Translations under genes and position numbers: made by a program
Shown here: in pieces, positions 1 through 34,042 of the stretch
Position numbering within the stretch: position 1 is the stretch's first letter
Layout: each line of letters begins with the position of its first letter
NCBI GenBank assembly: GCA_012518265.1
Contig: JAAYST010000066.1
Span: 1-34,042, forward strand
Source: Candidatus Methanofrustulum fimipullorum
Lineage (GTDB): Archaea; Halobacteriota; Methanosarcinia; Methanosarcinales; Methanosarcinaceae
Direction: 5' to 3'
DNA length: 34,042 nt
The notes under the pieces: model-generated
Seen by the model: the letters and a program-made list of their open reading frames with translations, nothing else
Told to the model about the DNA's origin: nothing
The model's database searches: none

Positions 1-29
1 TTATTTATTTATTTATTTATTTATTTTTA
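1..29. repeat. (ATTT)n microsatellite
   Basis: The window opens with about six copies of the tetranucleotide ATTT. The tract runs up to, and its reverse complement includes, the TAA stop of the substrate-binding protein gene on the minus strand. On that strand it reads (AAAT)n directly after the stop. Confidence 0.85.
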
Positions 30-1145
30 TATACGATTAAACATTATATCCATATCATTTTCTTTTAATTCGTAATTGAAATAATCTTTATAAAACTGTT
101 TTATATAGTATTCCAAATCGTAATCGTTGTAGATTTCAGGTTGTTGAATTTGTGCAATCCATTTCATGAAAAGCGGGGTTTCGGCATTTGGTGCATCCCA
201 TCTATATATTCCTATAGGCGTTTTGTAAACTTGTTTGTTTTTTACTGCTGAAATATTGCTCCAATACTGCCTGTTTATTTGATCGTCGTATAAATCTTCA
301 GGGTATATGTCATCGAAGTGGCTCAAATATATAATGTCCGGATCCCACCCCATAATTTGTTCCATTGAAACTTGGGACCAACTGCCTTTTACGTCTTTTG
401 CAACATTTGTTCCGCCGGTCAGTTCAATCAATCTACCGTTAAAACTGTCGCCGCCGGCAACTTTTAGGCCTCTGTCTCTTATGTATAAAACTTTAGGTTT
501 TTTGATATCGCTTAAATTTTTGTTTTTCTCAATAAAGTATTTTTCCACTTCCAAATTATATTCTATCAATTGATTCGCTTTCTCTTCTTTTCCGAGCAAT
601 TCACCTACAATTCTCATGTTTTTTCGCATATCGTCTATATTTGAGTTTGCTCCGGCTGTTAATGTAATTACCGGAATGTCAAGTTCTTCAAGCTTTCTTA
701 AATCATTTTCTTGGTGACTCCATAAAATTACAACATCAGGGTTCAATTTAAAAATCTCTTCCGCATTTATGGCAAATTCCCTTGAGACATATTTGTCCGG
801 AATGTTTTCCAATTCAGGTGCCAAATTTTTTAAAAGAGATTTTCCATATGCTTCCTTTGCAGACGGATGTATTGCAATTAATTTTTCAGCCGTTCCGTCA
901 ATTGCATATACCATAGATGTGTATGGAATCGGCGTAACTATCATTGTTTTTACATTTTCCGATAATGTTACTTTTCTTCCCGTTACATCGGTTACAACTT
1001 TTGTCTGTATTTCACTATTATTTGTATATCGTTCAATGTCTTGTTCCGGCGTGTTTTTCAAAATAAATACAGCGGCAACAGCTACTACTAAAATTATTAT
1101 AACAAATAAAGCCGCATAAGCTTTTTTTACGTTTTTCTCACTCAT
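27..1145 (-). CDS. ABC transporter substrate-binding protein (iron/cobalamin type, BtuF/FepB-like)
   Basis: Extracytoplasmic binding protein that would deliver a ferric siderophore, haem or corrinoid to an ABC importer. Residues 1-30 form a positively charged start plus one hydrophobic segment without a lipobox cysteine, so it is probably a membrane-anchored or cleaved export signal. The two-lobed binding fold follows, with family phrases such as VVTDVTGRKVTL near residue 50, INAEEIFKLNPDVVI near 125 and GWDPDIIYLSHF near 265. The ATG at 1145 is preferred over an in-frame TTG nine bases upstream because a GGA-containing site sits at usable distance only from the ATG. No permease or ATPase lies on this side; they could lie beyond the left edge, downstream on this strand. 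The ligand cannot be told from sequence. Confidence 0.85.
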   Translation of the reverse strand: MSEKNVKKAYAALFVIIILVVAVAAVFILKNTPEQDIERYTNNSEIQTKVVTDVTGRKVTLSENVKTMIVTPIPYTSMVYAIDGTAEKLIAIHPSAKEAYGKSLLKNLAPELENIPDKYVSREFAINAEEIFKLNPDVVILWSHQENDLRKLEELDIPVITLTAGANSNIDDMRKNMRIVGELLGKEEKANQLIEYNLEVEKYFIEKNKNLSDIKKPKVLYIRDRGLKVAGGDSFNGRLIELTGGTNVAKDVKGSWSQVSMEQIMGWDPDIIYLSHFDDIYPEDLYDDQINRQYWSNISAVKNKQVYKTPIGIYRWDAPNAETPLFMKWIAQIQQPEIYNDYDLEYYIKQFYKDYFNYELKENDMDIMFNRI

Positions 1146-1334
1146 AATTATCAATCCGTTTTTATTTTTAATAAGATTGTTTTTTAATAAAGCAATTATT
1201 TTTATATTAAAAATACGAATCGTTTATTATATATATTGAATTTTTAGGGCAATATATATTATCTTGTTTGTTAATTACTATTTATCTATAGTCAAATAAA
1301 ACGTAAAATATGTAGTGAAATCGCAAAATTCTGT

Positions 1335-1487
1335 AAACAAAGAAAAGAAAACAAAAAAAGAAAAAAAAAGAAAAGGAAACAAAAAAAAGAAACAAAAAAA
1401 AGAAATAAAAAACAAAACAAAAAGCAAAAAAAAAATAAAAAATAAAACAAAAAATAAAAAAGAAATAAAATATAAAACAAAAAAAAA
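1335..1487. repeat. Polypurine low-complexity tract between two minus-strand genes
   Basis: About 150 bases of almost pure A/G with scattered C on the plus strand, made of AAAAAG, AAACAAAA and AAATAAAA words. Read on the minus strand it is a pyrimidine tract directly downstream of the HD-domain gene, so it probably terminates that transcript, since archaeal termination favours T-rich non-template DNA. Reading frames across it are Lys/Asn-only or Phe/Leu-only and are not genes. The rest of 1146-1492 is AT-rich; a TATA-like stretch near 1230-1240 could serve the binding-protein gene. Confidence 0.75.
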
Positions 1488-1492
1488 CAATA

Positions 1493-2734
1493 TTATGATA
1501 TATATTCCGACATTGTAAACTGTACTGTTTTTTTAGTCGGTTTTATATTATAGTATTCGCATGCCGCTTTTCTTACGGCTTCAATTTTTTCTTTCGGTGA
1601 GAAAACTCCCATTTTCCAATTTTCTTCATGTGCTTTGCTTAAAACGGATATAAAGGGTGACACTTCTATTAAATTGTACGAATTTTCGTTTACGAAAATT
1701 CTGGCTTTCATCTCTACGATATCGGGTTTTCTGGGAATGTCTATTAAAACGTCTCCCGGTTCTACTTTTGCCATTTCCTCGATTTCTTTTTCGGCTCTTT
1801 GAGTATTTTCTTTTTGTTTGAAAATCGTATCGTTTACGGAATCGACTCCTACATACACTGCTCTTTTGTATAAATTCCTGCTATCGAGACGCTCTATAAT
1901 TTTTCCGGGGTAACTTTCTTTTCCGTATTTTTTTGCGTCTTCCCTCATAAAACATATAAGGGAAATATCGTCCATGTCTGCCAAATCTTCCGCTCTTAAT
2001 TTTTTATTTTCTATTAAATCTCTGCAGGCTCTGTCACACATGGCTTCCGCAATTCTTGACACATGATGGTAATAAACCGATGAGTTCATCCAATACCTTG
2101 AAACCAACAACGCCTCAGCCGCTTTTATTGCACTCGGAGAGAGCATAAAACGTCTGTTGTAAAATCCCATATGTTTTAAAAGTCTGGTAGTATCTATTCT
2201 TCCGCTTGCAACTCCCGTATAATGCATATCGCGTGCAAGATAATCCATTTTATCAACATCAATTTCGCTGTTTAAAACTCGACTTAATTCAGTTTCGCCT
2301 TTAATATGTTTTGCAATTTTAGACGGATCCATTCCGTTATCTCTTAAAATGTCACCGATTTCACCTGATGAAATGATTTTTCTCACATCATCGTGAGATC
2401 TGTTTGTATATTTTTCAATTACTTTTTCAGTTGCGTGTGAGAACGGACCGTGTCCGACATCATGTAAAAGGGCTGAGGCAACAATCTCATCTTTTAAATC
2501 TTCATAGATTTCCATGTTTCCGAGTTCAAACAGCTTTGTTGCCAAATGCATAGTTCCGATTGAGTGCTCAAATCTTGTGTGATTTGCACCGGGATATACA
2601 AAATATGCAAAACCTAGCTGTTTAATCCTCCTCAATCTTTGCATTCTCTTTGTATCCAAAAGATCTGTATGAAAAGTGCCCAATTCTATATATCCGTGAA
2701 CGGGATCCATTATTACTCTGCTTTCCATTTCCAT
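1493..2734 (-). CDS. HD-domain phosphohydrolase (COG1078, dGTPase/SAMHD1-like)
   Basis: Metal-dependent phosphohydrolase of the HD superfamily; relatives hydrolyse dNTPs, but the substrate of archaeal COG1078 members is mostly unproven. The 413-residue protein opens with MDPVHGYIEL, typical of the family. It carries the metal ligands in order: His57 in HTRFEHSIG, the His91-Asp92 pair in ALLHDVGHGPFSH, and an Asp near 161-164 in SEIDVDKMDYLARD. Length is normal for the family. A GTGAG ribosome site precedes the ATG. It shares its strand with the binding-protein gene, but a 350-base spacer with a pyrimidine tract separates them, so they are probably transcribed independently. It is divergent from the permease gene. 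Confidence 0.9.
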   Translation of the reverse strand: MEMESRVIMDPVHGYIELGTFHTDLLDTKRMQRLRRIKQLGFAYFVYPGANHTRFEHSIGTMHLATKLFELGNMEIYEDLKDEIVASALLHDVGHGPFSHATEKVIEKYTNRSHDDVRKIISSGEIGDILRDNGMDPSKIAKHIKGETELSRVLNSEIDVDKMDYLARDMHYTGVASGRIDTTRLLKHMGFYNRRFMLSPSAIKAAEALLVSRYWMNSSVYYHHVSRIAEAMCDRACRDLIENKKLRAEDLADMDDISLICFMREDAKKYGKESYPGKIIERLDSRNLYKRAVYVGVDSVNDTIFKQKENTQRAEKEIEEMAKVEPGDVLIDIPRKPDIVEMKARIFVNENSYNLIEVSPFISVLSKAHEENWKMGVFSPKEKIEAVRKAACEYYNIKPTKKTVQFTMSEYIS

Positions 2735-2855
2735 AGCCGGCTCACATCATCATTGTTTGATTATTTTTGTTAAATATTTCTATTAATATTATTGATTCGT
2801 TATTATTGTTCTGTTAATATATTACACTTGCTGAATTCTTTTTTATTTTTTTCTT

Positions 2856-2865
2856 CTATATAAAG
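2856..2865 (+). promoter_or_regulatory. TATA box for the AEC permease gene
   Basis: CTATATAAAG matches an archaeal box A. Transcription would start near 2885-2895, either giving a leaderless message from the ATG at 2895 or a leader of about 90 bases before the TTG at 2982. Confidence 0.5.
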
Positions 2866-2981
2866 CATCAGAGTGTTTTTTCAACTTATTTATCATGTTT
2901 CTCCATTTCCCGATTAATTTTATATACTTTGTTTTATTAGCATTTCCCGCATTTTCTAATTTTAAAGATGGGGGGCGTTTT

Positions 2982-3896
2982 TTGGATATTATTTTATTAA
3001 TTGCAGGGCTGTTATTTCTCGGCTACATTCTTAAATCGGTAGGAATTTTACCGGAAGAGTCGAAACGGGTTTTAAACGCACTTGTTTTAAAAGTGACAAT
3101 GCCGTGCACAGTTCTCTATTCCATGTTAAAAAACGTTCAAGCCGGAGAAATTCCCCATTTTTTAAAATTGACTTTATTGATGTTGCTTTTGTCAGGTATG
3201 TTTTTATTTTTAACGTTGGTAATCGGTCGTTACTTTATATCTGACAAGAGAACGCTTTATGCATTCGCTCTTGTATGTTCTGCCGGAAATACGGCGTTTA
3301 TGGGGTTCCCTATAGTTGAGGGTTTTTTCGGAACTGAAGGACTCGTTCGAGCAATTTTCTGTGATATCTCAACACTCCTTGTAATTCTTACAGCATCAAC
3401 TTATTTGGGCGGGAAGCTGATGAATATCAATCGAAATATTTTTCACGATCTTGTCAAATTTCCGCCTTTAATTGCGTGGTTAGTTTCAGTTATTATTATT
3501 TTGTTCGGTTTTTCACTTTCGGATTTCCCTCCGATATTTGAAATGTTTTTAAGTTCTTTATCCCATTTGACTACGCCTCTTATTATGCTTACTGTCGGAA
3601 TTTCGCTATCTCCGAGATATATTAAAAGGTCTCTTAAAGAAAGTGCAGCAGCAACTTCCATAAAACTGTTATTGATGCCGATTGCGGCTTTTATAATCGC
3701 AAGTTTGTTTTCATTTTCAACGCTTGATAAAAACGTATGTACATTGGAGGCTGCGATGCCGCCTGCAATGATTATTCCTCTTTTCTGCGACATTTACAGT
3801 ATGAATTCAAAGTTTGTATCGGCAACAATATTCATATCGGTCGTGTCGTGTTTAGTTACTCTGCCGCTGATTTATACCGTTTTGACACACATATGA
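2982..3896 (+). CDS. AEC-family (auxin efflux carrier/malonate-type) permease
   Basis: Integral membrane carrier, probably for a small carboxylate or other organic anion; substrate unknown. About ten hydrophobic helices are visible in two five-helix halves. Family signatures are GYILKSVGIL near the start, an NTAFMGFPI-like motif in the first half and TTPLIMLTVGISLSP opening the second. The start is uncertain. An in-frame ATG at 2895 adds 29 mostly hydrophobic residues with no ribosome site. The TTG at 2982 lies 6-7 bases after a GGGGGG stretch and gives 304 residues, the usual family length, so I prefer it. Two other genes here also use GGGG-type sites. The gene is monocistronic and ends at a small hairpin. 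Confidence 0.85.
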   Translation: MDIILLIAGLLFLGYILKSVGILPEESKRVLNALVLKVTMPCTVLYSMLKNVQAGEIPHFLKLTLLMLLLSGMFLFLTLVIGRYFISDKRTLYAFALVCSAGNTAFMGFPIVEGFFGTEGLVRAIFCDISTLLVILTASTYLGGKLMNINRNIFHDLVKFPPLIAWLVSVIIILFGFSLSDFPPIFEMFLSSLSHLTTPLIMLTVGISLSPRYIKRSLKESAAATSIKLLLMPIAAFIIASLFSFSTLDKNVCTLEAAMPPAMIIPLFCDIYSMNSKFVSATIFISVVSCLVTLPLIYTVLTHI

Positions 3897-3902
3897 CAAT
3901 CT

Positions 3903-3921
3903 AATATTTCTTTGAAATATT
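3903..3921 (+). terminator. Hairpin terminator of the permease gene
   Basis: Perfect 8-bp inverted repeat AATATTTC / GAAATATT with a 3-base loop, seven bases after the TGA stop and followed by T-rich DNA. Confidence 0.5.
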
Positions 3922-4072
3922 TTTCATATACACACATATATATATATTTTCAATTTTATATAACTTATTTTAGATGTCTTTTTTTTATTTCTCATTAAAA
4001 AATGATAAATCGTAAAAACAACATGATTAATCATCACATTTATTCAACTCGCATCTCCTGTTTCCCCGAAAG

Positions 4073-4083
4073 CTTTTTATATG
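4073..4083 (+). promoter_or_regulatory. BRE/TATA promoter of npdG
   Basis: CTTTTTATATG preceded by CGAAAG, a good archaeal BRE plus box A. It predicts a transcription start near 4105 and a leader of about 40 bases. Confidence 0.6.
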
Positions 4084-4143
4084 CCTATACAAATCAATTA
4101 AATGAACTATCACGAATAGTTCAAATTTTAATGGAGGTTTATC

Positions 4144-4866
4144 ATGAAAATAGCGATTTTAGGTGGTACTGGTAACATCGGTAAAGGTTTTGCATTGAGA
4201 TGGGCACACAAACACGACATTGTCGTCGGTTCAAGAAGTAAAGAAAGAGCAGCCGAAGCAGCAGCAGAATTCGTCGAATTTTTAAAAGAAAGAAATATTA
4301 AAGGATCGATTAAAGGCGATGAAAACAAAGCAGCTGTAGAAGGTGCTGATGTTGTTGTAATTGCTCTTAGATACGATGCAGTTTTCGACACATTGGAACA
4401 CATTAAACCGTCTTTGAAAAACCAAATCATTTTGTCTGTAGTAGTTCCGATGGTTAAAGACAAATGCTACTTGAACAAAGGAACAGAGCCGATAAGAATC
4501 TCTGTCGATCCGGAAGAATACAACGCAGACTACTTCTGTTATTCAGTTCCGAAAGAAGGCAGTGCGGCAATGGAAATTAAAAAAGTATTACCCGAGACAA
4601 CAGATCTCGTTGCCTCTTTCCACAACGTTTCAGCAAAACGTCTCGAAGACTTTGATGCAGTATTCGACTTGGACATTGCGGTTTGCGGAAACAACCAACA
4701 AAACAAAGACATAATAATGAACCTTGTCAGAGACATCCCGGGATTGAGGCCGATCGATGTCGGACCCATTGAAGCTGCAGCATTAACCGAACCGATCACA
4801 CCGCTCCTATTAAATGTCGCAAAAATGGACAAACAATTCAGACACGCCGGTATTAAATTCGTATGA
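4144..4866 (+). CDS. npdG: F420H2:NADP+ oxidoreductase (NADPH-dependent F420 reductase)
   Basis: Transfers hydride between coenzyme F420H2 and NADP+, supplying NADPH for biosynthesis in methanogens; cytoplasmic. The 240-residue protein begins with the Rossmann signature MKIAILGGTGNIGKG (glycines at 7, 8, 10, 13 and 15), followed by VVGSRSKERA, which fits NADP phosphate recognition. It keeps the family length and the C-terminal phrase GLRPIDVGPIEAA. The ATG follows a strong GGAGGT site at 4133-4138 and a clear upstream promoter, so it looks well expressed. It is transcribed alone. Its stop lies inside a perfect hairpin terminator. cofH, needed to make F420, lies at the other end of the window. 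Confidence 0.95.
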   Translation: MKIAILGGTGNIGKGFALRWAHKHDIVVGSRSKERAAEAAAEFVEFLKERNIKGSIKGDENKAAVEGADVVVIALRYDAVFDTLEHIKPSLKNQIILSVVVPMVKDKCYLNKGTEPIRISVDPEEYNADYFCYSVPKEGSAAMEIKKVLPETTDLVASFHNVSAKRLEDFDAVFDLDIAVCGNNQQNKDIIMNLVRDIPGLRPIDVGPIEAAALTEPITPLLLNVAKMDKQFRHAGIKFV

Positions 4867-4886
4867 TTAAAATAAATTAATCATAC
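4861..4886 (+). terminator. Hairpin terminator overlapping the npdG stop
   Basis: GTATGATTAA / TTAATCATAC form a perfect 10-bp stem with a 6-base loop. The TGA stop lies in the left arm and T-rich DNA follows. Confidence 0.7.
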
Positions 4887-5017
4887 AATTTATTTATTTT
4901 TTTTATAATATTTTTAAACAATTTTTATAAATTATATGCAAATGTTATAAACAAATTCATGTTTATAATATTACATATATCGGCTTTGTCTAAAAAATTT
5001 TTAACTTCTTAATACGC

Positions 5018-5139
5018 AACGATATAAAATAAAATATTCTTCAATAATTTATTTTTTATATCGTTGTTTATTATTTCTTTTTATTATATCGTTGTTTATT
5101 ATTTCTTTTTATTATATCGTTGTTTATTATTTCTTTTTA
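5018..5139. repeat. Three perfect 28-bp tandem repeats plus an inverted partner
   Basis: Units at 5056-5083, 5084-5111 and 5112-5139 are identical. Each contains TATATCGTTG. CAACGATATAAAA at 5018-5030 is the exact complement of 5054-5066, so it can pair with the first unit. The rest of the 4887-5407 spacer is AT-rich with no gene that I can support, apart from promoter elements near its right end. Confidence 0.85.
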
Positions 5140-5361
5140 TTATTTCTTATTAGTTCTTTTTTTATGATGTAACTTATTTATCCATTATTACTTTAATGTT
5201 AAATTCTCAAAAGTATTTATATAATATAATTACTGTTAGTTAGTAATGATTCTTAAATAAGCTTATTATAATAGGGTATAATTTAAACTTAATTATTTTT
5301 TTAATATATCAAAAATGTAATAATAAAATCATCTTTTTACAAGCTTAATCAATTATGTAAA

Positions 5362-5372
5362 ACATATAAATT
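5362..5372 (+). promoter_or_regulatory. TATA box of the LRR surface-protein gene
   Basis: ACATATAAATT lies 36 bases before the ATG at 5408, predicting a start near 5390. A CAGGTG ribosome site follows at 5393-5398. An alternative TATA-like stretch lies at 5216-5231. Confidence 0.5.
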
Positions 5373-5407
5373 AAAGGCTTTTAATTGAATAACAGGTGTT
5401 TTACTTT

Positions 5408-5566
5408 ATGAAATCAATACGTAAGAACTCTTTACTTTTCACTCTCGCTTTGACAACTGTTTTAGGAATTTTATGGTTGGGGCTTGTAGCAACAGATGCT
5501 GCTTTTGCCGCAAGTGCAGTAATTGACGATACAAATTTTCCCGACCCGATTTTAGAACTTTTGTAA
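5408..5566 (+). pseudogene. Signal-peptide fragment of the LRR protein (frameshifted 5' part)
   Basis: This 52-codon frame encodes a clear signal peptide: MKSIRKNS, a long hydrophobic core, then AFAASA as a likely cleavage site. Mature residues AVIDDTNFPDPI follow, and the frame then ends at TAA (5564-5566). The next frame continues the expected protein sequence as FRTFVKKYDLNTDVE, the usual start of Bacteroides-type LRR surface proteins (I-x-D-x-N-F-P-D-x-x-F-R). One missing T in the run TTTT near 5551-5554 explains the break. With its promoter, ribosome site and signal peptide, this is the true 5' end of the LRR gene, not a separate gene. Confidence 0.75.
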
Positions 5567-5577
5567 AAAAATACGAC

Positions 5578-7464
5578 TTGAATACTGACGTAGAATTACA
5601 GCAAAGTGAACTGGATACGGTTACAAATATTGATTGTTCCAATGAAGATATTGGCGATTTGACCGGAATTGAATATTTTACTAAGTTAAATCGTTTGGAT
5701 TGCTCTTTTAACAATCTTTCAGTTCTTGATGTAAGTAAAAACATTGCATTGACGAATTTGACTTGCTCCTTTAACAATCTTTCAACTATTGATTTAAGTC
5801 TAAATACCGCCTTGTTGAGTTTGGATTGCTCCGTTAATAACTTTTCAGTTCTCGATGTCAGTCAAAACACAGCCCTGGTATTTTTGGAATGCTCTTCCAA
5901 CAATCTTTCCACTCTCGATGTCAGTAAAAATACTCTCTTGGAAGAATTGTCTTGCTCCATCAGCAATCTTTCCGCTCTTGATTTAAGTCAAAACACCGCT
6001 TTGGCTTTTTTGTATTGCGGCGGTAATCACCTTACTGTTCTTGATCTTACCAACACCAAAACCGATTTAAATCCTTCCTCCATAATCGGCTATCAACATT
6101 ATTCAACTCCCCTTACTCCCGAGTTTGACGGTAACTATCATAAGTTTAACTTATCTGAAATTGTAGGCATCGGAGTTGAGAATATTCAAAATATTACCGA
6201 TGTTAAGCAAGGTCACTTTAATGATTTGCCTTTAAGTGCAAGCTATGATTTAAATACCGGAATATTGAGCGTCAGTCAAAAAGAAAAAATATCGTCCTTA
6301 GTGTATTTTTATGTTACGGAGCCGTCCATGAATCTTAATTTAATAATGGATGTAAGTGTTCATTTGAGATATATTTACACGCTGAATTTTGACGGCAACG
6401 GCAACACCGGCGGTATAGCCCCTGATCAAAACAATTATGTTGAAGGTGGAGTTGTTTCACTTCCTGATAAAGGTAATCTTGTTAAAACCGGTTATAATTT
6501 CCTCGGTTGGTCAACAACACCAATCGAAACCGAAGCACTTGCTGATTTTTCAATGCCCGGCGAGAATACTACATTGTATGCCGTTTGGGCTGAAAAACCG
6601 AAACACTCTGTTGCATATGATGTAAACGGCGGTAACTCTCCCGCTCCTGTTCAATCCGATGTTTTTGAAGGTGAAACATTTTCTGTTGCTTCTTACACAG
6701 GTTCTAAAACGGGATATACATTCGGCGGTTGGAATGACGGTTCAAACGATTATTTAGCGGGCGATTCCTATTTAATGGACTCTTCAGATGTTATTTTTAC
6801 AGCAACCTGGATTGAAAACCCGGTTACGGTTACAGTATATTACGATGTGGGGGATGGAAATTTGCCGATCCCCGCACCGACAAAAACGTATGCTGGTAAT
6901 GTAATAAAAGTTCCGTATTATTCTGGAATGTCCGGTGACCATGTATTTTCAGGTTGGCTTTATAATAAAGCATTAAAATTTTATAAGTCAGGAGATAATT
7001 TCAGAGTTCCAAAAGAGGACGTTGTATTAATTGCACAATATTCCAAATCGGATTTAGAACCTGAAACCCCTGTAGATGTTTGTACGGTAACTTATAAGGA
7101 ATGCGGAGATGTAATAGGTACAAAAGAGTTCAACAAAGGTGACAAACTAACATTCGATGTAAATGTGAGATACAACAGAGGATTTTATCCGAGCGGTTGG
7201 ATTTCAAACGGAAAAACGGTTGATGAAAATACAATTGTTTACAGAGACATGGTTGTTGAACTCGTTTGGAAACCGCTTCCGTCAGTTTCAGGAGATCCGC
7301 TTGACACGTCTATAAAAGATGTGATTATGTTTCTCCAATATACCGCAAATATCGGTCCGTTAAAAGATGTACCTGAGTCTTCTATGATTAAATCGGGCTT
7401 TGATTTAAACCGTGACGGGAAAATAAATATCGTTGACGTAATCATTTATCTCAAATTCGTTTGA
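5578..7464 (+). CDS. Leucine-rich-repeat surface protein with Listeria-Bacteroides repeats and dockerin-like end (5' frameshift)
   Basis: Large secreted protein, probably for surface binding or adhesion. From residue 1 of this frame (a TTG, unlikely to be the real start): an LRR domain to about residue 165 with 21-residue units such as LxCSxNNLSxLDVSxNTAL. A linker follows. Then come three Listeria-Bacteroides (InlB B-type) repeats at about 260-480, with phrases like YTLNFDGNGNTGG and KTGYNFLGWS, and a more degenerate fourth near 490-555. A dockerin-like C-terminus follows, whose second loop DLNRDGKINIVDV is a good calcium-binding motif while the first is degenerate. The signal peptide is encoded just upstream at 5408 in another frame. 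The gene is therefore inactivated, phase-variable or affected by a sequencing error. Such architecture is common in gut bacteria and suggests transfer. Confidence 0.8.
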   Translation: MNTDVELQQSELDTVTNIDCSNEDIGDLTGIEYFTKLNRLDCSFNNLSVLDVSKNIALTNLTCSFNNLSTIDLSLNTALLSLDCSVNNFSVLDVSQNTALVFLECSSNNLSTLDVSKNTLLEELSCSISNLSALDLSQNTALAFLYCGGNHLTVLDLTNTKTDLNPSSIIGYQHYSTPLTPEFDGNYHKFNLSEIVGIGVENIQNITDVKQGHFNDLPLSASYDLNTGILSVSQKEKISSLVYFYVTEPSMNLNLIMDVSVHLRYIYTLNFDGNGNTGGIAPDQNNYVEGGVVSLPDKGNLVKTGYNFLGWSTTPIETEALADFSMPGENTTLYAVWAEKPKHSVAYDVNGGNSPAPVQSDVFEGETFSVASYTGSKTGYTFGGWNDGSNDYLAGDSYLMDSSDVIFTATWIENPVTVTVYYDVGDGNLPIPAPTKTYAGNVIKVPYYSGMSGDHVFSGWLYNKALKFYKSGDNFRVPKEDVVLIAQYSKSDLEPETPVDVCTVTYKECGDVIGTKEFNKGDKLTFDVNVRYNRGFYPSGWISNGKTVDENTIVYRDMVVELVWKPLPSVSGDPLDTSIKDVIMFLQYTANIGPLKDVPESSMIKSGFDLNRDGKINIVDVIIYLKFV

Positions 7465-7471
7465 GAAATTT

Positions 7472-7493
7472 AATCGGGCGCATGCGTCCGATT
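7472..7493 (+). terminator. Hairpin terminator of the LRR gene
   Basis: AATCGGGCG / CGTCCGATT form a 9-bp stem with one G-T pair and a CATG loop, eight bases after the stop. More than 100 bases of T-rich DNA follow (about 7500-7620). The remaining spacer to 7843 is AT-rich with several TATA-like stretches and no gene that I can support. Confidence 0.75.
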
Positions 7494-7843
7494 TAATTTA
7501 TTCTGTTTTTTTTGGATTTTTATACAGTTTTTTGTTTTTAATTTTTTATTTTTTTTATTTTTATTTTTCTATTTTATTTTTTTGTTTTTTTACATTTTTA
7601 CTTTTTCTATGTCTTTTATTTTGTTTCAAATTTGAAAATTGAAAAAATGTACAATATATTTTTTATAATATAAAGTCTATATATTATTCGTAAAGTATTG
7701 AAACATTGATACTGATTATTAATGCAGATTATACTATACTTATTATAAAAAATGTAATTATGATTATGTTTTCATTATTATATTTTTATTATTACATTTT
7801 TATTATTTATTCTACTGCCATTGTTTTAATATGAGGTGGAAAA

Positions 7844-9403
7844 ATGTCAAAATTTGCGATACAAAAACTCATAACTTTTATTCTTATTTCTGTATTATTT
7901 TTAGGAATTACCGGTGTAGCTGTAGCTGACGAATCGCCGCTTCCTACAGGTACAGAGGCGTATGATTCTTATTATCCGGAATTTGATCTCAAACTTAATG
8001 AAACAGAAATTCCAATTAATTCAGGTCTTACTGTACAGACAGATTTCGATATATGGGTTGCAGGAATACAAGTCAATATCTATAATAAAGGAGACGTATT
8101 CGGCGACGGCGGTTCCGTAGCTTTTGCCGAATATAAGGATTCAAATGTTCTTACACTCAAAAATGCAAAAATAAATGAGGGCCATCATAGATTAGATGAC
8201 AGTTCACTTAGTTTAGGCGTTGATGCGTGTATATATTCAAAAATTCCGGTCACAATTTATTTGGTCGGGGATAATTCTTTAAATACATTTTCGGATTCCG
8301 CATACGGAATTGTCGGCTCTTCCAATATTAATTTTGAAGGAGACGGAAACCTTTCAATCAAATCCGGAAAAGACGGAATTTTATCTAAATCGTCGTTGAC
8401 GTTTTCAAACGAGGGAGATATTAAAATAGATTCGGACAGATACGGAATTTATTCTGATGCCGATATGTTCTTTTTAGGAAGTGGAGATTTAAAAATAGAT
8501 TCCGAATTTGACGGGTTACACTCTGAAGGTTCCGTTACAATTAAAGGAGCAGGGGACTCCTCTATCGATTCCGAAGGAATCGGCATTTCCGGTAAAAAAG
8601 TTAATATTTCGGGCGACGGCGATTTGTTAATAAAAACTGAAAGTTTCGGTATTTTATCGGATTTAATTGATATTTCAAATAAAGGCGATGTGAAAATCGA
8701 GGGCGATGAAGATACTATCGGTATTTTTTCAAAAGGACCTGTTACGATTTCAAATGACGGAAAATTGTCAATAGACGTAGGCGGAGAAGGAATGGGTACT
8801 GAAGATTCAATTACAATTTCCGGTTCCGGCGACATATATATTGAATCGGAATATACCGGTATTTTCCTAGGTGACGACTTAAAGATTTCCGGAAAAAGCA
8901 AGGTAACTGTTGTTGTTGGCGATGATGACGACGACGATTACTACGACGATTATGACAAATACAATGATGACGATGACAAAGACAACGATGACAAAGACGA
9001 TGACGATGACGACTATAAATTTTTCGAAGAAAATGCTGTATATTTCTTTAATTCCGGAAGCAAACTTCTTTTGGAAGGAAGCGGAACTCCTTTGAAATTT
9101 GTAGCGGACGGGTCTTCTGCAGCGATTTACAACGGAAAAGATAAAACCAGCCCTGTTGGCGGAAGTCAACTTGAAAATTATAAAGTAAAAGGCTCTCCCG
9201 AGGGCAAATCGGTTGTTTATAGTATTTCCGGATCGGAAGAAAACTCCGGGTCAGAAGAAAATCTCGGTAAAATAGAATATGTGGACCCCGATACCGGTGA
9301 AACACATGAAATCGATTTAGACGATCTCCCCGGCTTCGGAATTTTTGCCGGAATTTTAAGTATTACCGCAATGGGCGCAATACTACGCCGCAAAAAATAT
9401 TAA
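7844..9403 (+). CDS. Exported beta-solenoid-like repeat protein with Asp-rich segment and PGF-CTERM-like anchor
   Basis: Cell-surface protein of 519 residues. Residues 1-29 are a signal peptide ending VAVADE. Residues 150-350 hold about ten imperfect turns of roughly 20 residues, with patterns such as GDGNLSIKS, GIxS and ITISGSGDIYIES, as expected of a right-handed beta-helix. The layout resembles the carbohydrate-binding Cthe_2159/DUF4353 group, but that is a similarity of pattern only. Residues 360-391 are almost all Asp with some Lys, Asn and Tyr, suggesting calcium binding or an acidic spacer. The last 24 residues (PGFGIFAGILSITAMGAILRRKKY split as PGF, a hydrophobic span and RRKK) look like a PGF-CTERM archaeosortase signal. 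A strong GAGGTG site precedes the ATG. It follows another surface-protein gene. Confidence 0.8.
   Translation: MSKFAIQKLITFILISVLFLGITGVAVADESPLPTGTEAYDSYYPEFDLKLNETEIPINSGLTVQTDFDIWVAGIQVNIYNKGDVFGDGGSVAFAEYKDSNVLTLKNAKINEGHHRLDDSSLSLGVDACIYSKIPVTIYLVGDNSLNTFSDSAYGIVGSSNINFEGDGNLSIKSGKDGILSKSSLTFSNEGDIKIDSDRYGIYSDADMFFLGSGDLKIDSEFDGLHSEGSVTIKGAGDSSIDSEGIGISGKKVNISGDGDLLIKTESFGILSDLIDISNKGDVKIEGDEDTIGIFSKGPVTISNDGKLSIDVGGEGMGTEDSITISGSGDIYIESEYTGIFLGDDLKISGKSKVTVVVGDDDDDDYYDDYDKYNDDDDKDNDDKDDDDDDYKFFEENAVYFFNSGSKLLLEGSGTPLKFVADGSSAAIYNGKDKTSPVGGSQLENYKVKGSPEGKSVVYSISGSEENSGSEENLGKIEYVDPDTGETHEIDLDDLPGFGIFAGILSITAMGAILRRKKY
8921..9016 (+). repeat. GAT/GAC codon run encoding the Asp-rich segment
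   Basis: Mostly GAT and GAC codons with a few AAA, AAC, AAT and TAC codons, encoding residues 360-391 of the solenoid protein. Both Asp codons are mixed, so selection for acidic residues is more likely than simple slippage. Confidence 0.7.
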
Positions 9404-9466
9404 AAATAATTAAGATAAAAAAATAAAAAACAAAAAAAATAAAAAACAGAAAGATAAAATAAAAAG

Positions 9467-9501
9467 TAGAATAAAAATATTTTTTAAATATTTTTATTCT
9501 A
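9467..9501. terminator. Bidirectional hairpin between the convergent solenoid and dapL genes
   Basis: A perfect 16-bp AT-rich inverted repeat (9467-9482 with 9486-9501, 3-base loop) lies between the two convergent stop codons. The flanks are A-rich on the left and AATT/ATTAATTC-rich on the right. Confidence 0.65.
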
Positions 9502-9553
9502 TAAATTAATTCATTAATAAATCAATCAGTTCATTAATTAATTAATTCATTAA

Positions 9554-10711
9554 TCAGAATTTTAATTTATCCATTCTTTGGACTGCTTTTTCTATAATGT
9601 CCACTTCTTTTGTCAATGCGAATCTTATATATCCTTCGCCGTAATCCCCGAATCCGTTTCCGGGTGTTGCGACAATTCCTGTTTCTTCAAGAAGGACTTT
9701 TGCAAAGCCCATTGAGTCGTATCCGCTTGGGACTTTTGCCCAAATGTAAAAGGTTGCTTTTGGCGGATTTACATCGATTCCGATTGATTTCAGTCCTTTT
9801 ACCAATACATCTCTTCTTTTCGTGTAAATTTTATTCATGTCTTCTACACAATCTTGAGATCCGCTCAGTGCTGCAATTCCCGCTCTTTGAACGGCATCGA
9901 AGACTCCGGAGTCTATGTTCGATTTAACTTTTCCAAATCCTGCAATCAAATCGGCGCCTCCGACTGCAAATCCGAGTCTCCATCCTGTCATGTTATATGT
10001 TTTTGACATTGAATAGAGTTCAATTCCCAAATCCATAGCACCGTCGATTTCTAAAAAGCTTGGGGATTTGTAGCCGTCGTAAACCATTTCACAATATGCG
10101 TTGTCGTGAATTACAACAATTCCGTTTTCTTTTGCAAACTCGACCGTTTCTTCAAAAAACTTTTTATCGGCGACAGCTGCTGTCGGATTGTTCGGATAGT
10201 TTAAAAACATGAGTTTTGCTTTTTTAAGAACGTCTTTCGGGATAGCTTCGTAATCAGGCAAAAATCCGTTTTCTTCTCTAAGCGGCATGTCGTACGGAAC
10301 GCCTTCCGCAAATTTTGTTCCGATACTGTATACGGGATACCCCGGGTTCGGACAAAGGACCACATCACCCGGATTTATAAACGCAAGAGGCACATGCGCA
10401 ACTCCTTCTTTAGATCCTATCATTGAAAGGACTTGCGTTTTCGGATTTACGTCTATGTTTTTTGTGTCTTTGCACCATTTTGCGGCAGCTTGTCTAAACG
10501 GCAAAAGCCCGCTGTATGACGGGTATCTGTGAGTTGCCGGGTCGCGTGCCGCTTCGCACAAAGCATCCACAATATGCTTCGGAGTCGGTTTGTCAGGGTC
10601 CCCAACTCCTAAATCTATGATGTCAACACCTTTGTCGATCATCGCCTGTTTTGATTCGTCAATCGATGCAAAAAGATAAGGTTTAAGCGTTTTAATTCTT
10701 TCAGAATACAT
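9554..10711 (-). CDS. dapL: LL-diaminopimelate aminotransferase-type PLP enzyme
   Basis: Fold-type I aminotransferase. DapL enzymes convert tetrahydrodipicolinate and glutamate to LL-diaminopimelate in methanogen lysine synthesis. At 385 residues the length is as expected. Visible features are GDPDKPTP at 38-45, the PLP-binding motif NYPNNPT at 171-177, HDNAYCE at 202-208 with the Asp and Tyr that contact PLP, and the Schiff-base lysine Lys237 in SMSKTYNMTGWRLG. The 'SKTYNMTGWR' form is characteristic of DapL. A GAGAGG ribosome site precedes the ATG, and a TATA-like element lies near 10774-10784 on this strand. It is divergent from the isomerase gene. A related aminotransferase role cannot be excluded without phylogeny. 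Confidence 0.85.
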   Translation of the reverse strand: MYSERIKTLKPYLFASIDESKQAMIDKGVDIIDLGVGDPDKPTPKHIVDALCEAARDPATHRYPSYSGLLPFRQAAAKWCKDTKNIDVNPKTQVLSMIGSKEGVAHVPLAFINPGDVVLCPNPGYPVYSIGTKFAEGVPYDMPLREENGFLPDYEAIPKDVLKKAKLMFLNYPNNPTAAVADKKFFEETVEFAKENGIVVIHDNAYCEMVYDGYKSPSFLEIDGAMDLGIELYSMSKTYNMTGWRLGFAVGGADLIAGFGKVKSNIDSGVFDAVQRAGIAALSGSQDCVEDMNKIYTKRRDVLVKGLKSIGIDVNPPKATFYIWAKVPSGYDSMGFAKVLLEETGIVATPGNGFGDYGEGYIRFALTKEVDIIEKAVQRMDKLKF

Positions 10712-10875
10712 AAAAGTCCTCTCATTCTCTAATTTTATTTTATTACTTGATTCTCATATTAATATCGTTTTACAGTTATAAATTAATCGACAAAATTAAT
10801 CAATAAATAAATTAATCGACAAATCGAAATAGATTTATACGAAATAAAAAAATATGAATAAAATCAACTACTTTA

Positions 10876-10886
10876 TTTATATATTG
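10876..10886 (+). promoter_or_regulatory. TATA box of the isomerase gene (leaderless start)
   Basis: TTTATATATTG lies about 25 bases before the ATG at 10904, so the transcript probably begins at or next to the start codon. No ribosome site is present, which agrees with a leaderless message. Confidence 0.55.
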
Positions 10887-10903
10887 ATTGTATATATTTA
10901 CAT

Positions 10904-11620
10904 ATGATTGGTATATCCACTACAGCATTTATTGGGGAATCGCTTGATTTTGCGCTTGAATCTATTGAATATTATGTTGATTTTGCAGAAATATTTTCTG
11001 AAGGGCGTCACGACCTTTTTGAAAATTCCTCGATACTTTCTTCATACAATTTGAAATATTCCGTCCATTCACCTACAGTTGATATAAATATTGCGTCCGT
11101 TCGTGAAAAAACAAGAATTACTTCTCTTGACATAATTTCAGACTTGGCGGATTTATGCGCAAGCTATAATATAACTACTATGGTTGTTCATCCGGGCTAT
11201 ACTTCTGAAGATTACATGTTGCCAAAAGCATATTCTTCTCTTGAAAAATCGCTTGATTTTTTAAATAAACTCTAGGAAAACACAGGTGTTTGCATATGTG
11301 TTGAAAACATGCCGAATTATTTCATGTATCTATTCCAAAACCCGAAAGATATAGATTTGAAAAATAACAATTTCGTACTCGATGTAGGTCACGCAAATAT
11401 AACCGGAAATTTATCCGAATTTCTTAAAATGAACATCGATCACTTCCATATCCATGATAATTTCGGAGAGTCGGACGACCACTTGGCAATAGGAGACGGA
11501 AATACGGACTTTTCAAAAGTATTCGACAAAATCAAGAATTCAAAAGCGCACGTAATTTTGGAAAACAAAAGTATCGAGAATGCAAAAAAGTCGCTTGATA
11601 TTATAAAATCAAAAATTTAA
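10904..11620 (+). CDS. Sugar phosphate isomerase/epimerase-like TIM-barrel protein with in-frame TAG (possible pyrrolysine)
   Basis: Xylose-isomerase-like (AP endonuclease 2 superfamily) protein of 238 residues if TAG at codon 124 (11273-11275) is read through. Before the TAG: a standard barrel start MIGISTTAF, VHSPTVD near 64 and VVHPGYTSED near 100. After it, in the same frame without a frameshift: ENTGVCICVENMPN, FVLDVGHANI and HIHDNFGESDDHLAIGDG, which carry the conserved metal-binding Glu, Asp and His residues. Both halves are needed for one fold, and the residues after the TAG look fully conserved. Either TAG encodes pyrrolysine or is otherwise read through, or the gene has a recent nonsense mutation. 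The substrate is unknown. It is divergent from dapL and probably transcribed alone. Confidence 0.75.
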
Positions 11621-11630
11621 TTATCGTTCT

Positions 11631-11678
11631 ATCATTTTACCATTTCATCATTTTACCATTTTATCATTTTACCATTTC
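11631..11678. repeat. Three 16-bp tandem repeats
   Basis: ATCATTTTACCATTTC-type units at 11631, 11647 and 11663 differ only in the last base. They fill the spacer between the isomerase stop and the next gene. Confidence 0.85.
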
Positions 11679-11715
11679 TGTGATCTATTATTTTTCTTTA
11701 TTTTGGAGTATTTTT

Positions 11716-12174
11716 ATGTCCTACTCTTTTTTAAGCTCTTTAATTTTGCCCGCAATTTGTTTAGTTTCACTAATTCCTTTGTTTTTTGCCCTTATCGTAA
11801 ACAAATCAAACGCTCATTATTTTTTAGGAAATTACAACGCTTTATCCGATAAAGAAAAGCATAATTTCGACATGGACGGATTTGTTTACTTTTTTAGAAA
11901 AATTTATGCAGTAGTCGGAGTTCTATTTTTTATAGGCGGAACAGCTCTTTATTTCACTCTCGGCTATAAGTTTTCATTTCTATGGATTGCAGTTTTAACT
12001 ATTTTTTCTCACATGGTTTTAATAATTGCAAGCCAAAAGTTTGCGCACACTTCCGATTTGAAAATGTCTGCGGGTCTTGAGACGGAATCGAAAATCTCAA
12101 AATTCATTTTAGTTTTATCCGCTTTGTTTATTGTATTTGGTACAATTGTCTTATTTTATGTAGGCGCTTTCTAA
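11716..12174 (+). CDS. Small membrane protein, DUF3784-like
   Basis: Hypothetical integral membrane protein of 152 residues. Four hydrophobic segments are visible: residues 8-28, 65-85, 90-108 and 128-150. Between the first two lies a cytoplasmic-looking stretch with GNYNALSDKEKHNFD. This resembles the 'GYNTLSKEEKxKYD' signature of DUF3784 proteins, which have no known function. The ATG at 11716 is preferred over an upstream in-frame ATG at 11680 because it has a TGGAG site at 11704-11708. It follows the isomerase gene and the 16-bp repeats; no functional link is evident. Confidence 0.7.
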   Translation: MSYSFLSSLILPAICLVSLIPLFFALIVNKSNAHYFLGNYNALSDKEKHNFDMDGFVYFFRKIYAVVGVLFFIGGTALYFTLGYKFSFLWIAVLTIFSHMVLIIASQKFAHTSDLKMSAGLETESKISKFILVLSALFIVFGTIVLFYVGAF

Positions 12175-12250
12175 CTCGTTAATAAAGTATACCCGTAAAA
12201 GTAACATATAATTTATATGTAATAAGCTCCTTATAATATGTTTACACTAT

Positions 12251-12312
12251 TAAATATCAATATTTAATCTCAATATTTTATAAATATCGTTTAATAAATA
12301 TCAATATTTAAT
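12251..12312. promoter_or_regulatory. Twin near-palindromic sites upstream of metV
   Basis: TAAATATCAATATTTAAT occurs at 12251-12268 and again, identical, at 12295-12312, 44 bases apart (about four helical turns). Each is a near-perfect palindrome centred on CA. The position, 36 to 97 bases before the metV start, suits paired operator sites. The surroundings are AT-rich, so this is tentative. Confidence 0.35.
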
Positions 12313-12347
12313 ATCTCATTTCTTTTTTATTTTCCGGGGTTTATTTT

Positions 12348-12956
12348 ATGATTTTGACAGAAAGCAAGCCGTTAGGCGAGATAATATCTAAAATAGATAA
12401 AAAATCTAATGTATTTATTATCGGCTGTAACGTCTGCGCCGCAAAAATGGGGACCGGTGGCGAGCCTGAAATAAAAGCATTAACCGATGCTTTAACGGAA
12501 CTCGGCTATAATGTAGGAGGCAGCATATTGCCAACGGCCGCTTGCAGTATCCGGTCGTATGAATCGCTCGTTGAAAGAAATGAAAATATACAAAATGCGG
12601 ACGTTGTTTTGGTGATGTCGTGCGGAAGCGGGTCTTCCGTAGTTGCGACTGTTTTAGATATTCCGGTAGTCTGTACGACAAATACGCTGTCGCTTGGTGG
12701 TCTGAGCAAAGGCGACATACACACACGCATTTGTATTATGTGCGGCGATTGCACAAGCAGTATTTACGGCGGACTCTGCCCTACCGCCGAATGTCCCAAA
12801 TCTCAATTAAACGGCCCTTGCGGCGGCTCAAAAGACGGAAAATGCGAAGTAGGAAATAAAGATTGCATTTGGGAATTAATAGAAAAACGATTCAGCGGAC
12901 AGGAAAATCTTCCGTTTGAACATTATATAACTCATAAGGATCACCGAAACGATTAA
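12348..12956 (+). CDS. metV: MetV-like methylenetetrahydrofolate reductase C-terminal domain protein
   Basis: Small Cys-rich partner of MetF. In acetogens MetV is the zinc- and iron-sulfur-containing subunit of methylene-THF reductase. This 202-residue protein has Cys27 and Cys30 in GCNVCAAKMGTGG near the N-terminus. A C-terminal cluster holds cysteines at about 129, 132, 135, 144, 149, 158, 166 and 173, including CIMCGDC and LNGPCGG, enough for metal centres. A GGGG-type site lies before the ATG. metF follows 55 bases later on the same strand, so the two are almost certainly co-transcribed and form one enzyme. Folate-linked C1 enzymes are known in Methanosarcina, which fits. The symbol follows the acetogen name. 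Confidence 0.85.
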   Translation: MILTESKPLGEIISKIDKKSNVFIIGCNVCAAKMGTGGEPEIKALTDALTELGYNVGGSILPTAACSIRSYESLVERNENIQNADVVLVMSCGSGSSVVATVLDIPVVCTTNTLSLGGLSKGDIHTRICIMCGDCTSSIYGGLCPTAECPKSQLNGPCGGSKDGKCEVGNKDCIWELIEKRFSGQENLPFEHYITHKDHRND

Positions 12957-13011
12957 TCGGTTTGACTATTTTTTATTTTTATTTTTCAGTTATAAGAGTT
13001 GATTTTAAAGG

Positions 13012-13884
13012 ATGAAATTTCGTGAAAAACTTCAATCGGGGAAGTTTGTTATAACGTGCGAAGTTCCGCCTCCGAAAGGAACGGACACATCTTATTCCAT
13101 TGAGAACGCATCGTTTATAAGAGAGTTGGCCGATGCCGTAAACGTAACCGACAATCAATGTGCTCAGCTTCATATGTCTTCCATTGCATTTTCAACTCTG
13201 CTTAAACAAAACGGCTATGAGCCGATTATGCAAATGACTTGCCGCGACCGAAATCGTATCGGAATTCAATCTGACGTTTTGGGTGCGTACGGTTTGGGCA
13301 TTCGAAATATTCTTATAATGTCCGGCGACTACCCGACTTTCGGAAATCAACCCGGCGCAAAGCCTGTTTACGATTTGGATTCCGTTCATGCATTAAATGC
13401 AATATCGTTACTTAAAAAAGGCACTTCTTTATCAGGCTCAAATATCGCGGGTCCGTTTGATATGTGTGTCGGTGCTGTTTGTAATCCTGTTCCGGAAAAA
13501 AAGTTTCAAATAATGAAATTGGAAAAAAAAGTAAAAGCAGGAGCCGAATTTATACAAACACAGGCGGTCTTTGATGTAGATATGTTTTCCGAATTCATGG
13601 ACCTAATTAGAGACAGAGGAATAGATATTCCGATATTAAGCGGAATTGTCCCTTTAAGATCTGTTGAAATGGCACGCTATATGAATCAAAACATTCCCGG
13701 AATTTCAGTTCCTCCCGAAATTATAAAACGAATGGAATACGCAGACGACCAAATCGAAGAAGGAATTGAAATTACAGCTGAAATTATAAAATGTATGAAA
13801 AACATATCAAACGGAATACACATAATGCCGATTAAATCCCACAGATGTACAAAAAACCTTCTCAGAAGAAGTAATTTTTTATAA
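13012..13884 (+). CDS. metF: 5,10-methylenetetrahydrofolate reductase
   Basis: TIM-barrel flavoprotein that reduces methylene-THF to methyl-THF, a methyl donor for methionine and related synthesis. The 290-residue protein begins like other MetF proteins, with Glu17 in ITCEVPPPKG at the place of the catalytic Glu. MQMTCRDRNRIG near 78 and LIMSGDYP near 102 are typical flavin-site segments. QTQAVFDVDMF near 182 and GIVPL near 211 match later strands. The family length is normal. The last 20 residues are basic and atypical. No good ribosome site is seen besides AAAGG immediately before the ATG, so translation may be coupled to metV. tgtA follows after 37 bases. Confidence 0.9.
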   Translation: MKFREKLQSGKFVITCEVPPPKGTDTSYSIENASFIRELADAVNVTDNQCAQLHMSSIAFSTLLKQNGYEPIMQMTCRDRNRIGIQSDVLGAYGLGIRNILIMSGDYPTFGNQPGAKPVYDLDSVHALNAISLLKKGTSLSGSNIAGPFDMCVGAVCNPVPEKKFQIMKLEKKVKAGAEFIQTQAVFDVDMFSEFMDLIRDRGIDIPILSGIVPLRSVEMARYMNQNIPGISVPPEIIKRMEYADDQIEEGIEITAEIIKCMKNISNGIHIMPIKSHRCTKNLLRRSNFL

Positions 13885-13921
13885 TGTGTTATCATTTATT
13901 TTTCTCATACGGAAACAGAAA

Positions 13922-15454
13922 ATGTCAATCTTTGAAATAATTGAAAAAGACGGGGCCGGTCGAATCGGTCGACTGAAAACGGCTCACGGAATCGTTGAAA
14001 CGCCTACTGTAATGCCTGTAATTAATCCAAATATTAATCTTATAAAACCGTCCGAAATGAGAGAATTCGGAGCGGAAATGTTGATTACGAATTCTTACAT
14101 TATTTATTCTCATGAAGATTTAAGAGAAAAAGCATTAAGTTTAGGAGTTCACGGTTTGCTGGATTTTGACGGTCCTGTCATGACCGATTCCGGTTCTTTT
14201 CAATTGTCCGTATACGGAGACATAAGAGTTTCAAATTCGGAAATAATTGATTTTCAAATGAAAATTAAAACGGATATCGGAGTCCCGTTAGACGTTCCGA
14301 CACCGCCTGACGTTTCATACGAAGTTGCGGAAAAAGAGCTTGAACTCACAAACGAAAGAATAGCCGAAGCAAGACGAATTGTTCCAAAATATTCAGATTT
14401 TATTAAATCTTCAGAATCGTGTCAAATGCTTTTGGCCGGCCCCGTTCAAGGATCGCTTTATGACGATTTGAGAGTGAAAAGCGGAAATTTTGTACGTGAG
14501 CTCGGATGTGATGTATTTCCGATAGGCGCCGTTGTTCCTTTAATGTCAAATTATCGCTATTCCGATCTCGTCGATGTTATCGTTTCTTCTAAAAAGGGAC
14601 TCGGACCTTCCGTTCCGGTTCACTTGTTCGGCGCGGGCCATCCTATGATGTTTGCACTTGCCGTTTCTCTAGGTTGCGATTTGTTTGACTCGGCTGCATA
14701 CGCTTTGTATGCAAAAAACGACAGATATATTACAGTTAACGGAACGTATCCGCTTGACAGGTTAAAACATTTGCCCTGCTCGTGTCCGATTTGTATGCAA
14801 AATACGGCCGATTCCATTAGAAAATCCGAAAACAAAGAAGAACTTTTATCTCGTCACAATCTTTACGTCACATTTGAAGAAATCAGACGAATAAAACAAG
14901 CAATATCGGAAGGCAGACTTCTTGAATTGGTCGAGCTTAGGTGCCACTCTCATCCACGAATGCTCGATGCTCTTTACGCTTTAAAAAAACATGGCGCTTG
15001 GATGGAAAAGTACGACACAGCGACCAAAAGCACATTTTTGGATTGCGGAACTTTTTCGTCTCACAGGCCTGAAGTTATACGCTTTAGAAACCGTTTGGAA
15101 AGATTTACAGTCTCGGGAACCTCAATCATTCGCTCCGGAAAAACAAGCATCGATAGAAATTTCGATAATTTGTTTTCATTTAAACCGCCGTTTGGCGCAT
15201 ATCCGTCGGAATTGGACGGAAACTATCCGTTCAACGCGGAAGTTTCTTTAAATCAAGACGAAGACGTAATAGAAACTGCGATTTCAAACACAATACATTT
15301 AATCAAACAAAACCCGGATGCGGAGTTTACATTTGTCAAAAGCAAACAACTTCGTTTTATCCCGGAGTGCTTTTTTAACGAACTTTCCGAAATTTGTAAA
15401 ATAATCGATAAAGTAGAACAGGATACCGTAAACGAGTTCGAAAACAATATTTAA
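13922..15454 (+). CDS. tgtA: Archaeal tRNA-guanine(15) transglycosylase (archaeosine pathway)
   Basis: Exchanges guanine-15 in the tRNA D-loop for preQ0, the first tRNA-bound step toward archaeosine. Catalytic residues are visible: Asp89 in MTDSGSFQLS and the Asp253/Asp256 region in GCDLFDSAAY. Zinc ligands are Cys286, Cys288 and Cys291 in PCSCPIC with His312. The 510 residues cover the catalytic barrel plus an accessory C-terminal domain. The protein is shorter than TgtA enzymes that carry a terminal PUA domain, so PUA may be missing or encoded elsewhere. The ATG at 13922 has a GGAAA site; an upstream in-frame GTG at 13886 has none. It is the third gene of the metV-metF-tgtA run. Confidence 0.93.
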   Translation: MSIFEIIEKDGAGRIGRLKTAHGIVETPTVMPVINPNINLIKPSEMREFGAEMLITNSYIIYSHEDLREKALSLGVHGLLDFDGPVMTDSGSFQLSVYGDIRVSNSEIIDFQMKIKTDIGVPLDVPTPPDVSYEVAEKELELTNERIAEARRIVPKYSDFIKSSESCQMLLAGPVQGSLYDDLRVKSGNFVRELGCDVFPIGAVVPLMSNYRYSDLVDVIVSSKKGLGPSVPVHLFGAGHPMMFALAVSLGCDLFDSAAYALYAKNDRYITVNGTYPLDRLKHLPCSCPICMQNTADSIRKSENKEELLSRHNLYVTFEEIRRIKQAISEGRLLELVELRCHSHPRMLDALYALKKHGAWMEKYDTATKSTFLDCGTFSSHRPEVIRFRNRLERFTVSGTSIIRSGKTSIDRNFDNLFSFKPPFGAYPSELDGNYPFNAEVSLNQDEDVIETAISNTIHLIKQNPDAEFTFVKSKQLRFIPECFFNELSEICKIIDKVEQDTVNEFENNI

Positions 15455-15499
15455 GTTTTAAAATAATATTTAAGTTTGAAAATAAATTTTATAATTTTT

Positions 15500-15550
15500 T
15501 TTTATAAAGGTTTTTATAATGGTTTTTATAAAGGTTTTTATAAATATTAT
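15500..15550. repeat. Tandem GGTTTTTATAA repeats in the tgtA-ubiA spacer
   Basis: Three copies of GGTTTTTATAA-type units with TA-rich joints lie within about 50 bases. Just before them, AATATTTAAGTTT is duplicated after the tgtA stop. The units resemble box A elements, so the promoter of the next gene cannot be placed precisely. The rest of 15455-15676 is AT-rich without a gene. Confidence 0.7.
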
Positions 15551-15676
15551 TGTAAAGATATCATTTTATAGAAGGCTTTATATTTAATAAATTAACTTTA
15601 GGTATCCAATATCGTTTATCGTTCAAATTCTTTTTTAACGTAATTGTTGGTTTTTAATTTAATTGGAAGGGTTATT

Positions 15677-16636
15677 TTGTCATTTCTTAATAAAATTAAG
15701 TCATATATTGTAATGCTTCGTCCGGAAATTGCTTTTATGGACATTACGCTTCCTGCGTCGTCCGCTCTTTTGGCGTATTATTATGCAACTGTTTATGTAA
15801 ACGGGGTTGGCTCTCTTCCCTCTCTTTTTACTTTTATTTTGGCAACAATTGGCGGTTTTTTTGCGATAACCGGTTCATATGTATTTAACGATTGTTTCGA
15901 TGTTGATATTGATTCTATAAACCTTCCGAATCGTCCGCTTCCTTCCGGCGATTTAACTATTAAAAACGCATTTACTTTTGCAACCGCTCTTGCACTTATT
16001 GCAGCGATTATTTCTTTTTATTTAAATCCCGAATCTTTCAGCGTTTTCATTTTGGCGTTTGTTGTTATCACTCTTTATTCCTGGTTTTTTAAAAGAGTTA
16101 CTCCGTTTAGTTTTATTCCGGTCGGGATTGCATACGGTTTGGTTCCGATAGGAATTTGGCTTGCTTTTGATCCGGCAGGAATTCTTAAAACGTCTGAAAT
16201 TATGACTCCTGAAATTTTACCGCTTCCCGCAATATTTTTCGGGCTCATGATTTGTATGACCGATTGGGGTTTTACTCTTGCAGGCGTTTCAAGAGATGTA
16301 AAAGGCGACCGTGAAAAAGGAGCACCTACATTTCCGGTCACTTACGGAATTCCAAAAACTACTCGATTTATTACAATAATATGGACAATAGGTATTTTGT
16401 TTTCAGTAGCTATCGGTTATACGTCTAAACTCGGCCCCGCTTATTTCGTTTTTGCATTGCTTGCGGGATTGTGGATGCTTTCAAGATGCTTTCAGTTTAT
16501 TAGAAATCCGTCTCCCGAAGTCGGTGGAAAATTGTTCGTTGAAGGTTCAAATTATAGAGGAGTTATGTTTTCCGCTATGATTATCGATATTATTTTAAAT
16601 ATATATGTTTCAGGGTATACCGGAATTTTGTGGTAA
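15677..16636 (+). CDS. UbiA-family prenyltransferase
   Basis: Membrane enzyme that transfers a polyprenyl chain to an acceptor; 319 residues with about eight or nine helices. Both Asp-rich magnesium-diphosphate motifs are present: NDCFDVDID followed by NLPNRPLPSG near residues 71-90, and SRDVKGDREKGAPT in the second half. In archaea the family includes digeranylgeranylglyceryl phosphate synthase for membrane lipids and enzymes acting on quinone-like or phenazine acceptors. The second motif resembles lipid enzymes, but the N-terminal helix differs, so I leave the substrate open. The chosen start is a TTG at 15677, 5 bases after GGAAGGG. An earlier TTG at 15644 reads through that ribosome site and is unlikely. 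Confidence 0.85.
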   Translation: MSFLNKIKSYIVMLRPEIAFMDITLPASSALLAYYYATVYVNGVGSLPSLFTFILATIGGFFAITGSYVFNDCFDVDIDSINLPNRPLPSGDLTIKNAFTFATALALIAAIISFYLNPESFSVFILAFVVITLYSWFFKRVTPFSFIPVGIAYGLVPIGIWLAFDPAGILKTSEIMTPEILPLPAIFFGLMICMTDWGFTLAGVSRDVKGDREKGAPTFPVTYGIPKTTRFITIIWTIGILFSVAIGYTSKLGPAYFVFALLAGLWMLSRCFQFIRNPSPEVGGKLFVEGSNYRGVMFSAMIIDIILNIYVSGYTGILW

Positions 16637-16806
16637 AATTTTGATAAAATTTGGTAAATTTTATGGTAAAAATTAAATCATTTTAAAACATTTAATTCTC
16701 TCTGTGAAGAGTTTATAAAAGCATAAATATAACTTATTTGTTTAGTTATGAATCTATTATATGTACCTGTAATGTAGAATTATTTATTGAAACGGAGAGA
16801 GCGCGT

Positions 16807-18186
16807 ATGGATGCAGGCGATGAAACCCCAGAAAAAAATATTCAGGATGACTTTTTTAAATCATTTTATAAAAATTGTAAAAAAAATAATGTAATCAGCA
16901 TAGAGGACTTCGAATTTTATAATGTAAAGCGCGGTCTTAGAAATGCGGACGGAAGCGGAGTTGTGGCCGGTCTTACCCGAATTTGTAACGTACACGGCTA
17001 CATAATAGACGAAGGCGATGTATGTCCGGTCGAAGGGAAATTGACTTACCGCGGTTACGATATTTATGATTTGGTTAATGCGTGCATTGAAGAAAATCGC
17101 CACGGTTTCGAAGAAACAATATATCTTCTTTTAACGGGAGAATTACCTACCGAATCTCAACTTGAAGCTTTTAATTCCGTATTGTCAGATTTCAGAGAAC
17201 TTCCTGACAATTTCTTGGAAGATGTTTTGATTAAAAATCCGTCCGACAACATTATGAACATGATGGCAAGAGCGATTTTGTATCTTTATGCATATGATTT
17301 AAATCCTGAAGACGAATCTATGGAAAATATTCTTTTGCAGTCGATAAAAATCATTGCCATGATGCCGACTATTATGGTAAACGCTTATCAAGTCAAAAGA
17401 CGCCAATACGACAATAAATCCAGTTATTTCCATCCGCCTAAAACAGATCACTCAATGGCGGAGTCGATTCTTTATGCACTTAGACCGGACAGAGTGTTTA
17501 CGGCCGAAGAAGCACGTCTTTTGGACATATGTTTAATTTTACACGCAGACCACGGCGGCGGAAACAATTCATCTTTTGCAGCAAGAGTTTTATCGTCTGC
17601 CGGAACCGATACTTATTCCGCAATCGCGGCGGCACTTGGATCTCTTAAAGGAACGAAACACGGCGGTGCGAATGCAAAAGTTGAAGAAATGATTCGATAC
17701 ATTAAAGACGGTGTTTCCGATTGGGAAGACGAAGCCGAAATTACGGAATTCCTTGAAAAAATTATGAAAAAGGAGGCAGGCGACGGTTCAGGTCTTATTT
17801 ACGGAATGGGTCATGCAATTTATACATTGTCGGACCCGCGTGCCGTAATCCTAAGAGAAAATGCACGTTCAATTGCGGAATCAAAAGGGATGGCGGCCGA
17901 ATTCCGTCTGTTGGAATCTATAGAAAAATTGGCACCGGAAGTTTTCTATAAAATGAAAGGAAGAGGAAAAACGATTTGTGCAAACGTGGATCTTTATTCC
18001 GGATTCGTTTACAGATGTTTGGGAATACCAAGCGATTTATTCACACCTATTTTTGCAGTAGCAAGAGTTGCCGGTTGGTGCGCTCACAGAATCGAAGAAA
18101 TATACACGGGCGGCCGAATAATTCGTCCGGCATACAAGTCGCTTTCAGAAAATCCTAAATATATTCCGATAAGCAAGCGCAAATAA
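16807..18186 (+). CDS. Citrate synthase (citrate/2-methylcitrate synthase family)
   Basis: Condenses oxaloacetate with acetyl-CoA (or a related acyl-CoA), the entry to the oxidative branch toward 2-oxoglutarate and glutamate. The 459 residues carry the catalytic triad: His285 in KGTKHGGANAK, His336 in YGMGHAIYTLSDPR and Asp395 in ANVDLYSGF, plus substrate-binding HADHGGGNNSS at 246-256. The N-terminal block KRGLRNADGSGVVAGLTRI and IDEGDVCPVEGKLTYRG is typical of the longer form found in Clostridia and Bacteroidetes. The gene may have been exchanged with gut bacteria. The ATG at 16807 follows GGAGAG; an upstream TTG frame from 16738 runs through that site and is rejected. The mutase gene starts 30 bases after the stop. 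Confidence 0.9.
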   Translation: MDAGDETPEKNIQDDFFKSFYKNCKKNNVISIEDFEFYNVKRGLRNADGSGVVAGLTRICNVHGYIIDEGDVCPVEGKLTYRGYDIYDLVNACIEENRHGFEETIYLLLTGELPTESQLEAFNSVLSDFRELPDNFLEDVLIKNPSDNIMNMMARAILYLYAYDLNPEDESMENILLQSIKIIAMMPTIMVNAYQVKRRQYDNKSSYFHPPKTDHSMAESILYALRPDRVFTAEEARLLDICLILHADHGGGNNSSFAARVLSSAGTDTYSAIAAALGSLKGTKHGGANAKVEEMIRYIKDGVSDWEDEAEITEFLEKIMKKEAGDGSGLIYGMGHAIYTLSDPRAVILRENARSIAESKGMAAEFRLLESIEKLAPEVFYKMKGRGKTICANVDLYSGFVYRCLGIPSDLFTPIFAVARVAGWCAHRIEEIYTGGRIIRPAYKSLSENPKYIPISKRK

Positions 18187-18215
18187 TTAAAAAATAAAAA
18201 TAACAAAATGATAAA

Positions 18216-19958
18216 ATGAATAAAAACGCTAAAAGTTCTAAAAGCGCTGAAAACACTAAAAGTTCTAAAAGCGCTAAAAACACTAAAAATACTAAAAGCG
18301 CTAAAAACACTCCTTTGGTACTTCTTATTTTAGACGGCTGGGGTCAAGCATTACCCGGTCCGGGTAATGCGGTAGAGCTTGCGCGTAAACCCGCTCTTGA
18401 TTATTTGAAACAAAATTATTCTCATGCTTACTTTGACGCATCCGGAATTTCTGTCGGGCTTCCTGAAGGTCAAATGGGAAATTCCGAAGTCGGTCATACG
18501 AATATCGGGGCAGGCAGAGTTGTTTTTCAAGATTTGTCCAGAATCGACAACTCGATTGCCGACGGTTCATTTTTTAAAAACGAAGTTTTTAAAAAATCGT
18601 TTGAAAACGTATTAAAAAACGACTCGTCACTTCATTTGGCAGGGCTAGTATCATACGGCGGAGTTCACAGCAATCTGAACCATTTAAAAGCACTTGTCAA
18701 ATATGCAAAAAAATTCGGAATTTCTAAAATTTATATTCATGCATTCTTAGACGGAAGAGACGTTCTTCCCACATCCGGAATTAAGGATTTAAACGACTTA
18801 AACGATTTTTTAAAAGAAGAAGGCGCAGGCACAATTGCAACAGTTTGCGGCCGCTATTATGCAATGGATCGCGACAAACGTTGGGAAAGAACAAAAATCG
18901 CATACGATGCACTCGTTTTCGGAAAAGGAGACATGATTGAATATACAAACGATTTCAACTCCGCTCTTTTAAAATCATATGAATCAGGCGTAACTGACGA
19001 ATTTGTTAAACCGCTTATAATCTGTAAACCCGAAATTCAAAGTCCGAATTTCTCGAATTCTTTGAATTCCTCTAATTCTTCGAATTCCTCAGGTTCTAGT
19101 GGATTTAGCAACTCTGAAAAATTCCAAGAATCTGTAAAAAAATCTCGCATTCATGATTCCGATTCTGTAATCTTTTTCAATTTCAGACCCGACCGTGCGC
19201 GTCAGATTACTTATTCTTTAGTTAACCGTGATTTTTCAGGATTTGACCGTAAAAACCCCGTATTCCCAAATTTCACATCCATGACTCAATACGACGAAAA
19301 GCTAACAATTCCCGTTGCATTTCCTCCTGAACAAATAGTCAATTCTTTAGGAGAAGTACTAAGTCGAAACGGATTGTCTCAACTTCGAATTGCGGAAACG
19401 GAAAAATATGCACACGTCACATTTTTCTTAAACGGCGGGCTCGAAACACCCTTTGAAGGCGAAAAGCGAATTTTAATTCCTTCTCCGAAAGTTGCAACTT
19501 ACGACCTTAAACCCGAAATGAGCGCCTTTGAAGTAAAAGATGCGCTAATCTCCGAATTGGAATCCGGCGCATTCGATTTGGTCGTATGCAATTTTGCAAA
19601 TATGGATATGGTCGGCCACACAGGCATAATCGACGCATCCGTAAAAGCAGTCGAAGCAGTCGATTTTTGTGTCGGTGAAATCTACAAAAAAGTAAAAGAA
19701 ATGTCCGGAATTTTAATCGTGACGGCGGATCACGGAAATGCGGAATGTTTGATTGATCCCGAAACAGGCGGTCCGTTCACATCTCACACCACAAATCCTG
19801 TTTTATTTATACTTGCAGACATTTCGAAAAACGCATCTATCGCCAAATCAGGCGGAAAACTGTGCGATATCGCACCGACAATTCTCGATTTGATGAACCT
19901 GGAAAAGCCGAAAGAAATGTCCGGAATTTCGTTAGTCAAATACAGGAATAAAAAATAA
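18216..19958 (+). CDS. gpmI: 2,3-bisphosphoglycerate-independent phosphoglycerate mutase
   Basis: Interconverts 3- and 2-phosphoglycerate in glycolysis/gluconeogenesis using two Mn ions and a phosphoserine intermediate. Visible are LLILDGWG with metal ligand Asp40, the nucleophile Ser90 in GQMGNSEVGHTNIG, DGRDVLPTSG at 179-188, CGRYYAMDRDKRWER at 211-225, FFNFRPDRARQ at 320-330, and the late metal motifs MDMVGHTG and TADHGNAE. At 580 residues it is about 70 longer than usual. Residues 1-32 are a repetitive Lys/Ser/Asn/Ala/Thr extension, and residues 272-312 contain a Ser/Asn-rich insertion. Both are low-complexity expansions that leave the catalytic motifs intact. It probably shares a transcript with the citrate synthase. 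Confidence 0.93.
   Translation: MNKNAKSSKSAENTKSSKSAKNTKNTKSAKNTPLVLLILDGWGQALPGPGNAVELARKPALDYLKQNYSHAYFDASGISVGLPEGQMGNSEVGHTNIGAGRVVFQDLSRIDNSIADGSFFKNEVFKKSFENVLKNDSSLHLAGLVSYGGVHSNLNHLKALVKYAKKFGISKIYIHAFLDGRDVLPTSGIKDLNDLNDFLKEEGAGTIATVCGRYYAMDRDKRWERTKIAYDALVFGKGDMIEYTNDFNSALLKSYESGVTDEFVKPLIICKPEIQSPNFSNSLNSSNSSNSSGSSGFSNSEKFQESVKKSRIHDSDSVIFFNFRPDRARQITYSLVNRDFSGFDRKNPVFPNFTSMTQYDEKLTIPVAFPPEQIVNSLGEVLSRNGLSQLRIAETEKYAHVTFFLNGGLETPFEGEKRILIPSPKVATYDLKPEMSAFEVKDALISELESGAFDLVVCNFANMDMVGHTGIIDASVKAVEAVDFCVGEIYKKVKEMSGILIVTADHGNAECLIDPETGGPFTSHTTNPVLFILADISKNASIAKSGGKLCDIAPTILDLMNLEKPKEMSGISLVKYRNKK
18223..18310 (+). repeat. Coding tandem repeats at the gpmI start
   Basis: Units of AAAAGTTCT, AAAAGCGCT and AAAACACT alternate in frame and encode the KSSKSAENTK-like extension of the mutase. 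This is a slippage-type expansion in a housekeeping gene. Confidence 0.85.
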
Positions 19959-19966
19959 AAGCAGTT

Positions 19967-19991
19967 TGCGTCTTTTTTTGAAAAAAACGCA
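19967..19991 (+). terminator. Hairpin after gpmI
   Basis: TGCG-T-C-T-run / A-run-CGCA can form a stem of about ten pairs with one bulged C, beginning nine bases after the gpmI stop. Confidence 0.45.
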
Positions 19992-20002
19992 GCATCTGTT
20001 TA

Positions 20003-20590
20003 TATCCAAAAAGGAATAAAACGTTGCATCCTTTATTTTTTTAAATGGGGGCGCGCCTCAAAAAAAATACGAACTTTTTGTTTTCTCAAAAAAGAATGAA
20101 GTGCAGCGACCTTTTGAATTTTTAAATTGAATGATACGCCGTGGCAGCCTTTGAATTCCTAAAAAGAATGAAACGTAGCATTCGTTTAACTCCTAAAAGA
20201 AATAAAAATGGAATCCGTTAAAATCTTAAAAGGAATAAAACACGGCATCCATTAATATCTTTAAAAGCGCCGCGCCTCGCAAAAAAATCGAACTTTTCGT
20301 TTTCTAAAAAAAAGAATAAAACAGGTATCCGTTTAAATCTTAAAATAAATAAAACGTGACCTCCGTTAAAATCTTAAAATAAACAAAACGTGACCTCCGT
20401 TTAAATTCTTAAAAGGAATAAAAATGGCGTTCGTTAATATCTTTAAAAGCGCCGCTCCGCGCAAAAAAAGCGAACTTTGTTTTTTCTCAAAAAAAGTATA
20501 AAACAGGTATCCGTTTAAATCCTAAAAAGAATAAAACGAAATATTCGTTATTCGTTAAAAACTAAAAAATAATAAAACGAATGTCTCATA
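20003..20590 (+). repeat. Array of degenerate ~34-nt repeats with three copies of a G+C-rich element
   Basis: About thirteen variants of CTTAAAAGGAATAAAACGTG followed by nCnTCCGTTTAAAT. Where adjacent, they start 33-35 bases apart (20158, 20192, 20225; 20339, 20373, 20408). A second element of about 42 bases, with a GCGCC-rich head, an A run and CGAACTTTT, is inserted at 20047-20087, 20264-20305 and 20446-20488. No frame is open across the array. It occupies most of the 790-base gap between gpmI and the aIF-5A gene. A further copy closes the window at 34002-34042. Confidence 0.85.
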
Positions 20591-20747
20591 AAAAACAAAT
20601 CTTTTATATCTCTTTAAATAATATAATTTGGTTTGCGTAATCTTTATATTCTTACAATTATAATTATATCGTTTACAGTCTATTATTTTATAACGAATCG
20701 ATATTTTATCGATTATCGATAATTCAAATTAAGGAGTTTTAAGTTAA

Positions 20748-21134
20748 ATGAAAGAACAAGTTGAAATGAAAGATTTAAAGGAAGGTCGCTACGTAATTAT
20801 TGACGACGAAGCATGTATCATAAAAAGCATTGCCAAATCAAAACCGGGAAAACACGGTGCGGCAAAGGCAAGAATTGAAGCGATCGGCCTTTTCGACAAT
20901 CAAAAAAGATCAATCGTAGGTTCGGTTTCTACAAAGATATATGTTCCTATCGTTGAGAGAAAAAACGCACAAGTATTAAATATAGCAGACGGAGTTATTC
21001 AGTTAATGGATCTCGGAGAATATACAACGTTTGAAATTCCTTTACCTGAAGAATATAAAGATGTTGTAGAGGTTGGGGGTGAAGTATCGTATTTAACATC
21101 TCTCGGGAAAATAAAACTCGATATAAGAATGTAA
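20748..21134 (+). CDS. Translation initiation factor aIF-5A
   Basis: Archaeal homologue of eIF5A/EF-P, which helps ribosomes through difficult peptide-bond steps. It has 128 residues, the standard length. The basic loop SKPGKHGAAKA carries Lys35, the expected hypusine or deoxyhypusine site. The N-terminal SH3-like domain and C-terminal OB domain (from about residue 70, VLNIADGVIQLMDLGEY) are both complete. The ATG follows AAGGAG by about 11 bases. A second ATG at codon 7 is possible, but relatives start as here. TATA-like stretches near 20613-20630 and 20655-20670 could be the promoter. It begins a run of translation-linked genes on the plus strand. Confidence 0.95.
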   Translation: MKEQVEMKDLKEGRYVIIDDEACIIKSIAKSKPGKHGAAKARIEAIGLFDNQKRSIVGSVSTKIYVPIVERKNAQVLNIADGVIQLMDLGEYTTFEIPLPEEYKDVVEVGGEVSYLTSLGKIKLDIRM

Positions 21135-21259
21135 TAATAACGCAATATGAGCTTTAGGGCGTAATAAGAACGTAATCTATTTTCTAACGAAAGTATTTCA
21201 CAAAAATTTGAATATTTGTTTATATACATTGTTTATATTACAATTATAATTTCAAAAGT

Positions 21260-21269
21260 TTTATATATT
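21260..21269 (+). promoter_or_regulatory. TATA box candidates before the DUF5350 gene
   Basis: TTTATATATT at 21260-21269, with another TTTATATAC at 21219-21227. Either would give a leader of roughly 75-120 bases ahead of the strong ribosome site. Confidence 0.4.
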
Positions 21270-21368
21270 CGTAAATCAATTATTCAGTTCACTAATTTTG
21301 TGTTTAAATTCATAAAAAATACATTTAAGAAATATTAAGAAATATATTTAAAAAGGAGGTTAATAATT

Positions 21369-21542
21369 ATGGGAAAGACAGGAAGCATCCAATGGGTCAG
21401 AGTCAAAGGTCGTAAAGGAACTCTCAGAAAAGTTGAGCAAGGGTTGGCATCAAAAGCACACCCCGGGCCTGCACAAAGATTCACATCCGCAGGTTACAAA
21501 AGAAGATATTTGAAACGCTCACCAAAGGCTTTGACGAAATAA
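21369..21542 (+). CDS. Small basic protein, DUF5350-like
   Basis: A 57-residue gene. It starts at an ATG preceded by an excellent AAGGAGGT site (21354-21361). The product [17 protein letters not shown]...PGPAQRFTS...[10 protein letters not shown] is rich in Lys and Arg with few acidic residues, as in ribosomal or RNA-binding proteins. It resembles the short methanogen-conserved family DUF5350, which has no established function; that match is from memory of the motif GKTGSIxWVxxKGRKG. The very strong ribosome site suggests high expression. It sits between aIF-5A and a structured RNA candidate, so a role around the ribosome or RNA is plausible but unproven. Confidence 0.85.
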
Positions 21543-21561
21543 GTTTAAATTATACTTATTT
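21537..21561 (+). terminator. Hairpin and pyrimidine tract after DUF5350
   Basis: AAATAAGT / ACTTATTT form an 8-bp stem overlapping the TAA stop. About 100 bases of T/C-rich DNA follow, to 21665. Confidence 0.6.
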
Positions 21562-21683
21562 CTCATTTTCTTTTTCTTCTCCTTTATTTTCTTTTTATAT
21601 TTTTCCTTTTTTGCTATTTTCTTTTTTTGTTTTCTTCTCTTTTTTTTGTTATTTTTCTTTTTTTTGTTATCTTTAAGTCGCTA

Positions 21684-21698
21684 ACTTTTTATATTTTA
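21684..21698 (+). promoter_or_regulatory. TATA box of the structured RNA
   Basis: TTTTTATATTTTATA lies 30-40 bases before the G+C-rich segment, the right distance for transcription to begin at about 21718-21728. Confidence 0.5.
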
Positions 21699-21724
21699 TA
21701 CTCTCTAATTGTTATTTGCGTATT

Positions 21725-21900
21725 GTATAGGTCCTGGCATGAGGTATTCCGGGCTATCCGGTCGATGATTGATCAGACAACCCCAATGCGTGACATTTAC
21801 GGCGATAAAGCCCTGTAACGAGGGAAACCGAGGGAGACTTTTAGGACTACCGAATCGGAATGATCCTTGGGTGTTAGTTCAGGGCGACAGCCTCTTCTCT
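21725..21900 (+). ncRNA. Structured RNA candidate of unknown class
   Basis: About 170 bases with roughly half G+C stand out sharply from flanks near 20% G+C. A long-range helix joins GCCCTG(T)AAC at 21810-21819 with GTTCAGGGC at 21877-21885, nine pairs with one bulge. Local hairpins include CCGG/CCGG at 21749-21761, GTC..TGA/TCA..GAC at 21761-21778, and AGGA..CCG/CGG..TCCT at 21843-21867. A box A lies upstream and T-rich DNA downstream, so it looks like an independent transcript. I could not match it to tRNA, 5S rRNA, SRP RNA, RNase P RNA or a known riboswitch. It could instead be a leader of the DUF167 gene. No reading frame across it looks like a protein. Confidence 0.65.
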
Positions 21901-21981
21901 TTTTATTGTTTTATTGTCTGTTGTTTATTATTTTATTATTTATTATTTATTATTTTATAATTTTATTCGGGGTTTCACTTT

Positions 21982-22311
21982 ATGAATTTTACCGATGCAC
22001 TTCGTTTAATTGAATCCGAATCCGGTGATTGCGTATTTATTGATTTGGAAGTAACACCGGGCGCAAAATCGTCGGAAATCCCGTCGGGTTATAATCCTTG
22101 GAGAAAACGAATCGAAGTCCGGATTTCCGAACAGGCCCAAAAAGGAAAAGCAAACGAACAGCTGATTGAAGACTTTTCTAAATTTTTATCAGTTCCGAAA
22201 TCTTCAATTAAAGTCGAGTCCGGTTTTACAAGTACAAAAAAAACATTGTCCGTTTGTTCGGTCACTCTTGAATTTGTTGAAAAAAAGTTTAAAGACGCCT
22301 TTGAAAAATAA
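21982..22311 (+). CDS. DUF167 (YggU-like) family protein
   Basis: Small cytoplasmic alpha/beta protein of unknown function, conserved in bacteria, archaea and eukaryotes; structures are known but no activity is assigned. The 109 residues include the signature VTPGAKSSEI near 24, RIEVRISEQAQKGKANEQLI at 43-62 (the invariant GKAN core) and FLSVPKSSIKVESG. Length is typical. A CGGGGTTT site precedes the ATG. It lies directly downstream of the structured RNA, with about 80 T-rich bases in between, so it may have its own start or be read from the RNA promoter. A run of 15-bp repeats follows its stop. Confidence 0.9.
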   Translation: MNFTDALRLIESESGDCVFIDLEVTPGAKSSEIPSGYNPWRKRIEVRISEQAQKGKANEQLIEDFSKFLSVPKSSIKVESGFTSTKKTLSVCSVTLEFVEKKFKDAFEK

Positions 22312-22314
22312 TAT

Positions 22315-22359
22315 AAAAACAGAATAAATAAAAACAGAATAAATAAAAACAGAATAAAT
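22315..22359. repeat. Three perfect 15-bp tandem repeats after the DUF167 gene
   Basis: AAAAACAGAATAAAT is repeated exactly three times at 22315, 22330 and 22345, then decays into related A-rich words until about 22450. Confidence 0.85.
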
Positions 22360-22453
22360 ATAAAACAAAATAAATAAAAAATGAATAAACAAAAACAGAA
22401 TAAATAAAAACAAAATAATTTTAAAAACAGAAAATATAAAACAAAATAAACAA

Positions 22454-22494
22454 AAGCGAATAATATTAAAGCGAAGCTTTAATATTATTCGCTT
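22454..22494. terminator. Perfect 19-bp hairpin at the convergent DUF167/pmbA junction
   Basis: The arms 22454-22472 and 22476-22494 are exactly complementary around a GAA loop. The right arm contains the TAA stop and last codons of the pmbA-like gene. It can fold from either strand's transcript, so it is probably a bidirectional terminator. Confidence 0.75.
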
Positions 22495-23855
22495 CCGATT
22501 ACGCTTATATCTTCTATTTTGATTGAAGGAGTTATAATTCCACCAACGTCTTTTACATCGTATCCGGCGCCCGATATGTTCTTTAGCAAATCAAATATAT
22601 TTCCTGAAATCATTGCGGATTTTACCGGTTTTGTGATTTCTCCGTTTTGTATTTTAAATGCGTTTCTTACTTCTACAGAAAAATCGCCTGTAATTGCGTT
22701 TGCCGTGTGTGCTCCGATTAAAGAGTTCACATAAATTCCCGATTTCGTTTCTCTGATTATATCGCTTTTCGGATATATTATGACAAGGTTACTTAAATCA
22801 ACGCTTGTAACCGATCCGTAAGACGATTTGAATCCGTTTCCGGAACTTTTCGTATTTCCTCTCGCAGCGGTTGTGCTGTCGTACAGATACGTTTTTAAAA
22901 TCCCGTCTTTTAATATTTCAGTTCTTTGAGAAGGAGTTCCTTCGTCGTCAAACGAACAAGAGCCTGTTTTTCCGGGAATTGTCGCATCGTCGATTAAACT
23001 TAATTTCGGGTTTGCAATTTGCTCACCTATTTTTCCGATAAGAGGAGATCTTCCTTTTTGTACATTGTCGGCATCTATCGCTTCTGCAAATGTGTTTTCA
23101 ATCAAACTCGAAAATGCGAACGGGTGAAATATAACAGGCATTTTGCCGGAGTCAATTCTATCCCCGTTTAGTGATTTTTTGGCCATTTCGGCTGCGTTTT
23201 CTCCAATTTTCAAAGGGGAAATGTCAAAAGTGCGCGAAATTCCGTAATCAAATGCGGTAGACGTGTCTGATGCGCTTTCTGCCGAGGCGTCGGCCGATGC
23301 GGAAACTATTGTTGCTTTCTTTTGAGCGGAAACGCCGTTTGTGTTTTGTATTATATTTATTCCGACCGCTCTTGAAAAGCCGCCCGAAATCGGCTTTACG
23401 CCGTCCACACTTGAAATTCCTTTAATTATATTCATTGTGTTTTCTACACATTCTTCAAGTTTCATGTTGCAAACATTTTCATCGTAAAGACCGGGAATTT
23501 CCAAATATTCGGACTTTTCCGGAAGACCTTTCCACATCGGGTCTCCATCCATAGATTCGGCGGCTTTTATTGCGGCTTTTACGGAATCAATCAAACGCTC
23601 TGATATATTTGTTCCCGAATATCCCGAAGCACCGTCTACAACGGCTCTTATTCCAAATCCTGAGCCCACGCTTTCTTTTGCTGACTCTATTTTGTCATTT
23701 CTGAAACTGACCGACGTTGAAATCGATTTTGCATAAAAGATTTCAATTTCGTCCGCACTCGACTTTTTGGCAAAAGAAATCGCATTGTCCATTATCGATA
23801 TTATTTCGTCAATTTCTTCCGTTATGTCTTTTATGTTTTCGTTTATTTTCCCCAT
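22485..23855 (-). CDS. pmbA: PmbA/TldE-like subunit of the TldD/TldE protease
   Basis: Non-metal partner of TldD. The heterodimer is a peptidase that cleaves small unfolded peptides; in bacteria it matures microcin B17 and degrades CcdA, while archaeal substrates are unknown. The 456 residues show family features such as SVSFRNDKIESAKES near 48, GSGFGIRAVVDGASG near 64 and a glycine-rich C-terminal half with SGNGFKSSYGSV. The HExxxH of TldD is absent, as expected for this subunit. The tldD stop TGA is immediately followed by this ATG, and a GGAGG site sits inside the end of tldD, so the two are tightly coupled. The gene ends inside a 19-bp hairpin. Confidence 0.9.
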   Translation of the reverse strand: MGKINENIKDITEEIDEIISIMDNAISFAKKSSADEIEIFYAKSISTSVSFRNDKIESAKESVGSGFGIRAVVDGASGYSGTNISERLIDSVKAAIKAAESMDGDPMWKGLPEKSEYLEIPGLYDENVCNMKLEECVENTMNIIKGISSVDGVKPISGGFSRAVGINIIQNTNGVSAQKKATIVSASADASAESASDTSTAFDYGISRTFDISPLKIGENAAEMAKKSLNGDRIDSGKMPVIFHPFAFSSLIENTFAEAIDADNVQKGRSPLIGKIGEQIANPKLSLIDDATIPGKTGSCSFDDEGTPSQRTEILKDGILKTYLYDSTTAARGNTKSSGNGFKSSYGSVTSVDLSNLVIIYPKSDIIRETKSGIYVNSLIGAHTANAITGDFSVEVRNAFKIQNGEITKPVKSAMISGNIFDLLKNISGAGYDVKDVGGIITPSIKIEDISVIGSE

Positions 23856-25196
23856 TCAAATTCCTCCGACAGTTGCTTTTGAAAGCGCAATATGCGGAGC
23901 TCCGTCGGAGACCGGAACTGTTTGTCCCGCTTTTCCGCAAAATCCGGCATTTATTTTAAGGTCGTTTCCTACAAGTATAATTTCTTTTAAGATATCGAGA
24001 GTTCTTCCCGAAAGAGATACGTCACGGACCGGACTTGTGATTTCTCCGTTTTCAATTAAATATCCCATTTCTGCATTAAATTGAAAAATTCCTTCACCCG
24101 TATTCACTTGTCCTCCTCTCGATCCGATTAAATAAATTCCGTCTTTAATTTCGCTAAGCATTTCGTCAAAATTCGAATTTCCGTTTTCAATATATGTATT
24201 ACTCATTCTTACATGCGGTTGCGCATACCCTTGCGAGCGTGCATTTCCGGGCGTTCCGCCCAATCGATTCGCAGTTTCTCTCGAATGCATAAATTCATTC
24301 ATTATTCCGTTTTTAATCAAAATCGTTTTTTCGGGTTCAGACCCTTCCGCATCAAACGGAAAATATCCAAATTCGTAAATCATCGGATTATCGACTATCG
24401 TAATTTCATCAGGCGCAACAGTTTTCCCGATTTTGTCTTTCAAAATCGAATCGTTCATTAAGACAAGATCCGCTTCCGATGCATGGCCTACCGCTTCGTG
24501 TGTGAACACGCCTGCCAATTCCTGGTCCAATATCACTTTCGGATTTCCTCCTTTGGGCGTTTTTGCATCAAGAAGCAATTTTGCGGTATCCGCCGCTTTT
24601 TTTGCGGCAACGAACGGATCATATTTCTTGAAAATTTCATAACCGCAAATATCGAATTTACTTTCTCTTCCCGATTGTATCGTATTTTCGTTTCCCGCAA
24701 CGGCTGATACGGAAAATCCCGACCTTACGATATCATATTCGACTTCAGCTCCTTCGGAATTCATATAAATAACTTTTGAAGTCGAATCGGAATATGAAAC
24801 GGTTGTGCTTTTCAAGCCTTCCGATTTTATATAATGTTCAATTTCTCTTAAAAGTTCAATTTTTTCTTCCATCGTTATGTCGCTTGGGCTTATTTTCGGT
24901 TTAGGAGAACTTATTTTTTTCGGAATCTTTGAAGGACTCAAATCAACTTCATCTTTCGGTGAATGGCTGTTCATCGATTTTGCAAGCATTTTCGCATCAT
25001 CAATTCCCGATTTTATATCTTTGTTTCCGCTTAATGAAGTGTATCCCCAAGATCCTCCGCACAATGCGCGAATTCCCGATCCCTTTGTTTCATTTTCATT
25101 TATCGAATCAATTTTTCCGTTAGTTAAAACGATGCCGGTAGAGTGGCTCTCAATCGTTTGAACATCGTAGAACTTTATATCGTTTGGATTTATCAT
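23856..25196 (-). CDS. tldD: TldD-like metalloprotease subunit
   Basis: Catalytic subunit of the TldD/TldE peptidase. The zinc motif HEAVGHASEAD begins at residue 233. The later conserved segment FGYFPFDAEGSEPEKT and GNARSQGYAQPHVRMSNTY follow, including the region that completes the active site. The C-terminal CGKAGQTVPVSDGAPHI is also a family hallmark. The length of 446 residues is normal. The start codon has only a weak GTGAT site. It lies between the phosphorylase gene (53 bases upstream) and pmbA (zero spacing), forming a three-gene minus-strand operon. In archaea the pair is often a housekeeping function and has no toxin context here. Confidence 0.92.
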   Translation of the reverse strand: MINPNDIKFYDVQTIESHSTGIVLTNGKIDSINENETKGSGIRALCGGSWGYTSLSGNKDIKSGIDDAKMLAKSMNSHSPKDEVDLSPSKIPKKISSPKPKISPSDITMEEKIELLREIEHYIKSEGLKSTTVSYSDSTSKVIYMNSEGAEVEYDIVRSGFSVSAVAGNENTIQSGRESKFDICGYEIFKKYDPFVAAKKAADTAKLLLDAKTPKGGNPKVILDQELAGVFTHEAVGHASEADLVLMNDSILKDKIGKTVAPDEITIVDNPMIYEFGYFPFDAEGSEPEKTILIKNGIMNEFMHSRETANRLGGTPGNARSQGYAQPHVRMSNTYIENGNSNFDEMLSEIKDGIYLIGSRGGQVNTGEGIFQFNAEMGYLIENGEITSPVRDVSLSGRTLDILKEIILVGNDLKINAGFCGKAGQTVPVSDGAPHIALSKATVGGI

Positions 25197-25249
25197 TTTA
25201 TCACTTTAATTTTATCACTTAATTCAATTTAAAAATGATTGTTTGCTAA

Positions 25250-26050
25250 TTAAATTTCATTCTCTTCTAAAGACTTTTTGCAATTGCAATTATTTTTATT
25301 TTTTAACCTTTTAGCCAGCAGCGGAATAATTTCTCTTATATTTTTTCTGCTTTTTTCCACTTCGTCTGTCACTTCTTTTATAGTTAAAATTTTATTTTCC
25401 TCAATTCCTGCCGCATAATTTGTAATTAAGCAAAGCGATGCATAGCAAAGCCCTGCTTCTTTTGCCAAAACGACTTCAGGAACTCCTGTCATTCCGACCG
25501 CATCTCCTATATTTTTATAAAATCTTATTTCAGCTTTGGTTTCAAATCTTGGGCCTTCTGTCGCAACGTAAATCCCTTCATTATATTCTATATTTTTTTC
25601 ATCAAGAATATTTTTCAATACGTCTCTTACCGATTTACAATAAGGGTCTGACATATCGGTGTGAACCGTTTTTTCGTTAAAAAAAGTATTTTCTCTAGTT
25701 TTTGTCATATCAACAAAATCGTTCGGTATCAAAAAACTTCCGACCGGCATATTTTTCATACAACCGACGGAATTTATAGACAAAACGGGTGCATTAAAAG
25801 TAGCGGCAGCAGAGACTAAAGCTTTATAATTTATTTTATGTGGCGGCACATGTCTTTCACCAAAATGTCTTGGAATCATAGCAATTTTTTCGCCTTCAAT
25901 TTTTTCAATTTCTAAATATACGTCCCCGTATTTTGTTTTTATGTATCGTGAATCCTCTTTTAGATTTTCTCCACGCCTTTCATCCTCTTTTTTATTATAC
26001 CCAACCCCACCGATAACAACCAACGAACATTCAATTTTTTCGCAAACCAT
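25250..26050 (-). CDS. S-methyl-5'-thioinosine/thioadenosine phosphorylase (MTAP family)
   Basis: Phosphorolyses the methylthio-nucleoside left from S-adenosylmethionine use, giving the base and methylthioribose-1-phosphate. The 266 residues show VVIGGVGYN at the phosphate-binding start, PRHFGERHVPPHKINY at 60-75 and ATEGPRFETKAEIRFY. GMTGVPEVVLAKEAGLCYASL is split across the base-binding region. Methanogens typically use methylthioinosine because they deaminate the adenosine first, so that substrate is likely but not proven by sequence. The C-terminus ends in a Lys/Asn/Cys-rich tail. GGTGAG precedes the ATG. It is the first gene of the operon with tldD and pmbA, a pairing with no obvious functional reason. 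Confidence 0.9.
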   Translation of the reverse strand: MVCEKIECSLVVIGGVGYNKKEDERRGENLKEDSRYIKTKYGDVYLEIEKIEGEKIAMIPRHFGERHVPPHKINYKALVSAAATFNAPVLSINSVGCMKNMPVGSFLIPNDFVDMTKTRENTFFNEKTVHTDMSDPYCKSVRDVLKNILDEKNIEYNEGIYVATEGPRFETKAEIRFYKNIGDAVGMTGVPEVVLAKEAGLCYASLCLITNYAAGIEENKILTIKEVTDEVEKSRKNIREIIPLLAKRLKNKNNCNCKKSLEENEI

Positions 26051-26182
26051 TTTTCAATCTCACCGTTTTATTTTATTACTTTCACTCTGCTTTACTCACG
26101 TTTATATTATTACAATTTCTTATTAATGCATTGGAGTCAAATAAAATCCTTCATTTATTGGACTGCTTTTGGGAATTCCATA

Positions 26183-26230
26183 AAAATCCGTTTTGAATCG
26201 GTGGCGAATATTTTGATTCAAACGGATTTT
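26183..26230. repeat. Inverted repeat between divergent phosphorylase and radA genes
   Basis: AAAATCCGTTTTGAATC (26183-26199) pairs with GATTCAAACGGATTTT (26215-26230), 16 pairs with one bulged T and a 15-base loop. It lies inside the 367-base divergent spacer 26051-26417, which otherwise contains AT-rich DNA with duplicated ATTTATACATTCA words and no gene that I can support. Confidence 0.7.
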
Positions 26231-26417
26231 AATATTTATACATTCAATTTATACATTCAATTTATACATAATTTAACATTTGATTGTTTAATTGTTATTT
26301 ATCATTTGTTTGTATTTAACATATTCTTATATCTCTATAATAATCTATAATACTTTATAAAAATCTATAATAATTCATAAAAACTATAATAATTTGTAAT
26401 AATCCGAGGTTATAAAA

Positions 26418-27389
26418 ATGATTGAGCTAGAAGATCTTCCGGGTGTGGGCCCCGCAACAGCGGAAAAATTAAGAGAAGCGGGGTATTCAAGTATAGAAGC
26501 AATTGCAGTAGCATCTCCTGCCGAGCTTGGCGCATCGGCGGAAATCGGAGAGGCAACGGCATCAAAAATTATTAATGCGGCAAGACAGTCCGCCGATATC
26601 GGCGGATTTGAAACCGGAGACATGGTCTTTGAACGCAGACAAAAAGTCGGGAAAATATCGACAGGGTGTACCGAATTCGATGAAATGCTTGCGGGCGGTA
26701 TCGAAAGTCAAGGAATTACCGAAATTTACGGTGAATTTGGTTCCGGTAAAACTCAACTTACACATCAGCTTTCCGTAAATGTACAACTTCCCGTTGAATA
26801 CGGTGGCCTTGACGGTTCAGTTATTATAATTGATACGGAAAATACGTTTCGTCCGGAAAGAATAAAACAAATGGTAGAAGGACGTGCTCGAGCTCTTGAC
26901 TTGGATTTGGACCCTGAAGAAATCTTAAGAAACATACACGTAGCACGCGCGTACAATTCAAACCACCAAATGCTTTTAGTAGACTCTGCAGTAGACTTGG
27001 CAAACGAATTGAAAGAGTCGGGAAAACCGGTAAGGCTTTTAGTTGTAGACTCGGTTACATCTCATTTCCGTGCGGAATATATCGGGCGCGGAACTCTCTC
27101 GGACAGACAACAAAGGCTTAACAAACATCTTCACTCACTTCAAAAATTTGCAGACGTATTCAATGCGGTTGTTCTTGTGACAAATCAAGTAATGTCTAAG
27201 CCCGATGCATTCTTCGGCGATCCTACAAGGCCGATCGGAGGGCATGTTTTGGGTCATACCGCAACATTCAGACTTTATATTAGAAAGTCAAAAGGTGAAA
27301 AAAGAATTGTAAAATTAATAGACTCACCGAATTTGCCCGAAGGAGAAGCAATTATCGCGGTAACAGGATACGGACTCGAAGACGCATGA
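26418..27389 (+). CDS. radA: DNA repair and recombination protein RadA
   Basis: Archaeal RecA/Rad51 recombinase that forms filaments on single-stranded DNA and catalyses strand exchange. The 323-residue protein has an N-terminal helix-hairpin-helix domain ([19 protein letters not shown] at 4-22) and the linker GGFETGD near 62-68. The Walker A motif GEFGSGKT lies at 105-112 and Walker B LLVVD at 207-211. The L2 region [18 protein letters not shown] and the C-terminal ATPase-edge sequence [19 protein letters not shown] follow. Length is normal and no intein is present. A GAGGTT site precedes the ATG. It is transcribed alone and ends at a 13-bp hairpin facing the ArsR gene. Confidence 0.96.
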
Positions 27390-27474
27390 GTTTTATGTGT
27401 TTTAATTGAAATTCGTGTTTTAAATTTGCGTCTTAAATTTGTGTTTTAAAATTTGTATTTTTAGTTTGTGTTTT

Positions 27475-27507
27475 GAAATTTATGATTACCGTTAAATCAT
27501 AAATTTC
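27475..27507. terminator. Hairpin at the convergent radA/ArsR junction
   Basis: GAAATTTATGATT and AATCATAAATTTC form a perfect 13-bp stem with a 7-base loop between the two stops. T-rich DNA follows on the plus strand (27518-27560). The DNA before it (27400-27475) has repeated TTAAATTTGTGTTTT words. Confidence 0.7.
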
Positions 27508-27563
27508 AATTATTCATCTATTTTTTCTGTTTTTTGTTTTTGTTTTTGCTTTCTTCGTTTTGA

Positions 27564-28094
27564 TTATTTTACGGTTATTTGTAATTTTTTCTTTGTGACC
27601 GGTTCTAAACGTTTCCATTCGATTACCGTATTTTCCGTAATTTCGTAATCTTCTATTTTTTTTCCGCCCATTTCTCCGTTCACATAATACACATAGTATC
27701 CGTCTTCACCTTCTGACGAGACGATGTAATTTCTGCCGTTTATCTCTTTAACTTCAAACGTTATTGCGTTTTTGAATGCATCCATCAATGTTGTACCTTT
27801 TTTCACTTCTATTTTGCTTACAGGTACGAAATCGTCAAACATCGAATTGTAATTATTCTTTGATAAACTTATTATGTGCGTTTTGCCAAAAACTTTTCTC
27901 TCTACAAGTTCCGCTTTTTCTAAAATCTTTATATGTTTCGATGTAACCGGTACGGATATTTTTAATTCTCTTGCAATCGATGAAATATGCATTTCTTCTT
28001 CTGCAAGCATTTTTAATATTTTCTGTCTCATAGGGCTTGAAACAGCCGTAAATACATTACTTCTCTTCTTTTCTTCAGCTCTTTGTTTTTTCAT
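27564..28094 (-). CDS. ArsR-type winged-helix regulator fused to a DUF4430-like domain
   Basis: Predicted transcription factor of 176 residues. Residues 10-75 form an ArsR-type winged helix: SSPMRQKILKMLAEEEMH, then the recognition-helix region ISVPVTSKHIKILEKAELV. No ArsR metal-binding CxC motif is seen. Residues about 100-165 resemble DUF4430, the transcobalamin-like C-terminal domain: GTTLMDAFKNA at its start, then GYYVYYVNGEMGGKKIEDY and TENTVIEWK. That domain could act as the ligand sensor. A corrinoid ligand is only a guess from the transcobalamin relation. The gene is divergent from the DUF2162 operon across a 400-base spacer, so that operon is the natural candidate target. Confidence 0.8.
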   Translation of the reverse strand: MKKQRAEEKKRSNVFTAVSSPMRQKILKMLAEEEMHISSIARELKISVPVTSKHIKILEKAELVERKVFGKTHIISLSKNNYNSMFDDFVPVSKIEVKKGTTLMDAFKNAITFEVKEINGRNYIVSSEGEDGYYVYYVNGEMGGKKIEDYEITENTVIEWKRLEPVTKKKLQITVK

Positions 28095-28495
28095 AAAAAA
28101 TCATTCCATTTTTAACGTTTATTTGTTTTTGTTATTATCAAATAATTGTATGTACTTATATTTATATGTTATCTTGTATGATTATATGTGTTATTTAAAT
28201 ACTTACTTATTTTATGTACATTTTCATATAATTACTGTTTACTTTATTGTATTAGTTTAACACGGTATCTTCCGAAACTTATTTATTTGTAATATATGTT
28301 TCAGATATAATATCCGTATTACTCAAATTAGTGTCTTTAATATATATTCTTACGTTATCTTTATTTCATATGAATTTTAGCAGATTCATTCTGCTTATTT
28401 GTTAATTATTTGTCAATTTATTGTTGATTTGTTGATTATTTGTTGTCGATTTCTTAATTGTTTGTCGATTATTTATTGATTAGTTGTTGATTATA
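28095..28495. other. Long divergent intergenic region without a gene
   Basis: About 400 AT-rich bases lie between the ArsR-DUF4430 and DUF2162 genes. A TATA-like stretch TTTAATATATATT near 28334-28346 could drive the plus-strand operon, giving a leader of over 100 bases. That leader (28390-28490) consists of degenerate TTTGTTGATTA / TTTGTCGATTA words. No coding frame or stable hairpin stands out, and binding sites for the neighbouring regulator could lie here. Confidence 0.5.
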
Positions 28496-29209
28496 ATGGA
28501 TGCAATATCTTATTTTATAATAGCCGGAATATTATCAAGTGTATTTGTATTTGGACTTAAAACTGGTATTGGATGCGGTTTTTCCAACACGAGTTGGAAA
28601 ACGGTTTTCGGTCTTTGTGCGCTTTATTTAATAATTTCCGTAATTTCCGGCTATATTATGGACATGGTAGACGTACAAGGCTTTTTAAGTTCATCTCTTG
28701 CGGCTGCAATCCATGTTGTTTTAGCACTTTTCTTGATATTCGGCGGAATTTCAACTATAAAAAAATGGAACGACGGCTGCGATATTTCTAACAAAACTTT
28801 TTTAATTCTTGTACTTCCGTGCCCTGTTTGTCTTGCAGCTTTAATGGTTTCGGCCGCAGCACTTTCAACCGTAATTGACACAAGAGGCGAAATTGTAGGT
28901 CTTATTGTCGGGATTGTTTTTGTTTTTTCGATTTTGATTTCTTCTTTATTTTTCAAAAACTTAGGAAAAATCTGTGAGAAACTGAATCTTTCATTTAGAG
29001 GAACACCGGAAACATTGGGGTCCGTTATGATTTTTATAGGTCTTTTTTATTTGATAGCAGCAATTTTAATTCCCGCATATATGCAAGCCGGTGAAATGCC
29101 TCAGTTAGTTTCCAATACTATTAGTCAAGGAGAACTGTTTTCATACTTTGTGGCATTCCTTTTAATTATGGTTGGAATTGTAGCAAGTTATCTCGCAGAT
29201 AGAAATTAA
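28496..29209 (+). CDS. DUF2162 predicted membrane transporter
   Basis: Polytopic membrane protein of 237 residues from a family found in methanogens, annotated as a putative transporter but uncharacterised. About seven hydrophobic helices are visible. Family hallmarks are FGLKTGIGCGFSN near the start, a KKWNDGCDIS loop near residue 98 and LPCPVCLAALMVSAAAL, whose paired cysteines could bind a metal. The ATG at 28496 is chosen over in-frame TTG codons at 28484 and 28487; none has a clear ribosome site. It heads a three-gene plus-strand set with a MotA/TolQ/ExbB-like protein and a DUF2149 protein, an arrangement I recall as recurring in methanogens. Confidence 0.85.
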   Translation: MDAISYFIIAGILSSVFVFGLKTGIGCGFSNTSWKTVFGLCALYLIISVISGYIMDMVDVQGFLSSSLAAAIHVVLALFLIFGGISTIKKWNDGCDISNKTFLILVLPCPVCLAALMVSAAALSTVIDTRGEIVGLIVGIVFVFSILISSLFFKNLGKICEKLNLSFRGTPETLGSVMIFIGLFYLIAAILIPAYMQAGEMPQLVSNTISQGELFSYFVAFLLIMVGIVASYLADRN

Positions 29210-29346
29210 AAAAGAAACATAAAAAAGAAACATAAAAAAGGAACAAGAAAAGAAACAAAGAAGGAACATAGAAAAGAAACAAAGAAGGAACATAGAAAAG
29301 AAACAAAAAAGAAACATAGAAAAGAAACAAAAAAGGAACAAAAAAA
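29210..29346. repeat. A/G-rich tandem repeats between DUF2162 and ExbB-like genes
   Basis: Variants of AAAAGAAACATAGAAAAGAA and AAACAAAGAAGGAACATAG fill the spacer; one 24-base unit is repeated directly at least twice. Purine-rich on the sense strand, no coding frame. Confidence 0.8.
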
Positions 29347-29417
29347 GATACAAAAAATATTTTTCATTTATAAATTTTATAAATTTTATATCTTTCATAA
29401 TTCAGGTTAGTGATTAT

Positions 29418-30062
29418 ATGGTTTTATCATTATTTTCAGATTTTTCGTCCGGTATTTCTTACATACTGTATATTTTTTCAAACTCATTGTTATATCCGGT
29501 TATAATACTTCTTTTACTTTTAGTATTGATTATTTTAGTATATTCGGGTGAATTTATTACTGAATATACAAAGAGAAAAGAAAACCCAAAAGAGCTTGGT
29601 AAAATATGTAGAGATTTAAGAAAAGCGGCCGAATCAGGCTCTTACGATGAATGCGAAACAATTTTGAAAAATGTAAAAAACCAAACACAGTATGTAACAA
29701 ATTTTGCAAAAGACATTTCTGGACTTGTAAAAGAAGGCGATATTTCGTCAATTGATCGTGTTGCGGACAGTTATGAAGAAAAAATGTTAAAACGCCTTGA
29801 AAAAACAAGAATCATTTCAACAGTAGGCCCAATGCTCGGTTTGATGGGAACATTAATTCCTTTAGGTCCGGCACTCATCGGTCTTACAGACGGAAATATC
29901 GAAGCGCTTGCCACAAATCTTGTTGTTGCATTTGCAACTACAGTTGTCGGTTTGTTTTCTGCAGGAATTGCATACTGTCTTTCTATTGTAAGACAGCGCT
30001 GGTATTGGAAAGATATAAACAATATGGATTATATTATTGATGCATTAAATCCGGAGGAATAA
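29418..30062 (+). CDS. MotA/TolQ/ExbB proton-channel family protein
   Basis: Membrane protein of 214 residues with the three-helix plan of ExbB/TolQ: helix 1 at about 20-45, a long charged cytoplasmic loop with a possible coiled coil (50-130), helix 2 at about 133-157 and helix 3 at about 167-190. The segment RIISTVGPMLGLMGTLIPLGPAL and the following ALATNLVVAFATTVVGLFSAGIAY are typical. Such proteins form proton- or sodium-driven stator channels with an ExbD/TolR/MotB partner. Here the partner is probably the DUF2149 protein, whose gene starts 4 bases after this stop with its ribosome site inside this gene's end. No TonB or flagellar genes are nearby. Confidence 0.85.
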   Translation: MVLSLFSDFSSGISYILYIFSNSLLYPVIILLLLLVLIILVYSGEFITEYTKRKENPKELGKICRDLRKAAESGSYDECETILKNVKNQTQYVTNFAKDISGLVKEGDISSIDRVADSYEEKMLKRLEKTRIISTVGPMLGLMGTLIPLGPALIGLTDGNIEALATNLVVAFATTVVGLFSAGIAYCLSIVRQRWYWKDINNMDYIIDALNPEE

Positions 30063-30065
30063 TTT

Positions 30066-30458
30066 TTGTCTGTTCGTAAAAAAAGAAAGCTTAAAAGAAA
30101 TACGTTCTCGGTGTACGATTCTATAAATCCTATGAATTCTGTCGGAAACGTTTTTGACGCTGCAATGGTGTTTTCAGTTGCATTATTGGTTGCACTTGCG
30201 ATGTCTGCCGGTATTCCGGAACTTCTTACAAACGAAGATTTTACAATAGTAAAAGATCCCGGAAAAGAAAATATGCAAATCATTCAAAGAATTAACGACT
30301 CCATTAAAATTCTCGAAATAAGCGAAAATCAAAATATATCAAGCGGTATGGGAGAAGTTTTAGGAACAGCATATAAACTCGAAGACGGAACAGTTATTTA
30401 CGTCCCCGAAGAAGGTGAGGGTTTGGAAGATGACCCGGAACCCGATAAGATTACATGA
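30066..30458 (+). CDS. DUF2149 protein, ExbD-like in layout
   Basis: Uncharacterised 130-residue protein with a basic cytoplasmic N-terminus, one transmembrane helix at about 30-50 and an external C-terminal domain. The helix starts NVFDAAMVFSVALLVALAM, placing Asp31 at its membrane edge, much as ExbD and TolR place their proton-carrying Asp (D-x-x-x-V). The C-terminal GEVLGTAYKLEDGTVIYVPE is the family's conserved end. The TTG start is supported by GGAGGA six bases before it, inside the preceding gene's stop region. I infer it is the ExbD-type partner of the upstream channel protein. A convergent palindromic terminator follows. Confidence 0.8.
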   Translation: MSVRKKRKLKRNTFSVYDSINPMNSVGNVFDAAMVFSVALLVALAMSAGIPELLTNEDFTIVKDPGKENMQIIQRINDSIKILEISENQNISSGMGEVLGTAYKLEDGTVIYVPEEGEGLEDDPEPDKIT

Positions 30459-30496
30459 AAGTAAAAAATAAAAAACAATAAATAAAAGTAAAAAAT

Positions 30497-30520
30497 AAAA
30501 AAGGTATTAATACCTTTTTT
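30497..30520. terminator. Palindromic terminator at the convergent DUF2149/DJ-1 junction
   Basis: A perfect 24-bp palindrome: an A run, GGTATTAATACC and a T run. It forms a 10-bp stem with a TTAA loop and T-rich DNA on either strand's 3' side. Confidence 0.75.
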
Positions 30521-30524
30521 ATTT

Positions 30525-31043
30525 TTACAATTTTTTAATAACTTCTTCTCCGAATGCTTTTGATGCGGCGGGTCCGTTTGCCGTGATAATATTTCCATCT
30601 CTTACGACATTTTTTTCAATATCCAACTTTCCGCCTGCTTTTTTTATGATTTCAATAGATTCCGTGTCGTTGAATACGGTGCATTTCTTTTCTTTTAAAA
30701 GGCCTGCTTTTGCCAAAACAACCGGCGATATACAAATCGCAGCAACCGTTTTATTTTCCGAATTGAAATCGTTTAGCAACTTGTGAAGGGTTTTGTTATC
30801 CCAAAGGTGTTTCCTGGAACCTCCACCTCCCGAAATTACGATTGCATCGTATCTTTCGGATTTTGCACGATCCACGGTAAAATCAATGTCAAAAGTTCCG
30901 CCTTGAGTACCTTTTGCGGTTCCGGTTTCAGTTGACGCTACAATTACTTCAAAACCGTTTTGTTCAAATACTTCTTTCGGTTCAAAAAATTCTTCATCTC
31001 TAAAATTTTCAGGGGCAATTACCATCAATATATATTTTTTCAT
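30525..31043 (-). CDS. DJ-1/PfpI family protein
   Basis: Class I glutamine-amidotransferase-like fold; family members act as deglycases, chaperones or peptidases, and the function cannot be told from sequence. The 172 residues include the acidic residue next to the nucleophile site (Glu17/Glu18 in FRDEEFFEP) and VISGGGGSRKHLW at 69-81. The nucleophile-elbow cysteine is Cys104 in AAICISPVVLAKAG. The His usually following this Cys is replaced by Ile-Ser, as in several DJ-1-like members. The start has a GGAAAT site, and ATTTCATTTCCTTTA-type DNA is duplicated at 31045-31075. It is transcribed alone. Confidence 0.88.
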   Translation of the reverse strand: MKKYILMVIAPENFRDEEFFEPKEVFEQNGFEVIVASTETGTAKGTQGGTFDIDFTVDRAKSERYDAIVISGGGGSRKHLWDNKTLHKLLNDFNSENKTVAAICISPVVLAKAGLLKEKKCTVFNDTESIEIIKKAGGKLDIEKNVVRDGNIITANGPAASKAFGEEVIKKL

Positions 31044-31101
31044 AATTTCATTTCCTTTAATTTCATTTCCTTTAAACTATGTTTCCGGTAAAAATCGTTT
31101 T

Positions 31102-31140
31102 TTATTTTTATTTTTATTTTTATTTTTATTTTTATTTTCA
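31102..31140. repeat. (TTTTTA)n microsatellite upstream of the DJ-1 gene
   Basis: About six copies of the hexanucleotide TTTTTA lie in the divergent spacer between the DJ-1 and winged-helix genes. The rest of 31044-31294 is AT-rich; a TATA-like TATATATTTTTATAG lies near 31164-31178. Confidence 0.85.
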
Positions 31141-31294
31141 AATATAATCTATTTGCCTTCTACTATATATTTTTATAGTTATTCCACCTAAATTATATAA
31201 TAATTTTTAACAGCTGTGCTACATTTTTGTGCTGTTATTTGCAGTTATTTTTTGTGCTACATTTCGTTTTAAACTTTTCGGGAAGGTAATTTAT

Positions 31295-31975
31295 ATGGAA
31301 AAAAATCCCCACGGTGTAAGCGATGTCCCTCCGATTTCCAAATCTTATGAACTCAATGATGCGGAACGCTTGATTTTTCAGGAAAAACTTCCTGTAGCTT
31401 TGATATTCATTTTGGAAACAAGGATCACTTACATATCGGAAGTTTCGACAGCAATAAACTCAAACTTCGCTCATACTAAAAAAGTAATCACAAGACTTGA
31501 AAATTTAGACCTTGTTTCTTCTTTTATGCAAGGACGAACAAGGTATTTGCATTTGACGCCGAAAGGTTATTATTTAGCGGAATTGTTAAAATCGGTTCGC
31601 TCGGTTATTAATAAACCGGCAGAAGAGTTTGAGTTTCCGACCGACTCCTCACAGGAAAGTTCCTATTTCTCCAATGTTTCGCAAGAAGACAAGTATTTAA
31701 AAGATTTAATTGAAGTTGAAACTCCTGTTTATACGGAAGACCCGGTTTTGTTAAAGCAAATAATAAATGTAAGCAGTCACATAAATGAAATTTATAAAGA
31801 ATGGAATCAGAACTCAAAAGATGACAAAGAATTATTACATTCTCAATTGGGTCCTTTAGACAGAGAATTAAAAAGAATTGAACAATTAATATATCAAAAA
31901 GGAATAAATTCCCCAACCCTACTTGAAAACTTTAAAAAATTATCCGAAACATATTCAAAATATATGAGCGAATAA
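31295..31975 (+). CDS. Winged-helix (MarR-like) regulator with coiled-coil C-terminus
   Basis: Predicted DNA-binding protein of 226 residues. Residues 20-100 form a winged helix: FILETRITYISEVSTAIN, then HTKKVITRLENLDLVSSF as recognition helix region and GRTRYLHLTPKG as wing. This layout is shared with the archaeal 'KVITRLE' MarR-type proteins. Residues 120-226 are acidic and helical (KEWNQNSKDDKELLHSQL onward), possibly a dimerising coiled coil. The ATG at 31295 is chosen for its GGAAGGT site; a frame opening at 31229 adds a hydrophobic stretch and lacks support. Targets are unknown. The DUF2110 gene follows after 62 bases on the same strand. Confidence 0.75.
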   Translation: MEKNPHGVSDVPPISKSYELNDAERLIFQEKLPVALIFILETRITYISEVSTAINSNFAHTKKVITRLENLDLVSSFMQGRTRYLHLTPKGYYLAELLKSVRSVINKPAEEFEFPTDSSQESSYFSNVSQEDKYLKDLIEVETPVYTEDPVLLKQIINVSSHINEIYKEWNQNSKDDKELLHSQLGPLDRELKRIEQLIYQKGINSPTLLENFKKLSETYSKYMSE

Positions 31976-32037
31976 CAGAAAATTAACAGTAAACAATGTT
32001 AAAACAACGAAAACAACGTTAAAACAATGGTAAAACA

Positions 32038-32841
32038 ATGACAGGAATCTCATCTAAAAAAGCGGCCGGAACGGAAAATAAAGACGAAAACACAAAAAAC
32101 ATAAAAAGCGGGAAAAACGAGAAAGACACAAAAGACACAAAAGACACAATCACGATTACAATTATTCAGCCGGTATACGGATCCGGTAATTCGGCCTCAT
32201 CGATTCAATCGTTAAAATCTTTAATTGAACATGAAACCGGTTCTTTAGATGCTGTATTTGATGTAAGCATTTCAAACAACCGTTTTGTTTTAAATGTCTC
32301 AGGTGAAGATGCTGTAATTGCAAGTAATTTATTTTTGGAAGAATTCGGGCGTGTTTATTCAATCGATGAAATCGTTCCGGGAGAAATCTATAAAGGTTAT
32401 ATTTCAAAAATCGAAAAAGAGGAAGTGTGTGTCTGTTGCGGGCCAGAGTTTTCAATTTCGGCCGGAAGCCTGAAAAGTCTAGGATCAGGTATTGCGTCTC
32501 AAATTGCAACGCGTTTCGGTTTCGTATTATATCAGCCCGTATCTTTTTATGTTTTGCCGGATATGAAAACGGCGGAATTTTCAAAAGAACAAATCGATAC
32601 TTGGTGGTCTTGGAAAAAGTCGTCAACAGACAAAATAATTGTAAATTCCGCAACAAGATCCCGTGTTAAATCTGCTTTAAAAAAGAAAGGGCACGGTCGT
32701 GATGTTTATGGTGTTGAAAAGCTTGGGCTTTTTGAATCTTTAATAATTTGCCGTGAAAATACGGACGCTCCCGGAATCGTTGCAAGCATCGGTCCGCTTT
32801 TAAAATCGGATTTCGGGGTAATTATCGGCGACAAAAAATAA
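32038..32841 (+). CDS. DUF2110 family protein
   Basis: Archaeal conserved protein of unknown function, 267 residues. The C-terminal two-thirds carries the family pattern: VPGEIYKGYISKI near 121, then a barrel-like segment, IVNSATRSRVKSALKKKGHG near 200 and KLGLFESLIICRENTDAPG near 228. The first 40 residues are a Lys/Asp/Thr-rich low-complexity extension with a KDTKDTKDT repeat that other members would not be expected to have. It recalls the N-terminal expansion in gpmI. No ribosome site is seen, and ACAACGTTAAA-type repeats fill the 62 bases upstream. It is probably co-transcribed with the winged-helix gene, with cofH 77 bases downstream. Confidence 0.82.
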   Translation: MTGISSKKAAGTENKDENTKNIKSGKNEKDTKDTKDTITITIIQPVYGSGNSASSIQSLKSLIEHETGSLDAVFDVSISNNRFVLNVSGEDAVIASNLFLEEFGRVYSIDEIVPGEIYKGYISKIEKEEVCVCCGPEFSISAGSLKSLGSGIASQIATRFGFVLYQPVSFYVLPDMKTAEFSKEQIDTWWSWKKSSTDKIIVNSATRSRVKSALKKKGHGRDVYGVEKLGLFESLIICRENTDAPGIVASIGPLLKSDFGVIIGDKK

Positions 32842-32918
32842 TGAAACGGATAATAAATTAAATAAATAAAAATACAATAAACAACAAAAATATCTATTAA
32901 ACAAAGGGGTGGCTACTT

Positions 32919-33995
32919 ATGGATGTCGAAAAATTTAAAAAGAAAAATCTTGACATAAAAGATTGTGTTGAGCTTTTTGAACGCGACGATTTATTTTTTG
33001 ATATTATGAAAGCGGCGGATCAACTTCGTTATGAGACGGTCGGAGACGTTGTTACATACATTATGAATGCAAATATTAATTACACAAACATATGTTCCGG
33101 TTCTTGTCAATTTTGTGCATTCAGCGTGGGTCCTAAAAATCCCAAAGCATATTTTATGACTCCGAAAGAAGTTGCAGAAAAGACGGTAATCGCAAAAAAA
33201 GAAGGCTTAACAGAAGTTTGCATTCAGGGCGGAATTAACGATAAAGTCGATACATATTATCAGGAAAGCATTTTAAAAGAAATTCGTAAAGCAACCGACC
33301 CTTTGGGAGGAATCATGATTCATGCGTTTTCTCCTATGGATATTGTAACCGGTGCAGAAAACGCAGGCCTTGATACAAAATCCGCAATAAAAATTTTAAA
33401 AGAAGCGGGACTTGATACGATTCCGGGGACTGCTGCCGAAATTTTAGTCGACGACCTTAGAAAAGAATTGTGCTCAAACAAGGTTTCGGTAGACGAGTGG
33501 ATAAAAACAATAAAACAGGCTCACAATTTGGGTATAAAATCGACATCAACTATGATGTACGGTCATATTGAAACATCTGAAGACCGCACAAAACATCTTA
33601 AAATACTAAGAGACATTCAAAAAGACACAAACGGTTTTACGGAATTCATTTTACTTCCTTATTTAAACGATAATACCGGATTTCAAAAAAGAGGGATATT
33701 AAAATCATCCGCGTCCGGCCAAGACGACATGAAAGTAACTGCAATTTCTCGACTTTTCTTCAAAGATTTGATTCCCAATATTCAAATTCCGTGGGTAAAA
33801 TTGGGCGTAAAATTCGGCCAAGTTTGTCTAAATTGCGGCGGAAACGATTTCAGCGGAAGTATGTTCGAAGACGATATTTCCGAGTCGGCCGGAGCATCTT
33901 ACGGTACATATATGACTCGAGAAATGTATAAAGACGCAATCGAAAAAATAGGAAGAATCCCAAAAGAAAGAAATACACTTTATGAATATGTTTAA
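32919..33995 (+). CDS. cofH: FO synthase subunit 2 (5-amino-6-ribitylaminouracil-tyrosine hydroxyphenyl transferase)
   Basis: Radical SAM enzyme that joins the tyrosine-derived 4-hydroxybenzyl group to the flavin precursor, the first half of making FO, the chromophore of F420. The 358 residues hold the cluster motif C59-SGS-C63-QF-C66. CofH signatures follow: CIQGGIND, HAFSPMDIV, TIPGTAAEIL, STSTMMYGHIE and CLNCGGNDFSGS. GGGGTGG precedes the ATG. The partner CofG is not in the window. The gene is separated by 77 bases from DUF2110. Its product supports the F420 used by npdG at the other end of the window. A copy of the 34-nt repeat begins just after the stop. Confidence 0.95.
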   Translation: MDVEKFKKKNLDIKDCVELFERDDLFFDIMKAADQLRYETVGDVVTYIMNANINYTNICSGSCQFCAFSVGPKNPKAYFMTPKEVAEKTVIAKKEGLTEVCIQGGINDKVDTYYQESILKEIRKATDPLGGIMIHAFSPMDIVTGAENAGLDTKSAIKILKEAGLDTIPGTAAEILVDDLRKELCSNKVSVDEWIKTIKQAHNLGIKSTSTMMYGHIETSEDRTKHLKILRDIQKDTNGFTEFILLPYLNDNTGFQKRGILKSSASGQDDMKVTAISRLFFKDLIPNIQIPWVKLGVKFGQVCLNCGGNDFSGSMFEDDISESAGASYGTYMTREMYKDAIEKIGRIPKERNTLYEYV

Positions 33996-34001
33996 TTTTA
34001 T

Positions 34002-34042
34002 AAAAAGTGAATAAAACGTGGCCGCCGTTTTAATCCTAAAAA
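34002..34042 (+). repeat. Further copy of the 34-nt repeat family
   Basis: GTGAATAAAACGTGGCCGCC and the following GTTTTAATCCTAAAAA match the array at 20003-20590, in the same orientation relative to the upstream gene. The window ends inside it, so another array may continue beyond the edge. Confidence 0.8.

Follow-up and report, generated by a model that had tools for sequence, protein, structure and literature searches.

A probable Methanosarcinaceae member of the HgcG/Pab40 line of archaeal box H/ACA guide RNAs

The window (the whole stretch of 34,042 nucleotides that was analyzed) comes from a Methanosarcinaceae genome (G000; 81% complete) that is fragmented into 108 contigs and the nearest named relatives of which are Methanimicrococcus. 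Between genes for DUF5350 and DUF167, with aIF-5A upstream, lies a segment whose G+C content is 0.47-0.51 across about 21720-21880, versus 0.19-0.24 in the immediately adjoining spacers. The original prediction had placed a structured RNA of roughly 50% G+C here and had named the same neighbours; the Pfam assignments and the base composition agree with it on both points. A TATA-box-like promoter element, TTTTTATATT, is located at about 21687-21696 on the forward strand, the strand of all features described below. The likely 5' end follows about 25 nt after it. Most Methanosarcinaceae copies show a T/A-rich TATA-like element at this distance as well. Downstream of the RNA the DNA is T-rich. The TATA box and the T-rich exit that had been read from the single sequence were both recovered.

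The DUF167 (YggU/COG1872) gene at 21982..22311 (Pfam PF02594) is the conserved downstream neighbour of the RNA. At most loci tested, in many families, it follows the RNA in the same orientation at a distance of 3-506 nt. Wide conservation of the neighbourhood is confined to this gene, and aIF-5A and DUF5350 adjoin the RNA only in the same-genus relative. One other genome (G040) carries two diverged copies of the RNA, on contigs C24 (L170) and C9 (L171), each adjoining a DUF167 gene. In the window itself, low-complexity imperfect repeats (aaaaacagaataaat) occupy 22313-22450, between DUF167 and a convergent TldD/PmbA gene pair.

The limits of the RNA gene were set from nhmmer matches and alignment homology at approximately 21715..21895, a better estimate than the 21725-21900 first proposed, and the gene matches our covariance model with 132 bits. 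Sequence-level homologues are present in 21 of 40 relatives, with a gene length of about 178 nt in nhmmer-extended matches, and 20 homologous copies could be aligned end to end. In this 20-sequence alignment a hand-built structure of 46 pairs left 92.5% of the cells paired. Double-sided changes were found at 25 of the 46 pairs, a count equalled by none of 500 shuffles. When the 3' partners were slid by 1-3 columns as a control, the pairing fell to only 35-42%. The covariance model built from the 46-pair structure found the RNA in 37 of the 40 relatives and, across the phylum, in 144 of the 295 genomes sampled. Single-sequence folding provides no evidence for the RNA, since the folding energy of the window copy has a z-score of +1.42 and 189 of 200 shuffles fold equally well or better. 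The evidence for an RNA beyond chance is comparative, namely the 178-nt homologues in relatives and the strong covariation. These facts bear out the claim of a discrete structured RNA in AT-rich DNA, including the covariation in relatives by which it was to be judged, and we conclude that the locus is a conserved structured RNA gene in its own right.

Two hairpins of the archaeal box H/ACA type make up the structure. In each, a lower stem, guide pocket, GA-stem and kink-turn are present together with an ACA box. Double-sided changes occur in each of helices 1, 2, 6, 7 and 8, on which the reading as lower stem, internal-loop pocket and GA-stem is based. The kink-turns are recognized by sequence, with GA opposite NNU-GA being invariant or nearly so in both hairpins. 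The 3' pocket strand begins its guide pairing at a distance of 14 nt from the ACA box in both hairpins, in keeping with the rule for archaeal H/ACA RNAs, by which 14-16 nt separate the ANA box from the pocket top (PMC4652768). The guide bases are largely constant while the surrounding stems covary.

In hairpin 1, the 5' strand of the lower stem (21717..21725) forms 9 bp with the 3' strand (21784..21792) in the covarying helix 1. The kink-turn and apical stem span 21741..21768, with GA at 21741-21742 and GAU-GA at 21764-21768; the GA / NNU-GA bases are conserved together with a G-C closing pair. ACA box 1 (21793..21795) is a conserved ANA immediately 3' of the 9-bp lower stem. A structure drawn by eye had taken "AGACAACC" as this box, and that choice was rejected because the alignment puts box 1 right after the 9-bp stem.

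Hairpin 2 contains the nine-pair helix (21810-21819 with 21877-21885) of the original prediction in reduced form. Six contiguous pairs, 21810-21815 GCCCTG with 21880-21885 CAGGGC, stand as the lower stem (helix 6), while the pairs up to 21819 need bulges. The GA-stem (helix 8) starts with its 5' strand at 21828..21837, which ends in the kink-turn GA (21836-21837). It returns through 21859..21871, in which 21859-21863 is the bulge strand AAU-GA of the kink-turn and 21865-21871 the 3' strand of the stem. This stem has seven Watson-Crick or wobble pairs, a mismatch and two sheared G.A pairs, about 10 layers in all, and six of its seven pairs show double-sided changes. The GA / UGA bases of the kink-turn are invariant, UGA being present in all 20 sequences, as is the ACA of box 2 (21887..21889). 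Hairpin 2 resembles the 10/6/9 fold, to which its Haloferax counterpart has been assigned (PMC4652768). ACA box 2 is enclosed by a covarying outer helix (helix 5), in which GGC (21801..21803) pairs with GCC (21890-21892). This helix has 3 bp in the window copy and 7-8 bp in Methanosarcinaceae relatives, and is missing from many distant members.

The RNA had been described as an orphan that fits no known archaeal RNA class. The Rfam search indeed gave no HgcG, RNase P or SRP match for the window copy at gathering or relaxed thresholds; the sole relaxed match in the window, to trypanosome mitochondrial LSU (E 0.58), was rejected as AT-rich noise. The orphan status did not survive, however, a scan with Rfam of seven loci, for the most part distant members that the covariance model had found. 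At the covariance-model coordinates, RF00064 (HgcG; gathering score 77 bits) matched above its cutoff at L181 (98.4 bits) and L183 (91.5 bits) and more weakly at L178, L168 and L167. Sub-threshold HgcG matches at covariance-model loci were also found in five same-order genomes, and none of the 40 relatives passed the Rfam cutoff. Membership in HgcG is therefore transitive and not direct, as intermediates match HgcG at the same loci and the window copy does not. Rfam misses the window copy because of its diverged sequence and because the first of three ancestral hairpins is absent. The locus thus adds no new class; it is a member, so far unannotated, of a guide-RNA family already known. In our judgement the RNA is very probably an archaeal box H/ACA guide sRNA with two hairpins, which represents in Methanosarcinaceae the HgcG/Pab40 line to which Pf7, Afu4 and the halobacterial HP1+HP2 pair belong.

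Three known systems come closest to it. HgcG / Pab40 (RF00064), represented by Pf7 in P. furiosus and Afu4 in A. fulgidus, has the same order of kink-turned H/ACA hairpins, and its last hairpin targets the U1915 equivalent in helix 69, as we propose for hairpin 2 of the window RNA; Pab40 is the HgcG of Rfam (PMC4652768). Unlike HgcG / Pab40, the window copy has no counterpart of the first of the three hairpins, is not detected by Rfam and carries a small helix that encloses ACA box 2. The halobacterial HP1 and HP2, for which the U2586 equivalent and the U1915 and U1917 equivalents, respectively, are the targets, are homologous to stems II and III of Pf7 (PMC2584109). This pair (Hvo1/Hvo2) has two hairpins in the same order, with the same proposed targets as the window RNA (PMC2584109, PMC4652768). 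In the window RNA, too, the proposed U2586-guide hairpin precedes the proposed U1915/U1917-guide hairpin. This RNA differs from the halobacterial pair in its shorter spacer and its GA-stem sequences; it also has an additional outer helix, and its hairpin 1 is complementary to the A-loop as well. The same covariance model finds halobacterial HP2, plus HP1 in several genomes; the pair is also known as sR-h45. Single-hairpin archaeal H/ACA sRNAs (Pf9/Pab160, Afu46) share the lower stem, pocket, GA-stem, kink-turn or kink-loop and ACA, but have one hairpin and other targets.

Outside Methanosarcinaceae, a third H/ACA-like hairpin precedes hairpin 1 in many families (alignment A3: L167:3168-3262 on the reverse strand, L168, L169, L164, L165, L172-L175, L178, L181 and L199). 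A model of this hairpin I found it at this locus in four genomes of one same-order family, and gave no match in the window region, the window genome or 24 other Methanosarcinaceae searched. In place of the three tandem hairpins of HgcG / Pab40, the window RNA has hairpins II and III only. With the third hairpin present in many other families and no match to its model in the 25 Methanosarcinaceae searched, the simplest reading is that an ancestral three-hairpin RNA lost hairpin I in the lineage to Methanosarcinaceae, as would have happened in haloarchaea. As a lead only, the pocket of the third hairpin (CGAGG / GCA) may fit 23S UUGC[UA]CCUCG near E. coli 2496.

The rRNA targets were searched in 23S rRNA from six members of the family or order, and uridines were ranked by a simple energy score of the two arms. 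Other family members were used because the assemblies of the window genome and of its same-genus relative lack rRNA. The guide elements GGUC (21730..21733) and AACCC (21779..21783) of hairpin 1 match 23S 5'-GGGUU[UA]GACC-3' (5+4 bp), being complementary to GACC on the 3' side and GGGUU on the 5' side of a uridine that is presumably E. coli U2586 in the peptidyl-transferase centre. This uridine ranked 3-7 among 858-1366 uridines in the six genomes, and the score of the window pocket there was equalled by 138 of 5000 shuffled pockets. In hairpin 2, GAGGG (21820..21824) is complementary to CCCUC of 23S helix 69 and GUUA (21873..21876) to the UAAC on the 5' side of its uridine. Together they match 5'-UAAC[UA]UGACCCUC-3' (4+5 bp), a site that we assume to be E. 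coli U1915 in helix 69. U1915 ranked 1, 3 and 4 in three of the six genomes and was missed by the simple ranking in the other three, whose pocket shares with that of the window copy two mismatches beside GAGGG. In the window copy, only GAGGG and GUUA of hairpin 2 pair with helix 69, the two mismatches being next to the pocket; only 11 of 5000 shuffled pockets equalled it at U1915. In a guide-target covariation test, the target sites were identical across the phylum where readable.

These complementarities suggest that hairpin 2 guides modification of U1915, and possibly also of U1917, in helix 69. Its guide bases also match 16S rRNA GUAACUCGCCCUCGUG (about 1264, several genomes), which gave the top-ranked uridine in three genomes. 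This site was set as secondary and rejected as the main target, as it needs bases of the lower stem and a third unpaired target base. For hairpin 1 the U2586 equivalent is the probable target, with the exact site ambiguous. A translation-related role, which had been guessed from the neighbouring genes, would agree with such a predicted rRNA pseudouridylation guide.

The ambiguity of hairpin 1 arises from the A-loop. It is possible, though on balance unlikely, that in methanogens this hairpin mainly guides an A-loop uridine (E. coli U2554 or U2555), either replacing or besides U2586. In five of the six genomes the A-loop site scores higher than U2586 and takes first place among roughly 900-1370 uridines, its arms measuring 8-9 and 4-6 bp. 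The window pocket at U2555 was equalled by only 29 of 5000 shuffles, and the extra A-loop guide bases ACAACC are present in 37 of 56 hairpin-1 copies. On the other hand, 15-16 nt separate the first A-loop pair from the ACA box, a spacing that equals or exceeds the 14-15 nt seen in productive Pyrococcus folds (PMC4652768), and in halobacteria it is the U2586 equivalent that has been published as the target (PMC2584109). We favour U2586 over the A-loop because the ACAACC bases are missing from haloarchaeal-looking copies, which retain AACCC and GUC. The A-loop complementarity of methanogen hairpin 1 is unusually long, E. coli 2546-2565 facing window 21724-21786, and overlaps the U2586 guide. A dual specificity of methanogen hairpin 1, for U2586 and for U2554 or U2555 of the A-loop via an overlapping pocket, seems to us rather improbable. 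If true, a single small RNA would direct modification of the A-loop, the peptidyl-transferase centre and helix 69 alike.

A guide function could be carried out as follows. Cbf5 and L7Ae are encoded in the window genome. In H/ACA particles, L7Ae sits on kink-turns and Cbf5-Nop10-Gar1 on the lower part and the ACA box, and the target uridine is offered for isomerisation by the pocket (PMC7991803). By analogy, L7Ae would bind both kink-turns of the present RNA and Cbf5-Nop10-Gar1 would assemble on either hairpin with its ACA box. Pre-23S rRNA would then pair with the pocket strands, and Cbf5 would isomerise the exposed uridine to pseudouridine.

It is worth noting that the same-strand DUF167 gene, following closely at most loci tested, might point to a regulatory small RNA or to an RNA leader of that gene. 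We consider this very improbable. The RNA has a full H/ACA architecture with two pockets and its own TATA element, and in several families that keep the RNA no DUF167 was found beside it in searches with the window's DUF167 protein as the only query. RNase P RNA, SRP RNA and C/D box sRNA hardly deserve consideration, although kink-turns occur in RNase P and C/D RNAs too and a GATGAT resembles a C box by eye. The RNase P RNA of the window genome sits elsewhere (G000:C43, 174.7 bits), neither an Rfam RNase P family (RF00373 included) nor an SRP family matches at the locus, and the RNA shows two units of lower stem, pocket and ACA where a C/D RNA would have a C/D pair and a short terminal stem; with the covarying structure and the HgcG matches, this refutes these identities. 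A non-functional G+C-rich island or decayed gene, with which the folding energy of the single sequence would agree, is likewise refuted, by the compensatory changes and the conservation across the phylum.

The preferred reading is therefore a guide RNA of the HgcG/Pab40 line, at a locus that is in itself ordinary. The RNA offers a concrete example of hairpin loss within a guide RNA family, and the covariance model, which covers much of the phylum, could extend RF00064. In the literature searched we found no annotated or described guide of this kind for Methanosarcinaceae. The apparent orphan would be the H/ACA guide expected for the decoding-bridge and catalytic-centre pseudouridines in Methanosarcinaceae ribosomes.
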